From assembly GCF_004118265.1 (NCBI RefSeq), contig NZ_SDHW01000002.1, forward strand, positions 682,001 through 746,000: a stretch of DNA of 64,000 nt, given 5' to 3'. Origin of the DNA: Lacibacter luteus (GTDB lineage Bacteria; Bacteroidota; Bacteroidia; Chitinophagales; Chitinophagaceae). Every line of letters begins with the position of its first letter. Within the stretch, counting starts at the first letter, position 1. Position numbers and translations under genes: made by a program. Positions 1 through 64,000 of this stretch are shown one piece after another. A model generated the notes under the pieces. That model saw nothing but the letters and a program-made list of their open reading frames with translations. It was not told the origin of the DNA and did no database searches.

Positions 1-57
1 ACCAACTTTGACGAAGCAAATCAGTTTGTAAAAAGAGAATACAGAACAGGCTGGTAA
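1..57 (+). CDS. C-terminal end of an oxidoreductase, probably Gfo/Idh/MocA family (partial)
   Basis: The first 19 codons of the window are an open frame ending in TAA at 55-57. The peptide ends FVKREYRTGW, which resembles the tail of secreted Gfo/Idh/MocA oxidoreductases of Bacteroidota. The next gene downstream belongs to the same family on the same strand, which supports the reading. The start and nearly all of the protein lie outside the window, so the family call is tentative. Confidence 0.45.
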   Translation, partial: TNFDEANQFVKREYRTGW

Positions 58-77
58 AAAGGTGAATAGTCAATAGT

Positions 78-112
78 CAATAGTGAATGTGAATTTTGCG
101 CATTCACTATTG
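78..112 (+). terminator. Hairpin after the partial oxidoreductase gene
   Basis: A perfect 12-bp inverted repeat (CAATAGTGAATG at 78-89, CATTCACTATTG at 101-112) with an 11-nt loop. It is preceded by short direct repeats of the type GTCAATAGT at 68-84. There is no strong T-run, so it may be an RNA-stabilising or weak termination structure, or a copy of a simple intergenic repeat. Confidence 0.4.
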
Positions 113-158
113 TTCATTTATAAAAGTGATTACATAAACATTAACAACGATTGATTGT

Positions 159-1316
159 ATGAACAGAAAACTTCGCATGGCAATGATTGGTGGAGGTAAG
201 GATGCATTTATCGGCGCCGTACATCGCATTGCTTTAAATATGGATGGACAGGTTGAATTGGTTGCCGGTGCTTTAAGTGTTAAACCGGAAGTTGCCATTG
301 AATCGGGTAACATGTTATTTCTCGATGAAGAACGTATTTACACCGATTACAAAACGCTCCTCGAAAAAGAAGCAGCGATGCCTGCAGATAAACGGATTGA
401 TTTTGTAAGTATTGTTACGCCCAACTTTGTTCATTTTGAACCGGCAATGATGGCGTTGGAAAAAGGTTTCAATGTTGTTATTGAAAAGCCCATCACGTTT
501 ACTTTAGATGAAGCAAAACAATTAAAGGCAAAAGTTGAAGAAACAGGATTGAGCTTATTGCTTTGCCATACCTACACCGGTTACCCAATGGTAAAACAGG
601 CCAAACAATTTTTGAAAAGCGGCGCATTGGGGAAGATCCGTAAAGTATATGTAGAATATCCGCAAGGTTGGTTAAGTACCTTACTGGAAGCAGCAGGAAA
701 TGCACAGGCAAGCTGGCGTACCGATCCCAAGCGTAGCGGTAAAGCAGGTGCTATGGGCGATATTGGTACACATGCTTTCAACTTAGCAGAATATGTTACA
801 GGTTTGGAAGTAACACATCTTTGCGCCGATATTAATATTGTAGTTGAGGGAAGAATGCTGGATGATGATGGTGCTGCATTTTTAAAATTCAACAATGGTG
901 CAACAGGTGTGCTTATGGCAACACAAATTGCAGCAGGTGAAGAGAACAATGTAAAGATTCGTGTATATGGTGAGAAAGGTGGTGTTGAATGGAAACAGGA
1001 AGATGCAAATACGTTATTGGTAAAATGGCTCGATAAACCAACAGAGATCTACCGTACAGGCGCCGGTTACAACAGTTCGTTTGCAGCACATAACACACGT
1101 GTACCTGCGGGTCATCCGGAAGGTTACCTTGAAGCATTTGGTAATCTCTACCGCAACTTTATCTTAACCGTTCGTGCAAAAATGAATGGCGAACAACCAA
1201 AAGATGAGTGCCTCGATTATCCAAGTGTTAACGAAGGTGTGCGTGGAATGGCCTTTGTGAATAATGTAATCGACAGCGGTGAGAGTGAGGTGAAGTGGAA
1301 AGAGTTTGTTGTTTAA
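159..1316 (+). CDS. Gfo/Idh/MocA family oxidoreductase
   Basis: A 385-aa NAD(P)-dependent sugar dehydrogenase family protein, predicted cytoplasmic (no signal peptide). The N-terminal Rossmann fold starts with AMIGGGKDAFIGAVHR (around residues 8-23). EKPITFTLDEAK (around 109-120) is the family's EKP motif, whose lysine is part of the active site. The C-terminal half is the alpha/beta substrate domain. The gene lies 21 bp before a TIM-barrel isomerase/epimerase gene, then a cytochrome c and a DUF1080 gene on the same strand. This suggests oxidation of a sugar, glycoside or cyclitol, plausibly at C3 (inference). The exact substrate cannot be read from sequence. Confidence 0.9.
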   Translation: MNRKLRMAMIGGGKDAFIGAVHRIALNMDGQVELVAGALSVKPEVAIESGNMLFLDEERIYTDYKTLLEKEAAMPADKRIDFVSIVTPNFVHFEPAMMALEKGFNVVIEKPITFTLDEAKQLKAKVEETGLSLLLCHTYTGYPMVKQAKQFLKSGALGKIRKVYVEYPQGWLSTLLEAAGNAQASWRTDPKRSGKAGAMGDIGTHAFNLAEYVTGLEVTHLCADINIVVEGRMLDDDGAAFLKFNNGATGVLMATQIAAGEENNVKIRVYGEKGGVEWKQEDANTLLVKWLDKPTEIYRTGAGYNSSFAAHNTRVPAGHPEGYLEAFGNLYRNFILTVRAKMNGEQPKDECLDYPSVNEGVRGMAFVNNVIDSGESEVKWKEFVV

Positions 1317-1337
1317 TTGATAACTGATAATTGAAAA

Positions 1338-2393
1338 ATGAGAACAATAAAAGGTCCAGCTATATTCTTAGCCCAGTTCATGGGCGATAAAGCACCATTC
1401 AACAGTTTGGAAACAATTTGCGAATGGGCTGCATCACTTGGTTTTAAAGCAGTACAGATTCCAACTTGGGAAAAACGATTGATTGATCTGAAACTTGCAG
1501 CAGAAAGTAAAACGTATGCTGATGAGTTGAAAGGAAAGATCAACAGTTATGGTTTGGAAATTTCTGAACTGAGTACACATTTGCAAGGACAACTTGTTGC
1601 TGTACATCCTGCATACGATACTATGTTCGATGCTTTTGCTGCTGATGAGGTAAAGAATAATCCGAAAGCAAGACAGGAATGGGCAGTGCAACAATTAATG
1701 TATGGTGCAAAGGCATCGCAGAATTTAGGCTTAACTGCACATGCAACATTCAGCGGTTCGTTGTTGTGGCATACATTTCATCCATGGCCGCAACGACCTG
1801 ATGGATTAGTAGATGAAGGATTTAAAGAACTCGCCAAACGCTGGTTGCCGATTCTGAATTACTTTGATGAATGCGGTGTGAATGTTTGTTATGAAATTCA
1901 TCCCGGTGAAGATTTGTTCGATGGTATTACGTATGAAATGTTTTTAGAAAAAGTAAACAATCATCCACGTGCATGTTTGTTATACGATCCTTCGCACTTT
2001 GTATTGCAGCAACTCGATTATATTGAATACATCGATCTGTATCACGAACGCATCAAAGCATTTCATGTAAAAGATTCCGAATTTAATCCAAGTGGTAGGC
2101 AAGGAACGTTTGGTGGTTATCAAAGCTGGTTGAACCGTGCAGGTCGTTATCGCTCACCGGGCGATGGACAGGTTGATTTCAAAACCATCTTCAGTAAACT
2201 TACACAATACGGTTACGATGGCTGGGCAGTAATGGAATGGGAATGCTGTATTAAACATCCCGAAGATGGTGCACGTGAAGGTTCAGAATTTATAAAAAAC
2301 CACATCATACGGGTAACCGATAAAACATTCGATGATTTTGCAGGCGGTGGAAGCGATGTTGCATCGAACCGTCGTATTTTAGGGCTCGATTAA
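1338..2393 (+). CDS. Sugar phosphate isomerase/epimerase (xylose isomerase-like TIM barrel)
   Basis: A 351-aa AP-endonuclease-2/xylose-isomerase-like TIM barrel. Metal-binding features of the family are visible: a glutamate in CYEIHPGED (around residues 186-194), then YDPSHF (around 217), FHVKDSEF (around 241) and a late glutamate in VMEWE (around 302). No signal peptide is present. It follows the Gfo/Idh/MocA gene by 21 bp and precedes the cytochrome c gene by 30 bp, so it probably belongs to one sugar-conversion operon. Relatives act as epimerases, isomerases or 3-keto-sugar enzymes; the substrate here is unknown. Confidence 0.88.
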   Translation: MRTIKGPAIFLAQFMGDKAPFNSLETICEWAASLGFKAVQIPTWEKRLIDLKLAAESKTYADELKGKINSYGLEISELSTHLQGQLVAVHPAYDTMFDAFAADEVKNNPKARQEWAVQQLMYGAKASQNLGLTAHATFSGSLLWHTFHPWPQRPDGLVDEGFKELAKRWLPILNYFDECGVNVCYEIHPGEDLFDGITYEMFLEKVNNHPRACLLYDPSHFVLQQLDYIEYIDLYHERIKAFHVKDSEFNPSGRQGTFGGYQSWLNRAGRYRSPGDGQVDFKTIFSKLTQYGYDGWAVMEWECCIKHPEDGAREGSEFIKNHIIRVTDKTFDDFAGGGSDVASNRRILGLD

Positions 2394-2423
2394 GTTAATT
2401 TTCAATTTTTAAAATAATAGATC

Positions 2424-2834
2424 ATGAAAAAGATTTTATTTACTTCAGCAGTTGCGCTTGCATTAATTGCATGTGGTGGTTCAGATAAAGAAAAAAAAGA
2501 TACCGCAACAACTGAAACAAAATCAGAAGCTGCAGAAGCGGCTGCAACAACACCAGCCCCTTCCGATAATCCGGATTATGAAAAAGGCCTGGCACTGGTT
2601 GCAGGCAGCGATTGCTTAACCTGCCATAAAGTAGATGAAAAAGTAATTGGCCCTTCCTACCGTGAAGTGGCAAATAAATATGAAAATACTGAAGCCAATG
2701 TAAAACTGCTTGCAGAAAAAATTGTAAAAGGTGGTGCTGGTGTTTGGGGCGAAGTACAAATGACTCCGCACCCTGCTGTTACGCAAGCCGATGCAGAACA
2801 AATGGTGAAATACATCCTCTTACTTAAAAAATAA
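2424..2834 (+). CDS. Lipoprotein c-type cytochrome (single haem)
   Basis: A 136-aa protein with a type II signal peptide (lipobox LIAC, Cys17) and an acidic/Thr/Ala-rich linker at residues 20-50. A class I cytochrome c domain follows. The haem motif is CLTCH (Cys64, Cys67, His68) and the likely distal methionine is in VQMTPHP (Met113). It would sit in the periplasm, attached to a membrane. It lies between the isomerase and DUF1080 genes, and may accept electrons from a secreted sugar dehydrogenase of the pathway (inference). Its 3' end is 5 bp before the next start codon. Confidence 0.9.
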   Translation: MKKILFTSAVALALIACGGSDKEKKDTATTETKSEAAEAAATTPAPSDNPDYEKGLALVAGSDCLTCHKVDEKVIGPSYREVANKYENTEANVKLLAEKIVKGGAGVWGEVQMTPHPAVTQADAEQMVKYILLLKK

Positions 2835-2839
2835 ATACC

Positions 2840-3607
2840 ATGATTCGTTCTGCTTTATTAATGACAACGATTGCTATGACCATTAGTTGTAATAACGATG
2901 GCGAAAAAGTATCAGACAACGATACATCTACTGCTGCTGAACCTGCAGTAACAGTGTTAACCCAGGAAGAGATCAACGATGGATGGCAGGCCATGTTTGA
3001 TGGTAAAACAACTGCAGGCTGGCATAAGTATGGGGGTGCACCGGTTGGCAGTGCATGGAAAGTGGAAGACGGGGTGTTGCATTTAGATGCAAACCAAAAA
3101 GAAAACTGGCAGATAAAAGATGGTGGCGACATTGTAAGTGATAAGGAATATGAAAACTTTCATTTAAAACTGGAATGGAAGATAGACACCTGTGGCAACA
3201 GCGGGATTATTTTTAATATTCATGAAGACACAGCTAAATATCAGTTTCCCTGGATGACAGGTCCCGAAATGCAGGTGTTGGATAACAAATGCCATCCCGA
3301 TGCAAAAATCATTAAGCATCGTGCAGGCGATCTGTACGATTTAATTACTTCAGCTCTGGAAACTGTTAAGCCGGCTTTGGAGTGGAACCTTGCAGAAATC
3401 AAATCACAAAACGGAACACTTGAATTTTATCTCAACGGTGTTAAAGTAGTAACCACAACCATGTGGGATGAAGGTTGGAAGAAAATGATCGCAGGTAGTA
3501 AATTTAAAGCATGGCCCGATTTCGGCACCTACAAAAAAGGACACATTGCGTTGCAGGATCACGGCAATCATGTATGGTTTAAAAATATTAGGATCAAAGA
3601 GCTCTAA
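2840..3607 (+). CDS. DUF1080 (3-keto-disaccharide hydrolase-like) lipoprotein
   Basis: A 255-aa protein with a lipoprotein signal (MTISC, Cys17) and one DUF1080 jelly-roll domain from about residue 48. The family's early GWQAMFDGKT, the central GNSGIIFNI and the late HIALQDHGNHVWFKNI are all visible. DUF1080 members are known to act on 3-keto-glycosides, releasing the aglycone from sugars first oxidised at C3. Here it is the last gene of an operon with Gfo/Idh/MocA dehydrogenases and a TIM-barrel isomerase, which fits that pathway. It is followed by a strong bidirectional terminator. Confidence 0.9.
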   Translation: MIRSALLMTTIAMTISCNNDGEKVSDNDTSTAAEPAVTVLTQEEINDGWQAMFDGKTTAGWHKYGGAPVGSAWKVEDGVLHLDANQKENWQIKDGGDIVSDKEYENFHLKLEWKIDTCGNSGIIFNIHEDTAKYQFPWMTGPEMQVLDNKCHPDAKIIKHRAGDLYDLITSALETVKPALEWNLAEIKSQNGTLEFYLNGVKVVTTTMWDEGWKKMIAGSKFKAWPDFGTYKKGHIALQDHGNHVWFKNIRIKEL

Positions 3608-3630
3608 GCACAGTTGCTCAGATTATAAAA

Positions 3631-3665
3631 TATAAAAGCCCACTTCTACAAAGTGGGCTTTTATA
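3631..3665. terminator. Bidirectional rho-independent terminator
   Basis: A perfect 15-bp stem (arms 3631-3645 and 3651-3665, core AAAAGCCCACTT/AAGTGGGCTTTT) with a 5-nt loop. It has T-rich sequence on both exits and lies between two convergent genes. Confidence 0.93.
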
Positions 3666-3680
3666 TTTTTCAGAAGAGAA

Positions 3681-4742
3681 TTAATTTCCTTCCGGTGCTG
3701 AGTATTTGCTTATATCAATCGGGAAATGGCGTGTGTTAATTTTGTTCTTTTCAAAAGAGGCTTTTAAATCGTTTGCAAGACTGATTAGTGTTTTTCCATC
3801 ATTTGTGTCATAATCGTTTACAATAAGTAATTCTGCTTCTTTAATTGCTTTATCCGGCTCATCTAATATCAGATAAATTTTTGCTAATGAATAGTAAGCT
3901 GCGTAACGAAGTTTTTTATCTGCTTTTTCTGTGCCGGTAATTCTTGTTTTTAAACTGTCTAAATATTGAATTACGGGAATCATCTTTTCTTTTACCGGGG
4001 TAATTTCATCTTTCTCATTCATTAATGAAACAGCTTCTTTAAACGAAGCCCATGCTTTTTTCATCGCATCGTTTTCGGGGTGTTTTTTGCTGTCAAGCAA
4101 CCAAAGAAAATCAGCATCAGTAATAGTACCGTAACCATACATCCGGTTTAAACCAAAGCTTAAACGCTGCATACTGTTTGTAACAACATCTGTTGCAATG
4201 GCACTGCGGATTGCATATTTGTTATTGTTGTAATAGTCGCCGGGAGTACCTTTGTTTTCACTTTCAGCACCTTTCCAGATAGTATTACCAACCCCAATTG
4301 TTGTGCTGTATAGTTTCGTTCCTTTATAGTCGGTTACATTTACTTCACCTGTCCAGGCATAAACAGCCTCTATCCAATAATATTTTTTACGACCGGTTTC
4401 TTTGCCATCTTTATCCTTTATTACTTCTTCTCGCTCTTTCAATTCTGGATTTTTTAAACTCACCTCTCCAAGATTCATATTGATGGTGATATGGCCTTTT
4501 CCTTCGTTGTGTTTTAAGCCATTAAGTGTAAGTGTTTGTTTAATCCGGTCATCGTTATAAACCTCACGAACGCTTGCGCTTGAAGCAATATTGAAGTGAT
4601 AGGTTTTGTAACCGTCAGGCAGCGGATTTGTTGGCAGTGTTCTTGTTAAATAACGAAAATTAAAGCGGTCCAGATCTACTTTTTGAGCCACCAGCATGGA
4701 TGCTGTTGCAAGCATTGTAATAAACAGGGTAATCTTTTTCAT
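3681..4742 (-). CDS. Secreted protein of unknown function
   Basis: A 353-aa protein with a signal peptide (hydrophobic stretch about residues 4-18, cleavage after LVAQ). I do not recognise the family. The middle is beta-rich with many aromatic residues (a KKYYWIEAVYAWTG segment around 119-132). The last ~90 residues look helical and TPR-like (AAYYSLAKIYLILDEPDKAIKEAE). It is probably periplasmic or associated with the outer membrane. The gene follows another secreted unknown on the same strand by 33 bp, so the two may be co-transcribed. The start codon is immediately followed by the signal peptide. Confidence 0.8.
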   Translation of the reverse strand: MKKITLFITMLATASMLVAQKVDLDRFNFRYLTRTLPTNPLPDGYKTYHFNIASSASVREVYNDDRIKQTLTLNGLKHNEGKGHITINMNLGEVSLKNPELKEREEVIKDKDGKETGRKKYYWIEAVYAWTGEVNVTDYKGTKLYSTTIGVGNTIWKGAESENKGTPGDYYNNNKYAIRSAIATDVVTNSMQRLSFGLNRMYGYGTITDADFLWLLDSKKHPENDAMKKAWASFKEAVSLMNEKDEITPVKEKMIPVIQYLDSLKTRITGTEKADKKLRYAAYYSLAKIYLILDEPDKAIKEAELLIVNDYDTNDGKTLISLANDLKASFEKNKINTRHFPIDISKYSAPEGN

Positions 4743-4775
4743 GTTGATGTGTCAGTTGTGGTTTGAAAAAAATCT

Positions 4776-5690
4776 TTAGAGGTATCTTTTTTGCACAAGA
4801 AAATTTGCAATAGCCTGGAGATAAGCCAATCGGCTATTTATTTTTTCTTTGTTGAATTTTTTCAGATCAGTTGATTTTGTGTTTAAACCATCCTTCCAGG
4901 TAAACAAAATCTTTTCTTCAGGATTGTAGTTGGCAATAAAACATCCATCGGCTTTATTAAATTCATAATACATAGGGCCGCCACCTTTGAGGTTAAGATT
5001 CATCATGCCCGAACTGTAATCGTATTCGGCATCTTCCTCACTTACCGATTTTATATGGCCACGCACTACAATAACTCCTATTGCTGTTTCTTTTTGTTTT
5101 ACATCGTAATACATCGTTGCCAGTTTACCGCTTGTATCGATGTTACGTAAACTCACAATTACGGGTTCTTCAGAAATACTTAATGCCGGATCGTTTTTAT
5201 GCGTTGCGCAGGTTTTTTCCTTTTCAACAACGGCGGCATATTCAACTCCATAGTCTTTTGCATAATCCTGCTTAAATGCTTTTACTCCGGCAACATTAAT
5301 CGTTCCGTTTTCAAGAATTTTGTATTTGGCAATAACTTTACCAATGCACTCTGCATAATCAACCAGTAAACCACTGTTGAATTGTTTTACATCGCTCATC
5401 GATAGCTGTACAGAGTCGGTTGATCCCTGAAAACTAAATACGAACCAGGATTTGAGACCCGTTACAGGGCCGGTGAGATCATGGTTATAAACTGTTCCGA
5501 TCTCTTTTTCATCCAGCGATTTAATAAAGAATTCTTGTTTTGCAAGAAATCCCTTTTTCATTTTTTCAATGATGCATACTGCAGTGTCGTTGATATAAAG
5601 CTTCCCTTTTTTAACGTTGGATTTCAATTCCTGAGCTTGGATAAAAAGGGTACAAACAAGCAGGTACGAAAGAACAAAGGCTTTACGCAT
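4776..5690 (-). CDS. Secreted protein of unknown function
   Basis: A 304-aa protein starting MRKAFVLSYLLVCTLFIQAQ, a clear type I signal peptide. The frame stays open upstream to an ATG at 5807. A -7 box read on the minus strand (TACTTTTG, 5795-5788) lies between the two candidate starts, and the extra 39 residues have no signal-like character, so I chose 5690. No known domain was recognised. The body has alternating beta-like segments, DTSGKLATMYYDVKQKETA and a YEFNKADGCFIANYNPE region. It is probably the first gene of a two-gene unit with the next secreted unknown. Confidence 0.78.
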   Translation of the reverse strand: MRKAFVLSYLLVCTLFIQAQELKSNVKKGKLYINDTAVCIIEKMKKGFLAKQEFFIKSLDEKEIGTVYNHDLTGPVTGLKSWFVFSFQGSTDSVQLSMSDVKQFNSGLLVDYAECIGKVIAKYKILENGTINVAGVKAFKQDYAKDYGVEYAAVVEKEKTCATHKNDPALSISEEPVIVSLRNIDTSGKLATMYYDVKQKETAIGVIVVRGHIKSVSEEDAEYDYSSGMMNLNLKGGGPMYYEFNKADGCFIANYNPEEKILFTWKDGLNTKSTDLKKFNKEKINSRLAYLQAIANFLVQKRYL

Positions 5691-5787
5691 AGTGAGTACT
5701 TTAAGTGGCGTTCTTTTCAATGGGAACAAAAAGTCGCCGGATTTTAGTTTTGGTTTGGTTAAATCAAAAATAGGGGGGCGAGCAATA

Positions 5788-5795
5788 CAAAAGTA
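5788..5795 (-). promoter_or_regulatory. -7 promoter box for the secreted-protein pair
   Basis: TACTTTTG on the minus strand matches the Bacteroidota TAnnTTTG consensus. It would start transcription near 5783, giving a leader of about 90 nt to the start at 5690. Confidence 0.6.
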
Positions 5796-5879
5796 TTTTT
5801 CCGACATTTATTTCTCTGGTTAAATGAAATGATGGCATCAGATTGTTTCGTTCAAACCCTTTCCCTGCCTGTTTTTACC

Positions 5880-5887
5880 TACCTTTG
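5880..5887 (+). promoter_or_regulatory. -7 promoter box for the ABC-F gene
   Basis: TACCTTTG, an exact TAnnTTTG match, lies 74 bp before the ABC-F start codon. I see no clear -33 TTG at the usual spacing. Confidence 0.6.
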
Positions 5888-5946
5888 CGGCTTCAAAAAT
5901 TGGCGACGGCTGCAGAACTTTGCAAACATCAGGTAACAGCCGTTGA

Positions 5947-7602
<1,656 letters not shown>

Positions 7603-7623
7603 AGGAGTCGTCTTTAAAATAAG

Positions 7624-7654
7624 AAAAGCCCCGCATAATTAATGTGGGGCTTTT
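7624..7654. terminator. Bidirectional rho-independent terminator
   Basis: A 13-bp stem with one G-T pair (7624-7636 with 7642-7654, core AAAAGCCCC/GGGGCTTTT) and an AATTA loop. It lies between the convergent ABC-F and T9SS cargo genes. Confidence 0.92.
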
Positions 7655-7719
7655 TTAGATCTTGATGGGCTGCTGTAGAAACAACTGCCCTCAGATCCGT
7701 ACCATAAGAGAACTAGAAA

Positions 7720-8913
7720 TTATTTTACAAAGCGGTGTACTTCTGAGGTGCCATCGCTGTTAATGATTTGTAATGCGTAAACACCAATAGGCAAACTGTT
7801 TACATCAAGCGTTTCTTGTTGTGTTGTACTGTTCATTTGTTTAACAATAACACCACTGTTGTTTACAATGCGGACACTGCGGTTATCGTTACTGAAAAAC
7901 TGAACCAGGATTTTATTACTACCAAGGCCACCAACCAATGTCTTTTTACCACCGTTACCTAATTTAATAATAGAAGAAAAACTGCTCGAACCATTCAGAT
8001 CAACCTGCTCTAAACGATAGTAGTACATGTTGCCGGTTGCTTGTTTATCTTCAAAGTTGTAGTCTGTTACTGAAGCAGTAGTTCCTTGAGCCATTGCCAT
8101 TGCAATTGTGCGGAAATGAACACCGTCTTCAGAACGTTGAATATTGTAATGCGATGTGTTTTGCTCCTGCAAAGTTCTCCACTGTAAACCAATAGAAGCG
8201 TTGTTTACACGTTTGCCGGCAAAACCACCCCAAACTACAGGTAATGGACCAGGAGCAGCAGCGGCTGAGTTTGCAAAACCAAGTTCAACAAACTGAGCTT
8301 CATTACCATTAGCCATTGTGCCGGCCATTGTTACAATACCTGTAACAACAAACCCATTGTTTAATGCAGCAGAAGGAATATACCAGTTGGAAGTGCCTAA
8401 AGAGTTGCTGCGACCGTAGGTGCCTGTTACTGGAACACCATCAATTGTAAGGTTTGAAACCGTAATAGTATTGGCATTGTGCGACTTAACGATCAGGTTC
8501 ATAAGGTTAATGTTACCTGCCGAAGCAACTTTGCCGTCTGAGCTAAGCTTGCCAGATACGTTTGTTACAACATTACTTACTGTAGAACCGGCAATTGTAG
8601 TTGCAGTAGTAAAAGTGTTTGTTACAGTATTGTAAGTAATAGCAAAAATGTAGGTGCCTCCGGTACCGTAAACGAGATCGCCATCTGCACGGCTATTGCT
8701 ACGGTTTGAGTTAAGATCGGGAATACCGCTGTAAACGGCGCCACTTTGATTACTTGTAGCAAGATTTAATTTTCTGTAACGAACGCCAAGCAAATTTTCT
8801 GAAGCTGCGGGATAACTTCCTGAAAGCATACTTGATTGAGCACTAACGGTTGTTGAGAAAAAAGTGAGGGCAATAACAATTGCACAAATTACGGGGTAAA
8901 ATTTTTGTTTCAT
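7720..8913 (-). CDS. Secreted protein with T9SS type A sorting domain
   Basis: A 397-aa cargo protein of the type IX secretion system. The start at 8913 gives MKQKFYPVICAIVIALTFF followed by SAQ, a signal peptide. The frame extends 20 codons further upstream without signal character. Residues about 25-230 are Ser/Thr/Asn/Gly-rich beta sequence of unknown function. About 235-320 is a fibronectin-like domain (LQWRTLQEQNTSHYNIQRSEDG, ending YYYRLEQVDLNG). The last ~75 residues are the sorting domain (VRIVNNSGVIVKQM, ending GVYALQI and EVHRFVK). The protein is likely exported to the cell surface. The gene at 40204 encodes the same linker-domain arrangement. Confidence 0.88.
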   Translation of the reverse strand: MKQKFYPVICAIVIALTFFSTTVSAQSSMLSGSYPAASENLLGVRYRKLNLATSNQSGAVYSGIPDLNSNRSNSRADGDLVYGTGGTYIFAITYNTVTNTFTTATTIAGSTVSNVVTNVSGKLSSDGKVASAGNINLMNLIVKSHNANTITVSNLTIDGVPVTGTYGRSNSLGTSNWYIPSAALNNGFVVTGIVTMAGTMANGNEAQFVELGFANSAAAAPGPLPVVWGGFAGKRVNNASIGLQWRTLQEQNTSHYNIQRSEDGVHFRTIAMAMAQGTTASVTDYNFEDKQATGNMYYYRLEQVDLNGSSSFSSIIKLGNGGKKTLVGGLGSNKILVQFFSNDNRSVRIVNNSGVIVKQMNSTTQQETLDVNSLPIGVYALQIINSDGTSEVHRFVK

Positions 8914-9028
8914 GGTACGGTTACTTATAGTTTTCAAGTAAAAACCCCAAGATGTCGATCGGAAAAAAAACAAACCAGAAAAGGCTGTTTTAGAAAGTAT
9001 TTATCGTTCTCTAAGGGTAATTACATAG

Positions 9029-9036
9029 CAAAAGTA
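9029..9036 (-). promoter_or_regulatory. -7 promoter box for the T9SS cargo gene
   Basis: The minus strand reads TACTTTTG, an exact TAnnTTTG match. It implies a leader of about 110 nt before the start codon at 8913. Confidence 0.55.
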
Positions 9037-9225
9037 TATGCAAGTTTTGAAACGGCATAGCATTTTTCAGTATTTTTTTTAAATGTTGCCGTAAATCTAC
9101 GAGTCAGTGTTCGTATTAAGTGCAGATAAGGTATTGTGGAATAATGCATTATTAGTGTTTTCCTACGTTGTACTAAGTATAAAATTTTTTATATAACAAG
9201 TGTATTCATACTTACTTAACATGCA

Positions 9226-9252
9226 TTGTAGGTAGAATTACCCTTATCTTTG
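9226..9252 (+). promoter_or_regulatory. Promoter of the RRM RNA-binding protein gene
   Basis: TATCTTTG at 9245-9252 matches TAnnTTTG, with a TTG at 9226-9228 as a possible -33 element (16-nt spacer, slightly short). The predicted transcript has a leader of about 130 nt. Confidence 0.6.
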
Positions 9253-9387
9253 CGCCGTTATTTGAGTTATACAGTGTTTTGTAAGTGAATCGTATTATCT
9301 GCTACGCACAATCTGCTAATAGTTAGTCATCTTCTTTTCAGCTCCGTATTTTCTCAGTTTTTATTATTCAATGTTTAATTAACAAAC

Positions 9388-9705
9388 ATGAACATTTATG
9401 TTTCTAACTTAAGCTTCAACGTAACAGACGATGACTTAAGAGGTTTTTTTGAAAGCTATGGTGATGTAACCAGCGCTAAAGTAATTAACGACAAATTCAC
9501 TGGCCGCAGTCGTGGTTTTGGTTTTGTTGAAATGAGTGATGATGAGGCTGCTAAAACAGCGATCAGCGAACTCGATGGTGGTATGGTAGAAGGCCGTGCT
9601 ATTAAAGTAACAGAAGCTAAACCTCGTGAAGAGCGTGCAGGCGGTAACAACAACCGTCGCTCTTTTTCAGGTAACAACAGAAGCTTCAGCAACAACCGTT
9701 ACTAA
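9388..9705 (+). CDS. RRM-type RNA-binding protein
   Basis: A 105-aa protein with a single RNA recognition motif over residues 1-80: RNP2 IYVSNL (3-8) and RNP1 RGFGFVEM (44-51). A short tail rich in Gly, Asn, Arg and Ser follows (NNNRRSFSGNNRSFSNNRY). Such small RRM-plus-basic-tail proteins are common in Bacteroidota and cyanobacteria, where they bind single-stranded RNA and often respond to cold. The long leader suggests post-transcriptional control. The gene is monocistronic and ends at a strong terminator. Confidence 0.95.
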   Translation: MNIYVSNLSFNVTDDDLRGFFESYGDVTSAKVINDKFTGRSRGFGFVEMSDDEAAKTAISELDGGMVEGRAIKVTEAKPREERAGGNNNRRSFSGNNRSFSNNRY

Positions 9706-9726
9706 TCTTGTTTAATACCAGATAGC

Positions 9727-9751
9727 AAAGCCCCGCTTACTGCGGGGCTTT
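9727..9751 (+). terminator. Rho-independent terminator of the RRM gene
   Basis: A 10-bp stem AAAGCCCCGC (9727-9736) / GCGGGGCTTT (9742-9751) with a 5-nt loop, followed by TTGTTTT. Confidence 0.92.
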
Positions 9752-9794
9752 TGTTTTACACTAAACTTAGGCGGTATCTTTACCAAAAAAACAA

Positions 9795-10142
9795 ATGAGT
9801 AACCTGGTAAAGGAATTTAACGATTATCGCAGCAAAATGAACGAGGTAATTCTAAGTAAAGATAATCTTGTAATTAAACGTCTTTGGAACCTCGATACGA
9901 ATACCTATGCAGAAGGAGCATTATCAACTCAAACCAAAGAAATGCTCGGCCTGGTGGCAAGCATGGTGCTCCGTTGCGATGACTGTATTAAATATCACCT
10001 TGGTAAATGCCACGAATTAGGCATTACTACTGCCCAGATGTATGAAATTTTTGCGGTGGCAAATATTGTTGGCGGAACGATTGTAATTCCACATACACGC
10101 AGAGCAGCCGAATATTGGGAGGAATTAATAGCAAATAACTGA
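9795..10142 (+). CDS. Carboxymuconolactone decarboxylase / AhpD-like protein
   Basis: A 115-aa small helical protein of the CMD/AhpD family. The redox motif is RCDDCIKYH (Cys61, Cys64, His68), preceded by the family helix KEMLGLVASMVL. AhpD-type proteins reduce peroxiredoxin partners or quench reactive species through the CxxC pair; the decarboxylase relatives lack it. It lies 64 bp upstream of korB on the same strand. A promoter-like box between them suggests korB also has its own start. A protective role near the oxygen-sensitive KorB is a possible link (inference). Confidence 0.88.
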   Translation: MSNLVKEFNDYRSKMNEVILSKDNLVIKRLWNLDTNTYAEGALSTQTKEMLGLVASMVLRCDDCIKYHLGKCHELGITTAQMYEIFAVANIVGGTIVIPHTRRAAEYWEELIANN

Positions 10143-10183
10143 TTTAGGTAATATTTTAGAGCGTTATCAGTCGGATTTCTGCG

Positions 10184-10191
10184 TAAATTTG
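10184..10191 (+). promoter_or_regulatory. -7 promoter box for korB
   Basis: TAAATTTG is an exact TAnnTTTG match ending 15 nt before the ATG at 10207. Its position excludes the in-frame upstream start codons (10189 and 10192), which would lie inside the promoter. Confidence 0.55.
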
Positions 10192-10206
10192 ATGCAACTT
10201 TTTTAT

Positions 10207-11238
10207 ATGAGTGAAGTAACGACAGCCCCTGCCCTAACAGCAAAGGATTTTGCAACCGACCAGGAAGTACGTTGGTGCCCAGGTTGTGGCGATTATTCTA
10301 TTCTTGCACAGGTGCAGAAAGTAATGCCTACATTAGGCATCCCCAAGGAAAATATTGTTATTGTAAGTGGTATTGGCTGCAGCAGCCGTTTTCCGTATTA
10401 CATGAACACATATGGTATGCACTCGATCCATGGCCGTGCAACTGCAATTGCCAGCGGATTAAAAGCAGCAAGACCCGAATTGAGTGTTTGGGTTGTAACC
10501 GGCGATGGCGACAGCTTGAGTATCGGAGGCAACCATACTATTCATTTGCTGCGTCGCAACTTCGATATTAATATTCTGATGTTTAATAACCAGATCTATG
10601 GTTTAACAAAGGGACAATATTCTCCTACATCAGAAGAAAAGAAGGTAACGAAGAGTACGCCTATGGGCAGTATCGATCATCCGTTTAATCCATTGGCATT
10701 GGCCATGGGCGCAGACGCAACGTTTATTGCACGCAGTATGGATCGTGATCCTAAACATTTACAGGAAACACTTATCCGCAGTCAAAAACATAAAGGAGCT
10801 TCGTTTCTTGAGATCTATCAAAACTGTAACATCTTTAACGATGGCGCTTTTGAAGTATTTACTGAAAAGTCGAGCAAAGCAGACGAAACACTGTTCCTTA
10901 CACATGGCGAACCTTTAGTGTTTGGCGCAAATAAAGACAAGGGCATTAAACTCGATGGCTTTAGTCCGGTTATTGTAGATCTTAACGAAGGGCATAGCAA
11001 GGATGATTTGTGGGTGCACAACGAAAAAGATTTTTATAAAGCACAAATATTGGTGCGTATGTTCGATGATCCACGTATTGCAGGTCACTTACCAAGACCA
11101 TTTGGTGTGTTTTATGAAACTGAGCGTGCATGTTACGAAGATGTTCTTCAAATGCAGATCGATGAAGCAATCGGTACAAAAGGAGTTGGCAATCTCGACA
11201 AACTTTTACGTGGAAACGAAGTTTGGGAAATCATCTAA
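10207..11238 (+). CDS. korB: 2-oxoglutarate (2-oxoacid):ferredoxin oxidoreductase subunit beta
   Basis: A 343-aa TPP-binding beta subunit of the KorAB type. It shows RWCPGCGDYSI (Cys24 and Cys27), GIGCSSRFPYYM (third Fe-S cysteine), the TPP/Mg site GDGDSLSIGGNH and NNQIYGLTKGQ. The enzyme decarboxylates 2-oxoglutarate or a related 2-oxoacid to acyl-CoA and reduces ferredoxin. The start at 10207 (MSEVTTAPALT) is chosen over upstream codons because of the promoter position. The alpha subunit (KorA), usually adjacent, is not in this window, so the partner must be encoded elsewhere. Confidence 0.93.
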   Translation: MSEVTTAPALTAKDFATDQEVRWCPGCGDYSILAQVQKVMPTLGIPKENIVIVSGIGCSSRFPYYMNTYGMHSIHGRATAIASGLKAARPELSVWVVTGDGDSLSIGGNHTIHLLRRNFDINILMFNNQIYGLTKGQYSPTSEEKKVTKSTPMGSIDHPFNPLALAMGADATFIARSMDRDPKHLQETLIRSQKHKGASFLEIYQNCNIFNDGAFEVFTEKSSKADETLFLTHGEPLVFGANKDKGIKLDGFSPVIVDLNEGHSKDDLWVHNEKDFYKAQILVRMFDDPRIAGHLPRPFGVFYETERACYEDVLQMQIDEAIGTKGVGNLDKLLRGNEVWEII

Positions 11239-11257
11239 CATTATCAATAAGAGATAC

Positions 11258-11277
11258 AAAGGGGCTGCGGCCCCTTT
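11258..11277 (+). terminator. Rho-independent terminator of korB
   Basis: Stem AAAGGGGC (11258-11265) / GCCCCTTT (11270-11277) with loop TGCG, followed by TTT. Confidence 0.92.
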
Positions 11278-11361
11278 TTTATTGCCTTAAACAATAGTTG
11301 AATTTGTAATAGTTACAAATCGAGGCAAATTCCTAACTTACTTTTCTAAACGATTAGCTAT

Positions 11362-12408
11362 ATGATTCGGAGTATAATAGCCGGTATTGGAAAGTATGTT
11401 CCTTCAACTGTTGTAACCAATAACGACCTCACCAATTTTATGGATACCACCGATGAATGGATACAGGAACGAACAGGTATTAAAGAACGTCGCTACGCAC
11501 ATCGCACAGAAGAAACTACTACAACAATGGGTGTGGAAGCAGCAAAGGTTGCAATTGAACGGGCAGGACTTACACCACAGGATATCGATTTTATCATTTT
11601 TGCTACACTTAGTCCTGATTATTATTTTCCAGGTTGTGGTGTATTGTTGCAACGTGCCATGCAAATGAAACAGGTAGGTGCTTTGGATATTCGTAACCAA
11701 TGCAGCGGTTTTGTTTATGCAGTATCAGTAGCCGATCAGTTTATTAAATCGGGCATGTATAAAAACATATTGGTAGTTGGTGCAGAGAAACATTCTTTTG
11801 GATTAGACTTTAGCACCCGTGGCAGAAATGTAAGCGTAATCTTTGGAGATGGTGCTGGCGCAGTAGTATTACAAGCAACTGAAGATACTAATCGTGGAAT
11901 ATTAAGTACACACTTGCATAGCGATGGAATGGATGCGGAAATACTGGCGATGTTTAACCCGGGTACACATGCCAATCATTGGAAAGCTGACGCTGCAACA
12001 TTTAACAATGCAGAGATGGGCGACATGTTTATGAGCCACACAATGATTGATGAAGCACAAAACTTTCCGAACATGGATGGCCCGGCCGTGTTTAAAACAG
12101 CAGTGGTGAAATTTCCTGAAGTAATATTGGAGGCGCTTACCGCAAACGGGTATCAATCGTCCGATCTGCAACTACTCATTCCTCACCAGGCTAACTTACG
12201 TATTGCACAGTTTGTTCAGCAAAAATTAAAATTGAACGATGAACAGGTTTTTAATAATATTCAGAAGTATGGTAACACTACAGCGGCTTCTGTACCTATT
12301 GCATTATGCGAAGCCTGGGAAGCAGGTAAAATAAAAGAAGGCGACCTTGTTTGTTTAGCAGCTTTTGGCAGTGGCTTTACCTGGGCCAGTGCATTGCTAA
12401 AATGGTAA
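11362..12408 (+). CDS. fabH: 3-oxoacyl-ACP synthase III
   Basis: A 348-aa ketoacyl-ACP synthase III (KASIII) family enzyme that condenses an acyl-CoA with malonyl-ACP to start fatty acid synthesis in the cytoplasm. The catalytic triad is visible: Cys114 in NQCSGFVYA, His in LLIPHQANLRI and Asn in QKYGNTTAASVP. The N-terminal GIGKYVPSTVVTN and DEWIQERTGIKERR are family-typical. It is slightly longer than E. coli FabH (about 317 aa), with an insertion around residues 200-235. It stands alone, away from a fab cluster. A KASIII paralogue making a specialised lipid cannot be excluded. Confidence 0.9.
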   Translation: MIRSIIAGIGKYVPSTVVTNNDLTNFMDTTDEWIQERTGIKERRYAHRTEETTTTMGVEAAKVAIERAGLTPQDIDFIIFATLSPDYYFPGCGVLLQRAMQMKQVGALDIRNQCSGFVYAVSVADQFIKSGMYKNILVVGAEKHSFGLDFSTRGRNVSVIFGDGAGAVVLQATEDTNRGILSTHLHSDGMDAEILAMFNPGTHANHWKADAATFNNAEMGDMFMSHTMIDEAQNFPNMDGPAVFKTAVVKFPEVILEALTANGYQSSDLQLLIPHQANLRIAQFVQQKLKLNDEQVFNNIQKYGNTTAASVPIALCEAWEAGKIKEGDLVCLAAFGSGFTWASALLKW

Positions 12409-12413
12409 GTTTG

Positions 12414-12737
12414 TTAGTTATAAGTTGCCGGACTTTCGGTTGATGAGTTGAGCGAAGTTGAAGTGTTTTTTACTTTGCTGATCAAAAGCAGACCGTTAAT
12501 AGACAAAACAATTGAAAGAAGGATAATGATTGCAAAATGTGTTTTGCGGCGGCCTACCAACACTTCTTTTCTATCGGTATAGTTTGCTGAAGAAAGAAAT
12601 ACAAAGAGGAGCACTTCAACAACAAGAAGAAACTGCTCGTCTGTACCATACTCATACATAAACAATGGTACAACAAGTAGCAATGAAGCACATAATAATA
12701 ATACAGAGAAATAAATGCGTAGGGTTTGATGCTTCAT
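12414..12737 (-). CDS. Small membrane protein of unknown function
   Basis: A 107-aa protein starting MKHQTLRIYFSVLLLCASLLL, with three predicted membrane segments (around residues 7-27, 37-52 and 66-88) and a Ser/Thr-rich C-terminus. No family was recognised. The frame is open for 37 further codons upstream, but that extension is not membrane-like, and 12737 places the hydrophobic segment directly at the N-terminus. It converges on fabH with a 5-bp gap. Confidence 0.6.
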   Translation of the reverse strand: MKHQTLRIYFSVLLLCASLLLVVPLFMYEYGTDEQFLLVVEVLLFVFLSSANYTDRKEVLVGRRKTHFAIIILLSIVLSINGLLLISKVKNTSTSLNSSTESPATYN

Positions 12738-12899
12738 GTTGTTGATTGACACGCAAATGTAGTTTAACATGTTTAAACCAACTAATGAATAAATTATGAA
12801 TTGGAACTTTGCAGGATAAACACAACCGTTAGTTGTTGAAGGAAACATAAACTATGCTATATTTCAGTTGAACATTATCTTCAATTTTATCAAACATTA

Positions 12900-13331
12900 A
12901 TGAAACACGTAATTCTTTTGCTAGCCAGTGCAATTGTTTGTGTATCGGCAATAGCACAGATCAATAGCGACTCTATGCGGCTGCAGTACAATCAAAAAAC
13001 AATCAGGCTAGGTAACCGCATCAGCATGAATGGTATTGTACTGGAAAAAACAACGGTGCAAAATCTGATGCTGATTTCACCCGAAGCAACAGGTTATTAT
13101 AAACAATATCTTAAAAGCCGGGCAGTTGGAAATACGCTTCCGCTTATTGGCACAGCTGCTGTTATTGGGGGAATATTAATAGCACAAAAAAACCGCACAC
13201 CCGGAAGTATTATTATCTTAAGCGGCAATACAATTAATCTTGTTGCCTCATTGTTTCGTCGCAAAGCCTCGGTTCATTTGCAGGATGCTGTATGGACCTA
13301 TAACCGTGATGTACTATATCCGCAGAGGTAA
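12900..13331 (+). CDS. Secreted or membrane protein of unknown function
   Basis: A 143-aa protein with a signal peptide (MKHVILLLASAIVCVSAIAQ). A short polar segment follows, then two hydrophobic stretches around residues 78-95 and 103-117 (TLPLIGTAAVIGGILIA; SIIILSGNTINLVASLF). I do not recognise the family. It precedes the lipid kinase gene by 39 bp on the same strand, but that gene has its own promoter-like box. Confidence 0.65.
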   Translation: MKHVILLLASAIVCVSAIAQINSDSMRLQYNQKTIRLGNRISMNGIVLEKTTVQNLMLISPEATGYYKQYLKSRAVGNTLPLIGTAAVIGGILIAQKNRTPGSIIILSGNTINLVASLFRRKASVHLQDAVWTYNRDVLYPQR

Positions 13332-13356
13332 GCTTTATCATTTCAATTTTCGCCAG

Positions 13357-13364
13357 TAGTTTTG
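13357..13364 (+). promoter_or_regulatory. -7 promoter box directly before the lipid kinase start
   Basis: TAGTTTTG, an exact TAnnTTTG match, ends 6 nt before the ATG at 13371. Transcription would begin at or next to the start codon, implying a leaderless or nearly leaderless mRNA. Confidence 0.5.
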
Positions 13365-13370
13365 CAGCAC

Positions 13371-14261
13371 ATGCAACGACGTTTTATTTTCTTATTCAAT
13401 CCACGCTCAGGTGTACAAACAGGTAAACCATTGCAACAGCTTATTGAAGAGCGTTGTAAAAAGGAGCAGGTTGAATTTTCTATTGAGCATAGCAGAGCCG
13501 ATGCTGATTATTCTTTCCTCATCGAAAAAATAAATACGGCAGCCGTTACCGATGTGGTTATTGCAGGTGGCGATGGAACCATCAGCACCATTCTTGCAGC
13601 TATTCATCATTTACCGGTAAACATTGGTATTATTCCCCGTGGTTCGGGAAACGGATTAGCTTTTGCTGCAGGTATACCGAAAAACATCAACAAAGCATTT
13701 GATGTTATTTTTAAAGGAACTGCACAACGGGTTGATGCATTTACAATAAACGGCAGGTTTTCCTGTATGCTTAGTGGTATTGGTTTTGATGCAAAAGTGG
13801 CACATGAATTCGACAAGCAATCAAAACGTGGATTGCTGAAGTATATACAACTCTCTTTGGAAAACATTGCTTCAATTAAAACCTATCCGTTTACAATTTC
13901 AAGTAAAGAAATAAATCTGCAACTCGATGCATACTTCATCAGCATTGCCAACAGTAACCAGTTTGGCAATCATGTTACCATTGCACCTAAAGCAAGTTTG
14001 CAGGATGGATTAGTAGATGTTGTTGCCGTAGAAAAAGCTAATTTATTTGCAATGATCAGCCGTGTAATATGGCATATACGCTTTGGTACGTTTACAACCG
14101 ATTTTGCTAAACGCAACGGCATCACCTATTTTCAAACAAAAGAACTCACCATTACCAATACTGGAAATGCGCCATTGCATATTGATGGCGATGGAAAAGA
14201 AGCTGCAGGAGTGTTTCATATAAAAGTAATTGCTTCGGCTTATTCTTTATTAATGCCTTGA
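13371..14261 (+). CDS. Diacylglycerol kinase family lipid kinase (YegS/DgkB-like)
   Basis: A 296-aa protein starting MQRRFIFLFNPRSG. The catalytic-domain nucleotide loop is VVIAGGDGTISTI (GGDGT motif), followed by GIIPRGSGNGLAFA. The C-terminal part has the family's HIDGDGKEA near the end. Members phosphorylate diacylglycerol or other lipids at the membrane. An in-frame TTG at 13362 lies inside the promoter box and is not used. The last 22 bp overlap the end of the convergent patatin-like gene. Confidence 0.9.
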   Translation: MQRRFIFLFNPRSGVQTGKPLQQLIEERCKKEQVEFSIEHSRADADYSFLIEKINTAAVTDVVIAGGDGTISTILAAIHHLPVNIGIIPRGSGNGLAFAAGIPKNINKAFDVIFKGTAQRVDAFTINGRFSCMLSGIGFDAKVAHEFDKQSKRGLLKYIQLSLENIASIKTYPFTISSKEINLQLDAYFISIANSNQFGNHVTIAPKASLQDGLVDVVAVEKANLFAMISRVIWHIRFGTFTTDFAKRNGITYFQTKELTITNTGNAPLHIDGDGKEAAGVFHIKVIASAYSLLMP

Positions 14262-16480
14262 GTTGATTGTGCCAGCTGCAGAAGATTCTGAAGAGCAGCA
14301 TTGTTAAAAGCATCACTAACTGCTGCAGAAATATCTTTCTTTTCACGACCTGTTAAATGAAAACTGAGCGCTGCACCTTGTTTTGCCTGTTCGGGCCGGT
14401 ACATAAAATGAAACCGATGCATCGGCACATCGTTTACAGAATAACTCAACATACTTTCCTGCATATAATCCTGCACTTTGTAAAAATTATTTTGCAGGGT
14501 TGTAACTGGTTTGTACAAAATGTCGCCAATGCCGGGTTCTTTTAAATCATCATCCCACTCACCTTTTTTGCGATCGAGTATCTGGATGAACACAACACCC
14601 GAAGTATTTGCTTTGATCCAGTTGCTGAAAACATGCAGAAAACGAAGTGTGATCTCCTGTCCGTAATTATCACGCAATCCGGCATCCATTACATCAACAA
14701 TAGGAAGGGTAGGTAACCACACATTCGGCAACACATAAGGAAAGGTTGCGTTCATGCGCAGGGCTGTAAGCAAACGCAGATTATATGGATTGAGCTCTTT
14801 AAAAAAAGCTGCATAATCGATAGCATCCGGTTCTGCAGCAATATTTTTTGTACTGTCGAATTGCGGACGCATTAAAAAACTGACCGGCTGACTACAGATC
14901 ATCATCTTACGTCCATCCTGCGAAACAGTAGAATTAAAAATGCCCAATGGAATAGTTGCATTCAACTCGTCGTTCCTGTAATCGAGCAAACGATCATTTA
15001 AAATGTCTCCTGTATTATGATTTAACTGTTGTTCAAACGCATAACCACGGTCTTTTACAAAACGATAAGGACCAACAGAAAATTTTTGTGCAGGCGTAAG
15101 CAAGTCTCTCGTAACATAAGCAGAGAAAATTGGGTTCAACAAATCTTTCGAAATATCTGCTGTTATCTGTTCTCTTGAAAAATTAACTGCTTTTCCTTTT
15201 TGCTGACGGCGATACAGCTCACGGTAATAGGTTAGCCCAAGCATACCACCGGAAGCACCGGAAAACAAACCTGTTTTTTTCATCAGCTGCCCGTTCATAA
15301 AACTATCTATACGGCTGAGCATGTTTACAGTAAATGTTGCAGAACGGTTACCTCCACCACTTACATTAATTACATAGAACAATGGCTTTTCTTCGGCTTG
15401 ATTTCGTTTCCAGTTTTCAAGCAAACGAATCATGTTTAAACTGTCGGTGCGTACCTGTTGTGCGGTACATAGTGCATTAAGTGATGAGAGATTGTATGCA
15501 GGACGTTTCTGCCTGTCTCCATAATTTAAACCAAATGCTTTATTGCGGATGTCGATGTATTCGTAACGGAACAACAAATTGAAAGCAAGAACCAGCACAA
15601 TGGAAACAGGAATACTCCATGTATCGAGCCAATGTGCCAATGCAGCAGCAGCGCCAATAAGTACAGCAAAGAAGATAAAGATACTCGCAGCAGCAGGAAC
15701 CTGTAATTGCGGATAATCGAGAAACAAACCATAGATCATTAACAAAAGAAAGGCCAGTACAATGGCCATTACTGCAGCAAAGTGATGCCGTTTAAAAATT
15801 ACATCCAGGAACAAACTGCTGTAATGCGAAACATTTCTTGTTTTCTTAAACGTAAAGAAGCTCGTTAAAAAATATTTTACTGTTATGAGTTGTTCATGAT
15901 TGTGCGGCCTGCCATCGGGTTTATACTGCTGCATAAACTGCTGTGGGTTACGCAGCACCGGGTGCATTGTTTTAAGAATGGCTTTTTCATATCCATAGAA
16001 ATACAGCATTGATAAGAACAGGAAAAGAAACAATCCCGACAAAAAGCCAAACTCAATCCATAATACTTCGCTAAGCGACAGCAGTTCTTTATACCGGTTA
16101 AACCGGATGAGCTGTATTAAAAAGTTGATTAGAAAAATAAGCGGTATGCCTGCATTATTAATACAGTATTTCGAAAATGGCTTTGAAGTGGTAGCTAAAA
16201 ATTTAAAGTAGCTGCTGAAAAGAATAAAGCTGGCAATATTCCAGCTCATTACAAAACCGCCAAAGGCTGTACCAACAAAAAAAGCGCTGAGAAAATTTAC
16301 CTGTCCTAAGTATTCCGGTGAGAGAAAAAGAGAGTTAGCTCCGTACGTGTGCAGAAAACCTCCGCTTACCGCACTGCCAAGTAAAAACCAGAACACCAGC
16401 AATAGCTGATACTTTCTGAAATGCAGAAATATCAATTGTACGGGAAACGAGTACCATATGCCAAGCAGGTATTTCTTCAT
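14240..16480 (-). CDS. Patatin-like phospholipase with N-terminal membrane domain
   Basis: A 746-aa protein. Residues about 10-320 hold several membrane segments (for example LLLVFWFLLGSAVSGGFL near 25-42 and MAIVLAFLLLMIYGLFL near 237). The C-terminal part is a patatin domain: oxyanion loop VSGGGNRSA, nucleophile elbow GASGG and catalytic Asp in VDVMDAGLRDNYG. Patatins are Ser-Asp lipases/acyl hydrolases. The membrane-anchored form suggests action on membrane lipids (inference). Its 3' end overlaps the lipid kinase gene by 22 bp in convergent orientation. It lies 60 bp after ctaA on the same strand. Confidence 0.85.
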   Translation of the reverse strand: MKKYLLGIWYSFPVQLIFLHFRKYQLLLVFWFLLGSAVSGGFLHTYGANSLFLSPEYLGQVNFLSAFFVGTAFGGFVMSWNIASFILFSSYFKFLATTSKPFSKYCINNAGIPLIFLINFLIQLIRFNRYKELLSLSEVLWIEFGFLSGLFLFLFLSMLYFYGYEKAILKTMHPVLRNPQQFMQQYKPDGRPHNHEQLITVKYFLTSFFTFKKTRNVSHYSSLFLDVIFKRHHFAAVMAIVLAFLLLMIYGLFLDYPQLQVPAAASIFIFFAVLIGAAAALAHWLDTWSIPVSIVLVLAFNLLFRYEYIDIRNKAFGLNYGDRQKRPAYNLSSLNALCTAQQVRTDSLNMIRLLENWKRNQAEEKPLFYVINVSGGGNRSATFTVNMLSRIDSFMNGQLMKKTGLFSGASGGMLGLTYYRELYRRQQKGKAVNFSREQITADISKDLLNPIFSAYVTRDLLTPAQKFSVGPYRFVKDRGYAFEQQLNHNTGDILNDRLLDYRNDELNATIPLGIFNSTVSQDGRKMMICSQPVSFLMRPQFDSTKNIAAEPDAIDYAAFFKELNPYNLRLLTALRMNATFPYVLPNVWLPTLPIVDVMDAGLRDNYGQEITLRFLHVFSNWIKANTSGVVFIQILDRKKGEWDDDLKEPGIGDILYKPVTTLQNNFYKVQDYMQESMLSYSVNDVPMHRFHFMYRPEQAKQGAALSFHLTGREKKDISAAVSDAFNNAALQNLLQLAQSTQGINKE

Positions 16481-16540
16481 GAAGCAGAAGTTACGTAAAA
16501 GAAAACATTTACGAACGGAACGCTGCTTGCTATTTATTGA

Positions 16541-17605
16541 TTATGCCTGTTCTTTTCTGCGAACAAGATAGAGTGCCCAAACAAGACTCAGCAATAACAA
16601 CATACCAAACAGCTGGTGCAGTTGTGCCATCCATTCGAACAAACCCCAACGGTTGGGAATAATTTTAGTAGATGTAAGAACAGAAACAATACCCAGCAAT
16701 ACCTGCACAATAACAAGAAACAGGGGAACAAAACGTGTAGCTGTAAACAGGTTACTGCCTTCAACTTTTGCAGCACGGTAATACCAAACAACAATAAGTA
16801 TACTCAGCAAATAAGCAAGTCCACGATGTACAAAGTGAATGGTGATTTTATTTTCAATAAAGTTGAGAAGCAGCGGCGAATCTTTAAACAACGCTGCAGG
16901 AATCCACTCGTTATTAATAAGCGGCCAGGAAGGTGCAACCGTTGCTGCTTTATGCCCTGCCATTAACGCACCAAACAATAGTTGTACCGTAAGCAATACC
17001 AACAGTACAAGTGTAAAATTGTTGATGGAACGATGAACCGTGATTTCGCTTTTCTTTACCCGTAACTGCAAGGCAAACCAAAACGTGTAGCAAAGCAAAC
17101 CCATTGCAAGAATAAAGTGCAGTGCCAAACGTGTTGGCTTTACATAAACCGCATCACCTGTTAAACCACTTGCTACCATTATCCAGCCAACAGCACCTTG
17201 CAAAGCACCTAATAAAAACAGGATGATCAATGGTTTGATCATTTCCTGTTTAAAATAGCGGCGTACTAAAAAGTAAACAAAGCCAACTGCAAACACCATC
17301 CCCATTACTCTTGCCCACAGTCGATGAAACCATTCCCAAAAGAAAATGAATTTAAAATCACTTACAGTAAAATCGGTATTGAGTAATTGATATTGCGGAG
17401 TAGCTTTATACTTTCCAAACTCTTCCATCCATTTTGTTTCGTTCAATGGCGGAAGTGTTCCTGTAACAACATCCCATTCTGTAATGCTTAAACCACTGCC
17501 GGTTAAACGTGTAATGCCGCCCAGCAATATCTGAACGATCAACATAAATACACCGAACATTAACCAGTTGGCAACAGCTTTTTGCTGGCGGGAAGTTTGC
17601 GTCAT
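16541..17605 (-). CDS. ctaA: Heme A synthase (CtaA/COX15)
   Basis: A 354-aa integral membrane protein with eight predicted transmembrane segments in the COX15/CtaA pattern. It has LLGGITRLTGSGLSITEWDVVTG at the first loop and conserved histidines in EWFHRLWARVMG, ALHFILA, FVHRGLAYL and LHQLFG that bind the two haems. It converts haem O to haem A for cytochrome c oxidase. The start at 17605 (MTQTSRQQKAVANWLMFG) matches family N-termini better than an upstream ATG at 17641 that abuts the previous gene. It follows the CoA-disulfide reductase gene by 36 bp and may share its transcript. Confidence 0.93.
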   Translation of the reverse strand: MTQTSRQQKAVANWLMFGVFMLIVQILLGGITRLTGSGLSITEWDVVTGTLPPLNETKWMEEFGKYKATPQYQLLNTDFTVSDFKFIFFWEWFHRLWARVMGMVFAVGFVYFLVRRYFKQEMIKPLIILFLLGALQGAVGWIMVASGLTGDAVYVKPTRLALHFILAMGLLCYTFWFALQLRVKKSEITVHRSINNFTLVLLVLLTVQLLFGALMAGHKAATVAPSWPLINNEWIPAALFKDSPLLLNFIENKITIHFVHRGLAYLLSILIVVWYYRAAKVEGSNLFTATRFVPLFLVIVQVLLGIVSVLTSTKIIPNRWGLFEWMAQLHQLFGMLLLLSLVWALYLVRRKEQA

Positions 17606-17641
17606 AACGCCTGCAAAGGTAGGCGAGGAAAACATTCGCAT

Positions 17642-19327
17642 CTATACTAAAATGGGGTTGGCTTTGTTGAGTAAACACTTTTCGGTTGTGCAGGTTTTCC
17701 ATAAATAATAACCACCGGAAAGGTTGGCAACTGCTTCGTATCCGTTTTGGCGCAGAATACGTTGCGCCAGGTAACCACGCAAGCCTGCTTCGCAATAGAT
17801 ATAAAGCTTTTTATCTTTTGGAATTTCATCCAGTCGCTCTCTCAACTCATCAACCGGAATATTGATAGCATCATCAATGCTACCTGCTTCAAATTCATCT
17901 TTACGGCGAACATCGATAAGCAGATCGCCGGATTGCAGTTGCTCCAGTTCATTCCAGTAAAATACACGTAAACGATCGAGTAGAATATTTTCTGCAACAA
18001 AGCCGGCCATGTTTACAGGATCTTTTGCAGATGAATAGGGAGGTGCATACGCATGTTCAAACTCAATAAGATCATAAACCGTTTTTCCTTGTTTGATGTA
18101 GGAAGCAAAAACATCGAGTCGTTTATCTACACCATCATAACCTGCAATTTGTGCACTTAACAGTTTACCCTCTTTCGGCGTAAATGCAAGTTGAATGGTC
18201 ATTTGTTTTGCACCGGGATAATAACCTGCATGTGATGCATTATGTGTGGTGGAAACAATATGCTCAATTCCGGCAGCTTTTAAATGTTTTGATGCAGTGC
18301 CGGTTGTACCCACCGTCATGTCGAACACTTTTACAATAGCTGTATTAATGGAACCTTTGTACGAGCGAACATTACCAAGGGCCACATTGTCTGCACAAAT
18401 ACGGCCTTGTTTATTCGCTGGTCCCGCCAGGTAAGTGATCATTGATTGATGCGTGATGGGATTTTCAAATTCAATGGCATCACCAACAGCGTAAATATCC
18501 TGATCGGAGGTTTGTAAAAATTCATTTACCTGTATACCTTTTGCCGGGCCGAGTTGTAAACCGACCATTGCTGCCAGCCTTGTATCGGGTCGCACACCAA
18601 TGGAAAGTATCACCACATCAGCAAATAACACTTCGCCATTGTTCAATGCCACTTCAATATGCTCCTGTGTTTTTGTAAAACCGGTAACGGCCGTATTTAA
18701 ACGAAGTTTTACTTTTTTTGAACGGATATGTTGTTGTACAAATGCAGCAACAGGATAATCAACCGGCGCCATTACCTGATTGATCATTTCTATAACGGTT
18801 ACATCCAAACCCAGCGCATGAAAATTTTCTGCCATCTCCAGGCCAATAAAACCTGCACCGATAACAACGGCTTTGCTTACATGCTTTTGCTGCACATAAG
18901 CTTTAATATAATCGGTGTCGTTTACATTACGCAATGTAAAAATGCCTTCGCTGTTTATACCCGGTAATGGCGGACGAACAGGTTCTGCACCGGGAGAAAG
19001 AATCAGTTTGTCATATGTTTCTTCGTATACTTCTTGGGTCGTTTGTTTGTGTGCTGTAATTTTTTTTGCAGAAGGATTGATGGCAATTACTTCGGTTGAG
19101 ATGCGTACATCAATATTAAAACGTTTGTTGAAGGCGGCAGCAGTTTGTACAAATAATTTATTCCGGTCTTTAATAATATCGCCGATATAATAAGGCAAAC
19201 CACAATTGGCATAAGAAATATATTCTCCTTTTTCGAAAATGATGATCTCTGCCTGTTCATCCAGTCTTCTTAATCGTGCTGCTGTACTGGCGCCACCTGC
19301 AACTGCTCCAACAATAATGTACTTCAT
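17642..19327 (-). CDS. CoA-disulfide reductase/NADH oxidase fused to a rhodanese domain
   Basis: A 561-aa FAD-dependent pyridine nucleotide-disulfide oxidoreductase. The start at 19327 (MKYIIVGAVAGGAS) begins exactly at the FAD-binding motif. The active site is SYANCGLPYYIG with Cys42, the single-cysteine signature of CoA-disulfide reductase/persulfide reductase. The NAD site is VVIGAGFIGLEMAE. The C-terminal ~90 residues are a rhodanese domain with YCEAGLRG (Cys about 512). Such fusions (CDR-RHD/NsrH-like) reduce CoA persulfides or polysulfides. An FNR-like operator and -7 box lie upstream. Confidence 0.93.
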   Translation of the reverse strand: MKYIIVGAVAGGASTAARLRRLDEQAEIIIFEKGEYISYANCGLPYYIGDIIKDRNKLFVQTAAAFNKRFNIDVRISTEVIAINPSAKKITAHKQTTQEVYEETYDKLILSPGAEPVRPPLPGINSEGIFTLRNVNDTDYIKAYVQQKHVSKAVVIGAGFIGLEMAENFHALGLDVTVIEMINQVMAPVDYPVAAFVQQHIRSKKVKLRLNTAVTGFTKTQEHIEVALNNGEVLFADVVILSIGVRPDTRLAAMVGLQLGPAKGIQVNEFLQTSDQDIYAVGDAIEFENPITHQSMITYLAGPANKQGRICADNVALGNVRSYKGSINTAIVKVFDMTVGTTGTASKHLKAAGIEHIVSTTHNASHAGYYPGAKQMTIQLAFTPKEGKLLSAQIAGYDGVDKRLDVFASYIKQGKTVYDLIEFEHAYAPPYSSAKDPVNMAGFVAENILLDRLRVFYWNELEQLQSGDLLIDVRRKDEFEAGSIDDAINIPVDELRERLDEIPKDKKLYIYCEAGLRGYLAQRILRQNGYEAVANLSGGYYLWKTCTTEKCLLNKANPILV

Positions 19328-19353
19328 GTTTTTTTGCGATTTTTTTATCACTT

Positions 19354-19396
19354 CAAAAATAGAGGAAGCGGTAGCTGCAGTTGGTGATTCTGATCA
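19354..19396 (-). promoter_or_regulatory. Predicted Crp/Fnr-activated promoter of the CoA-disulfide reductase gene
   Basis: On the minus strand the palindrome TGATCAGAATCA (19396-19385) is followed, after exactly 23 nt, by the -7 box TATTTTTG (19361-19354). The centre-to-start distance is about 41.5 bp, as in class II Crp/Fnr activation. No -33 TTG is visible. The same arrangement recurs upstream of two other genes of the locus. Confidence 0.65.
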
Positions 19397-19557
19397 TACA
19401 AAACACTGTTATTGGAAAGCTTGTGGTATGTACTAAAATTCACACGGGGTAAGGCTTTCAGTATTTTTTGTTTGTGACAAAAAATGAAGATTATTGAAAC
19501 ATTTTTTTAATCCGCAACTTGGATTGTAATAAAACGGAGTAAAACACATAACAACTT

Positions 19558-19579
19558 TTAACCCGTAGAAGCGGGTTAA
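19558..19579 (-). terminator. Hairpin after the DsrE-like gene
   Basis: An 8-bp stem TTAACCCG (19558-19565) / CGGGTTAA (19572-19579) with a 6-nt loop, 33 bp downstream of the DsrE-like stop codon. There is no long T-run, so termination is uncertain. Confidence 0.45.
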
Positions 19580-19611
19580 CAATAAAAGGAATACAAAGTA
19601 TTTATGAAAGA

Positions 19612-20016
19612 CTATTCAGCTTTAATATAACTCCAGCCTTCACGCTGTTTGCCTGCAATTTCTAAAATAGAAACCGGCACTATAACCGCTTCAGGAATTA
19701 CACGGTCTTTACTGATGTTGCGGCTTTTCAGCGAGTTGTTGCACACTGCAATTACAACACCTCTTTTATGCGCCTGTAAAATCTGTTCTTTAAAATATCC
19801 TGTGTCTTTTAAAACAGCAAAGATGGCAAGGCTATGAAACACTACTTCTATTTTTGTATCGGGTGCGGCAGTAAGTACATTATTGATTTGCCGAAACAGG
19901 ATACGTTGATGAACCGTATCGCCTGAAGCAATTTCCCAAACAATTTTTTCCTGTGCTTTTAATTGCGATGCGCCTGCGAGTAAAAATGAAACAAACAACA
20001 GTCTTAATCCTTTCAT
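19612..20016 (-). CDS. Periplasmic DsrE-like sulfur-relay family protein
   Basis: A 134-aa protein with a signal peptide (hydrophobic stretch ending ASQLKAQ, about residues 5-22) and a DsrE/DsrF-like fold. The conserved cysteine is in VVIAVCNNSLKSR (Cys92), the position that carries persulfide sulfur in this family. Export to the periplasm fits a role beside the TsdA-like cytochrome, whose gene is 15 bp upstream on the same strand. It is likely the last gene of the sulfur operon. Its acceptor is unknown. Confidence 0.82.
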   Translation of the reverse strand: MKGLRLLFVSFLLAGASQLKAQEKIVWEIASGDTVHQRILFRQINNVLTAAPDTKIEVVFHSLAIFAVLKDTGYFKEQILQAHKRGVVIAVCNNSLKSRNISKDRVIPEAVIVPVSILEIAGKQREGWSYIKAE

Positions 20017-20031
20017 GGTTTTCTTTTCAAT

Positions 20032-21039
20032 TTAGTGCTTACCGGTGGGTTTATGATTTTTGTTTTGCTCTTTGTAGGTTTTAATTGCTGCAAACGGCCC
20101 GTATTTATGCTGCTCTTCTGTAAACGGATCGGCATAGGGCCCAAACGGATGATCAATTGGTTTCTTTGAAATATCGGGCCAGTCGCTTTTTAAATCTTTT
20201 GCTGGCCTTGGTTGCGAGTTTACAAATGCGGCTACATCCCATGCTTCTTCTGCACTTAACTGCGGTGCATGATAGTCGGCGCCAAACGGCATATTGTTTT
20301 TTACATAACCTGCAAAGCGTGATAAGCGAAACAAACCTGCGCCAACATTATAACTGTTGTTACCCCATAATGGTGGATAGGTATATGCATTACCATCAAC
20401 ATGCAGTTGTCCTTCGCCGTTAGTACCATGACAGGTTTGGCATTTCTGTACGTACACTTCTTTCCCTTTTTGCGGATTGGCAGCACGATTGAGATAAGGC
20501 AGATCAACAATACCCGAGCCTTTTGGTTTTTCGCCACGCTTTACATCTTCGCCCAACCATTTTATATAAGCGTAGATAGCCTGCATTTCTTTACTGCCTG
20601 TATCAAGTGCTCTGCCGTTAAGACTGCGTTCAATACAATCGTTCACCCGTTTGTAAATGGTTTCTATACCTCCCGAACGATCTCTGAATTTTGGATAAGT
20701 TGAATATACGGCACCATAGTTATTACCCCAGGGTCTTGTGCCGGCATCTAAATGACAGTTCTGGCAGTTCATACCATTACTTATCTGTAATACAGAACCC
20801 TTTGGTCCGAGGTATTTTGATGTGTTTGCTATTAACTCACGACCGTACCAGATAAGTTCACCGTCTTTACGGGAGTAATAAGGTATTTGATTTACAGAAG
20901 CACCTACCCACATCGATTGCTGCATACTTGAATCTGAGGCAATATTTTTTTCATCGCCCTGCGACGAACAACCTGTTTGTGTTGCAGCAATCAATGCAAC
21001 CAGCAAAATAAATAGCAGTATAATGTTTCGGCTGTTCAT
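20032..21039 (-). CDS. Thiosulfate dehydrogenase-like dihaem cytochrome c (TsdA-like)
   Basis: A 335-aa exported protein with an N-terminal hydrophobic segment and a lipobox-like ATQTGC (Cys24). It has two cytochrome c domains: haem 1 at CQNCH (Cys92/Cys95/His96) and haem 2 at CQTCH (Cys200/Cys203/His204). Between them, RVNDCIERSLNG (Cys135) matches the cysteine that ligates the catalytic haem in TsdA/SoxA-type cytochromes. TsdA oxidises thiosulfate to tetrathionate or does the reverse. The gene lies 15 bp downstream of the YeeE/YedE pair. A related role on another sulfane-sulfur compound cannot be excluded. Confidence 0.85.
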   Translation of the reverse strand: MNSRNIILLFILLVALIAATQTGCSSQGDEKNIASDSSMQQSMWVGASVNQIPYYSRKDGELIWYGRELIANTSKYLGPKGSVLQISNGMNCQNCHLDAGTRPWGNNYGAVYSTYPKFRDRSGGIETIYKRVNDCIERSLNGRALDTGSKEMQAIYAYIKWLGEDVKRGEKPKGSGIVDLPYLNRAANPQKGKEVYVQKCQTCHGTNGEGQLHVDGNAYTYPPLWGNNSYNVGAGLFRLSRFAGYVKNNMPFGADYHAPQLSAEEAWDVAAFVNSQPRPAKDLKSDWPDISKKPIDHPFGPYADPFTEEQHKYGPFAAIKTYKEQNKNHKPTGKH

Positions 21040-21054
21040 ATAACCATTAACTGA

Positions 21055-21600
21055 TTAATGAGGTAAACGTTCTCTTATTTTACCATAAACCCATGTGCCT
21101 GCAATAGCACTAAGCAAAGTTACAATTACTGCAGTTGCACCGCTACCTATTTGTGCAAATAACGGACCCGGACAAGCACCTGTAATAGCCCAGCCTAAAC
21201 CAAACAGCAGTCCGCCATAGATTTGCCCTTTATTGAATTTCTTATCTACAAATTCGATTGGCTCGCCGTAAATGGTTTTTATTTTGAATTTTTTAATGAT
21301 GAGTACCGAAATAAGGCCAACCACTACTGCCGAACCAATTACACCGTACATGTGAAAACTTTGCAGGCGAAACATTTCCTGTATGCGGAACCAGGAAATG
21401 ATCTCGGCTTTTACAAACACAATTCCAAACAGCAAGCCAACAGCTGCATATTTTAAATTATACCACCACGGGTGTTTTAATTCCGATTCGTTAAAGCAAA
21501 CAGAATCGAGTGAGCGCATTTCGAAATCGGTATTCTGCTCAAGGAATTTGTGATGCTTTTTTTCAAGTTCAACTTCCTGCACTATTTCTTTTGATTCCAT
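21055..21600 (-). CDS. YeeE/YedE family half-transporter (second)
   Basis: A 181-aa membrane protein with a ~55-aa charged cytoplasmic N-terminus and four predicted membrane segments. It carries the family motif ITGACPGPLFAQIGSG, whose Cys is characteristic of thiosulfate/sulfur-compound carriers (TsuA/YeeE, PmpAB). It is about half the size of full YeeE and is paired with another half 10 bp upstream, so the two probably form one transporter. Likely cargo is thiosulfate or a sulfane-sulfur carrier (inference from family and context). Confidence 0.88.
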   Translation of the reverse strand: MESKEIVQEVELEKKHHKFLEQNTDFEMRSLDSVCFNESELKHPWWYNLKYAAVGLLFGIVFVKAEIISWFRIQEMFRLQSFHMYGVIGSAVVVGLISVLIIKKFKIKTIYGEPIEFVDKKFNKGQIYGGLLFGLGWAITGACPGPLFAQIGSGATAVIVTLLSAIAGTWVYGKIRERLPH

Positions 21601-21610
21601 TTGTTTGCAA

Positions 21611-22180
21611 TTAAAGGTTTAAGAGAAAAGGTAAAAGAAGATTGGCCATAATAAAACCACCAACCATAAACGAAATGGTTGCTACAAGCGAAGGCACTTG
21701 CAGGTTCGATAATCCCATAATGGCATGACCACTTGTACAACCACCTGCATAACGTGTTCCAAAGCCAACAAGGAAACCGCCACCAACCATCAGCAGTAAT
21801 CCTTTTACAGAAAACAAACTTTCCCAATTAAATAATTGAATGGGCACCAGTTTGCTGTAATCATCAATACCGTATTGCGATAACTCTGCTGCAAGCTTTG
21901 GGTTTACCTGCATTGGTTCAGGGTTTTGCAATAACCAGAACGCAAGAAAACCGCCCACTGCAATGCCTGCAACAAAAAACAGGTTCCATGCTTCCTTTTT
22001 CCAATCATATTTAAAGAAAGGAATGTTGGCAGGTATACAGGCTGCACAAATATGACGCAGCGAAGAAGAGATGCCGAATGTTTTGTTACCAATAAGCAAA
22101 AGCGTAGGCACAATTAATCCGATTAACGGACCTGCAACGTACCAGGGCCATGGTTGTTTTATAAACTCAATGAAACTCAT
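21611..22180 (-). CDS. YeeE/YedE family half-transporter (first)
   Basis: A 189-aa membrane protein with four to five membrane segments. The signature [18 protein letters not shown] contains the conserved Cys of the YeeE/YedE family. It directly precedes the second half-transporter gene (10-bp gap) and follows a small membrane protein gene by 95 bp. The split arrangement matches PmpA/PmpB-type pairs seen next to rhodanese and MBL genes. It probably works with its partner in moving thiosulfate or related sulfur across the inner membrane. Confidence 0.88.
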
Positions 22181-22275
22181 GAGAGATTGGTTTTTGTGAT
22201 TGCCGGAATAACAAATAATTTACAGATTGCAGGTATCTTCAAAAAAAGGAGAGCAACAGGCGATTCCTGTTTTAA

Positions 22276-22491
22276 TCAGGAATGTTCTTCTGTTGTTTTT
22301 TTACCATTGGGTTGAAACATGCTGTTTACAATTGTACCCATTACTGCAAAATAAACAATACTGCGTACGGGGCTCGATGTAATTAAACAGGTTCCGTTAC
22401 AACCAAAATATTTCCAGTAAAAGTAACCGCCGATTGCACCAATTGCTGCACCCGGCAAATACCAAACAGATTTTTTAAGAAACGTTTTCAT
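22276..22491 (-). CDS. Small cysteine-containing membrane protein (DUF6132-like)
   Basis: A 71-aa protein with two hydrophobic segments (around residues 10-28 and 45-60) separated by YFGCNGTCLITSSPVRS. It resembles the short DUF6132-type proteins found in Bacteroidota sulfur loci; that label is from memory and should be checked. The paired cysteines at the membrane edge could handle sulfane sulfur (inference). It is tightly linked to the next small gene upstream (3-bp gap). Confidence 0.7.
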   Translation of the reverse strand: MKTFLKKSVWYLPGAAIGAIGGYFYWKYFGCNGTCLITSSPVRSIVYFAVMGTIVNSMFQPNGKKTTEEHS

Positions 22492-22494
22492 TGT

Positions 22495-22698
22495 TTACCG
22501 ATGCATTTTTTGTTGCTGAACAGGAATGTTGCAGGAACTGTCCATACAACCAATATTAAGAAATGCCTGTACCAATAATACCGCACCAATTACCCACAAC
22601 AAAGGAGTTGGCGATGCGATGCCTTGCACAATTGCTACAACACCCATTAGCAAACGCAGTAAGCGCATGCCTGTCCATTGTTTAAAGTAGCTGCGCAT
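22495..22698 (-). CDS. Small membrane protein with C-terminal cysteine motif
   Basis: A 67-aa protein with two hydrophobic segments (residues about 13-30 and 31-48), then NIGCMDSSC. It is similar in layout to the YgaP/DUF2892-like membrane proteins that accompany rhodaneses. It starts 3 bp after the rhodanese stop codon, so translation is probably coupled. Its function is unknown, but every neighbour in this run handles sulfur. Confidence 0.7.
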   Translation of the reverse strand: MRSYFKQWTGMRLLRLLMGVVAIVQGIASPTPLLWVIGAVLLVQAFLNIGCMDSSCNIPVQQQKMHR

Positions 22699-22701
22699 TG
22701 C

Positions 22702-23007
22702 TTATATTTTTTGTTGTAAACTCATCCAGGAACCACCGTTATGAGCTTCAATGCCGGCGCCTTTTAAAACAGAAGCGGCAGAGCTGCTGCGCATACCACT
22801 TGCACAGCAGGTAATAACAGGCTTACCTTTTTTCTTTAGATCAGTAATGTGCTGACGGATACTGTCAACAGGAATATTCACCGACCCTTTGATGTGCCCA
22901 CCTCTATATTCACCGGGTGTGCGTACATCAACAATCAACGCCCCGCTGCTGAGTAAAGCTTTGTAATCGGTTGCGGGGCCAAACAGATTTTTTAGTATTG
23001 ATAACAT
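22702..23007 (-). CDS. Single-domain rhodanese
   Basis: A 101-aa rhodanese-like domain. It has DVRTPGEYRGGHIKGSVNIP (residues 27-46) and the active-site loop CCASGMRS with catalytic Cys68 in CxxGxR form, preceded by another Cys67. There is no signal peptide, so it acts in the cytoplasm, moving sulfane sulfur from a donor such as thiosulfate or glutathione/CoA persulfide to an acceptor. It is in one run with the MBL-rhodanese protein and the small membrane proteins. Confidence 0.92.
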   Translation of the reverse strand: MLSILKNLFGPATDYKALLSSGALIVDVRTPGEYRGGHIKGSVNIPVDSIRQHITDLKKKGKPVITCCASGMRSSSAASVLKGAGIEAHNGGSWMSLQQKI

Positions 23008-23035
23008 TGTCTCTTAATTTTTTAAATCTACAAAT

Positions 23036-23064
23036 AACAGGAGGAGAACAAGCCTCCCCCTGTT
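23036..23064 (-). terminator. Hairpin between the MBL-rhodanese and rhodanese genes
   Basis: AACAGGAGG (23036-23044) pairs with CCT/CCTGTT in 23053-23064 with a 3-nt bulge; a shorter GGAGG/CCTCC pairing is also possible. On the minus strand it is followed by AT-rich sequence without a long T-run. It may partly terminate or process the operon mRNA. Confidence 0.4.
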
Positions 23065-23083
23065 CCTTAACCATCACCACTGT

Positions 23084-24505
23084 TTATAAAAGAATTGAAG
23101 GACAAACGTAATCGGTAATGTTGAAGTTGCCGTTTTCTTTTAGTGCTTTAAAACCGCCACGTACATCAATAAGGTTATCGTATCCACGTGCACGAAGAAT
23201 AGAGGCAAAGATCATTGAACGGTAACCGCCGGCACAATGCACATAAGTTGGTTTGTTTTTATCAACCTTGAGCATACTGTCGTTAATAAAATCGAGCGGT
23301 GCATTTTCCACACCGTTCAGGTGTTCGCTTACATACTCACTGTTTTTGCGTACATCAAGTATGCTTATGTGCTGATCTTTGTTTTGCAGATCGGCCAGTT
23401 CATTAACCGATACACGTTTAATTTCATCTACTTCTTTACCTGCAGCTTTCCATGCATTAAAGCCGCCTTTCAGATAACCGAGTGAATAATCGTAACCAAC
23501 ACGTGCCAGTCTTGTTACCACTTCTTCTTCACGACCTTCGTCTGTTACCAACAAAATTTCCTGTTTTACATCGGGTATCATTGCACCAACCCATGGAGCA
23601 AAACTTCCATCAATACCAATGTTGATGGAGTTGGGTACAAAACCTTTGCTGAAAGTTTCTGCATCTCTTGTATCAAGAATAAGTGCACCTGTTTCGTTGG
23701 CTGCAGTTTCAAATGCTTCCGGACTTAAAGCTTGTGTACCACGTTTCAATACTTCTTCAATACTGTCGTAACCATGAATGTTCATCATTACATTTAATGG
23801 AAAGTATTGAGGAGGCGCCACCAAGCCTGTAGTAACTTCTTTAACAAACTCTTCTTTGGTCATGTTTTCACGCAAAGCATAGTTGCTTGCTTTTTGATGA
23901 CCAAGTGTATCGGAAGTTTCTTTGCTCATGTTTTTACCGCAGGCACTGCCGGCACCATGTGCAGGGTATACAATGATCTCATCTGCCAATGGCATGATCT
24001 TGTTACGCAATGAATCGAACAGGTGACCTGCTAATTTATCCTGTGTAAGATCGGCCACAACTTTCTGTGCCAGATCGGGGCGGCCAACATCACCAATGAA
24101 CAAGGTATCGCCTGTAAAGATGGCAATGTCTTTTCCGTTTTCATCTTTTAACAGGTAGCAGGTACTTTCCATTGTGTGGCCGGGTGTATGTAACACTTTA
24201 AATGTAAGCTTACCTACTTTCAACTCTTCGCCATCCTGTGCTGCATAAAACTCGAAGTCGGGTTTTGCATTTGGCCCGTACACAATTTTTGCACCTGTTT
24301 CTTTTGCAAGATCAATATGGCCGCTTACAAAATCGGCGTGGAAATGTGTTTCAAAAACATATTTGATTTTTGCATTACTGCGTTCTGCTTTTTCAACATA
24401 AGGTCTTACCTCACGCAAGGGATCAATTACTACAGCCTCACCATCGCTTTCGATGTAGTAAGCACCTTGTGCCAAACAGCCTGTATAGATCTGCTCAATT
24501 TTCAT
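23084..24505 (-). CDS. MBL-fold persulfide dioxygenase-like protein with two rhodanese domains (CstB-like layout)
   Basis: A 473-aa protein. The start at 24505 (MKIEQIYTGCLAQGAYYIE) matches family N-termini; an upstream ATG adds only unlike residues. The N-terminal metallo-beta-lactamase fold has THFHADFVSGH (His54, His56, Asp58), HTPGHTMES and FTGDTLFIGDVGRPDL, as in ETHE1/persulfide dioxygenases. The first rhodanese domain (about 270-365) lacks an active Cys (VTDEGREEE). The second (about 370-465) has YVHCAGGYRSM. This MBL / dead RHD / active RHD order is that of CstB, which converts persulfide to thiosulfate. It has its own promoter. Confidence 0.92.
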   Translation of the reverse strand: MKIEQIYTGCLAQGAYYIESDGEAVVIDPLREVRPYVEKAERSNAKIKYVFETHFHADFVSGHIDLAKETGAKIVYGPNAKPDFEFYAAQDGEELKVGKLTFKVLHTPGHTMESTCYLLKDENGKDIAIFTGDTLFIGDVGRPDLAQKVVADLTQDKLAGHLFDSLRNKIMPLADEIIVYPAHGAGSACGKNMSKETSDTLGHQKASNYALRENMTKEEFVKEVTTGLVAPPQYFPLNVMMNIHGYDSIEEVLKRGTQALSPEAFETAANETGALILDTRDAETFSKGFVPNSINIGIDGSFAPWVGAMIPDVKQEILLVTDEGREEEVVTRLARVGYDYSLGYLKGGFNAWKAAGKEVDEIKRVSVNELADLQNKDQHISILDVRKNSEYVSEHLNGVENAPLDFINDSMLKVDKNKPTYVHCAGGYRSMIFASILRARGYDNLIDVRGGFKALKENGNFNITDYVCPSILL

Positions 24506-24618
24506 GTGTATATTTTTTGTTGTTTTTTTGCCACATGTTATTCGCCCAAAAATGATCATCGCTATTGGTATAAATCAGCTCAATCATTTTTATGGCTTAT
24601 TTCATGTGTATATTTTTT
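24501..24618 (-). repeat. Direct repeat duplicating the start region of the MBL-rhodanese gene
   Basis: TTCATGTGTATATTTTTT occurs at 24501-24518 and again, identically, at 24601-24618. The first copy contains the start codon. The second gives, on the minus strand, ATG AAA TAA at 24605-24597 in the predicted leader. Confidence 0.8.
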
Positions 24619-24646
24619 TGCTTTTTTACTATTTGATTGAATGATA

Positions 24647-24689
24647 CAAATTTGAATTTTCTTTTAACTCCGGAGTATGACTTTTGTCA
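24647..24689 (-). promoter_or_regulatory. Predicted Crp/Fnr-activated promoter of the MBL-rhodanese gene
   Basis: On the minus strand the palindrome TGACAAAAGTCA (24689-24678) is followed after exactly 23 nt by CAAATTTG (24654-24647), a near match to TAnnTTTG. The spacing equals that at the two other operators of the locus. The predicted transcript start is near 24642, giving a leader of about 135 nt. Confidence 0.6.
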
Positions 24690-24715
24690 CAGAAGAGCAG
24701 GAACAATAAAGAGTG

Positions 24716-25513
24716 CTATTTAATAAATAGTTCTTTCACAATTATGTAAATGCCCATTACCAATACAAACCAACCGAACCATTTTTTGAGTTTATCGCCC
24801 GATACTTTTTTGCTGAGAGCACTTCCTATAAAAATGCCTGTAATAGCTAATGCCGTAACAAGGAATAATAATTGCCAATCGATAACCTGATGACCGATAT
24901 CGCCAAGAAAACCAATTAAAGATTTTGCTGCAATTATAAGCAGCGATGTACCTACGGCCTGTTTCATTGGGAGCTTGCTCAGTAATACCAAAGCCGGAAT
25001 AATGAGGAAACCGCCGCCGGCACCAACTAAACCCGTTAAGATGCCTACCACTGTTCCTTCAAGGAGTATAAAGGGGTAGTTAAACTTCTGCTTACCGTTG
25101 TTGCCGTTACCATCTTCTGTTTTGCCTTTGATCATGGAGTACGATGCAAACACCATCAACACTGCAAAAAGCAGCATTGTTAAAATCGGTTTATTGATAA
25201 CGATGTTACCGATCGAAAATAATTCCTGCGGTATAGCAGGAACAATAAATTTCCTTGTAGCATATACCGCTGCAATAGCCGGTATACCAAAAATTACAGC
25301 TGTTTTAGTATTTACAAGTCCTTGTTTGTATTTGGGAAATGCACCAACAAGCGAAGTAGAACCAACAATAAATAAAGAATAAGCAGTTGCCAGCACAGGC
25401 TCCACGCCAAGGAGGTAAACAAGTACGGGTACAGTTAAAATAGAACCGCCGCCACCAATTAGTCCTAACGATATACCAATAATAACAGATGCGAGATAGC
25501 CGATTATTTCCAT
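24716..25513 (-). CDS. TauE/SafE family sulfite/sulfonate exporter
   Basis: A 265-aa inner-membrane protein with about eight membrane segments and the TauE/SafE repeats: GLIGGGGSILTVPVLVYLLG near the N-terminus and GLVGAGGGFLIIPALVLL around residues 161-178. Members export sulfite, sulfoacetate or related anions. Within this locus it would remove sulfite formed from persulfide oxidation (inference). The predicted -7 box ends only 4 nt before the start codon, so the mRNA may be leaderless. An FNR-like operator lies just upstream. Confidence 0.9.
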   Translation of the reverse strand: MEIIGYLASVIIGISLGLIGGGGSILTVPVLVYLLGVEPVLATAYSLFIVGSTSLVGAFPKYKQGLVNTKTAVIFGIPAIAAVYATRKFIVPAIPQELFSIGNIVINKPILTMLLFAVLMVFASYSMIKGKTEDGNGNNGKQKFNYPFILLEGTVVGILTGLVGAGGGFLIIPALVLLSKLPMKQAVGTSLLIIAAKSLIGFLGDIGHQVIDWQLLFLVTALAITGIFIGSALSKKVSGDKLKKWFGWFVLVMGIYIIVKELFIK

Positions 25514-25517
25514 GCTG

Positions 25518-25560
25518 CAAATGTGCTGTGCTTTTTCGCAGCCAACAGTGATTCAGATCA
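25518..25560 (-). promoter_or_regulatory. Predicted Crp/Fnr-activated promoter of the TauE/SafE gene
   Basis: On the minus strand TGATCTGAATCA (25560-25549; flanked to give GTGA-N6-TCAC) is followed after exactly 23 nt by CACATTTG (25525-25518), a near match to TAnnTTTG. The box ends 4 nt before the ATG at 25513. Confidence 0.65.
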
Positions 25561-25572
25561 CATAGCTGAGAA

Positions 25573-26220
25573 TTACAGATTTTTTAATTCAATGATATTG
25601 CGGTTGAGCTTTACCATATCTTTCTGCTCCATTTTTTTCAAAAGTCTTGAAATTACCTCACGTGAAGTGTTAAGTTCGTTAGCAATTTCCTGGTGACTGA
25701 TGTTGAGCATTGTTGTTTGCTGTGCTTCTTTAGCACGCTTCAGGTAAAACTCCAAACGCTCATCCATGCTGCGGAAAGCAACATTATCAAGTGTAGCCAA
25801 TAATTCATCAAAGCGTGTGCGGTAGGTTTCTATAACAAATTGGTACCAGCTTTTAAATTTACTCATCCATTCGCTCATAATATCTACCGGCACCATCATT
25901 ACATCTGTTTCGGATACCGTTTTTGCCATAATGGGGCTGGCTTCGTGTTTGGCTGCACATACAAGCGACAATGCACAGGCTTCGCCGGGTTTTAAATAGT
26001 ACATCAGAAATTCATTGCCATCTTCATCTTCCCGGTATATTTTAATTAAACCGCTTAACACCAACATTGTGCTGCGGATGTACTGGCCTCTTCGCATCAA
26101 TACTTCGTTTGCGGGAAAGGTTTTAAATGCTCCTTGCTCTTCAATTTCGCTTACCAGGTTCTCTTCAAATAAAGGATAACTTTTGCGTAGTAAATCGTCC
26201 TGTACCTGCTGTATTGCCAT
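25573..26220 (-). CDS. Crp/Fnr family transcriptional regulator
   Basis: A 215-aa protein with an N-terminal cyclic-nucleotide-binding-like beta barrel (about residues 15-115), a long dimerisation helix and a C-terminal winged helix. The recognition helix NTSREVISRLLKKM has Glu188, Ser191 and Arg192, the ExxSR triad by which FNR reads TGA half-sites. No N-terminal Fe-S cysteine cluster is present. GEACALSLVC contains Cys82 and Cys88, which could form a disulfide or polysulfide switch (inference). An in-frame ATG at 26226 is an alternative start. It heads the sulfur locus and is the probable regulator of the three operators described. Confidence 0.92.
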   Translation of the reverse strand: MAIQQVQDDLLRKSYPLFEENLVSEIEEQGAFKTFPANEVLMRRGQYIRSTMLVLSGLIKIYREDEDGNEFLMYYLKPGEACALSLVCAAKHEASPIMAKTVSETDVMMVPVDIMSEWMSKFKSWYQFVIETYRTRFDELLATLDNVAFRSMDERLEFYLKRAKEAQQTTMLNISHQEIANELNTSREVISRLLKKMEQKDMVKLNRNIIELKNL

Positions 26221-26246
26221 ATGCAAATGTTGAAATTTTATTTGGA

Positions 26247-26279
26247 TTGAAAAAACAAAGACATCCTAACTTACTTTTG
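26247..26279 (+). promoter_or_regulatory. Promoter of rnhB
   Basis: TTG at 26247-26249 and TACTTTTG at 26272-26279 (22-nt spacer) match the Bacteroidota -33/-7 pattern. The box ends 5 nt before the rnhB ATG, suggesting a leaderless transcript. The region is shared with the divergent Crp/Fnr gene. Confidence 0.6.
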
Positions 26280-26284
26280 AAGTT

Positions 26285-26887
26285 ATGGCATTGTTATCGT
26301 TCTATCAGGAAGAATTGCTGGAGGCAGGTTGCGATGAGGCAGGCAGAGGATGCTATGCAGGTCCGGTGTTTGCTGCTGCGGTTATATTGCCGAAAGATTT
26401 TCATCATCCATTACTCAACGACAGTAAACAGGTAAACGAAGAAAACCGCAATGCATTACGATTGATTGTTGAACAGCAGGCAATAACCTTTGCTGTTGCA
26501 AAAGTTGAAGTGGAAGAAATTGATCAAATCAATATCCTGAAAGCATCGTTTAAAGCAATGCATTTAGCCATTGATCAGTTAAAAAAGAAACCACAATTGT
26601 TGTTGATAGATGGTAACCGTTTTATCAAGTACAAACGCACTGCACATAAAACATTTATAAAAGGCGATGGGAGGTTTGCTTCAATTGCAGCTGCAAGTAT
26701 TTTGGCAAAAACCTATCGTGATGAATACATGCTGCAGCTGCACCAACAGTTTCCGCATTATAACTGGCAAAAGAACAAAGGCTATGGTACAGCTCAACAC
26801 CGTAAAGCAATTGAAGTGTATGGTTTATGCGAACATCACCGGAGATCGTTTAATATTGATCCGTTGAAAATGCAGGAGTTATTTTGA
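26285..26887 (+). CDS. rnhB: Ribonuclease HII
   Basis: A 200-aa cytoplasmic endonuclease that cuts the RNA strand of RNA-DNA hybrids and single ribonucleotides in DNA. The N-terminal GCDEAGRGCYAGPVFAAAV carries the catalytic Asp17-Glu18 pair with the GRG motif. LLIDGN around residue 110 supplies the next acidic residue, and ASILAKTYRDEYM is the conserved later segment. Length is normal for the family. It diverges from the Crp/Fnr gene and is followed after 16 bp by a small membrane-protein gene. Confidence 0.96.
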   Translation: MALLSFYQEELLEAGCDEAGRGCYAGPVFAAAVILPKDFHHPLLNDSKQVNEENRNALRLIVEQQAITFAVAKVEVEEIDQINILKASFKAMHLAIDQLKKKPQLLLIDGNRFIKYKRTAHKTFIKGDGRFASIAAASILAKTYRDEYMLQLHQQFPHYNWQKNKGYGTAQHRKAIEVYGLCEHHRRSFNIDPLKMQELF

Positions 26888-26903
26888 CGAAACAATTTTA
26901 GTT

Positions 26904-27299
26904 ATGGGAGTGGTAATTCTTTTTTATTTAGCAGGAGCTTTTGCTGCTTTCGGAAGAATTTCACATAAGTTGGTGTATCTGGTAATGGATAAGGAAATCA
27001 GAATGATTACACTTTTCTTTGGAACGCTGATATTTCTAAGCTCTTATTTTTTCGTTTTTGCCTTTTATATGTTTCAGAAGGAAGCATATGCGTTTGGGTC
27101 TTTTTTTCTATTTCCTTTCATTCAGGTGTATTGCCCTGTGGCGTTAGTATTTATTTTAAATCTTTCAAAAAGTCATTTGATAAAAGAAGCAGCAAAGGTT
27201 TTGTCAGTAAGTGTTGTTTTATCGTTTGTAAGCTATTTAATTTTTTACAGGTATACATTGTCGCTGCCTGCAACATTGGGAATACAAATTACTCACTAA
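26904..27299 (+). CDS. Membrane protein of unknown function
   Basis: A 131-aa protein with four predicted membrane segments (around residues 2-20, 32-55, 65-88 and 98-117). The sequence is rich in Phe and Tyr, and no family was recognised. It begins 16 bp after rnhB on the same strand and ends 9 bp before the end of the convergent Sua5 gene. Confidence 0.65.
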   Translation: MGVVILFYLAGAFAAFGRISHKLVYLVMDKEIRMITLFFGTLIFLSSYFFVFAFYMFQKEAYAFGSFFLFPFIQVYCPVALVFILNLSKSHLIKEAAKVLSVSVVLSFVSYLIFYRYTLSLPATLGIQITH

Positions 27300-27308
27300 A
27301 AATCCGGC

Positions 27309-27917
27309 TTAACCAACCCACTCGCCCAGTCCTTGTCGTATCACTACCGGTTCATCATCGGTACAATCAACAATTGTAGAAGGAATCATACCGCCAATAC
27401 CACCATCAACAACAAGATCTACCAGCTTATGAAAGTTATCATGCATCAGTTCGGGATCGGTGTATTCCTCAACCATTTCACCGGGTAATGATGCACTGAG
27501 GATGGGATGCCCCAGCTCCCGGATAATTGTTCTTGCAATTTCGTTATCGGGTACACGTAAGCCTATCGTATCTTTTTTGCTTTTAAGAATTTTCGGTACT
27601 TCTTTACTCGCCGGTAAGATAAATGTATAAGGTCCGGGCAGGTATTGCTTCAGCATCCGATAAACCGGTGTGGAAATTTGTTTGGTATAAGTACTAAGGT
27701 CGCTTAAGTCGTGACAGATAAATGATAACTGTGCTTTTTGCGGATCAACATTTTTTATACGGCAGATGCGTTCAATTGCTTTGTGCTGAAAAATATCGCA
27801 ACCTAAACCGTAAATAGTATCTGTAGGATAAATAATGATGCCCCCTTTTTGCAGATGTTCAACAATGGTTTTGATCTGCCTTGCCTGCGGGTTTTCCGGA
27901 TGTACATGCAACAACAT
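27309..27917 (-). CDS. L-threonylcarbamoyladenylate synthase (Sua5/YciO/YrdC family)
   Basis: A 202-aa protein of the YrdC fold. It shows GGIIIYPTDTIYGLGCDIF (around residues 30-48), the KxR-type RIKNVDPQKAQLS and the late GLRVPDN and STIVDCT. The family makes the threonylcarbamoyl-AMP intermediate for t6A modification of tRNAs reading ANN codons; the YciO branch has a related but less clear role. No C-terminal Sua5 domain is present. A TTCGTTTG box lies 11 nt upstream of the start on the minus strand, close to the -7 consensus. Confidence 0.88.
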   Translation of the reverse strand: MLLHVHPENPQARQIKTIVEHLQKGGIIIYPTDTIYGLGCDIFQHKAIERICRIKNVDPQKAQLSFICHDLSDLSTYTKQISTPVYRMLKQYLPGPYTFILPASKEVPKILKSKKDTIGLRVPDNEIARTIIRELGHPILSASLPGEMVEEYTDPELMHDNFHKLVDLVVDGGIGGMIPSTIVDCTDDEPVVIRQGLGEWVG

Positions 27918-27976
27918 ACTTAAAGTTACAAACGAATTTTATGATTGGGCAGAGAGTTTATCTCCGTTTGTTCATT

Positions 27977-27984
27977 TATATTTG
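27977..27984 (+). promoter_or_regulatory. -7 promoter box for the cupin-like gene
   Basis: TATATTTG is an exact TAnnTTTG match 28 nt before the start codon at 28013. Confidence 0.5.
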
Positions 27985-28012
27985 ATTACGTGTTCCAAAC
28001 CGCCTGATTGTT

Positions 28013-28885
28013 ATGCAACTGAAACCTGTCGACACATTTGAAACCATAAGCCCCGATCAGTTTCGAAAAGATTATTACCTGCCCGGTAAACCGGTTATCA
28101 TTAAATCACTTGCACACCAGTGGTCGGCATTTACAAAATGGAACTGGAGTTATTTAAAACAGGCAGCAGGTCATCATAAAGTGGGACTTTATAATAATGT
28201 AAAAAGCGATGCCTATACACCCATTAATACAGCCGATGATTACAAAACCTTTGGAGAATATATTGATATGATCTCACAAGGGCCTGCAGGTTGGCGTATT
28301 TTCCTCTTTAATATTTTCGATCATTCGCCCGAGCTTACCAAAGATTTTACCTGGCCAGAAGAATACATGAAAGGCTTTGTAAAAAAATATCCGATGCTGT
28401 TTGTAGGTGGGGCAACATCGATTACCCATATGCATTTTGATATTGATCTGTCGCATATCCTGCATACGCAGTTTATTGGCCGTAAGCGGGTGTTGCTTTT
28501 TCCTTACGAAGAGCAGCATAAACTCTACCGCAAACCATTTGAAGTGTTAAGCCTGGCCGATTTCAGTAACTATCATCTTAACAATGGTAAGCCCGATTAC
28601 AATGCATTTCCTGCATTAAAAAAGGCAAACGGGTATGAAGTGATCCTTGAACATGGCGATACCTTGTTTATGCCTGCGGGTTACTGGCACCATATGGAAT
28701 ACCTGGATAGCGGCTTTGCTATGAGCCTTCGTGCATTGCAGGAGGGAGTAGGCCCCAAGCTCCATGGCGTATGGAACCTTTTTGGCATGCGAGGTATTGA
28801 TACTTTGTTGAAGAAAACGGCCCCGCAATGGTGGTATGCTTATAAAAAGAAGAAGGCTTTTTCGGCGGCGGATAAACAATTATGA
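28013..28885 (+). CDS. JmjC/cupin-8-like Fe(II)/2-oxoglutarate oxygenase
   Basis: A 290-aa soluble protein of the cupin_8 (JmjC-like) family. The iron facial triad is visible as HFD (His141, Asp143) in THMHFDIDLSH and a distal His in MPAGYWHHMEY (His226/227). RVLLFPYEEQ and GDTLFMPAG are the usual flanking motifs. Family members hydroxylate proteins or small molecules; the substrate here is unknown. It is divergent from the Sua5 gene and transcribed alone. Confidence 0.87.
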   Translation: MQLKPVDTFETISPDQFRKDYYLPGKPVIIKSLAHQWSAFTKWNWSYLKQAAGHHKVGLYNNVKSDAYTPINTADDYKTFGEYIDMISQGPAGWRIFLFNIFDHSPELTKDFTWPEEYMKGFVKKYPMLFVGGATSITHMHFDIDLSHILHTQFIGRKRVLLFPYEEQHKLYRKPFEVLSLADFSNYHLNNGKPDYNAFPALKKANGYEVILEHGDTLFMPAGYWHHMEYLDSGFAMSLRALQEGVGPKLHGVWNLFGMRGIDTLLKKTAPQWWYAYKKKKAFSAADKQL

Positions 28886-29221
28886 AGTTGAAACTGTTAG
28901 TAAAATCACGCTTGCAAAAATCAAAAGACTGCTCTATATTTACTTTATCCATCTGCTACCCAGTTAAGCTAACCTGATTCCAATTCCCTTGTAGAGCGCC
29001 CCATTTCCACCATATCCCTCTGATGAACGTTTAGTCCTTAGCCTTCGTTTCTTATCTGTCCATCCATACGAACTGTTCGGCAGTAATGCCTAACCATAAC
29101 TCTTTCTGAACATAAAAGAACTATTTTTTTTGTGGTTTCAGAGGTAAGCAAAAGGGCCCACGATTTCTATCGGGGCCCAACCTTTTTATAGTTAACCTGT
29201 CAGGTTATAAATCAGGATCAC
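28886..29221. other. Intergenic region without a recognisable gene
   Basis: 336 bp between the convergent cupin-like and Gfo/Idh genes. The first ~260 bp show no coding frame with normal composition, no tRNA and no repeat that I can identify. The last part holds a strong hairpin (29154-29178) and a small palindrome AACCTG-T-CAGGTT around 29195-29207. Confidence 0.6.
29154..29178. terminator. Intergenic terminator hairpin
   Basis: Arms GGGCCC-a-CGAT (29154-29164) and ATCGGGGCCC (29169-29178) form a 10-bp stem with one bulged A. It is followed on the plus strand by AACCTTTTTA. It lies between convergent genes. Confidence 0.75.
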
Positions 29222-30592
29222 TTACAATTTTATTTCCACCACTTTCTTTTCTTTCCTGCTTTTTTCTGCAGCAAAACCCATGAGGTGACTTTCAATAGAT
29301 GCATCGATGGTTGATGTAAGTAAAGAAGGATCGTTTTTCGAAACCGCCTGCAGCCAGTTTGCAACAAGTCGCCAATCGCCACCTCCGTGCATATCTGTTG
29401 CGTTCTTCCATTCTGTTTTTTTACCGGTAAGAAAATCGGTGTGTGTAAAACTGTACATATCGCCCACAACATCGCCCAATGTTCCCATTACTCTCGTTCT
29501 TCTTCCTTCGTACGATGTAAATGCTTCCATACTAAAGCTGGCCGTAACACCATCGTTAAACAACATGTTGGTGGTGTAATGATCGGGCTGATCGTTTTCC
29601 ATCCGGTACACACAACGACCATAATTCGTTGTCTTCAGTTTGTTCATGATATGTTCTGCATGTTTTTCCTTATCGTCGGGCATATCAAAAACATATGTTC
29701 TCTTTCGCTCACGATAGTATTGTTTTAATGCTGAGTAAGGACAGGTTGCTTCTACCTTGCAACCATCCGTACAACGTGCAGTACTTCCTTCTGGTGCATT
29801 TTCTTTTTTAAACCAGCTAACATCGCCTAATGCATGAATGCTTTTACTTTCTTTACCGATCATCCAACGCAGTATATCCAGATCGTGACAGCTTTTAGCA
29901 AGAATAATAGGCGTTGTTTCTTTACTGTTGTGCCAGTTGCCACGCACATACGAATGACTCATATGTGTGTGCTCAATTGGTTCGAGGTGTTGCAGACTCA
30001 CTACTTTACCCAATACTCCACTCTGCATAATTTTCCGCAGCTCTTCAAAGTAAGGTGCATAGCGAAGTACATGGCAAACCGCAACGATCTTTCCTGTTTT
30101 TTTTGCCAACGCTAAAATATCTCTGCATTCTTTTTCGCTGGGCGATATTGGTTTTTCCAGCAACACATGGTAACCCATTTCCAAAGCTTTCATACAGGGA
30201 CCATAGTGTAAATTATCCGGAGTTGTTATCAATACAGCATCGGCAAACTTCGGACGTTTAAAAATATCTTCCCATGTATTGAAACGGTTCTCTTCTTTAA
30301 TGTCGTGCTTCTTTGCATAACGTTCATTACGGATTGCAATTGGTTCGGCCACACCCACAATATCCATTTGTGCCGGGTATTGCACCGCATAGTTACCATA
30401 TACATTTCCTCTTGCGCCTGCACCACATGTAACAACAGTAATGGGTTTATCGGGGCGGAAACTGTTTTCAAAATCGGGAAGAATAATTTTTTCTCCCTTA
30501 TCGTTTGTTGCCCACGATGAAAGCGGCAGTACTGAACCGCCAATGGAAATACCTAATGCCTTTAACGCATCTCTGCGTGATAATGAACTCAT
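29222..30592 (-). CDS. Tat-exported Gfo/Idh/MocA family oxidoreductase
   Basis: A 456-aa protein whose N-terminus (MSSLSRRDALKALGISIGGS) is a twin-arginine signal, so it is probably exported folded with its cofactor. The Rossmann domain begins VTCGAGARGNVYGN, the active-site motif is LLEKPISPSEKE, and a cysteine-rich insert RCTDGCKVEATCPYS lies around residues 270-284. Secreted members of this family carry tightly bound NAD(P) and act on sugars or glycoconjugates in the periplasm. It is 24 bp downstream of an alpha/beta hydrolase gene on the same strand. Confidence 0.9.
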   Translation of the reverse strand: MSSLSRRDALKALGISIGGSVLPLSSWATNDKGEKIILPDFENSFRPDKPITVVTCGAGARGNVYGNYAVQYPAQMDIVGVAEPIAIRNERYAKKHDIKEENRFNTWEDIFKRPKFADAVLITTPDNLHYGPCMKALEMGYHVLLEKPISPSEKECRDILALAKKTGKIVAVCHVLRYAPYFEELRKIMQSGVLGKVVSLQHLEPIEHTHMSHSYVRGNWHNSKETTPIILAKSCHDLDILRWMIGKESKSIHALGDVSWFKKENAPEGSTARCTDGCKVEATCPYSALKQYYRERKRTYVFDMPDDKEKHAEHIMNKLKTTNYGRCVYRMENDQPDHYTTNMLFNDGVTASFSMEAFTSYEGRRTRVMGTLGDVVGDMYSFTHTDFLTGKKTEWKNATDMHGGGDWRLVANWLQAVSKNDPSLLTSTIDASIESHLMGFAAEKSRKEKKVVEIKL

Positions 30593-30616
30593 GATGCTCT
30601 GTTTTACGATTGATAA

Positions 30617-31630
30617 TTATTTATTGCTTATCGGAAGTTTTAATACTTCCATCATAAATTTTGTTACTTCTGTTTCAACCCCCTGGTAGTCGTTCGATTT
30701 AATGTAGCCACCTATTACATGATCGCCGGTGTTGGGCATAGCTACCTTTCGTTTCTGTTCAGCAACCGTGCCAAGCTTATCAAACATCTGCAGCATAGCA
30801 CCCACTTTTACCACACTATCCTGGTGCACTTCATCTTTATAATAATACAGCAGTAGTGTCGGCTGCTTTACGTTACTGAAGGTTTCATCTGTCATAGCCG
30901 TTTCTAAATACTCCTGCAGATTCACAACAGCTTCCAAACGATATTTTGAATACCAGTATGCTTTGTAAATATCCCGTTGATCTTTTGTGATATGGTAATC
31001 AGATTTTTTTACAAGTCTGGCAATCTGCAAGCCCCATGGATTATTCGCCAGCCATGCATTCGGATCGTTGATGGCAATATTGGGCGATAACAATACAAGT
31101 GCATACACATCGGGAAAGCTTGCAGCCAGTTGCAATGCATTGCTGCCTCCGGTTGATGTGCCCATTACAATTACTTTGTTGCCGAGCTGTTTGCCAATGG
31201 CATAAGCCTGCTTTACACTCTCCCAATAGTTTTCTGCTGTAAGATTTTGCATGGCTTCTGTTGTATCAATACCATGTTCGGCAAGGCGGGCTAAATATAA
31301 ATTGCAGCCGAATTTTTTAGCAATGGCTTTGTGTACAGGCGCACCTTCTTCCTGCGAAGCAGAAAAACCATGCAGGTACACAATTGCATACGCTGTTTTT
31401 TGTTTGGTTGAATCGTTATGCCAAACAATGCGGGCTTCGTTCTGTGGTTTGATCTTGTGCTGAGCTTCGTTCGCTGCAATATAATTTTCCAAGGCTGTTG
31501 CTTGGGCAGGAACAACGGGCAACGTATTTGTGTAAACAGGTGTTGATGGGTTAGGTCCAAGAAAATAAATAACGGAAAGCACAAGCAAAAGAATGGCAAA
31601 CCATTTCAACAATCGTTTTAAGAATTGCAT
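30617..31630 (-). CDS. Membrane-anchored alpha/beta hydrolase
   Basis: A 337-aa protein with an N-terminal membrane anchor (WFAILLLVLSVIYFL, about residues 10-24). The hydrolase domain has AIVYLHGFSASQEEG (oxyanion HG motif), the nucleophile elbow VMGTSTGGSNAL, an acidic residue in YYYKDEVHQD and a final His in NTGDHVIGG. The substrate (ester, lipid or peptide) cannot be told from sequence. It lies 24 bp upstream of the Tat-type Gfo/Idh gene, so both may be in one transcript. Confidence 0.85.
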   Translation of the reverse strand: MQFLKRLLKWFAILLLVLSVIYFLGPNPSTPVYTNTLPVVPAQATALENYIAANEAQHKIKPQNEARIVWHNDSTKQKTAYAIVYLHGFSASQEEGAPVHKAIAKKFGCNLYLARLAEHGIDTTEAMQNLTAENYWESVKQAYAIGKQLGNKVIVMGTSTGGSNALQLAASFPDVYALVLLSPNIAINDPNAWLANNPWGLQIARLVKKSDYHITKDQRDIYKAYWYSKYRLEAVVNLQEYLETAMTDETFSNVKQPTLLLYYYKDEVHQDSVVKVGAMLQMFDKLGTVAEQKRKVAMPNTGDHVIGGYIKSNDYQGVETEVTKFMMEVLKLPISNK

Positions 31631-31712
31631 ACGTTTTGTTTGAGGTGACTCTTAAAATTAATGGTTTCCTGTTTACCAAACGTTAAGAAGACAAACGGTT
31701 GTGCAAATGTGT

Positions 31713-32042
31713 TTACCAGCGCTCTGCACTATCATCATCTGCAGTGTTTGATTTATGTTCGGCTCTTGATTTTATTTTTTGCAATTGCCTGTCGATGATG
31801 AGGCGGGCAAGAAGTTGTGCAGCGTTTTCGCCCTGTTGCTGTTGCAGCAACTGTTTCATTTTAGCTTCGTTTACATCAATACGGTAGAGGTAGTAAACAA
31901 GTTTTTCAAAATCGGTGTTGATGAGTTGATTGATGTGCTGGGTGAGTTGCTCTTCCAGTTCTGTCATTGATAACTTTTCCGGCAACTCCAGCGAAAGCTC
32001 AATGTTAAGTTGTGGAATAATATTGTTATCGTAATTACTCAC
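31713..32042 (-). CDS. Small protein of unknown function
   Basis: A 109-aa soluble protein, strongly helical and rich in Gln, Glu and Leu (ELEEQLTQHINQLI and EAKMKQLLQQQQGENAAQLLARLI). The start overlaps the end of the preceding small membrane-protein gene by 8 bp, which suggests translational coupling. The family was not recognised. It is the last gene of a minus-strand run that includes TIGR02757 and the PLP enzyme. Confidence 0.7.
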   Translation of the reverse strand: MSNYDNNIIPQLNIELSLELPEKLSMTELEEQLTQHINQLINTDFEKLVYYLYRIDVNEAKMKQLLQQQQGENAAQLLARLIIDRQLQKIKSRAEHKSNTADDDSAERW

Positions 32043-32238
32043 CGTCTTTCTTTTTATTGAACAGCAGAAACAGAATGGTTAATACAAATGCAAGTATGGC
32101 ACTTTTTGCAGTAACCGATGTAAACGTAGTTTCGGGTTTGTGTGCTATCCATTTAAGAAATGCGTAGTTAATGAGCAACACAATCAAAAAATTTACAACC
32201 AGCAGTATAAGAAAAGGAATGATTTTATCCGGCTTCAT
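32035..32238 (-). CDS. Small membrane protein of unknown function
   Basis: A 67-aa protein with two hydrophobic segments (residues about 7-28 and 42-60) and a lysine-rich tail (NKKKDGE). It is 9 bp downstream of the TIGR02757 gene and overlaps the next gene by 8 bp. The family was not recognised. Confidence 0.65.
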   Translation of the reverse strand: MKPDKIIPFLILLVVNFLIVLLINYAFLKWIAHKPETTFTSVTAKSAILAFVLTILFLLFNKKKDGE

Positions 32239-32247
32239 ATGACAGAC

Positions 32248-33012
32248 CTAACGTTTTGTTTCCATAACACCGGTGCCGAACAATGCAAAGTCATACTTCA
32301 CCGGATCTTGCTTATCTAAGATACGCAGATTAGCGGTTAGTTCAAGAGCAGCTTCCCAATCGTCCTGCTTTCGGTGAAGTAACCCGTACTGCCGGGCAAT
32401 GCGGCTTACATGTACATCGAGCGGACAAATAAGTTCTGCTGCTGAAATGTTTTGCCAGATGCCGAAATCAACAGCTTTGTTATCGTTGCGTACCATCCAG
32501 CGCAAATACATATTCAACCGCTTGCAACTTGATTTCTGTTTGGGCGAAGAGATATGTTTCTCTGTTCGTTTTAAATGTTCGAACGAAAAGAAATAATTTT
32601 TGAAATGATTAAGGCCTTCTTCCACCGTCATTCCTTTGCGTGGAAAGAAAGCTGTTTCCAACGATTCATGTTTGCTGTAATGCTGATGAAAGAATTCAAC
32701 GAAATAATAAAGATCATCGGCAGTAAAAGTTCTGTGCTTAAATCCTGCTAATCTTTTTAATCTATGAGAATTATGGTTCAGGCAGAATTGATGCGGCTGC
32801 ATCTCCATCAGCAGCATCAACTCTTTGCTTTTGTTGATGATGGTGGTGCGGTTGCCCCATGCAAAAATGGCGGCAAAGAAACCGGCTATTTCAATATCCT
32901 GTTTTTGTGTAAACAGGTGAGGAATGCAAATGGGATCGTCTTTAATGAACGAAGGTTGATTGTAGAAATCAACCTTCTGGTTCAAAAGCTTTTTTAATTC
33001 TTGTTTTTTCAT
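32248..33012 (-). CDS. TIGR02757 family protein (DUF2400)
   Basis: A 254-aa protein of the conserved TIGR02757 family, mainly found in Bacteroidota and some other phyla. Recognisable features are PICIPHLFTQKQDIEIAGFF near the N-terminus, GNRTTIINK, and the C-terminal PLDVHVSRIARQYGLL. Helix-hairpin-helix/DNA-glycosylase-like architecture has been suggested for the family, but its function is not established. The start codon overlaps the stop of the upstream PLP-enzyme gene by one base (TAATG), so translation is probably coupled. Confidence 0.88.
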   Translation of the reverse strand: MKKQELKKLLNQKVDFYNQPSFIKDDPICIPHLFTQKQDIEIAGFFAAIFAWGNRTTIINKSKELMLLMEMQPHQFCLNHNSHRLKRLAGFKHRTFTADDLYYFVEFFHQHYSKHESLETAFFPRKGMTVEEGLNHFKNYFFSFEHLKRTEKHISSPKQKSSCKRLNMYLRWMVRNDNKAVDFGIWQNISAAELICPLDVHVSRIARQYGLLHRKQDDWEAALELTANLRILDKQDPVKYDFALFGTGVMETKR

Positions 33013-34151
33013 TACCCAATCGCTTTCGCCAAATCTTCAATCAAATCATCTGCATCTTCAATGCCAACACTTAAGCGGATGAGCGAATCACTCAATCCAT
33101 CTTTTAAACGTTTCTCTCTGGGAATACTTGCATGCGTCATGCTTGCCGGATGATTGATGAGGCTTTCTACCCCACCCAAACTTTCGGCTAATGAAAACAA
33201 TTTGGTTGATGATAATACACGTTTTGCTTCATCAAGACTATCGTCTTTTAATTCAAAACTGATCATACCTCCAAACCCACGCATCTGTTCTTTTGCAACA
33301 GCATATCCCGGATGATCGGTAAAACCCGGCCAATACACTTTACCCACTTTCGGATTTGCTTTTAACCAGTATGCAATTTTTTCACCATTGGCACAATGCG
33401 CTTTCATACGCACTGCTAATGTTTTAATACCACGCAGCACAAGGAAACAATCCATTGGCCCGGGTACAGCACCACAGCTTTTCTGGATGAAGTATAATTT
33501 TTCACGCAGCTCGGCATCATTCATTACCAAACATCCCTGGATTACATCGCTGTGTCCGCTTAGGTATTTTGTTGCTGAATGCATCACAATGTCAGCACCA
33601 AGATCCAACGGGTTTTGTAAGTATGGCGAAGCAAATGTGTTATCAACACACAACAAAGCACCTGCTTCTTTTGCAATAGCAGCAATAGCTTTGATGTCGG
33701 TAATGTTCATCAATGGGTTTGTTGGCGTTTCAAGCCAGATGAGTTTGGTTTTTGCGGTTACCGCTGCTTTTACATTTGCAGCATCTGTTGTATCAACATA
33801 TATAAATTTGAAACCGAATTTTTCAAACACTTTCATAAACAAACGATAGGTGCCGCCATACATATCACTTGCTGCAATTACTTCGTCGCCGGGGTTTAAT
33901 AATTTAATCACGGCATCGGTTGCTGCCACACCACTGCCAAACACTAAACCAAATTTTCCGTTTTCAATTACGGCAACAGCTTCTTCCAAAGCAAAGCGTG
34001 TTGGATTCTGACTTCTTGCATATTCATAACCTTTGTTTACGCCAGGTGCTTCCTGAACGTAAGTACTGGTTTGATAAATAGGTGTCATAATTGCACCTGT
34101 AGAAGGATCGGGATGTGCTCCCGCATGGATCATTTTTGTATCGAGTTTCAT
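33012..34151 (-). CDS. Cys/Met-metabolism PLP-dependent enzyme (cystathionine gamma-synthase/lyase)
   Basis: A 379-aa fold-type I PLP enzyme. It shows TPIYQTSTYVQ, YEYARSQNPTR, FGSGVAATDAV, the cofactor loop ETPTNPLMNITD and the PLP lysine Lys195 in HSATKYLSGHSDV. The C-terminal SLGGVESLINHPASMTHASIP is typical of cystathionine gamma-synthase and gamma-lyase. The two cannot be separated by eye, so no gene symbol is given. It takes part in trans-sulfuration of cysteine, homocysteine and methionine. It heads an operon with TIGR02757 and two small genes. Its leader contains an imperfect 12-bp hairpin. Confidence 0.92.
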   Translation of the reverse strand: MKLDTKMIHAGAHPDPSTGAIMTPIYQTSTYVQEAPGVNKGYEYARSQNPTRFALEEAVAVIENGKFGLVFGSGVAATDAVIKLLNPGDEVIAASDMYGGTYRLFMKVFEKFGFKFIYVDTTDAANVKAAVTAKTKLIWLETPTNPLMNITDIKAIAAIAKEAGALLCVDNTFASPYLQNPLDLGADIVMHSATKYLSGHSDVIQGCLVMNDAELREKLYFIQKSCGAVPGPMDCFLVLRGIKTLAVRMKAHCANGEKIAYWLKANPKVGKVYWPGFTDHPGYAVAKEQMRGFGGMISFELKDDSLDEAKRVLSSTKLFSLAESLGGVESLINHPASMTHASIPREKRLKDGLSDSLIRLSVGIEDADDLIEDLAKAIG

Positions 34152-34164
34152 ATGTATCGTTTTT

Positions 34165-34220
34165 GATCGTCTGACGATTAGGTTTTTTGATCATCCGTCA
34201 GACGCAGGCGTCGGACGGAT
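34165..34220. repeat. REP-like inverted repeats in the PLP-enzyme leader
   Basis: ATCCGTCAGACG (34193-34204) and CGTCGGACGGAT (34209-34220) form a 12-bp hairpin with one mismatch and a CAGG loop. A third arm, CGTCTGACG (34168-34176), can pair with CGTCAGACG (34196-34204). A related sequence lies at 36211-36232. Confidence 0.75.
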
Positions 34221-34222
34221 TG

Positions 34223-34230
34223 CAAAGATG
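34223..34230 (-). promoter_or_regulatory. Probable -7 box for the PLP-enzyme operon
   Basis: The minus strand reads CATCTTTG, one base from TAnnTTTG. Transcription would start near 34218, so the hairpin above would be at the 5' end of the mRNA. Confidence 0.45.
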
Positions 34231-34235
34231 GTAAA

Positions 34236-36077
34236 TTACAACAGATGTGCCGCACAGAAATAACGCCAGTCGTCATTATTAACAGCATGTGCAGGTTGTG
34301 CATTCACCGGTTGCTGAAGGATGCTTTTCCGGAGGATATTTTCTTTCACCAGTTTTTGCCGGCTTTGGTTCAGCAACTCAGCAAAAGCCGGCGACTGCAT
34401 CCATTGCTGTTGCGGTGGTTCGTAACCAACTTTATCGGTACGGTAAACAATAGCAGCAGGCAAATGTTCTTTTATACATTGCCGGAGGATGTTTTTTGTA
34501 AAACCGTTGTTGATCTTGTAATGCGAAGGCAACGAAAAAATAAACTGCACCAATTCGTGTGATAAGAAAGGCAAACGAACTTCCACGCCATGTGCCATGC
34601 TGTTGCGATCGGCATAGCGAAGCAGCTCTTCGAGTCCAACCAGCATTGTGTTATAATACAACAGATCGTTGAGCTTGCTTACAGCCGGTTTGTAAATACT
34701 TTTTTTATTAAAATGTTCTTTGCGGTAGTGATTGCTGATGAACTTGTGATTGAGTACAGCTTTGTTGGCTTTGTTTTCCAGTTGTACCGCTGTAAACTCA
34801 GGAAAGCGTGCAGCCAGTTTATTCTTCCAACTCCAGTCAACTGAAATATGATGATCAGTAAATGCCTTCAACTCACGATTCACGACTGACGACTCACGAC
34901 TTTTCTCCTGCAAAAACCAATGAATGTATTTGTGATAACCTGCAAGCGTTTCATCAGCACCCTGCCCGTCGAGTATTACTTTAATATTGTTTTGCTTGGC
35001 CAGTTCGTACACTTTGTATTGGGCATAAATGCTGCTCGATTGAAATGGTTCTTCCTGTTGAAAGATGAGGTTTTCAATATCGTTGGACAATGTGTCTGCA
35101 GTGGGGGTAACAAAATGCTGTTGCAGTTGAAATTTGTCTGCTACCTGTTTGGCATAAGCTGTTTCATCTTTTTCAAAACCGGGGAAAGATGCGGTGAAAG
35201 TTTGTAGTTTATGGTTTCTGGTTTGAAGTTGGTTGATCATTGCAACAATTGAAGAACTGTCTAATCCACCACTCAACGAAGTGCCCACCTCCACATCACT
35301 CCGTAATCTTCTTTTTACTGATGTGTTCAGCAAATGCAGCAATTGCTCTGCTGCATCTGCTTCGCTTATCGATAAAGTGGTTTCTTTATCAAGATCGAAA
35401 TACTGCACAATTTCATTTGTACCGTTTTGTAAACTTAACTGCAGATAATGAGCTTGCGGAAGATTGCTGATGTTTTGATAAAATGTTTGCGACAGATCGG
35501 CCGGATTTTTTACCCAGCCCAATGCAATATAATTCAGCAGCATACTGTGATCAACCGAACGGGTAATACCTGCGGCCCACAATGCTTTCATTTCACTTGC
35601 AAAAACAAACTGCTCACCATCAAAGCTGTAATAAAAAGGTTTTTCGCCAAAACGGTCACGTGCTGCAAACAGGTTTTGTTCCTGTTCGTCCCATATTGCA
35701 AAAGCAAACATGCCATCAAACTGTTGCAGGCATTGCTCCTTCCAGCAATCGTAAGCAGCAAGCAGTACTTCGGTATCGGTTTGTGTACGAAAGCTGTAAC
35801 CTTTTTGCTGCAATGTTTCTCTCAGCTCAATATAATTATACAGTTCGCCATTATAAGTAATGCTGTAGCGGTTAAGGTAGTGCATAGGTTGTTTGCCCGC
35901 ATCGCTCAAATCAATAATAGCTAAACGCCTGTGACCGAAACCAACATTGTTCGATGCATTGATCCAAAAGCCTTCACCATCAGGACCACGATGTGCAAGC
36001 GCATCGGTCATTTGTTGTAACCGTTGTGTTGAAATTTGATTCGGATTTCTTGAAATGATGCCTGCTATACCACACAT
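34236..36077 (-). CDS. asnB: Asparagine synthase (glutamine-hydrolysing)
   Basis: A 613-aa class B asparagine synthase. The mature N-terminus is Cys2 (MCGIAGIIS), the glutaminase nucleophile, followed by LAHRGPDGEG, FGHRRLAIIDLS and YNGELYNYIELR. The synthetase domain carries the PPi loop SLSGGLDSSSI and later ILDGQGADETLAGY and YADRNSMAHGVEVRLPFLS. It transfers glutamine nitrogen to aspartate in the cytoplasm. Related longer members act in peptidoglycan or exopolysaccharide amidation. It stands alone between two intergenic regions, so standard asparagine synthesis is the simplest reading. Confidence 0.94.
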   Translation of the reverse strand: MCGIAGIISRNPNQISTQRLQQMTDALAHRGPDGEGFWINASNNVGFGHRRLAIIDLSDAGKQPMHYLNRYSITYNGELYNYIELRETLQQKGYSFRTQTDTEVLLAAYDCWKEQCLQQFDGMFAFAIWDEQEQNLFAARDRFGEKPFYYSFDGEQFVFASEMKALWAAGITRSVDHSMLLNYIALGWVKNPADLSQTFYQNISNLPQAHYLQLSLQNGTNEIVQYFDLDKETTLSISEADAAEQLLHLLNTSVKRRLRSDVEVGTSLSGGLDSSSIVAMINQLQTRNHKLQTFTASFPGFEKDETAYAKQVADKFQLQQHFVTPTADTLSNDIENLIFQQEEPFQSSSIYAQYKVYELAKQNNIKVILDGQGADETLAGYHKYIHWFLQEKSRESSVVNRELKAFTDHHISVDWSWKNKLAARFPEFTAVQLENKANKAVLNHKFISNHYRKEHFNKKSIYKPAVSKLNDLLYYNTMLVGLEELLRYADRNSMAHGVEVRLPFLSHELVQFIFSLPSHYKINNGFTKNILRQCIKEHLPAAIVYRTDKVGYEPPQQQWMQSPAFAELLNQSRQKLVKENILRKSILQQPVNAQPAHAVNNDDWRYFCAAHLL

Positions 36078-36134
36078 AACTGTAAAAGTCGAATATTCAT
36101 GGCATACAAACCAAAAAGAAAACCGGTTGTCTGT

Positions 36135-36149
36135 TCACCCGAAGGGTGA
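36135..36149. other. Small hairpin upstream of asnB
   Basis: TCACCC (36135-36140) / GGGTGA (36144-36149) with a GAA loop. It lies in the leader/promoter region of asnB on the minus strand. Role unknown. Confidence 0.4.
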
Positions 36150-36202
36150 CTGTACAACGTTGTTGTTAGCGATTAAAAAAAATAGTTGATCAGTTGTTGA
36201 TT

Positions 36203-36739
36203 TTATAATTCGTCAGACGAGGTCGTCAGATGAAACGCCCCTCTTTCAATAAAGCGGTTGATGGGTTTTAAGAAGAACAGCAGCAGGCCAAGTGTTAGTA
36301 GTAGTCCTCCATTTATTAAAAACTCAGTTATTGAGTTTGAAAACAATCGGCCTGGATAATAAAACAGATGTTTCGTGTAACTCCAAACAGGAACTCTAAG
36401 TAAAAGAAGTAGTAAGAAAAGCGAGAAGATTACATTAAGCCAAAACCAACGTTGCTTAACGGAAAGAATAATTGAAAGAAAAAGAGCAGTTAACCATCCA
36501 ATTGCACCAGATAATGTCTGCCAAATTAAAAACAACGATAAGTCTTCAACCGTAACTTCCTGTTCTTCTAATAATTTTTTTGTGCTATTACCTGATGCTT
36601 TGAAAGTGCTGATTATTTCCAGGTTAAACAAATAATACAGCGTTTCAAACGCATGCATAAAAAACCAAAAAGCAAGCGCATGAATTACTACCTGTCTCCA
36701 ATTAAGTCTTGCCAAAAAATCTTTTACAGAAAAAGCCAT
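36203..36739 (-). CDS. Membrane protein of unknown function
   Basis: A 178-aa protein starting MAFSVKDFLARLNW, with four predicted membrane segments (around residues 15-35, 66-88, 95-115 and 140-160). An ATG ten codons upstream is possible but adds a run of hydrophobics that is less likely. The family was not recognised. The final codons (HLTTSSDEL) are written by a copy of the CGTCAGACG-type repeat, so the C-terminus may have been altered by repeat insertion. Confidence 0.65.
   Translation of the reverse strand: MAFSVKDFLARLNWRQVVIHALAFWFFMHAFETLYYLFNLEIISTFKASGNSTKKLLEEQEVTVEDLSLFLIWQTLSGAIGWLTALFLSIILSVKQRWFWLNVIFSLFLLLLLLRVPVWSYTKHLFYYPGRLFSNSITEFLINGGLLLTLGLLLFFLKPINRFIERGAFHLTTSSDEL
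36211..36232. repeat. CGTCAGACG-type repeat, second copy
   Basis: CGTCAGACGA then GGTCGTCAGATG resembles the repeat at 34196-34217. This copy overlaps the 3' end of the membrane-protein gene. Confidence 0.6.
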
Positions 36740-36758
36740 GCGCAAGAATAACAAAAAA

Positions 36759-36782
36759 AAGCCCTGCATTTCTGCAGAGCTT
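36759..36782 (-). terminator. Rho-independent terminator of the DUF2911 gene
   Basis: Arms AAGCCCTGCA (36759-36768) and TGCAGAGCTT (36773-36782) with a 4-nt loop. On the minus strand the hairpin is followed by a run of eight T. Confidence 0.85.
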
Positions 36783-36820
36783 CCTTGCTATTACTTAGGT
36801 TGATTAAAATTTAGTACACT

Positions 36821-36861
36821 TCGTACTTCTAAATTCGTACCTCGTACTTTCTATATCGTAC
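36821..36861. repeat. Short TCGTAC repeats
   Basis: Four copies of TCGTAC (at about 36821, 36835, 36842 and 36856) in 41 bp. They lie between the DUF2911 stop codon and its terminator. Similar words occur at about 47500-47512. Confidence 0.6.
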
Positions 36862-37434
36862 TTACCAGCTAATCGGCATTTTCACCATCACATCATCCCA
36901 ATCCATTACCAGGTTAATACTTTTATCGGTTACTTTTTCAAACACCATTGTAAACGATTCGGTAATATCCGGGGTTTTAATAACCGGGCAATCAATACGC
37001 ACTACATCTTTACTTGCATCATATTTAAAAGCGCCCCACACATCGGTATCCTTATTTATAATAACGGTCCATTTTGTTCCGCTTTCAAGTGCATACATTG
37101 TGTAGCGCCCTTTTTTTACAACCTTACCACCAATCTTTACATCACGGTAAAATTCAATTTCGGTGGCTTCGTTGGCACCAAGCCTCCATACTTTTCCATC
37201 TTCCACCAACTCGCCAAATACTTTACGTCCGCTTTTCGAAGGGCGACTGTAAATAACCCTTGCAATTAACGGCTCGGCAGGTTTGTTGGGTTGTATACGG
37301 AGTACCGGGTAGTTTACCGGATAATACGACATATCCATAGGTGATTTGTCTAACGGAGGAAGCTTTGATCCGTTTTGCGCACTTACTGCCATCGCCATGC
37401 ATACAAAAGCCAGTAATAATAGTGTACTTCTCAT
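36862..37434 (-). CDS. DUF2911 family secreted protein
   Basis: A 190-aa protein with a signal peptide (start at 37434: MRSTLLLLAFVCMAMAVSAQ). The rest is one DUF2911 domain: ARVIYSRPSKSGRKVFGELV, VWRLGANEATEIEFYRDV, KGRYTMYALESGTKWTVI and NKDTDVWGAF. The family is beta-rich, exported and common in Bacteroidota; its function is not established. It is monocistronic, with a -7 box upstream and a strong terminator downstream. Confidence 0.92.
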   Translation of the reverse strand: MRSTLLLLAFVCMAMAVSAQNGSKLPPLDKSPMDMSYYPVNYPVLRIQPNKPAEPLIARVIYSRPSKSGRKVFGELVEDGKVWRLGANEATEIEFYRDVKIGGKVVKKGRYTMYALESGTKWTVIINKDTDVWGAFKYDASKDVVRIDCPVIKTPDITESFTMVFEKVTDKSINLVMDWDDVMVKMPISW

Positions 37435-37551
37435 TTTGTTATTCTCTTTTTTAATAAACAATGTAACAAGTTGGGTTTTGTAACCCCAAAAATCAACTGC
37501 TGCTGCAACCTTATGACTTAATTAAATACAGAAAAGTTGTTTTGCAGGTTG

Positions 37552-37559
37552 CAAATTTA
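37552..37559 (-). promoter_or_regulatory. -7 promoter box for the DUF2911 gene
   Basis: The minus strand reads TAAATTTG, an exact TAnnTTTG match about 118 bp before the start codon. Confidence 0.5.
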
Positions 37560-37655
37560 AATAAACGAACCCTGTCTGTAATCACCATTTATCCTGTTTG
37601 TTGACAGTTTCGGCCGGACTGCCGTATTTTATTTTTACATCCTAATACGTTTGTT

Positions 37656-38966
37656 ATGTACAGGCATATCCATTATCAGTCAATAGAACAGGCGCTTTCA
37701 GTAATAAAAAGCGGCCAGCGATTGTTTGTACAAGGTAGCGCTCAAACCCCGCTTTATTTGTTAAGGCAACTTGCAAAACAGTCGCACAGGTTGGAAAATG
37801 TTGAACTTGTTTTTATTACAGTTCACGGCGATATTACAGTTGACCGTCCCGAGTACGAAGGTATTTTCAATATTAACTGCATGTTTGTAAGTAATAGTGT
37901 GCGCCAGGCTGTAAACGAGGGAAGGGCCGATTTTATTCCTGTGTTCCTCAGCGATATTCCCGATCTGTTCAAAAAAGGATATATACCCATTGATGTGGCA
38001 TTGGTGCATGTATCGCCACCCGATAAACATGGTTATTGTTCAATGGGTGTAAGTGTAGACATTGCGCATTGTGCTGTTAATACAGCCAAATATATTATTG
38101 CACAGGTAAACCCCAATGTGCCCCGTACACATGGCGACAGTTTGATCCATACCGATCGGTTTACATCGATGGTTTATTGCGAAGAACCATTGCCCGAAGT
38201 GGATTATGGTTCGAAAGTAAAAGAAGATGAACTGAAAATTGGCCGGTATATAGCCGGTATGATCGATGATGGAAGTACCCTGCAAATGGGTATTGGTACC
38301 ATTCCTGATGCAGTGCTGCGATCACTGCACGATCATAAAAACCTCGGTGTACATACTGAAATGCTGAGCGATGGTATTATTGATCTTGTAGAACGGGATG
38401 TGATCAACAACGTCAACAAAAAAATTCACCCGCATAAAACGGTAACAGGTTTTGCAGTTGGTACCCGCAAGCTGTACGATTATGTAGATGATAATCCTGC
38501 GTTTGCTTTCCTTGATATTGACTATGTAAACAATCCGCATGTTATTGGGCGTAACCCAAAAGTTGTTGCCATTAACAGTGCAATTGAAGTAGATATTACC
38601 GGACAGGTTTGTGCTGATAGTATTGGCACAACACAGTACAGCGGTATTGGCGGACAGATGGATTTTATGCGTGGCGCTGCATTAAGCGAAGGCGGTAAAC
38701 CTGTTATAGCCTTAACATCCCGTACAGCCAAAGGCGTAAACCGTATAGTACCTTTTTTAAAACAAGGAGCAGGTGTGGTTACAACACGTGGACATATTCA
38801 TTATGTGGTTACTGAATTTGGCATTGCATCGTTGTATGGAAAAAATTTACGGCAGCGTGCAAAAGCTTTAATTGATATTGCCCACCCCGACGACAGAGAA
38901 ATGCTTGAGCGAGCTTGTGTGGAACGCTTTAAACAGTTCCTTGTGTACGATTCTTATATTCATTGA
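37656..38966 (+). CDS. Acetyl-CoA hydrolase/transferase family protein
   Basis: A 436-aa class I CoA-transferase (4-hydroxybutyrate CoA-transferase / acetyl-CoA hydrolase family). The catalytic glutamate is Glu235 in GVHTEMLSDGI. GIGTIPDAVLRSL precedes it, and GIGGQMDFMRGA plus VTEFGIASLYGK follow. It moves CoA between short-chain acids such as acetate and another acyl-CoA; the donor is unknown. Its last 38 bp overlap the 3' end of the convergent ACP phosphodiesterase gene. Confidence 0.92.
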   Translation: MYRHIHYQSIEQALSVIKSGQRLFVQGSAQTPLYLLRQLAKQSHRLENVELVFITVHGDITVDRPEYEGIFNINCMFVSNSVRQAVNEGRADFIPVFLSDIPDLFKKGYIPIDVALVHVSPPDKHGYCSMGVSVDIAHCAVNTAKYIIAQVNPNVPRTHGDSLIHTDRFTSMVYCEEPLPEVDYGSKVKEDELKIGRYIAGMIDDGSTLQMGIGTIPDAVLRSLHDHKNLGVHTEMLSDGIIDLVERDVINNVNKKIHPHKTVTGFAVGTRKLYDYVDDNPAFAFLDIDYVNNPHVIGRNPKVVAINSAIEVDITGQVCADSIGTTQYSGIGGQMDFMRGAALSEGGKPVIALTSRTAKGVNRIVPFLKQGAGVVTTRGHIHYVVTEFGIASLYGKNLRQRAKALIDIAHPDDREMLERACVERFKQFLVYDSYIH

Positions 38967-39537
38967 TCCAACCCTTAACGGCAGCCTGCAGCTCCGGGAA
39001 AAACCAATCATAGCAAATTTGCAAATCGTTGTAACGGTCTTCGAACAAAGCGAAGGCCGTTGCACTTTCTGTAAGGTAGGCAGATCGTCGTACTACACCA
39101 TGTAAACTGTTTTCTATTCCCCACCTGTCCTTATAATGGTAGAGCCAGTTCTGTGTTTTCATATAGGGAAACATCCGTGCAAAACGCTCAGGAAAAACAG
39201 CAGTATATGGTTCCAGCAGTTGATAGGTTGTTGCAGCAAAATCTTCCAACGAGTTGTTGCTGAAAATGGCAGGGTCTGTTGCAAGGAAATGATCGTAAAC
39301 CACATCAACAAATGCTCCTGCATACAAGCGGTAATGTGGCCGGAAGATCTCTTTGGCCTGTTTGGTAGCCGGGTGCTCATCGGTGTAGCTATCGATAAAC
39401 CGGTGCAGTGAAATTCCTTCCTGTATACCGGGAGCATATTCCAGCTTTTGCTTTCCTTTCACAAAATCGCTGATCATATTGCCTACCAGTAATTCCGGCT
39501 GCTGAAAAGAAAGATAGGCGTGGGCTAGATAGTTCAT
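38929..39537 (-). CDS. acpH: ACP phosphodiesterase
   Basis: A 202-aa protein of the AcpH (DUF479) family, which removes 4'-phosphopantetheine from acyl carrier protein. MNYLAHAYLSFQQPELLVGN is the typical N-terminus and fixes the start at 39537; a further 68 open codons upstream have no family similarity. GNMISDFVKG, IQEGISLHRFIDSYTDEHP and GAFVDVVYDHFLA are the conserved metal-site segments. The gene end overlaps the CoA-transferase gene by 38 bp in convergent orientation. Confidence 0.9.
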   Translation of the reverse strand: MNYLAHAYLSFQQPELLVGNMISDFVKGKQKLEYAPGIQEGISLHRFIDSYTDEHPATKQAKEIFRPHYRLYAGAFVDVVYDHFLATDPAIFSNNSLEDFAATTYQLLEPYTAVFPERFARMFPYMKTQNWLYHYKDRWGIENSLHGVVRRSAYLTESATAFALFEDRYNDLQICYDWFFPELQAAVKGWINEYKNRTQGTV

Positions 39538-39613
39538 TAAAAAATTTTTATGACAGGCGTAAGCTTTTTTAAGATCTGCCGTCAAACTTATTTCACACAA
39601 AAAAAATTCAACA

Positions 39614-39997
39614 ATGAAAGTACTCCAATTTTTATTGCTTTTTATGTTCGTAGGAGCAATTGCAAAAGCACAACCGCCGGCTGATTCTACAAGAGGCAGA
39701 GGACCACGTGTAGACATGTTTAAGGATCTGAACTTAAGCAAAGATCAACAGGATAAAGTTAAAGCCATCCAGGACAAGCAACGTGAGGAAATGGAAACAC
39801 TCCGTAACAGTTCGCTCAGTCGTGAAGAACAACGTACGAAGATGATGGACATCCGTAAAAAATACAACGAACAGATCGAAGCAATACTTACTCCCGAACA
39901 AAAGGAAAAGTATAAAGCAAAACAAAAAGAAATGCAGGAACAAATGCAGCGCCGGCAAGGTGGTGGAGGCCCCGGCGGGCAGGGAGGAAATAATTAA
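39614..39997 (+). CDS. Secreted Spy/CpxP-like helical protein
   Basis: A 127-aa protein with a signal peptide (MKVLQFLLLFMFVGAIAKAQ) and a charged helical body with LTxEQ-like repeats (DLNLSKDQQDKVKAIQ; ILTPEQKEKYKAKQ). This is the pattern of Spy/CpxP-type periplasmic proteins. The C-terminus is Gly/Gln-rich (RRQGGGGPGGQGGNN). A periplasmic chaperone or metal/stress role is known for relatives; here it is only a suggestion. It is followed by a strong terminator. Confidence 0.8.
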   Translation: MKVLQFLLLFMFVGAIAKAQPPADSTRGRGPRVDMFKDLNLSKDQQDKVKAIQDKQREEMETLRNSSLSREEQRTKMMDIRKKYNEQIEAILTPEQKEKYKAKQKEMQEQMQRRQGGGGPGGQGGNN

Positions 39998-40006
39998 ATA
40001 ATACAG

Positions 40007-40024
40007 AACCGGCGAAAGCCGGTT
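40007..40024 (+). terminator. Rho-independent terminator of the Spy-like gene
   Basis: Arms AACCGGC (40007-40013) and GCCGGTT (40018-40024) with a GAAA tetraloop, followed by TTTTT. Confidence 0.93.
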
Positions 40025-40203
40025 TTTTTATTGCTGTATATAAAAGATCATTATTATGGTTGTGTAATCGAAAACATCAGTAATAACTATTTAAAACAAC
40101 TTGTTTCTTTTTTGAATTTATATCGATAAACAAATTGTTTACAACAGGGAATGCAACAGGAAATTTACTGTGAATAAAAAAATAATATGACATGGTTGCA
40201 TAA

Positions 40204-41145
40204 ATGCTAAAAAAGTATAATCTTTCAAGTGCTAAAAACTTACCAATGAGAATTGCCTTAACTATTCTGCTAATCGCATTTCTGCAAAGCCCGTTGCTGG
40301 CACAAACAATTACCGTAGGAGGCCAATGTATGGCCAGTAATATTGTACTAAACAAAATAGCTGATGTAAATGGCCGGTCTGCTTACCAGGGAACCGGAAC
40401 GGTTGATGGTATTGCCGGAGTAACTGTAAGCGTTTATTGGATGGGTGCACCCGACAATCTTTGGGTGTTGGATTTTGATGGCCAGCCGTTTTATTATGAA
40501 ACCTGTAATACATCCGAACCTACAGGAACAGCTAATGGCTCTTGCCCTTGGAACGAAACATCGCCGGGAGCATGTATAGGAGCTGCTCCATTGTTTATTT
40601 CGGGTGTAGTTGCACTGCCTGTTGAGCTTGTTGGGTTCAGTGCTCAAAAAAATAATAGTAATGATGTTGATCTGAAATGGAAAACAGCAACTGAAAATAA
40701 TAACAAAGGATTTGACGTGCAACACAGCACCGATGCTGTTAACTGGACCACCATTGCATTTGTAAATGGCAAAGGAAATGCCGCAACAGAAAGTAATTAT
40801 TTGTTTACCGATAAAGAAGCTGTTGCCGGTAAAAATTATTACCGCTTGCTGCAGATCGATTTCGACGGCAATAAGAAATACTCTTCTATTGCTAATGTAG
40901 AGCTTCCATCGAAAGCATATTATGCAATTACCAATAATCCCGGCAAAGGCATTTATCAGGTAAGACTAACTTCTGCTGTAAAAGTTGAACTGTCTGTACT
41001 CGACCTGAGTGGCCGCAGACTTATCAATACAACAGTTGGTATGGGTGTGCAGGAAATCAACATCAGCAACTATCCTGCAGGAACCTATCTGCTTCAATTA
41101 AGAAGAGGTGATGAATTAATAACCGAAAAACTTGTTAAGCAATAA
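40204..41145 (+). CDS. Secreted protein with T9SS type A sorting domain
   Basis: A 313-aa T9SS cargo protein. The signal peptide is MRIALTILLIAFLQSPLLAQ; it begins at residue 15, so the true start may be 40246. Residues about 35-125 form a small Cys-containing domain of unknown function. About 140-225 is the fibronectin-like spacer (LPVELVGFSAQ, then VDLKWKTATENNNKGFDV). The last ~75 residues are the sorting domain (VELSVLDLSGRRL, ending AGTYLLQL). It overlaps nothing and is followed by the Tat-type gene, whose ATG starts 2 bp after the stop codon. Confidence 0.88.
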   Translation: MLKKYNLSSAKNLPMRIALTILLIAFLQSPLLAQTITVGGQCMASNIVLNKIADVNGRSAYQGTGTVDGIAGVTVSVYWMGAPDNLWVLDFDGQPFYYETCNTSEPTGTANGSCPWNETSPGACIGAAPLFISGVVALPVELVGFSAQKNNSNDVDLKWKTATENNNKGFDVQHSTDAVNWTTIAFVNGKGNAATESNYLFTDKEAVAGKNYYRLLQIDFDGNKKYSSIANVELPSKAYYAITNNPGKGIYQVRLTSAVKVELSVLDLSGRRLINTTVGMGVQEINISNYPAGTYLLQLRRGDELITEKLVKQ

Positions 41146-41146
41146 T

Positions 41147-41704
41147 ATGAATGTAAGTAATAACAGCAGGAGAAGTTTCTTAACAAATGCAGCAATCCTT
41201 ACAGCGGGGCTTGCAATTGCTTCGCCTGTACAACTTTTTGCAAAACCTGTTTCATCCACAAACCTTAACGAAAGCTGGAAAACTTTCTGCAAAATGTATA
41301 ATGCAGTGCGTTTACAGCAAACCGGAGATTTGAAAGACGAAGCTGTAAACCGCATTGCAAAAGGACATGTTGCTGTTGAGGGAGAGTATGTTCATTTTCA
41401 ACAAGAACAATTAGTGGCCCGGCCTATATGGATCTATTGGGGCGAAAAGAAATCAACTCCCGATGATGTGATCGTAACTTTCTTTTCAACTAAATCAGCA
41501 CCGGAAAAACTTTTCAGACTTAACCGTTACGAACTGGAAGGCCTGTTGCAGTTAGCTAAACAAAACAACCAGGTAAATCTTGTTTTGCTTTTGAAAGAAG
41601 ACACAATAAACAGGCTGAAAAAAAACAATAAGCAATCGCAACTTATTGTAAAAGCAAAAGTGAACAACAACAAACGTGTAACAGTTGAAAGTTCGTTTGC
41701 GTAA
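41147..41704 (+). CDS. Tat-signal protein of unknown function
   Basis: A 185-aa protein starting MNVSNNSRRSFLTNAAILTA, a twin-arginine-like signal (SRRSFL), with hydrophobic residues to about 33 and ASPVQLFAKP near the likely cleavage site. The body is positively charged at its C-terminus (RLKKNNKQSQLIVKAKVNNNKR). I do not recognise the family. The start at 41147 is the ATG 1 bp after the previous stop. An in-frame TTG further upstream overlaps the T9SS gene and is unlikely. Confidence 0.7.
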   Translation: MNVSNNSRRSFLTNAAILTAGLAIASPVQLFAKPVSSTNLNESWKTFCKMYNAVRLQQTGDLKDEAVNRIAKGHVAVEGEYVHFQQEQLVARPIWIYWGEKKSTPDDVIVTFFSTKSAPEKLFRLNRYELEGLLQLAKQNNQVNLVLLLKEDTINRLKKNNKQSQLIVKAKVNNNKRVTVESSFA

Positions 41705-41755
41705 TTACAATCATTCAAAAAAAATAACAAACCATAACATCTAAACTTTTCCATT

Positions 41756-42280
41756 ATGCCAGACATGCCTTTTCTTGCAGAAATATACATGGGCGGTATG
41801 AACTTTGCCCCACGTGGATATGCAACCTGTTCAGGTCAGATAGTTTCGATTGCTACAAATACAGCTTTGTTTTCATTATTAGGTACAACCTTTGGAGGTA
41901 ACGGCACTACTACATTTGCCTTGCCCGATATGCGTGGAAGGGTGCCAATGGGTTGGGGCCAGGGGCCTGGTCTTACCAACAGAGACTTGGGAGAAGTGGG
42001 GGGCACTGAAACGGTAACGCTCATCTCTACACAAATTCCTGCACATACACATTCGCTTAATGCTGTTTCCGATGTGGGTGATGCTTCAACTCCTACAGGA
42101 AATTACCTTGCAAACAGCGGAGCATTAGATAAGGAATATAAAGCAACAGGTACAGTTGTTCAAATGAATACAGGTGCTGTTGGCTCTGCCGGAGGTAATC
42201 AGCCACACGAGAACATTCAGCCATACCTGGTATTAAATTTTTACATTGCAATGGAAGGTATCTTTCCAAGCCGTAACTAA
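41756..42280 (+). CDS. Phage-tail-collar domain protein (microcystin-dependent protein-like)
   Basis: A 174-aa protein of the tail collar / MdpB family. It has PFLAEIYMGGMNFAPRGYATC at the N-terminus (GYATCSGQ is the collar hallmark). FALPDMRGRVPMGWGQGPG follows in the middle, then IPAHTHSLNA, and the C-terminal PYLVLNFYIAMEGIFPSRN. There is no signal peptide. These proteins occur in phage tails and also as stand-alone genes in Bacteroidota, cyanobacteria and proteobacteria, where their role is unclear. No other phage gene is nearby. Confidence 0.93.
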   Translation: MPDMPFLAEIYMGGMNFAPRGYATCSGQIVSIATNTALFSLLGTTFGGNGTTTFALPDMRGRVPMGWGQGPGLTNRDLGEVGGTETVTLISTQIPAHTHSLNAVSDVGDASTPTGNYLANSGALDKEYKATGTVVQMNTGAVGSAGGNQPHENIQPYLVLNFYIAMEGIFPSRN

Positions 42281-42290
42281 TATTCTATTA

Positions 42291-42872
42291 ATGAGTAGTT
42301 CATTGCAGCATTGGTGGCGTCAGTTAGAACCTCAATGGCAACAAGCGTTTTCAATAACCGCATTTCAACATACAAACGAGCCAACTCCCGATGAGTTGGC
42401 TCAACTTTATGCAACTCCTGCATTACGTTTTGCCGGCCCATCGGCACCTTACCCGAATATGAATTTTGAGTTGACAAATCTTTCGGGTGTAGAAGCGTTG
42501 CAAAACCTGGAAACGCTGGTAGTAATATTTCAAAAGATTGAAACTGTTAAAGAGGTAAGCCGGTTAAAATCGTTAAAACATCTTTTTCTGTATAGTAACC
42601 AGGTTAATTCGCTTAATGGAATTGAAGCGCTTACTGCATTGGAAATGTTGTATGTGCAGGATAATCAAATCTCTTCCTTTCAACAGGTAGAGAAGCTGAT
42701 CAATTTGAGAGAGCTTTACATAAATGGTAATAAAATTGAAAACCTGAATGGTTTAACTGAAGAGCATGCAGAGAAATTGCAGATGTTTTTTTGCAAGCCA
42801 AACGATCTGTTGAAACAAAAAGAAATGCTTCGGGTTGAAAGGGAGCTGGGTATCCGCTGCAGAAGTATATGA
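42291..42872 (+). CDS. Leucine-rich repeat protein
   Basis: A 193-aa soluble protein starting MSSSLQHWWRQLEPQW (10 bp after the collar-protein stop). Residues about 60-165 contain four to five SDS22-like leucine-rich repeats (LKSLKHLFLYSNQVNSLNG, LTALEMLYVQDNQISSFQ, LINLRELYINGNKIENLNG). Such repeats bind protein partners. It is likely co-transcribed with the tail-collar gene. An in-frame ATG at 42246 lies within the previous gene and is not chosen. Confidence 0.82.
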   Translation: MSSSLQHWWRQLEPQWQQAFSITAFQHTNEPTPDELAQLYATPALRFAGPSAPYPNMNFELTNLSGVEALQNLETLVVIFQKIETVKEVSRLKSLKHLFLYSNQVNSLNGIEALTALEMLYVQDNQISSFQQVEKLINLRELYINGNKIENLNGLTEEHAEKLQMFFCKPNDLLKQKEMLRVERELGIRCRSI

Positions 42873-42886
42873 ATTTACACAACGAA

Positions 42887-43381
42887 TCAATCTCTCAGCC
42901 ATTTATGCATAGCAGGGTAATCTTCTGCAGTATTGCCCGATTTGGTAACCGTCATACCGAGCCATTGTAAAACAGGAACACCAAAATACCGGCCTGCATC
43001 AAAATCTTCAATAATATTTTTGCCGCCGCCTTTGTAACCTTCTTCATGAAATACAAATGCAGGATCAACAGCAAGATGTTTGCAGGCTGCATAACTCCAT
43101 GCAATAGCCATCATTTCTTCCGAAGCAGCATCTTTACGTTTGGCAATATCAGGGCCGGAAGTATTCATTCGTTCTGCCGATGGAATAACTGCAAGATGCC
43201 CTGCTTCATGAATAATATCGCCGGGGTGTAACAGCTTCTCTTTATCGATTAATATTTTTCCATTGCTGATGAAAATACCGGGAAGAAAGCAATCTTCTGA
43301 ATTAAGCCGGCAAAACACAGTTTCTATGCCGATGCTGTTAATAAAATTGATGGATGTATGAAATAAATTGTCGTTGTTCAT
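42887..43381 (-). CDS. HExxH-motif protein of unknown function
   Basis: A 164-aa soluble protein with the zinc-peptidase motif HEAGH (His58, Glu59, His62) in PGDIIHEAGHLAVIPSAER. A later acidic stretch EEMMAIAWSYAA could give a third ligand. The rest is not recognised. Its start overlaps the upstream oxygenase stop region by 4 bp (ATGA), showing coupled translation. A small metalloprotease is the simplest reading, but the full fold could not be confirmed. Confidence 0.75.
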   Translation of the reverse strand: MNNDNLFHTSINFINSIGIETVFCRLNSEDCFLPGIFISNGKILIDKEKLLHPGDIIHEAGHLAVIPSAERMNTSGPDIAKRKDAASEEMMAIAWSYAACKHLAVDPAFVFHEEGYKGGGKNIIEDFDAGRYFGVPVLQWLGMTVTKSGNTAEDYPAMHKWLRD

Positions 43382-44088
43382 TCGGTTTCTTTTTCCATTT
43401 TATCGGCCAGCTCGAGTGCAGTAGTTGTATTAAGTAAACGCAGCTGGGCAATAATTTTTAATTTCTCTTCTTTCGATTGCTTTGGCTTCTGCCCTTCTTC
43501 AAAATCTTTTTTTAATACAGTGTTTGTTGTAAACTGTTTTTTTATCCAGTCGTTTACTTTGCAATCGAGCACAAGATGTATTCTGTCGCTGTTGCCAAAA
43601 TTGTTGATGCGGTGTTTCAATGTAAGATTCAGGTACCAGCACTCACCCTCCTGCATCGGCACACGTTCATCGGCAAGAAAAAATTCAACTGCAGCATTTG
43701 TAACTACGGGAATATGCAGCCGTACTTCACCATCTTCAAAACGCATGTCATGATCGCTGTGTTCTTTAATAACAGCACCCGCATGCAGCTTCATTAAACG
43801 CACAGCCGTTTTTTCGCATTCAAAAAAAGCAAGAACAGAGCGGATGTAGTTGCATTGTTGCAGCAAAACAGTGTCTTTATAAGCCGGAATAGTTTCTGCA
43901 GCTGCTGAATGGATAGAAATAATATTGTCAATACTTCCGTTAATGGAGCGAAGCGGTAAAATGGTCCAGCTACCTTCGTAATGAGCCGTGTTGTAATGCG
44001 CTTTCCACAAACCACTTTCAAGCAATGCAACTTCTTGCTGCATTTTTTGCACATCGAACTGTTGGTTAAGCTGTAAATACTTTAGCAA
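43378..44088 (-). CDS. Aspartyl/asparaginyl beta-hydroxylase-like Fe(II)/2OG oxygenase
   Basis: A 236-aa soluble protein of the aspartyl_asparaginyl hydroxylase family. The iron site is EHSDHD (His110, Asp112) and LKHRINNFGNSDRIHLVLDC (His159, with Arg169 for 2-oxoglutarate). RLHIPVVTN and the GECWYLNL loop are also family-typical. Members hydroxylate Asp/Asn in proteins or small amides. It lies directly upstream of the HExxH gene (4-bp overlap), so the two likely act together. The last ~40 residues are charged and helical. Confidence 0.88.
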   Translation of the reverse strand: MLKYLQLNQQFDVQKMQQEVALLESGLWKAHYNTAHYEGSWTILPLRSINGSIDNIISIHSAAAETIPAYKDTVLLQQCNYIRSVLAFFECEKTAVRLMKLHAGAVIKEHSDHDMRFEDGEVRLHIPVVTNAAVEFFLADERVPMQEGECWYLNLTLKHRINNFGNSDRIHLVLDCKVNDWIKKQFTTNTVLKKDFEEGQKPKQSKEEKLKIIAQLRLLNTTTALELADKMEKETE

Positions 44089-44146
44089 AAGATGTAGTAT
44101 TGGTTAACGCTGTAAATTAATCGTTTTCATTCGTAATTTGCATGGT

Positions 44147-46183
44147 ATGCCTTTTCAGCTTCATTCACCATATACTCCCAGTGGCGATCAGCCACTCGCT
44201 ATTCAGCAACTCACCGAAGGAATTTTAAACGGTGAAAAATACCAAACCTTATTGGGTGTAACAGGTAGTGGTAAAACATTTACCATGGCCAATGTTATAC
44301 AGAATGTGCAGCGGCCAACGCTTGTGCTTACGCATAACAAAACATTGGTGGCACAGTTGTATGGGGAGTTTAAACAGTTTTTTCCGGATAATGCGGTGGG
44401 TTATTTCGTAAGCTATTACGATTACTATCAGCCTGAGGCATACATGCCGGTGAGCGGAACTTACATCGAAAAAGATCTGAGCATTAACGAAGAGCTTGAC
44501 AAACTTCGTTTGCAGGCAACAAGTGAATTGTTGAGTGGGCGGAGAGATATTATTGTGGTGGCGAGTGTAAGTTGTATTTATGGTATGGGTAATCCTACCG
44601 ATTTTGAAAATGGCATCATCCGTATTCAAAAGAACCAGGTGTTATCAAGGCAGGGCTTTTTGCACTCGTTGGTCAACAGTTTATACACCCGTTCGCAAGG
44701 CGATTTTAACAGGGGCAGCTTTCGTGTAAAAGGCGATACGGTTGATATTAATCTCCCGTACGTTGATTTTGGTTATCGCATTACGTTCTTCGGCGATGAG
44801 ATCGAAGAAATTGAAACCATCGAGATTAAATCGGGCAAACGGATTGGTAAAGTAGACAATGCTGCTATCTTTCCTGCCAACTTATACATTGCGCCGAAAG
44901 ACATGATGCAGCAGATCATTTATGAAATACAGGACGAATCGGCTGCACAGGTTGAATACTTTAAGCGTGAAGGAAAATATATTGAAGCCCAGCGTTTGAA
45001 GGAACGCACAGAATACGATCTTGAAATGATACGTGAGCTGGGTTACTGCAACGGTATTGAAAACTATTCCCGGTTTTTCGACAGGCGCACACCCGGTACA
45101 AGGCCATTCTGCTTGTTAGATTATTTTCCGAAAGATTATTTAATGATCATTGATGAAAGCCATCAAACTATTCCGCAGGTGAGCGGTATGTATGGCGGCG
45201 ACAGAAGCCGTAAAATGGTGTTGGTAGATTATGGTTTCCGTTTACCGAGTGCATTAGATAACCGTCCGCTCAATTTTCATGAATTTGAAAGTTTATTGAA
45301 CCAGGTGGTGTTTGTGAGTGCAACGCCAGATGACTACGAACTGGAAAAAACAGAAGGGATTGTGGCAGAACAAGTAGTTCGTCCAACAGGTTTGCTGGAT
45401 CCGCCCATCGAAATTCGTCCGAGTGTAAACCAGATCGATGACTTGTTAGACGAAATTGATAAACGAGTTAAAAAAGGCGATCGTGTTTTGGTAACAACAC
45501 TCACCAAGCGCATGGCCGAAGAAATGGATAAGTACCTGCACCGCATCAACATCAAATCAAAATACATCCATAGCGAAGTGGATACACTCGAGCGTGTGGA
45601 AATTTTACGCCAGTTACGTTTAGGAGATATAGATGTGTTGGTGGGTGTAAATCTGTTGCGTGAAGGGTTGGATTTACCGGAGGTGTCGTTGGTAGCAATA
45701 TTGGATGCAGATAAAGAAGGATTCCTGCGCAATGAAAAAAGTTTAACGCAAACTGCAGGTCGTGCTGCACGTAATGTAGATGGCTTGGTGATTTTTTATG
45801 CCGATAAAATGACCGAAAGCATGCGACGCACCATTGAAGAAACAAGCCGTCGCAGAGAAAAACAGGTTGCTTATAACATTGAGCATGGTATTACGCCAAC
45901 AACCGTGAAGAAATCGATAGAGCAGGTAATGAAACAAACATCCGTGCTCGATATTAAAGGTTACGATCCTGCGAAAACCTATGCACTTGCACCCGATGGT
46001 GAATTGGTTGTTGCAGCAGAAGACCAGGAAGTATATCAAACCATTCCACAAATGGAGAAAGCCATCGCCCGAACCAAAAAGCAGATGGAGAAAGCTGCCC
46101 GTGATCTCGATTTTATGGAAGCCGCAAGGCTGCGGGATGAAATGTTCCGTTTACAAAAGGAGTTGGATGAAATGAAGAAATAG
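44147..46183 (+). CDS. uvrB: Excinuclease ABC subunit B
   Basis: A 678-aa nucleotide-excision-repair helicase-like protein. The start at 44147 (MPFQLHSPYTPSGDQP) matches UvrB N-termini. A TAATTTG promoter-like box at 44134-44140 rules out the in-frame TTG at 44138. Walker A is GVTGSGKTFTMAN. The beta-hairpin is FVSYYDYYQPEAYMP, the DEAD-type motif is IIDESHQTIPQ and motif VI is TQTAGRAARN. The C-terminal UVR motif (MEKAARDLDFMEAARLRDEM) binds UvrC. UvrA and UvrC are not in the window. Confidence 0.97.
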   Translation: MPFQLHSPYTPSGDQPLAIQQLTEGILNGEKYQTLLGVTGSGKTFTMANVIQNVQRPTLVLTHNKTLVAQLYGEFKQFFPDNAVGYFVSYYDYYQPEAYMPVSGTYIEKDLSINEELDKLRLQATSELLSGRRDIIVVASVSCIYGMGNPTDFENGIIRIQKNQVLSRQGFLHSLVNSLYTRSQGDFNRGSFRVKGDTVDINLPYVDFGYRITFFGDEIEEIETIEIKSGKRIGKVDNAAIFPANLYIAPKDMMQQIIYEIQDESAAQVEYFKREGKYIEAQRLKERTEYDLEMIRELGYCNGIENYSRFFDRRTPGTRPFCLLDYFPKDYLMIIDESHQTIPQVSGMYGGDRSRKMVLVDYGFRLPSALDNRPLNFHEFESLLNQVVFVSATPDDYELEKTEGIVAEQVVRPTGLLDPPIEIRPSVNQIDDLLDEIDKRVKKGDRVLVTTLTKRMAEEMDKYLHRINIKSKYIHSEVDTLERVEILRQLRLGDIDVLVGVNLLREGLDLPEVSLVAILDADKEGFLRNEKSLTQTAGRAARNVDGLVIFYADKMTESMRRTIEETSRRREKQVAYNIEHGITPTTVKKSIEQVMKQTSVLDIKGYDPAKTYALAPDGELVVAAEDQEVYQTIPQMEKAIARTKKQMEKAARDLDFMEAARLRDEMFRLQKELDEMKK

Positions 46184-46251
46184 TGAACGCTTAACTCCCG
46201 TCAGGCAGTTGCGAACTCTGACGGCTGTTGAACTGTATTTTCCGTTTCGCT

Positions 46252-46315
46252 CATATCTCGACTTCGTTCGATATGGCTGATCCGTCCTTTTTCCTTGAGC
46301 AAAGTCGAAGGGCGG
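46252..46315. repeat. Intergenic repeat with TCGACTTCG-type palindrome
   Basis: CATATC (46252-46257) and GATATG (46270-46275) flank TCGACTTCGTTC. About 30 bp further, GAGCAAAGTCGAAGGGCGG is a partial inverted match to it. Words of this type are common dispersed intergenic repeats in Bacteroidota. Confidence 0.55.
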
Positions 46316-46394
46316 TGCGCAGGAGTCTATTCCGCTGTTTGTGTATTTTCCACATCTTTTCTTAACTTGATAGCTGTTCATCAAAAGATCAGCC

Positions 46395-47135
46395 ATGTTC
46401 ACATTTGCTTTATTTAATCTCAAGGGTGGAGTTGGTAAAACAGCCAGTTGTGTAAATTTTGCGTACCTCGCAGCAAAAGACGGTTACAAAACATTGTTAT
46501 GGGATATTGATCCGCAGGGAGCAACATCGTTCTATTACAAAGTTAAGCCCAAGCAAAAAGTGGCAATGAAAGATCTGGTAGGCAAAGATGCAGAATTGGC
46601 CGACAGCATCATGGCTACAGAATATGAAAACCTCGATATTATTCCTGCCGATATTACTGCAAAAGCGCACGATGTAATGATCGATGAAATGCAGGCATCA
46701 AAAAAGCGCCTGGCAACTGTGTTGAAGCAATTGAAAAACGATTATGATTTTGTGTTCATTGATTGCCCTCCCGGTTTAAGTTCGTTGGCAGAAAATATTT
46801 TTAATGCAGCAGATGTTGTGTTGATGCCGATTATTCCAACAACACTTTCTGTTCGCACCTATAACATGGTAAAAGATTTTTTTAAAGAGAAGAACATCGA
46901 TAATAAAAAGATGACTTGCTTTTTTACAATGACCGATCTGCGCCGTACCATGCACAACGAAGTGATGGAAGAATTATATAAAGACAAACGCTTCTTTGAA
47001 AACTATATTCCTTATTTAAGTGATGTAGAAAAAATGGGTGTGCACAAAGCTCCGCTTGAAGAATTTGCACGCAGCAGTTATGCAGCACAATGCTATCGTG
47101 ACTTGTGGGAAGAGATTAAAGAAGGCGTGCTGTAA
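46395..47135 (+). CDS. ParA family ATPase (orphan)
   Basis: A 246-aa deviant-Walker ATPase: FNLKGGVGKTASCVNFAYLAA (Walker A with the signature lysine), LLWDIDPQGATSFYY (switch I region) and FVFIDCPPGLSSLAEN (Walker B). Length and motifs fit chromosome/plasmid partition or protein-positioning ParA/MipZ-type proteins. There is no ParB gene or parS-like cluster next to it, so the cargo is unknown. It lies between uvrB and a small secreted protein gene. Confidence 0.92.
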   Translation: MFTFALFNLKGGVGKTASCVNFAYLAAKDGYKTLLWDIDPQGATSFYYKVKPKQKVAMKDLVGKDAELADSIMATEYENLDIIPADITAKAHDVMIDEMQASKKRLATVLKQLKNDYDFVFIDCPPGLSSLAENIFNAADVVLMPIIPTTLSVRTYNMVKDFFKEKNIDNKKMTCFFTMTDLRRTMHNEVMEELYKDKRFFENYIPYLSDVEKMGVHKAPLEEFARSSYAAQCYRDLWEEIKEGVL

Positions 47136-47267
47136 CCCTTTGTAGTACTGCATTTGAGCCAACCGTAAATTTACCGCTTACGGGGTAAGTACTAACCCTG
47201 AATTTTTGAAAAACAACTTGTAACAGTTGCATATTAGCGAAACTGTTTCTACATTTGAACTGTCCAA

Positions 47268-47275
47268 TATTTTTG
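47268..47275 (+). promoter_or_regulatory. -7 promoter box for the 65-aa protein gene
   Basis: TATTTTTG, an exact TAnnTTTG match ending 21 nt before the ATG at 47297. Confidence 0.5.
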
Positions 47276-47296
47276 AAAAAACTAAATCCAAATGTC

Positions 47297-47494
47297 ATGA
47301 AAAAACCATTGCGTTTCTTCTCATTCGTATTTTTCCTCTTTGCAATTTATTTAAACGTGTTCTATAAGGAAGATTCTTTCTTAGCACGTGTTGTTGCAGG
47401 TAAAGCAGAAGTTTCAAAACAACAAACAGCTCAACAGCAAACAAAGGAAGCGAAGCCTTTGGAAAATGAACTTGCTGAAAACTCAGCTAAGTAA
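47297..47494 (+). CDS. Small secreted or membrane-anchored protein of unknown function
   Basis: A 65-aa protein starting MKKPLRFFSFVFFLFAIYLN, with one hydrophobic segment (residues 6-22). A Gln/Lys/Glu-rich tail follows (SKQQTAQQQTKEAKPLENE). No family was recognised. The promoter position supports 47297 over an ATG 14 codons upstream. Confidence 0.6.
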   Translation: MKKPLRFFSFVFFLFAIYLNVFYKEDSFLARVVAGKAEVSKQQTAQQQTKEAKPLENELAENSAK

Positions 47495-47611
47495 TTCCGT
47501 CGTACATATCGTACAACAAGTTTCAATTCGTTAAGCACGTCAACGAACCGGCGATCCGTACCCTATATTTTTTGCTGCCGGTGTTGAATTTTCTCATAAT
47601 GTAAGTTTTGC

Positions 47612-47633
47612 GGAGGTGGTTTCCACCACCTCC
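47612..47633 (+). terminator. Rho-independent terminator
   Basis: Stem GGAGGTGGT (47612-47620) / ACCACCTCC (47625-47633) with loop TTCC, followed by TGTATTTTTTT. Confidence 0.88.
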
Positions 47634-47735
47634 TGTATTTTTTTGCTTACATGAAAACCACGTTGAAAAAACGGGGCTTTTGTCGTTTATAAAAATTTCT
47701 CTTTCTCTCTTTGGCAAGGGTGTTAACTTAGCGGC

Positions 47736-50636
47736 ATGGCCAATGATAAAAAAGTTTTTTTGCTCGATGCGTTTGCACTCATCTTTCGTGCATATTATGC
47801 ACTCATTCGTAATCCACGTAATACATCTAAAGGAAAAAACACCAACGCACAGTTTGGTTTTACCAATGCATTGATTGAACTCATCACCAAACAAAAGCCA
47901 TCACACATGGCTGTTTGTTTTGATACAGCAGCCCCAACAGAACGTCATACCGATTTTGCAGAATACAAAGCCAACAGGCAAGATGCGCCGGAAGACCTTC
48001 TCCTGGCTATTCCTGATATTAAGCGAATCATCAAAGGCTTCAACATTCCGGTTATTGAAAAAGATGGATATGAAGCAGATGATGTAATTGGTACATTGAG
48101 TAAACAAGGTGAAGCGGCGGGTTACGAAGTGTATATGGTAACACCTGATAAAGATTATGGTCAGCTTGTAACAGAGAAAGTAAAAATTTATAAACCTGCT
48201 TACCAGGGTGGCGATGTGGAGATCATGGGCCCTGAAGAGGTGTGTGCCAAATGGAATATTAAAGAAGTAAGCCAGGTAATTGATATACTGGGTATGATGG
48301 GTGATGCAGTAGATAATATTCCCGGCATACCAGGTGTAGGCGAAAAAACAGCAGCCAAACTTTTAGCTGAATATGGTACATTGGAAAATGTATTAGCCAA
48401 CGCAGCTAATGTAAAAGGTAAGATGGGCGAAAAAATTGCTGCAGGAAAAGATCTTGCCATTATGAGTAAGAAACTCGCCACCATTATTACCGATGCACCT
48501 GTTGAATTTCATGAAGAAGATTTTCGTTTAAAAGAGTGGAATAAAGAAGAGTTGAAAGAAGTGTTTGCTGAACTGGAATTTAAAACCATCGGCAAACGTA
48601 TCCTGGGCGATGACTTTAACGTGTTTTCAACTGCTCCCGTTGCTGTACAGCGTGATTTGTTTGGAAATATAGTAGACACAACAATGGGCGAAGTAAGAAA
48701 GGAATCCAAACCGGCAGCAAAAGCAAATCAACCTGATACAAAAACTTCAGTTGAAGAAAAAGAAACAGAAGATGCGGCAGCAGAAGAAGAAGGTTCTTCT
48801 GAATTTACCATTGCTTCCAACAACATTCATAATACCGCACACGAATACATTGCTGTAACTTCAAAGGATGAATTAAAAAAACTTGTTGAAGAGCTGCTGC
48901 AGCAAAAAGAAATTTGTTTTGATACTGAAACAACCGGTATTGATGCCAATGATTGTGAATTGGTGGGTATGAGTTTTTCTTATGAGCCACACAAAGCATG
49001 GTACATTCCCTGTTCAGCCAACCAGGATGAAACAAAAGCAACACTGAAAATTTTTCAACCATTGTTTGCAGATGAAAGTAAAACATGGATCGGGCAGAAT
49101 ATTAAATACGATCTGTTGGTACTGAAATGGTATGAAGTTGAATTGAAAGGACAACTGTTTGACACCATGCTGGCGCATTATGTAATTGAACCGGATGGCA
49201 AACGCAGCATGGATATTCTTAGTGCACAACTGCTCGGTTACGAACCTGTGCATATTGAAGAATTAATTGGTAAGAAAGGAAAAACGCAAGGTACCATGCG
49301 TGATGTGGAGTTGGAAAAGATAACCGATTACGCAGCGGAAGATGCAGACATTACCTTGCAAATAAAACATGCGTTGTTTCCCGGCTTGAAAGAGAAAGAA
49401 GTAGAGAAAGTTTTTTACGAAGTGGAAAACCCATTGGTAAAAGTGCTGACCGATATGGAGTTTGAAGGTGTAAAAGTGGATGTGGACTTCTTAAATGATT
49501 ATTCAAAACAGCTGGAGAAAGATGCGAAGGAAGCTGAGGAAAGAGTGTACAGTTCATCCGGTTTAAAATTCAATCTTGCTTCGCCAAAACAATTAGGTGA
49601 AGTGTTGTTCGATCATTTAAAGCTTGATCCCAAAGCGAAGAAAACAAAAACAGGTCAGTACGCAACCGGCGAAGATGTGTTGTTAAAACTTGCACATACA
49701 AGTCCGATTGTAGAAGATATTCTTGCTTTCCGTGAGTTGACAAAACTGAAATCAACGTATGTTGATGCATTGCCGCAACTGATCAACCGCAAAACAGGTC
49801 GTGTGCATACAACATACGGACAAGCTGTTGCAGTTACCGGTCGTTTGGCAAGTAACAATCCCAACCTGCAAAATATTCCGGTGCGTACAGAACGTGGACG
49901 GGAAATACGCAAAGCATTTGTACCACGGGATGAAAATCATTTACTGGTGAGCGCCGATTATTCGCAAATTGAATTGCGTATTGTAGCTGCCATCAGTGGC
50001 GATCCTGCCATGTGCGATGCATTTATTCAAGGCAAGGATATTCATACAGCTACTGCTGCCAAAGTGTATAAGGTTGAAGAGAAAGACGTAACCAAAGAAA
50101 TGCGTTACAAAGCAAAGAGTGTAAACTTTGGTATCATTTACGGGCAAGGTGCATTTGGTTTGGCCGATAATTTAGGCATCAGCCGCACCGAAGCAAAGGA
50201 GATCATTGATAATTATAAGCGTGAGTTTGCAGGCATTCAAAAGTATATGGATGACACGGTGAATTTTGCACGTGAAAATGGTTATGTGGAAACACTCATG
50301 GGCCGCAAGCGTTGGTTGCGTGATATTAACTCCAGCAACTTTACGGTACGTGGTTATGCGGAACGAAATGCTATCAATTCACCTATCCAGGGAACAGCGG
50401 CGGATATGATCAAACTGGCCATGATCAAAACACATGCGGCATTAAAAAACAGCAAGCTGAAAAGTAAAATGATTTTGCAGGTGCATGATGAATTGATCTT
50501 TGATGTAGTAAAAGAAGAAGCAGATGAAATAAAAGCATTGATCATTGATTGTATGCAGACCGCTATGCCGCTTACACACGGCGTACCGGTAATTGCAGAA
50601 GCCGGTACAGGCGTTAACTGGTTAGAGGCGCATTAA
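47736..50636 (+). CDS. polA: DNA polymerase I
   Basis: A 966-aa family A polymerase. The N-terminal 5' nuclease (about 1-295) includes the acidic DGYEADDVIGTL and the helix-hairpin-helix GIPGVGEKTAAKLL. A low-complexity Lys/Glu/Ala linker follows (about 320-360). The 3'-5' exonuclease appears active: CFDTETTGID, GQNIKYDLLVL and YAAEDADITL. The polymerase domain has motif A DYSQIELRIVA, the O-helix region RYKAKSVNFGIIYGQ and motif C QVHDELIFDV. It works in Okazaki-fragment processing and repair. A globin gene starts 1 bp after its stop codon. Confidence 0.97.
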   Translation: MANDKKVFLLDAFALIFRAYYALIRNPRNTSKGKNTNAQFGFTNALIELITKQKPSHMAVCFDTAAPTERHTDFAEYKANRQDAPEDLLLAIPDIKRIIKGFNIPVIEKDGYEADDVIGTLSKQGEAAGYEVYMVTPDKDYGQLVTEKVKIYKPAYQGGDVEIMGPEEVCAKWNIKEVSQVIDILGMMGDAVDNIPGIPGVGEKTAAKLLAEYGTLENVLANAANVKGKMGEKIAAGKDLAIMSKKLATIITDAPVEFHEEDFRLKEWNKEELKEVFAELEFKTIGKRILGDDFNVFSTAPVAVQRDLFGNIVDTTMGEVRKESKPAAKANQPDTKTSVEEKETEDAAAEEEGSSEFTIASNNIHNTAHEYIAVTSKDELKKLVEELLQQKEICFDTETTGIDANDCELVGMSFSYEPHKAWYIPCSANQDETKATLKIFQPLFADESKTWIGQNIKYDLLVLKWYEVELKGQLFDTMLAHYVIEPDGKRSMDILSAQLLGYEPVHIEELIGKKGKTQGTMRDVELEKITDYAAEDADITLQIKHALFPGLKEKEVEKVFYEVENPLVKVLTDMEFEGVKVDVDFLNDYSKQLEKDAKEAEERVYSSSGLKFNLASPKQLGEVLFDHLKLDPKAKKTKTGQYATGEDVLLKLAHTSPIVEDILAFRELTKLKSTYVDALPQLINRKTGRVHTTYGQAVAVTGRLASNNPNLQNIPVRTERGREIRKAFVPRDENHLLVSADYSQIELRIVAAISGDPAMCDAFIQGKDIHTATAAKVYKVEEKDVTKEMRYKAKSVNFGIIYGQGAFGLADNLGISRTEAKEIIDNYKREFAGIQKYMDDTVNFARENGYVETLMGRKRWLRDINSSNFTVRGYAERNAINSPIQGTAADMIKLAMIKTHAALKNSKLKSKMILQVHDELIFDVVKEEADEIKALIIDCMQTAMPLTHGVPVIAEAGTGVNWLEAH

Positions 50637-50637
50637 T

Positions 50638-51024
50638 ATGAAAACAGATATTCGCAACAGGGAAGATATCCGTTTGTTAATGGAACGGTTTTACGATAAA
50701 CTGCTGACCGATAAAAGCATCAGTTATTTGTTTACTGATGTGGCGAAGATCAATTTAGAGGAGCATTTTCCTGTGCTGGTTGATTTTTGGGATTCGATTT
50801 TATTCCAGTCGGACACGTATCAAAAAAATGCTATGAAGCCACATCTGGATCTGCATCAGCAATCGCCGTTGGAAGCCCGTCATTTTAAAACATGGCTGGG
50901 GTATTTTACAGCAACAGTTGATGAATTGTTTGAAGGCGACAAAGCAGAGCTGGCAAGGCAACGGGCAACCAGCATTGCTACAATCATGCAGATAAAAATG
51001 ATTGAAATAAAAAACAAAATTTAA
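50638..51024 (+). CDS. Group III truncated haemoglobin
   Basis: A 128-aa single-domain globin of the group 3 type. ERFYDKLLTD near the N-terminus contains the B10 tyrosine. DFWDSILFQSDTYQKNAM lies in the middle. The proximal histidine is in LEARHFKTWLGYF. Group III globins bind O2, NO or sulfide-like ligands; their physiological role is not settled. The gene begins 1 bp after polA stops, so the two are surely co-transcribed. Confidence 0.92.
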   Translation: MKTDIRNREDIRLLMERFYDKLLTDKSISYLFTDVAKINLEEHFPVLVDFWDSILFQSDTYQKNAMKPHLDLHQQSPLEARHFKTWLGYFTATVDELFEGDKAELARQRATSIATIMQIKMIEIKNKI

Positions 51025-51062
51025 ATTGCTGTATCTCCTGTTAACCCGTTGAATAGCTTGTT

Positions 51063-52322
51063 ATGCGTTTGCTTTCGTTATTGTTTTTGATGTTTGTAAC
51101 AGCTGCGTTATCGGCGCAACAGAAAACCATTCGCTTTATTAACGGGCAATGGTTTAATGGTATAGGGTTTACTGCTGCAGAATTTTACAGTGTAAATGGC
51201 TATCTCACTAAAAATAAACCGGCAGCTGTTGATACGGTTGTTGATCTCAAAAATCAGTTTGTAATTCCACCTTTTGGTGAAGCACATAATCATTCTCCTG
51301 AAACCGATCAGGATCTGGATGTATACATCGAACGTTATTTGTCTGATGGTATCTTCTACATTAAAAATCCCAACAGTATTCCCTTTGCAACAAATAAAAT
51401 TTTAAATCGGTTAAACAAACCAAACAGTGTAGATGTTTTATTTGCAAATGGTGGTATTACAGCCAATGGTGGGCACCCCTCAACATTATATCCCTACCTG
51501 CTCACCACAACCTATAAAAAAGCATTACCCGGCTGGACAGCTAAAAGCTTTGAAGGAGAAGCCTATTACCTGGTAAATTCAAAAGAAGAGTTAGAAAAGA
51601 AATGGCCTTATATACTTGCACAAAAGCCCGGCTTTATTAAGTTCTATTTAATCTTCTCAGAAGAATATAAGGAGAGAAAAGATGATACAGCATTTAATGG
51701 CAAGAAGGGAATTGATCCGGAGCTTGCAAAGATCATTGTAAAAAAAGCACACGCTGCAGGATTAAAAGTTAGTGCGCATGCAGAAACACCAAACGATTTG
51801 AAAGTTGCTTTGCGTGCAGGTGTGGATGAGATCAATCATTTGCCGGGGTACCAGGTACGTTGGCGTGGAGGTTACACTGCAGAATACTATAAACTTGACA
51901 AAAGTACTGTGCGTTTGTTTAAGAAAAAGCGTGTACATGCCGACGCAACTTACTCATTATTGAAAACAGAACTGAAACCGATAACTAATGAGCAATACAA
52001 GGCACAGGTAAACGTTCAAACCTATAACTTGCAATTATTGAAGAAATATAAAGTGCCTGTTACAATTGGTTGCGATAGTTATAATCTTACAGCCAAAACA
52101 GAAATAGAATATTTGCAATTACTGAATGTTTATAATAATCTGGAGTTGTTGAAGATGTGGTGCGAAATAACTCCACAAAATATTTTTCCGAAACGCAAAA
52201 TAGCAGCATTGAGAGAAGGATATGAAGCCAGCTTTCTTGTACTGAAACAAAATCCTGTTGAATCATTTGATGCATTGTATCATATTGAATTGCGGGTAAA
52301 ACAAGGTGTAATACTTTGGTAA
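51063..52322 (+). CDS. Secreted amidohydrolase family protein
   Basis: A 419-aa protein with a signal peptide (MRLLSLLFLMFVTAALSAQQ). The metal-dependent hydrolase fold shows PPFGEAHNHSPE (HxH motif), AHAAGLKVSAHAET (third His), DEINHLPGY (fourth His) and GCDSYN (catalytic Asp). The end has the short beta domain typical of the superfamily. The substrate is unknown; relatives include prolidases, imidazolonepropionases and other cyclic amidases. It is probably periplasmic. Confidence 0.87.
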   Translation: MRLLSLLFLMFVTAALSAQQKTIRFINGQWFNGIGFTAAEFYSVNGYLTKNKPAAVDTVVDLKNQFVIPPFGEAHNHSPETDQDLDVYIERYLSDGIFYIKNPNSIPFATNKILNRLNKPNSVDVLFANGGITANGGHPSTLYPYLLTTTYKKALPGWTAKSFEGEAYYLVNSKEELEKKWPYILAQKPGFIKFYLIFSEEYKERKDDTAFNGKKGIDPELAKIIVKKAHAAGLKVSAHAETPNDLKVALRAGVDEINHLPGYQVRWRGGYTAEYYKLDKSTVRLFKKKRVHADATYSLLKTELKPITNEQYKAQVNVQTYNLQLLKKYKVPVTIGCDSYNLTAKTEIEYLQLLNVYNNLELLKMWCEITPQNIFPKRKIAALREGYEASFLVLKQNPVESFDALYHIELRVKQGVILW

Positions 52323-52412
52323 GCTTGATGTATGTAGTAATAAATACCATGAGGCTGTCATTGATTGGTTTAAATTCATCTGAATTGTGCATTTACAAAC
52401 GTTAGCAAAAAA

Positions 52413-52456
52413 AGGTTCAGTATTTTTATGTTGCATAAAGTCCAATAACTGAACCT
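52413..52456 (+). terminator. Probable terminator of the amidohydrolase gene
   Basis: Arms AGGTTCAGT (52413-52421) and ACTGAACCT (52448-52456) with a 26-nt loop, followed by GACAATTTTT. The long loop makes it weaker than the others. Confidence 0.6.
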
Positions 52457-52522
52457 GACAATTTTTCCTTGTGCTCTTTAGTTTTAATGGATCGCTTCTT
52501 GTTAAGTTCAGTGTAAATTAGT

Positions 52523-54631
52523 ATGAGTACATTAGTTAAATTTTTAAGCAAGCGGTTGTTCATTTATATGCTGTTTATTCTTATGGGGCTATGCACCATA
52601 AGTGTATTGCTGTATAAGATGAACGAAGTGGGAAGAGAAACACTCAACTCCATTCAGAGGGAACGTACCATTATCAATAATGCAACCAACTTATTATCTG
52701 CAGCAGATGAAATGGCTATGGCGGGCCGTGGTTATTACATAACAGGAGAACAGGATTTTTTTGAAATATATCAACGTACACAGGCAGCTCTGATAGCTGA
52801 AACAGACCAATTAACCCGGTATACAACGCAGGCCATTATTTCTACAGCAGTAATTAACCATATCAGCATCTTAGTGCATAAACGGATTGCTATCTCAGAT
52901 AGTGTTGTTGCTTTAACTGCAATAAAAAGCCGACCATCTCCTGAAAAAATCAAACAATTTATTAAAGAAGGAACTGCGTTTTCAAATCAGTTGCGTAGAA
53001 ACATTCAGAAGTTTACTGATGAACGGTTACAATTGGTAAAAACAATGGAGGAAGAAAACAGAAGTACTGCAGGAAAATTGCAGTTGCTGTTTGCTGCTAA
53101 TATTATTTCGCTTATACTGGTTGTTGTTATTGGGTATAACTTTTTATACAAAAGTTTCAGAGCCAGAGCAAAAGCTGAAAAGATAATACAGAGTTACAGG
53201 CAAAGCAATCATTTCCTAAACTCACTTGCCGAAGGTGTGGTTGTACAAAATAAAAAAGGATATATTCTTGAAGCAAATACTGCTGCAGAACAGATTCTCG
53301 GTTTCACAGCAGGGCAAATGCAGGGTAAATCATCATTTGATCAGTTATGGCGAACAATTAAAGAAGATGGAACAGATTTTCCTGTTGAACAACGGCCTTC
53401 GATGCAGGTGCTTACTACCGGCAAACCCCAGGAAAATATAATCATGGGAGTGTACAAACCATCGGGTGAATTAAAATGGATAAAAATCAATTCACACCCT
53501 GTGTTTTCGGAAAGTGATGGAACGCTGACATCAGTTGTTACAAGTTTTACAGATATTACTGAAAGCAGAACAGCAAACGAAAAGCTGAAACAAAATGAAA
53601 CACGCATGCGGCTGGCGCTTGATAAAACGGGCGATAATGCATGGGAGCATAATTATGAAACAGGCGTTACTTGGTTCTCGGCAGCCAACAATCATTTTCT
53701 CGGCTATACTGCAGAAGAATTAAACGAAACAGAGAATGAAGATAAGTGGTGGAATAATACGCATCGGGATGATAAACATCTCTTGATTAAAAATGATGAA
53801 GAATATCGGCAAGGCATTCGAGACAGTCATTCGATTGAATACCGCATTTATCATAAAGACGGTTCAATGAAGTGGGTACTCGACAGAGGTATTGTTATTG
53901 AACGATCTGCAGAGGGAAGACCTTTGCTGATAGTAGGAACACATACCGACATTAGTAAAGAAAAACTGCTGCAGCAAAAACTGGTGCTGCAAGAACAGCA
54001 AAAGAAAACAGAGATTATTGAAGCAGTTATACAGGCGCAGGAACGTGAACGTTCTGAAATTGCATACGAATTGCACGAAAATATCAACCAGGTTTTATCG
54101 TCGGGAAAAATGATGCTCGACTTTGTTGCAACAGCAGATGAAAGCACTAACAACTACATTACACAGATCAAAAAAAATATTGGCGAAGCAGTTAATGAAA
54201 TAAGGAGGATCAGTCAGTCAATTAACCCAAAATCGTTAGAGCTTGTGGGCTTAAGTGGAGCTATTGATGATTTACTGGGCAGGATCAACAGCGATCAAAA
54301 ACTATCTATTTCTTATTATACAGAAGCATTTGATGAAACAAAGAAATACAATGCAGATGCTGAGCTAACTGTTTTCCGGATAGTACAGGAACAGATGATT
54401 AATATTATCCGCCATTCAAATGCAACTGATGTAACCATCGATCTCTCTTCAGATGATCATGAACTTTCGCTTTCGATTATTGATAATGGCATAGGAACCG
54501 ATCTTTCATCAATACAAAAAGGACTTGGTTTCAGAAATATTGTTAACCGTGCAGAGCATTACAACGGTCATGTAACCATTGATTCTGCGCCCGGCAAAGG
54601 ATGCAGGCTCGAACTTCATATTCCCGCCTGA
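52523..54631 (+). CDS. Membrane sensor histidine kinase with CHASE3 and PAS domains (NarL-type)
   Basis: A 702-aa protein. It has TM1 at about 12-31, a periplasmic four-helix CHASE3-like region at 35-185 and TM2 at 187-207. Two PAS domains follow (about 230-350; 360-480 with PAC-like YHKDGSMKWVLDRG). A HisKA_3 dimerisation domain has phospho-acceptor His518 in SEIAYELHEN. A HATPase domain closes the protein (IIRHSNATDV as N-box region, IIDNGIG and GLGFRNIVNRAEHYNG). Kinases of this class normally phosphorylate LuxR/NarL-type regulators, but none is encoded nearby. The signal is unknown. Confidence 0.92.
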   Translation: MSTLVKFLSKRLFIYMLFILMGLCTISVLLYKMNEVGRETLNSIQRERTIINNATNLLSAADEMAMAGRGYYITGEQDFFEIYQRTQAALIAETDQLTRYTTQAIISTAVINHISILVHKRIAISDSVVALTAIKSRPSPEKIKQFIKEGTAFSNQLRRNIQKFTDERLQLVKTMEEENRSTAGKLQLLFAANIISLILVVVIGYNFLYKSFRARAKAEKIIQSYRQSNHFLNSLAEGVVVQNKKGYILEANTAAEQILGFTAGQMQGKSSFDQLWRTIKEDGTDFPVEQRPSMQVLTTGKPQENIIMGVYKPSGELKWIKINSHPVFSESDGTLTSVVTSFTDITESRTANEKLKQNETRMRLALDKTGDNAWEHNYETGVTWFSAANNHFLGYTAEELNETENEDKWWNNTHRDDKHLLIKNDEEYRQGIRDSHSIEYRIYHKDGSMKWVLDRGIVIERSAEGRPLLIVGTHTDISKEKLLQQKLVLQEQQKKTEIIEAVIQAQERERSEIAYELHENINQVLSSGKMMLDFVATADESTNNYITQIKKNIGEAVNEIRRISQSINPKSLELVGLSGAIDDLLGRINSDQKLSISYYTEAFDETKKYNADAELTVFRIVQEQMINIIRHSNATDVTIDLSSDDHELSLSIIDNGIGTDLSSIQKGLGFRNIVNRAEHYNGHVTIDSAPGKGCRLELHIPA

Positions 54632-54675
54632 TAGCTGTCAGTTAATTCTGCAGGTCATCATTATTCAGATGGCTT

Positions 54676-54683
54676 TAACTTTG
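54676..54683 (+). promoter_or_regulatory. -7 promoter box for the DsbA-like gene
   Basis: TAACTTTG, an exact TAnnTTTG match ending 17 nt before the start codon, separates this gene from the kinase gene. Confidence 0.55.
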
Positions 54684-54700
54684 CTGCTTACATTTATACA

Positions 54701-55363
54701 ATGCAACCTTTACTTATTTATTGTTACGATGCTTATTGCGGATGGTGCTATGGTTTCAGTTCCGTAATGAAAAAAATTGATGCGGCATACGGAGACCGTT
54801 TGCAGATAGAAGTGTTAAGCGGCGGAATGATCTTGCCCGAACAGCCTGTACACATAAGTGCAACAGCAGAATATATAAAAGGCGCTTACAAAACAGTGGA
54901 AGAGTACACGGGAATAAAGTTTGGTGAAGATTATCTCTGGCACATCAACAATCCCGATCAAAGCGATTGGTTTCCTTCATCAGAAAAGCCGGCGATTGCA
55001 CTTTGTATTTTTAAGGAACTGTTTCCCGATCAACAGGTAAGCTTTGCCTCCGATCTGCAATACAGTCTGCATTACGAAGGAAGAGATTTGACCGATAATG
55101 AAGCATACCGTCATTTGCTGGAGAAATACAATATACCTGTTGATGATTTTTACAGCAAGCTTGCGTCGGAAGAATATCGAGAGAAAGCATATTACGAATT
55201 TCAGCTCTGCAAACAATTACAGGTATCCGGTTTTCCACAGGTATTAATGCAGTTGACCGAATCGAAATTTCATTTGCTTGCAAAAGGTTATACCGATTAC
55301 GATACACTTGCAAAGCGCATTCATCTTGTTTTAACCGAAGTGGAAAACAATTCTTACAACTAA
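54701..55363 (+). CDS. DsbA family protein (FrnE-like thioredoxin fold)
   Basis: A 220-aa cytoplasmic protein (no signal peptide) with a thioredoxin-fold active site YCYDAYCGWCYGF (Cys13-x-x-Cys16). The DsbA-like helical insert follows, and the cis-Pro region is VSGFPQVLMQ near residue 178. This is the FrnE/polyketide-associated branch, found in oxidative-stress and disulfide isomerase roles. It precedes the PfkB kinase gene by 13 bp. Confidence 0.9.
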   Translation: MQPLLIYCYDAYCGWCYGFSSVMKKIDAAYGDRLQIEVLSGGMILPEQPVHISATAEYIKGAYKTVEEYTGIKFGEDYLWHINNPDQSDWFPSSEKPAIALCIFKELFPDQQVSFASDLQYSLHYEGRDLTDNEAYRHLLEKYNIPVDDFYSKLASEEYREKAYYEFQLCKQLQVSGFPQVLMQLTESKFHLLAKGYTDYDTLAKRIHLVLTEVENNSYN

Positions 55364-55376
55364 CACAACGCATTAC

Positions 55377-56291
55377 ATGATACTTACAGTAACCCTTAAT
55401 CCCTGCATTGATAAAAGTTCGCAGGCTGAACAATTGAAACCTGAAAGCAAACTCCGTTGCACCGAAGTGGTGAATGAGCCCGGTGGTGGTGGCATTAATG
55501 TAAGTAAAGCATTGAAGCGATTGGAAACATCTTCAGTGGCATTGTTTCCTGCAGGCGGACATAATGGTGATATGTTATGTTCCTTGTTGCGTGAAGAAGA
55601 ATTGGAGTTTCATGCTGTAGATACAAAAGTAGAAACAAGAGAGAATTGGATCATTCTTGAAACATCAACCGTTAATCAATACCGTTTTACATTTCCCGGC
55701 AGAGAAGTGCAGGAAGAAACAATTAAAACATTGATTGATCAGATACGCAACTTCACACCCGAGTATGTGATTGCAAGCGGAAGTTTACCTCCCGGCTTGC
55801 CCGATCATTTTTATGGATTGATCGTAAAAAATGCAAAAGCTGTTGGTGCAAAATGTATTGTTGATACAAGTGGTCCAGCATTACAGGCATTACAAGGCAA
55901 AGGCGCTTACCTCATTAAACCAAATATTGGCGAGCTGTGTAAAATGCTGAATGTAGAGTGGCTTGATAAGAATGAAGTGCCTGATGCAGCTCAACAAGCA
56001 ATACGTGATGGTTTTGCAGAATTGATTGCCGTAAGTATGGGTCCTGATGGTGCATGGTTGGTAAGTCAAGAGGAACGTTATTTTGCAGCTGCACCAAAGG
56101 TTGAGAAGCGAAGCACTGTTGGTGCAGGCGATAGTATGGTGGCGGGCATGACGTATATGTTACAACAGCAACGTTCATTAAAAGAAGTCATCAGTTTTGG
56201 TGTGTCCTGTGGCAGCGCTGCCACTATGAACGAAGGCACACAGTTGTTTAAAAAAGCAGATGCGGAACGCCTGTTTGCAGGCATGGACTGA
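55377..56291 (+). CDS. PfkB family hexose kinase (1-phosphofructokinase-like)
   Basis: A 304-aa ribokinase-fold sugar kinase. The start MILTVTLNPCIDKSSQ is characteristic of the phosphofructokinase-B/FruK/LacC group. GGGGINVSKALKRLE is the substrate region, ASGSLPPGLP lies in the middle, and the catalytic signature near the end is VGAGDSMVAGMTY with the base Asp. It phosphorylates fructose 6-phosphate, fructose 1-phosphate or tagatose 6-phosphate; which one is not decided. It is probably co-transcribed with the DsbA-like gene (13-bp gap). Confidence 0.9.
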   Translation: MILTVTLNPCIDKSSQAEQLKPESKLRCTEVVNEPGGGGINVSKALKRLETSSVALFPAGGHNGDMLCSLLREEELEFHAVDTKVETRENWIILETSTVNQYRFTFPGREVQEETIKTLIDQIRNFTPEYVIASGSLPPGLPDHFYGLIVKNAKAVGAKCIVDTSGPALQALQGKGAYLIKPNIGELCKMLNVEWLDKNEVPDAAQQAIRDGFAELIAVSMGPDGAWLVSQEERYFAAAPKVEKRSTVGAGDSMVAGMTYMLQQQRSLKEVISFGVSCGSAATMNEGTQLFKKADAERLFAGMD

Positions 56292-56430
56292 TTTCCATAG
56301 AAACAACTCCACCTGAAGTAGTACACAAACGAATTCTTCTACCGTTAAAGATTCCAAAGTTCGATAAGAAAAAAAGTTATGAAAGGAACACTCAAACGTG
56401 TAAAAAAATAATCGGCCATTAGCCTTTTAC

Positions 56431-56453
56431 AGCCCCTTGTTTTGCAAGGGGCT
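56431..56453 (+). terminator. Rho-independent terminator of the PfkB kinase gene
   Basis: Arms AGCCCCTTG (56431-56439) and CAAGGGGCT (56445-56453), followed by TTTTTTT. Confidence 0.93.
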
Positions 56454-56482
56454 TTTTTTATATTTTTAGAAAAATAATCAGC

Positions 56483-57499
56483 ATGCTCACCACCCGCATC
56501 ATCAATCCGAAAATGATCATTCAGTTTGCCTGGCGTTTGCAGGCTGTTTGTATTGCTATCAGCGGACTTGTATTTTTTCTTCATGATATTTTAGACATCA
56601 AATCAATCGCTATTCCTTTTTTGCCGGTGGCAACCATTGGTACGGCCGTTGCTTTTTATGTGGGCTTTAAAAACAACTCGGCGTATGATCGTTTATGGGA
56701 GGCAAGAAGAGTATGGGGCAGTATTACCAATGCAACACGCATGTGGGGTGCAATGGTGATGGATGTGGTTGCATCAAGAGACAAAGGATCGGCTGAAGCA
56801 TATGCTGCAAAAAAAGAATTGCTGTACCGCCATCTTGCATGGCTCAACATGCTGCGTTTGCAATTGCGCCGCAATCCAGTGTTTAAAGAATCGTGGTATG
56901 TACGTTCACCAAAGCTGCAGGTGGTGAAAGATATCTTTGGTGAAAATAAGTTTGAACCACAGGCGGAAGAAGTGATGCATAAATTTTTAAGTGAGGAAGA
57001 CAGAAAATTGTTTGAAGGAAAAGCAAACATCGCATCGGCTATTATGAAGCGGCAGAATGAAGAACTGATAGAAATCAAAAATAAAGGATGGCTTGATGAA
57101 CTTGAGCACAGTGATATGGGCAAGCTGGTGCTTGAGTTTTATAATCAGCAAGGTGCATCGGAACGCATCAAGAGTTTTCCATTTCCACGGCAGTATGCAA
57201 GTTTCAGTACAGCGTTTGTATTCATTTTTATTTTCCTGCTTCCGTTTTCAATTATTGGTGAGCTGGCAAAACTCAATTCCAACATTAACTGGCTGGTGAT
57301 CCCGTTTACCATGCTCATTGCATGGGTGTTTGCAGTAATGGAACAGATCGGTGATGCAAGTGAAAACCCATTTGATAATGGCGTGAATGATATACCGATG
57401 ACGGCCATCTGCCGCAATCTTGAAATTGAACTACGTGAAATGCTGGGCGAAAAAGAATTACCGCCACGTATTGAACCTGTGCAGGGGATATTGATGTGA
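56483..57499 (+). CDS. Bestrophin-family channel protein (UPF0187)
   Basis: A 338-aa membrane protein of the bacterial bestrophin/UPF0187 family. It shows FLPVATIGTAVAFYVGFKNNSAYDRLWEARRVWG (around 44-77), which holds the family's pore-region NSAYDRLWEAR, and FPFPRQYASFSTAFVFIF later. The final section has EQIGDASENPFDNGVNDIPM, a conserved calcium-clasp-like acidic stretch. Bacterial homologues form pentameric ion channels, often cation-conducting. It is followed by a copy of an inverted repeat. Confidence 0.92.
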   Translation: MLTTRIINPKMIIQFAWRLQAVCIAISGLVFFLHDILDIKSIAIPFLPVATIGTAVAFYVGFKNNSAYDRLWEARRVWGSITNATRMWGAMVMDVVASRDKGSAEAYAAKKELLYRHLAWLNMLRLQLRRNPVFKESWYVRSPKLQVVKDIFGENKFEPQAEEVMHKFLSEEDRKLFEGKANIASAIMKRQNEELIEIKNKGWLDELEHSDMGKLVLEFYNQQGASERIKSFPFPRQYASFSTAFVFIFIFLLPFSIIGELAKLNSNINWLVIPFTMLIAWVFAVMEQIGDASENPFDNGVNDIPMTAICRNLEIELREMLGEKELPPRIEPVQGILM

Positions 57500-57512
57500 A
57501 GAAGATAGAGGG

Positions 57513-57535
57513 ATAGAGTCACTGATGACACGGAT
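57513..57535 (+). repeat. Left inverted repeat flanking the AT-rich lipoprotein gene
   Basis: 23 bp reading ATAGAGTCACTG... to ...ACACGGAT. Its reverse complement occurs at 58328-58350 with 22 of 23 bases identical. Confidence 0.85.
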
Positions 57536-57576
57536 TGGAAGGATTTGTACTGATTTAACTATTACAAAGAAACGAT

Positions 57577-58257
57577 ATGAAGCAACGTAAGATTGGATAT
57601 TTGTTATTTTTCATCATCTCTGTTCAATCTTGTTTTATTATGCAGAGAAACAAAATAAACAGCTCGGACATTATTGAATCGAATTACATTAATTATGTTG
57701 ACTCAAACGGCTATGTAAATACTGGCATCTATAATAAAGACAAAATATGGGGCTTTAACACAGCTGAAGCAGCTAAGTACAAAATGAATAAGAAAGGCGA
57801 CAACTTTTTTTATTATGAGCTATTAAAATTTGAATCTATAACATTAAGTATCTACGACACTATTTCGTTTAGATTAAACTTCAATCATTCAGATAGCTCT
57901 TATTATATTATTTACGACAACACTTATAACCAATATTTGAAGAAATTTGAAATTGAAATATCCGTTGTTCCTCTACTTTATAAAGGCAAGGTTACAAATA
58001 GTATAGACTGTGATTCGTGTTTGATTTATAAGTATGAATCAGAATACAAAGGTGGGTGCTATGACTGGTTCTTTAATGATTCGATAGGATTTTTAAAAAC
58101 ATACGGACCATATGATCATTTAAAAACAAACATTAATGATTGGGAAATTGATTGTATACGCCGTGAGCCTAATTATAATTATTCAATAAAATTATTAACT
58201 GCTATTAAAGCAAATAAAAATTTCCATACCCGCTGCTCTGTTGGGGAGCTTTGGTGA
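57577..58257 (+). CDS. AT-rich lipoprotein of unknown function
   Basis: A 226-aa protein with a lipoprotein-like signal (MKQRKIGYLLFFIISVQSC, lipobox Cys19). It is rich in Asn, Lys, Tyr, Ile and Ser and contains repeated Tyr/Asn segments (NYINYVDSNGYVNTG; NYNYSIKLLTAIKANKN). There are cysteine pairs in CDSC and CYDW. No family was recognised. The gene is visibly more AT-rich than its neighbours and lies between 23-bp inverted repeats, so horizontal acquisition is likely (inference). Confidence 0.7.
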   Translation: MKQRKIGYLLFFIISVQSCFIMQRNKINSSDIIESNYINYVDSNGYVNTGIYNKDKIWGFNTAEAAKYKMNKKGDNFFYYELLKFESITLSIYDTISFRLNFNHSDSSYYIIYDNTYNQYLKKFEIEISVVPLLYKGKVTNSIDCDSCLIYKYESEYKGGCYDWFFNDSIGFLKTYGPYDHLKTNINDWEIDCIRREPNYNYSIKLLTAIKANKNFHTRCSVGELW

Positions 58258-58284
58258 ATCATTCTTGCAGATTCTCTAAATATT

Positions 58285-58309
58285 AAGAGCCGCTTTCAAT
58301 GCGGCTCTT
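58285..58309 (+). terminator. Rho-independent terminator of the AT-rich gene
   Basis: Arms AAGAGCCGC (58285-58293) and GCGGCTCTT (58301-58309) with loop TTTCAAT, followed by TTGT. Confidence 0.88.
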
Positions 58310-58327
58310 TTGTATTCTATCAGTAGT

Positions 58328-58350
58328 ATCCGTGTCATCTGTGACTCTAT
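58328..58350 (-). repeat. Right inverted repeat flanking the AT-rich lipoprotein gene
   Basis: Reverse complement of 57513-57535 with one mismatch. It lies 6 bp before the end of the convergent sortilin-like gene. Confidence 0.85.
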
Positions 58351-58356
58351 TTTTTA

Positions 58357-61300
58357 TCACAAACCTCTCCACTCAGGCAAACGTCCCGGTGTATAAGGCG
58401 CACCATTCTTTTCCAGAATATTTTCAATACGTTTTACTTCTTCAGCAATTGCTTTCAGTTCGTTGTAAACAGGAGTGAATTGTTTAGCAGCGATCTGGTA
58501 ATTGTTGAGTTGTGTTTGTGTAGGTGCAGCAGTGGTATTCCACAATGCACCTGTGATGTAACCGATACGTCCGTTTACAGATGGTGATGTTTCAAACTCT
58601 CTTCTTGCCATCGATGCATCTCCATTTAATATACGATTTACTGCATTCAAGCGTTTTTCAATACTCTGCAATGCTGTGGAAAGATCAAGTGTTTGCTTAG
58701 GCGTTTCAATAACAGCCTGTTTCATGTAACGTACTTTGTTTACCAACTCGCCACGGTATTGATCGGTTGCAGCCACTACTCGACTTAACTCTGCAATCTT
58801 TTTACAGAAATCATCTAATGCTTTTTTATCAGTTGCTGGAAGTGTTGCTGCATTCAACGCCATTGCTTTGAATGTTTGCACAGGCGATAAGTCGGTGTAC
58901 ACACCATCTTCAAACTTACTCAACGACACTTTGTACGTGCCGGGTAAGGCGAAGTAACCCTGATCAGGTGAACTGAAGGCAAACGATTCATCGAACGGTG
59001 TAAAATCAATCGGGCCAAATGGTGAAGTGCGGAAATCCCATACAATACGTTTCAAACCCTTCTTCGCCGGTACTTTTATGCGACGAACAATATTGCCGCC
59101 TTCATCTGTTACAGTAAACAACAAATGCGGTGCAGGTTGTTCATCTTCCAATCGCAATGAATCAGGTGATGGATAAACCGGCGCTTCGCCTTTCTTTATT
59201 TTTTCTGCTTCTGCAGCTCTGCGTTTTTCTTTAATGGTCTTAATGTCTTCTTTCAGATAATATGTAAACACTGCACCTACTTTCGGATTTGGTGTGGTAA
59301 AGAAACTTTCGCCCTGGAAACCTTTGCCTCTTACACCCAATGGTTGCGATTCAATAAACATCCATGCATCTTTCACCGGGAAGATCACTGCTTCTTTTTC
59401 GAGGTCTGCACGTTTTAAATGACGCAATGGAGTATAATCATCCAGCACATAAAAACCACGACCGAATGTTGCAAGGATCAAATCGTTTTCTCTCTTCTGT
59501 ATCTCCAGATCTTTTACAGCAATCGTTGGCAGGTTGCCTTTCATCTGTATCCATTTGTTACCGCCATCAATACTTACAAACAAACCAAACTCGGTGCCAA
59601 CAAATAATAAATCTTTGTTTACATGATCTTCTGCAATGGTATAAGATGTACCACGCTCAGGTAAATTATTCGTGATGGCTTTCCATGTTTTACCGCCATC
59701 ACTTGTTTTATACACATACGGATGAAAATCGCCGTAGCGATGATGATTGAATGTTACATACGCTATATTCTTATCGTGCTGCGAAGTGATGATGTGATTC
59801 ACATAAGTACGTTCAGGCACTCCGGCAATATTATCAATCTTCATCCAGTTAGCACCGCCATCAGTTGTTATCTGTATCAATCCATCATCCGTACCAACAT
59901 AAATGGTATTCTCATCGAATTTCGATTCAGCAATCGTCGTGATGTTACCATAAATATCTGTTGAACCATTCTTCGCCACCGCATCCATACTCCACACTTT
60001 ACCCATCACCGGTAATTTGTTGCGATCAATCTGTCTTGTTAAATCAGGACTGATCACTTTCCATGTATTACCTCGATCATCAGTACGAAATAATTTATTA
60101 GCACCATGATAAAGTCGTTTGTTATCATACTTCGAGATCACCAATGGCGCATCCCAATTCCAACGATATGCTTCACCTTCTGGTTCCTGTGCCTGGATAA
60201 ATAAAAACTCACCACTCTTTCTGTCGTAACGTGTAACTGCACCATACTGCGCCTGCGAAAAAACAATATCAGGATTTGTTTGATCGATCTGCGATTCATA
60301 CCCATCACCCAAACTGGTGAAATACCAATCGGAATTCATAATACCATTTGCACTCAACGTACGTGATGGTCCGCCCAAGCTGAAGTTATCCTGCGTACCA
60401 CCATGAATATGATAGAATGGAAACGCATTATCTGTTGCTGCTTTGTAAAACTGTGTAACAGGAAGATTGGCTTTAAAATCCCAGTTGCTGCCTGCATCAT
60501 AACTTTCGTACACACCACCATCGCAACCAACTAAATAATGATCGGTATTGTTTGGATTGATCCAGATCACATGGTTATCGATATGCTTACTCTTTTCACC
60601 AAGAATAGAAAAATTCTTACCGCCATCGTTACTTACACCGAGATAAACATTGATGACAAAAATTTTGTTGACATCTTTCGGATCGCAAAAAAGTTTCTGA
60701 TAGTAATTGCCTGAAGTAGCATAACCACTTTGCTTTTCCCAGCTTGCCCCACGATCGGTACTTTTAAACACGCCACCTTTTCCTTCTGGTGCTTCCACCA
60801 CGCAATACAACACATCAGGATTTACTGGTGAATAATTCAAACCAATACGACCAATATCGCCGCCGGGTAATCCACTCATCATCTTATTCCATGTAGCCCC
60901 GCCATCTGTACTTTTATACAATGCAGATTCGGGCCCGCCACCAATATAAGTAAACACTTTCCGCTGACGTTGATGCGCCGCTGCATATACAATGTTTGGA
61001 TGCCGTGGATCAACCATCACTTCATTAAAGCCTGTGTGCTCACTTACATTCAACACCTGCTTCCATGTTTTACCACCATCGGTTGTTTTATAAATACCAC
61101 GTTCACCACCGCTGTTCCAAACAGGACCGTATGCAGCAACGTAAACTACATCACTGTTCTTCGGATCAATGGCAATACGACCGATATGTTCTGAATTTTT
61201 TAACCCAGCATTCTTCCAGCTCTTGCCACCATCTTCACTTTTATATACTCCATCGCCATAACCAACCACACGCTGATTATTATTTTCACCACTACCCACC

Positions 61301-61650
61301 CATACAACATTCGTGTTGGTTGGATCGATAGCAACACAACCAATGGAGAATGCACCTTCTCCATCAAAAATGGGAGTGTAGGTAATGCCAGCGTTGTTTG
61401 TTTTCCAAACACCACCTGCAGCTGATGCTACATAATATTCACTGGTATTGTTGGGATTCACAGCAATATCTGCAATACGTCCCGACGTAATGGCCGGACC
61501 AACACTGCGGAACTGAAGTCCGATCAATAAGCCTGTGTTGAGAATATCTTTCGGTTCTTCTTTTGCAGGAGCTGTTGTTTTCTTTTGTGCATGCAATGCA
61601 AATACTGAAACGATCAGCAAGCCGGTGCTGAAGAGTTTGGAAACGTTCAT
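58357..61650 (-). CDS. Large secreted BNR/VPS10 (sortilin-like) repeat protein
   Basis: A 1097-aa protein with a signal peptide (start at 61650: MNVSKLFSTGLLIVSVFALH, then AQ). Residues about 30-780 form a beta-propeller-type array of Asp-box/BNR repeats: DGGKSWKNAG, DGGKTWKQVL, DGGATWNKM, DRGNTWKVI, DGGANWMKI and DGGKTWKAI. This is the pattern of sortilin-like glycoside-binding proteins. The C-terminal ~250 residues are a beta domain plus a helical segment (DKKALDDFCKKIAELSRVV). Members are secreted; enzymatic activity is not proven. A longer upstream ATG (61722) adds 24 residues before the signal and is not chosen. Confidence 0.9.
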   Translation of the reverse strand: MNVSKLFSTGLLIVSVFALHAQKKTTAPAKEEPKDILNTGLLIGLQFRSVGPAITSGRIADIAVNPNNTSEYYVASAAGGVWKTNNAGITYTPIFDGEGAFSIGCVAIDPTNTNVVWVGSGENNNQRVVGYGDGVYKSEDGGKSWKNAGLKNSEHIGRIAIDPKNSDVVYVAAYGPVWNSGGERGIYKTTDGGKTWKQVLNVSEHTGFNEVMVDPRHPNIVYAAAHQRQRKVFTYIGGGPESALYKSTDGGATWNKMMSGLPGGDIGRIGLNYSPVNPDVLYCVVEAPEGKGGVFKSTDRGASWEKQSGYATSGNYYQKLFCDPKDVNKIFVINVYLGVSNDGGKNFSILGEKSKHIDNHVIWINPNNTDHYLVGCDGGVYESYDAGSNWDFKANLPVTQFYKAATDNAFPFYHIHGGTQDNFSLGGPSRTLSANGIMNSDWYFTSLGDGYESQIDQTNPDIVFSQAQYGAVTRYDRKSGEFLFIQAQEPEGEAYRWNWDAPLVISKYDNKRLYHGANKLFRTDDRGNTWKVISPDLTRQIDRNKLPVMGKVWSMDAVAKNGSTDIYGNITTIAESKFDENTIYVGTDDGLIQITTDGGANWMKIDNIAGVPERTYVNHIITSQHDKNIAYVTFNHHRYGDFHPYVYKTSDGGKTWKAITNNLPERGTSYTIAEDHVNKDLLFVGTEFGLFVSIDGGNKWIQMKGNLPTIAVKDLEIQKRENDLILATFGRGFYVLDDYTPLRHLKRADLEKEAVIFPVKDAWMFIESQPLGVRGKGFQGESFFTTPNPKVGAVFTYYLKEDIKTIKEKRRAAEAEKIKKGEAPVYPSPDSLRLEDEQPAPHLLFTVTDEGGNIVRRIKVPAKKGLKRIVWDFRTSPFGPIDFTPFDESFAFSSPDQGYFALPGTYKVSLSKFEDGVYTDLSPVQTFKAMALNAATLPATDKKALDDFCKKIAELSRVVAATDQYRGELVNKVRYMKQAVIETPKQTLDLSTALQSIEKRLNAVNRILNGDASMARREFETSPSVNGRIGYITGALWNTTAAPTQTQLNNYQIAAKQFTPVYNELKAIAEEVKRIENILEKNGAPYTPGRLPEWRGL

Positions 61651-61741
61651 AACAGTTGGTTTTGAAAATGGATAAGGAAGGTAAATAAAAAAGTTGACCA
61701 TGTGTACGATCAACTTTTCCATTTATAAAATCAGAAATCCG

Positions 61742-62275
61742 TTAGAATAATCTTTCGTTCGGCGGTTTTATACCAACCAAACGAATATAGATCGTTGTTT
61801 GTCCACGATGATGCGCCTGGTGTTCCAGTGCTTTGTTGAGCCACACCAAACGAGAGAACATAAAGTTGCCACGACCGGCAGGTTCCAGCAGTTTAGTTAC
61901 ATCCATATTCTTGATGTTTTCAATAGCGTAATCATAACTCGCCATTACATAATACATTACTGAGTCGGCTGACTGTGCGCCTTTCCGTTGTTCAATATTC
62001 TGACCAAATGAAATGCGTTGTGCGCCTGTACCGTTTGCAATAAAACCAATGATGCCCTGCGAAAGATGCAGCATCTGTTGTGCAAAGGTTCTGATGCTGT
62101 CCTGTGCTCTGAAATCGTATTTATCTTTTGGCATTGCATCAAGATATTCTTTGGTATAGGCTTTTGACCGTTCCCAGTCTTTGATGTAGCTGGCTTTAAT
62201 GGAATCGGCGAGTTGTGCGTTTGCGTTTGTAAGAACAAAGAGTATTGTCAGCAGTGTAATTAATTGCTTTTTCAT
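61742..62275 (-). CDS. DinB family protein with signal peptide
   Basis: A 177-aa protein of the DinB/YfiT four-helix-bundle family. The signal peptide is MKKQLITLLTILFVLTNANAQ. Metal-binding histidines are visible in QQMLHLSQG and in LEHQAHHRGQTTIYIRLVG near the C-terminus. Family members are thiol-dependent metalloenzymes or DNA-damage-inducible proteins; a secreted member is likely an unusual periplasmic form. The gene lies 91 bp upstream of the sortilin-like gene on the same strand. Confidence 0.88.
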   Translation of the reverse strand: MKKQLITLLTILFVLTNANAQLADSIKASYIKDWERSKAYTKEYLDAMPKDKYDFRAQDSIRTFAQQMLHLSQGIIGFIANGTGAQRISFGQNIEQRKGAQSADSVMYYVMASYDYAIENIKNMDVTKLLEPAGRGNFMFSRLVWLNKALEHQAHHRGQTTIYIRLVGIKPPNERLF

Positions 62276-62405
62276 TTCTGTTTGTTTATGTTGATGAATG
62301 TGATTCTTAAAAAATGATCATGTGTGTCTTTGATCTGTTACAGGCAACTTAAACTGTTGTGTGCGATATTCAAACTTTTAAAGGCCGTAAGACTGTTCAA
62401 GTTCG

Positions 62406-62789
62406 CTAATCGCATTTATTTACCGCTACTCCATAAGGCACTACTTTTACCAGCATGATCTTATTTTTCACTGCCGGATCATCCTGCATCAGCTGCTGTG
62501 CTTCTTTTTCATCTTTGGCATAAAAGATCACCAAACCCATCATACCGGGATCGTTTAAATCCAGTTGTGTGCGACCGGCCAGAATAACAACTCCTTCATT
62601 TTTTAATTTAATGAGTCGTTGAAAATGGTCACCCGTAATGGCTTCATCTTCCTTAGTCCAGTTTTTTGCATCCTTGTATTTTTCGTTGAGTGTAAGAATA
62701 CCCAGCCATTGCTTTGGTTTTGCAGCGTTGTTTTGTGCAAAGGCCTGTAAGGAAAATATACAGGCGAGTAAAATCAATACTTGTTTCAT
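62406..62789 (-). CDS. YciI family protein with signal peptide
   Basis: A 127-aa protein with a signal peptide (MKQVLILLACIFSLQAFAQ) and a YciI-like ferredoxin-fold domain. LTLNEKYKDAKNWTKEDEAI and GDHFQRLIKLKNEGVVILAG carry the family's conserved His, and YAKDEKEAQQLMQDDPAVK follows. The fold resembles small dehydratase/dehalogenase-type domains, but the function is not known. It lies 11 bp downstream of the DUF1801 gene on the same strand. Confidence 0.85.
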   Translation of the reverse strand: MKQVLILLACIFSLQAFAQNNAAKPKQWLGILTLNEKYKDAKNWTKEDEAITGDHFQRLIKLKNEGVVILAGRTQLDLNDPGMMGLVIFYAKDEKEAQQLMQDDPAVKNKIMLVKVVPYGVAVNKCD

Positions 62790-62800
62790 ACGAGGTTTTT

Positions 62801-63259
62801 TTATTTGCGTACAAATTTCTTTTCATAAGTAGCGATCCATTCGGCGGGAGTAATTTTCGAAACCAGCTCACCAATTAGTTCGTAAGGTATGTCCTCCGGC
62901 TTTTTGTAGCGTATACAGCTCTTACCCATATCTAATTTTTTAGACGAAGCTTTCGCATGTGCATCCTGGAACCATTTTAATAATTGAGGGTCGGCATAGA
63001 TGCCCATATGATAAAGGTTGATCGAGTTTTTTTGCGAAGCAAGGCCCAAAAAGGGTAAAGGGTCTTCAGGCTTGCAATGATAACCTGCCGGGTACATAGA
63101 ATGTGGAACGCAATAACCCATCATTCCATAGTTCATGGTTTCTTTAAACCCTTTTGGCAGATTTTTCTTAATAATTTTTCTTAATTGACTTACAGTTTTG
63201 CGCCTGTCTTCGGGTAATTCTGCTATGTATTCGTCTACTGTTGTTGCCTTAGATTGCAT
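62801..63259 (-). CDS. DUF1801 family protein
   Basis: A 152-aa soluble protein of the DUF1801 family: TVDEYIAELPEDRRKTVSQLRKII at the N-terminus, ETMNYGMMGYCVPH, PLPFLGLASQKNSINLYHMG and the C-terminal LDMGKSCIRYKKPEDIPYELI. The family has a small alpha/beta fold of unclear function. It is upstream of the YciI-like gene (11-bp gap), so the two are probably co-transcribed. Confidence 0.9.
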   Translation of the reverse strand: MQSKATTVDEYIAELPEDRRKTVSQLRKIIKKNLPKGFKETMNYGMMGYCVPHSMYPAGYHCKPEDPLPFLGLASQKNSINLYHMGIYADPQLLKWFQDAHAKASSKKLDMGKSCIRYKKPEDIPYELIGELVSKITPAEWIATYEKKFVRK

Positions 63260-63741
63260 ATTATAAGGGTTTTACTTTACTGCTGTTAACGGTAACAAGT
63301 TAAACTAAATGTTTTTGCGTTGGCTATCGAATTTCAACTACAAAATCAAATTAGAATAATGTACAATCTAATGTCAATGTCTTCTATTTTTTTCGGCTCT
63401 TTACGGTTGTTACTTTGTCCTGTCATTGATGATGAAGCAACGAAAACTGAAATCTAATTCTATTTAAAAACCAAACGACCCAAAAGCCATTCAAGCAAAT
63501 GTTTTGTACTCTCTGAAACCGATACCAATGAAAACCAATTTTAATCTGTACCCACTGGAACTTTAATAATCCGATTTCCTGTTAAAAAGGCCCGTTTTTG
63601 ATCCGAACCCAATGAAAAATCAGCTGACTTTAAACTTAGTAAACCAAAATCCACATTTAACCAAAAGAGCCGGTTGAGTTTTAATTGAACCACGAAAACA
63701 TACCCAGAAAACTCAACGGTAAATTTTTAAAACACTGTAGT
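63260..63741. other. Intergenic region without a recognisable gene
   Basis: 482 bp between the divergent DUF1801 gene and the last, partial gene. The sequence is AT-rich with scattered CCAATGAAAA-like words. I see no convincing frame, RNA gene, hairpin of note or repeat array, so promoters for both neighbours are the likely content. Confidence 0.5.
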
Positions 63742-64000
63742 ATGAAAACCCAGATTTATCTGAAGCCCGTTATTGGTCATGTTGCAGCATCGTTATTACC
63801 TGTAGCTGTTTTAAGGCATAGTTTTTTTATTAATGATGTTTCGCCCGATTTGCAGCTGTTAACCGACGAAAAGAAAGTTGCTGCTGCCGTAAAAAAACTG
63901 TTGCTGGAAGAGCTTTTGCAAACCGATTATGCATGTATCCGCATTTCGGCATTGCTTGAAAAAGATCTTTTACAATTAACGGTTCATAAAAAAGGCCCTT
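63742..64000 (+). CDS. N-terminal part of a protein of unknown function (cut by window end)
   Basis: The frame starts MKTQIYLKPVIGHVAASLLP and runs open to the window end (86 codons). It contains acidic/Leu-rich helical sequence (AAAVKKLLLEELLQTDYACIRIS). No domain can be recognised from this fragment. Confidence 0.55.
   Translation, partial: MKTQIYLKPVIGHVAASLLPVAVLRHSFFINDVSPDLQLLTDEKKVAAAVKKLLLEELLQTDYACIRISALLEKDLLQLTVHKKGP

Follow-up and report, generated by a model that had tools for sequence, protein, structure and literature searches.

The closest described systems are the class II CRP and FNR promoters of Escherichia coli, at which a palindromic operator centred at -41.5 stands in place of the -35 element; an FNR-like operator reads TTGAT-N4-ATCAA. 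The cyanobacterial nitrogen regulator NtcA binds GTA-N8-TAC near -41.5 and has 2-oxoglutarate as its ligand. Genes of the kind considered here are controlled by SqrR/BigR, CstR, FisR and others, some of which use a cysteine pair; the families of the sulfane-sulfur regulators are ArsR, CsoR, the sigma-54 type, MarR and LysR. The box recognised by the Bacteroidota polymerase differs from the textbook box and, to our knowledge, few activator-dependent promoters have been charted in this phylum. The sulfur-gene promoters described below share with the E. coli class II promoters the -41.5 palindrome and the half-site consensus TGTGA-N6-TCACA (PMC2633013), but differ in their Bacteroidota nAnnTTTG box and in their targets, and their candidate regulator carries neither a cAMP cassette nor the N-terminal cysteine set of FNR. 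SqrR/BigR, CstR and FisR belong to other families and many of the sulfane-sulfur regulators are repressors, whereas this candidate is of the Crp/Fnr type and its sites have activator geometry.

Sequence comparison leads us to propose, with a probability of about 0.85, that the Crp/Fnr protein encoded beside the sulfur genes acts as their class II activator. A dimer of the regulator would bind TGTGAY-N4-RTCAC palindromes at -41.5, replacing the -33 element, and would bring RNA polymerase with sigma-A to weak boxes of the form nAnnTTTG, activating the genes for TauE, an MBL-rhodanese protein and CoA-disulfide reductase. The cyclic-nucleotide (cNMP) pocket appears to have been rebuilt around a conserved Cys-x5-Cys. 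The regulator would most likely be activated when this pair meets reactive sulfur, as persulfide or polysulfide, or when its thiols are oxidised, the enzymes that handle sulfide and sulfane sulfur thereby being made on demand. The original reading of the locus, a defined regulon of a Crp/Fnr protein with class II geometry, is strongly supported by the conserved spacing, by the absence of the element from genomes in which the regulator has no close orthologue, by the weak core promoters and by the -41.5 centre. The same prediction took the architecture to be one not known as described for Bacteroidota sulfur genes, and a literature search for the regulon found no description of it; the locus suggests that sulfur detoxification in this phylum is turned on by a switch not yet described. 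Sequence alone is enough to identify the promoter architecture, to the exact base, in several Bacteroidota families; it is tied to both the regulator and sulfide handling, and offers a compact test bed: a single protein, three promoters spread over about 6 kb, and a cysteine pair and a single residue of the helix to mutate.

The window, that is, the whole stretch of Lacibacter luteus DNA analysed, is 64,000 nucleotides long; all features below are on its minus strand. The Crp/Fnr-family regulator gene, encoding the proposed activator, lies at 25573..26226 (listed reading frame from TTG 26226; ATG at 26220) and does head the sulfur locus as predicted: its product matches Pfam cNMP_binding, HTH_Crp_2 and Crp, and its orthologues adjoin the same genes. 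It is followed by tauE (24716..25513), for a sulfite exporter TauE/SafE family permease (PF01925, E 1.5e-44), and by a gene for an MBL-fold protein with two rhodanese domains (23084..24505; Pfam Lactamase_B and Rhodanese). The latter is a probable persulfide dioxygenase/sulfurtransferase, a provisional name, since every listed NCBIfam model stays below its cut-off. A single-domain rhodanese gene (22702..23007; PF00581) is likely to share a transcript with the MBL-rhodanese gene. Further along are the two halves of a YeeE/YedE-type sulfur transporter (21611..22180, Pfam Sulf_transp; 21055..21600, Sulf_transp and DUF6691), a cytochrome c with a SoxA/TsdA-type domain (20032..21039; Pfam SoxA-TsdA_cyt-c and Cytochrome_CBB3), a DsrE-family protein (19612..20016; PF02635) and a CoA-disulfide reductase with a C-terminal rhodanese domain (17642..19327). 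The last was assigned by Pfam and scores 466.3 bits against TIGR03385, below the cut-off of 578.8. A PHROGs scan gave a single weak match.

Three palindromes and three boxes occupy exactly the positions originally reported. Putative operator 1, TGATCTGAATCA (extended TGTGATCTGAATCAC), lies 5′ of tauE at 25549..25560, a position unchanged in 13/13 same-genus loci, with the -7 box CACATTTG at 25518..25525; the predicted transcript start, 25513, is the A of the ATG, so that the message would be leaderless. Putative operator 2, TGACAAAAGTCA (24678..24689), and the box CAAATTTG (24647..24654; predicted start 24642) precede the MBL-rhodanese gene; among the loci L009-L031 whose regulator has Glu at a key helix position (Glu type), 15, including that of the window, contain the start of the MBL gene, and 11 of these have this element 5′ of it. 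Putative operator 3, TGATCAGAATCA (19385..19396), and the box TATTTTTG (19354..19361; predicted start 19349) precede the CoA-disulfide reductase gene, as an element also does in loci L056 and L057. The ATGs of the three genes lie just past their respective sites, at 25513, 24505 and 19327. Predicted starts were obtained by setting the box at -12 to -5, following the available part of PMC9723704.

TGAN6TCA by itself is common by chance, as had been said (21 found in the window), although the expected number is 19.95 and not about 16. The full pattern TGAN6TCA-N23-YANNTTTG occurs three times in the 64-kb window, always in the sulfur locus, whereas in 100 shuffled versions it averaged 0.06 occurrences and never exceeded 1; this figure is weak alone because the pattern had been read off the same data. 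Across the whole 5.07-Mb genome the strict pattern has eight matches, three of them the window sites, against three for a backwards control, and a relaxed pattern likewise gives eight, including the window's three, against three. The five further matches are near the control level, and therefore just the three window sites are convincing; no sulfur-like gene was seen among the neighbours inspected at the extra matches (L001, L002, L003, L007 and L008). Support for a wide regulon in this genome is accordingly lacking. In the whole genome the short palindrome TGATN4ATCA is found 170 times against 18 for its control, a count that is uninformative because this palindrome is not the consensus.

The regulator belongs to the Crp/Fnr family, with PF00027, PF13545 and PF00325 all above cut-off, and its predicted structure has the Crp fold, the best match among CRP-family structures being 4ev0. 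It is not CRP proper: the cassette region reads GEACALSLVC with no aligned Arg-Ser, and the score against the CRP equivalog model, 48.6 bits, is far below the cut-off of 266. Nor is it FNR proper, since NF008365 scores 30.6 against 228 bits and the only invariant cysteines are Cys82 and Cys88 (codons at 25957..25977, numbered from ATG 26220). These two, the proposed sensor dithiol and the only cysteines of the window protein, align with the CRP cassette region, where a cNMP-binding protein has its phosphate-binding cassette. Both are invariant in 23/23 and 39/39 aligned orthologues, and the Cys-x5-Cys is present in all 80 named loci. Its replacement of the cAMP phosphate cassette leads us to propose a thiol or persulfide sensor. 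In dithiol persulfide sensors such as SqrR and CstR the two cysteines become joined by polysulfide links when exposed to sulfane sulfur; the feature observed here is the conserved C-x5-C. The closest solved sequence, PDB 3dv8 (E 2.1e-29), is a Crp/Fnr-family protein of Eubacterium rectale with C-x5-C at the aligned place, but comes from another phylum and is titled just a putative regulator.

The probability that sulfur is the signal is lower than that of the activator role, nearer one half. The regulator may instead be correctly identified and respond to something else, its cysteines forming a structural disulfide, binding a metal, heme or an iron-sulfur cluster, or sensing oxygen or general redox state. 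This is quite possible, at somewhat less than even odds: the invariant cysteines may have a chemistry other than the proposed one, and the Crp/Fnr family offers precedents in CprK and FLP, which have thiol switches, and in heme sensing by HcpR. However, the Cys-x5-Cys family adjoins sulfide-handling genes in Glu- and Val-type loci alike, and the window protein has just two cysteines, fewer than a single monomer needs for a [4Fe-4S] cluster of the FNR type. If the pair does sense sulfane sulfur, the Crp/Fnr family would join the reactive-sulfur sensors, and would do so as activators.

If the box is set at -12 to -5, following the available part of a flavobacterial start-site map (PMC9723704), the fixed spacing of 23 nt puts the site centre at -41.5, the class II position originally claimed; this value depends on that map and not on starts from L. 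luteus. The -33 TTG is indeed absent or poor, just 5 of 50 representative promoters having a TTG at any position between -39 and -24, and a full TAnnTTTG box is equally rare (5/50; the search itself required a degenerate nAnn(T/C)TTG box), so that the representatives do not conform to the consensus Bacteroidota sigma-A promoter (TAnnTTTG plus -33 TTG). Such core promoters suit dependence on an activator. Two details of the original prediction did not survive. The first base of the box is not confined to T or C (C 20, G 14, T 10, A 6; n = 50), and the operators are not FNR-like: their consensus is CRP-like, TGTGAY-N4-RTCAC, and G precedes TGA in 46/50 representatives, which rules out the FNR form. 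The ExxSR helix described as FNR-like is present but reads RExxSR (Arg187-Glu188-Val-Ile-Ser191-Arg192, codons at 25645..25662), its Arg and Glu aligning with those of CRP; this and the G before TGA are the grounds for calling the operators CRP-like. A rival reading is that the neighbouring protein binds these sites as a repressor and, like the sulfide-responsive repressors SqrR, BigR and CstR, keeps polymerase off the -33 region until a signal from sulfur releases it. The site does overlap that region, and several sulfane-sulfur regulators are repressors according to the available parts of PMC12423496, PMC10451225 and PMC11211675, but a repressor should tolerate variation in position, whereas the spacing is exact to the base, and most core promoters lack the -33 TTG and full box; we consider repression unlikely.

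Relatives provide a test free of hindsight, unlike the window count, because the pattern was defined on the window. Both the palindrome and its 23-nt spacing recur there. In the 80 named loci with a regulator orthologue, 57 TGA-N6-TCA sites are followed by a -7 box after 23 nt, whereas other spacings average 2.28; these counts are not independent events because the proteins are related and many come from Flavobacterium. The spacing histogram has a lone spike at 23, and ten control motifs reach 0 to 6 at that spacing. With half-site variants allowed, the element precedes tauE in 55/63 genes (mean 0.11 at other spacings) and the MBL-rhodanese gene in 55/65 (mean 0.07). The tauE spacing is 23 in all 13 oriented same-genus loci while the spacer sequence varies, and clustering at 60% identity divides 54 tauE spacers into 25 clusters and 25 MBL spacers into 22; it is therefore the length of the spacer that is conserved, and not its sequence. 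The DNA examined held no element in 13/101 Glu-type and 14/32 Val-type loci.

The real user of the sites might be another Crp/Fnr paralogue, sensing oxygen, NO or cAMP, with the neighbouring gene incidental. The genomes contain several Crp/Fnr paralogues, and the TGA element also occurs in 5/33 Val-type loci (two of these elements precede universal-stress-like genes), so other TGA-binding members probably exist. Yet the element was absent 5′ of the MBL gene in 16/16 genomes without a close regulator orthologue, most of which have distant paralogues, although an orthologue may have been missed since 5/16 are under 90% complete. The half-site, moreover, tracks the helix of the neighbouring protein, and we regard a paralogue as unlikely.

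This covariation concerns Glu188, which is replaced by Val in Val-type regulators. When all 64 half-sites were compared at spacing 23, the best beside Glu-type regulators was TGA (84 vs 3.45) and the best beside Val-type regulators TAA (18 vs 0.80), the latter as TAAC-N4-GTTA with the same 23-nt spacing. The Val-type operator emerged when 11 loci were scanned for arms of six bases lying at the correct distance, which gave one site (L033). NtcA has Val at the aligned position, and the Val-type operators TGTAAC-N4-GTTACA have the NtcA-site form GTA-N8-TAC, but the ligand and genes of NtcA differ and the window protein is of the Glu type. Chance, or common descent without function, is refuted by the relatives: the pattern was defined after looking and TGAN6TCA alone is at chance level, but the lone spike, the diverged spacers, and a geometry that is shared by separate genes and is kept beside Val-type regulators, where the half-site is another, leave this reading a negligible probability.

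Extended to the phylum, the activator reading would hold that in Crp/Fnr proteins found throughout the Bacteroidota a Cys-x5-Cys sensor of sulfane sulfur has replaced the cyclic-nucleotide pocket, and that these activators turn on the detoxification of sulfide and persulfide from operators at -41.5, Glu or Val in the helix picking TGA or TAA while the geometry stays fixed, and the 3dv8 homologue hints at a sensor older than the phylum; this we put tentatively, just short of an even chance. On the tree, three Glu/Val changes suffice and two are forced; around the independently changed rows (L027; L034, L038, L151 and L154) no element was found within the 10 to 20 kb examined around each, so that these rows give no evidence of repeated co-switching of helix residue and operator. 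The second cysteine is missing from two Val-type proteins, L137 and L142. In larger stretches, in line with the half-site comparison, four TGA sites were present in eight Glu-type examples against 0.16, and seven TAA sites in 12 Val-type examples against 0.35.

The sulfur locus that adjoins the Crp/Fnr-family regulator gene (25573-26226, minus strand) lies on the same strand throughout and comprises, in order, tauE, the MBL-rhodanese gene (an MBL fold plus two rhodanese stretches), genes for a single rhodanese, the two halves of YeeE/YedE, a cytochrome c of SoxA/TsdA type and a DsrE protein, and the gene for a CoA-disulfide reductase that carries a rhodanese domain. These enzyme functions are putative family-level assignments, and neither the regulator nor any of the three operator-bearing genes attains the cut-off of an NCBIfam model listed for it. 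Three TGAN6TCA palindromes, termed operators 1, 2 and 3, lie on the minus strand upstream of tauE (25560-25549), the MBL-rhodanese gene (24689-24678) and the CoA-disulfide reductase gene (19396-19385). Each is followed, after a 23-nt spacer, by a -7 box of the form nAnnTTTG (25525-25518, 24654-24647 and 19361-19354); all six positions are confirmed. As anticipated, TGAN6TCA by itself occurs in the window at chance frequency (21 observed versus 19.95 expected). The combined palindrome-N23-box pattern has 3 matches per 64 kb, every one inside the sulfur locus, versus a mean of 0.06 in shuffles; since it was derived from these same three sites, the window count is a reason to look further only.

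The 23-nt spacing, on which the original prediction turned, is retained in relatives. A search of 59 related genomes with the regulator (cut-off E <= 0.001) gives a match in 53, many of these being distant paralogues only. The genus set consists of 13 loci (L009-L021), including that of the window's own genome; one further genus genome (G004) has a distant paralogue only. Once orientation is corrected for, the distance from tauE operator to box is 23 nt in 13/13 genus loci. The recognition helix of the regulator reads SREVISR in the window (Glu-type) and SRVVISR in many more distant orthologues (Val-type). Among L009-L031, seven loci have no MBL start and one (L027) is left out as Val-type; the element is upstream of the MBL gene in 11 of the 15 remaining Glu-type loci, and in L021 it precedes a thioredoxin gene just upstream of the MBL gene. 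The three remaining loci of the 15 do have a palindrome, before the thioredoxin gene in L015 and L016 and before the MBL gene in L028, with no TTTG at 23 nt, and these promoters are decayed or altered. As a control, the MBL gene was sought in seventeen relatives that lack a close regulator orthologue, and is present in 16. The element is upstream of it in none of these 16, and such a palindrome occurs there at any spacing in only one; five of the 16 genomes are less than 90% complete, so that an orthologue may be missed in some.

A broader sample is provided by the best 80 of 585 relatives encoding the regulator in genome_contigs (the named loci; 1.45 Mb of DNA), which come from Lacibacter cauensis, other Chitinophagaceae, many Flavobacterium, Pedobacter, Dyadobacter, Pontibacter and unclassified Bacteroidota. 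Here the spacing rule is conserved, with TGAN6TCA followed by.A..TTTG at 23 nt in 57 cases versus 2.28 on average across the remaining spacings between 0 and 60. At spacing 23, ten control motifs each have between 0 and 6 cases; the peaks that two of them show at other spacings (16 and 15 for GATN6ATC, 15 for TGAN8TCA) indicate that repeated related loci can yield modest peaks, none as high as 57. Thirty-six of the 57 sites precede tauE (13) or the MBL-rhodanese gene (23), and other downstream genes, all named by reading the sequences, include CoA-disulfide reductase, YeeE/YedE, rhodanese, OsmC-like and sulfide:quinone reductase-like genes. A few sites precede seemingly unrelated genes (for example in L080 and L090) and may be chance matches.

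In Flavobacterium, many promoters have an operator of the form TGAC...GTTA or TAAC...GTCA. In the named loci, a first relaxation (TGAN6TYA, box.A..YTTG) finds the element at 54/63 tauE and 23/65 MBL genes, and allowing T(G/A)AY-N4-RT(C/T)A finds it at 23 nt in 55/63 and 55/65, versus means of 0.11 and 0.07 at other spacings, which are the control for relaxations chosen after inspecting the data. The element also precedes the first YeeE/YedE half in 4/35 cases, the single rhodanese in 8/34 and the regulator gene in 1/79. The spacers of the 84 promoters in the first relaxed set form 50 clusters at 60% identity, so it is length that is conserved, without sequence.

The site centres had been placed near -41.5, the class II position. 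According to PMC9723704, starts mapped in Flavobacterium psychrophilum put TAnnTTTG at -12 to -5; a box so placed leaves -35 to -13 for the 23-nt spacer, with the palindrome centre predicted at -41.5. The -33 elements are poor, as also proposed, with TTG anywhere in -39 to -24 in 5/50 representative promoters, and the core promoters are poor too, with a complete TAnnTTTG in 5/50. Class II activation is the best reading of these real sites and their conserved spacing. The tauE ATG lies 4 or 5 nt after TTTG in all 13 genus loci, L009-L021 (window ATG 25513), so a leaderless or one-base-leader mRNA is predicted; among 54 tauE promoters of the best 80 loci, four have a box-to-ATG distance of 4 or 5 nt and the other fifty one of 10 to 21 nt. 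The MBL-rhodanese leader is predicted to be 137 nt in the window, and in L. cauensis (L054) the start comes 38 nt after the box. The window leader contains a 28-nt direct repeat (24500-24527 and 24600-24627, 86% identical, 100 nt apart), and it looks as though a stretch was duplicated in this longer leader.

One part of the original prediction does not hold. The operators had been called FNR-like, and the FNR half-site differs in form from that of CRP. Over the 50 cluster representatives the operator consensus is TGTGAY-N4-RTCAC, with G preceding TGA in 46/50, and this matches the CRP half-site, given as TGTGAN6TCACA in PMC2633013, and not FNR.

The operator also varies with the recognition helix. 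A Val-type query against 295 genomes of the class matched 172, of which the best 30 were taken as loci. Beside Val-type regulators (30 typed loci), TAAC-N4-GTTA occurs at 23 nt in 18 sites, versus a mean of 0.27, preceding tauE, MBL-rhodanese, YeeE/YedE and other genes. When all 64 half-sites are screened at spacing 23, TGA is top beside Glu-type regulators (84 versus 3.45; 101 loci) and TAA beside Val-type (18 versus 0.80; 32 loci). Glu-type loci hold 41 TGA/TTA and 45 TAA/TCA mixed sites at 23, versus 1.55 and 1.15 elsewhere, and only 2 TAA/TTA sites. The TAA/TTA element is present in 18/33 Val-type versus 2/101 Glu-type loci (Fisher p 1.7e-11, which for related loci is not a count of events). 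Counter to the rule, the TGA element also occurs in 5/33 Val-type loci. Twenty larger stretches follow the trend, with 4 TGA sites in 8 of Glu-type and 7 TAA sites in 12 of Val-type, several of either type being empty. On a tree of 133 proteins, three Glu/Val changes suffice, two of them forced by well-supported branches, and the larger stretches around proteins that changed on their own contain no element; the helix-operator rule therefore rests mainly on one deep split. In an alignment, NtcA has Val at the same helix position as the Val-type regulators. NtcA binds GTAN8TAC, and the Val-type operator has this form. The Val-type loci L148 and L149 also contain TGA-N6-TCA elements with the 23-nt spacing, upstream of universal-stress-like genes (named from sequence), which suggests a second Crp/Fnr activator with the same geometry. 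A sulfide:quinone reductase-like gene, likewise so named, has a TAA-type element in Val-type L194 (6398, minus strand) and a TGA-type element in Glu-type L055 (18668, plus strand).

The Crp/Fnr family and class II geometry are textbook; PMC12531629 treats class II activation in this family, and its main text does not contain 'Bacteroid-'. Four features appear to be new: the regulon, its pairing with a weak Bacteroidota box, the covariation of helix and operator, and the presence of a cysteine pair in the ligand pocket. Among the matches listed from open-access literature there is neither a Crp/Fnr protein that controls these sulfur genes in Bacteroidota nor a persulfide sensor of the Crp/Fnr family, an absence within that scope that does not prove novelty. 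Literature matches for the FNR family with persulfide appear to concern iron-sulfur FNR proteins and Halomonas genomes.

Sulfur as the signal of the regulator is an economical guess from gene content. The proposed sensor pair, Cys82 and Cys88, is invariant in 23/23 diverse and 39/39 Glu-type orthologues, and the C-x5-C pair is found in 80/80 named loci (best 80 of 585). The second cysteine is absent in two related Val-type regulators (L137 and L142, among the best 30 of 172), natural variants that bear on the putative sensor. In alignment, the two cysteines fall on CRP's phosphate-binding cassette, where C-x5-C also occurs in 3dv8 from Eubacterium rectale, the closest sequence with a solved structure. 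In the predicted regulator structure (mean pLDDT 86.1, pTM 0.63), Cys82 lies just before, and Cys88 inside, a short helix at 83-91.
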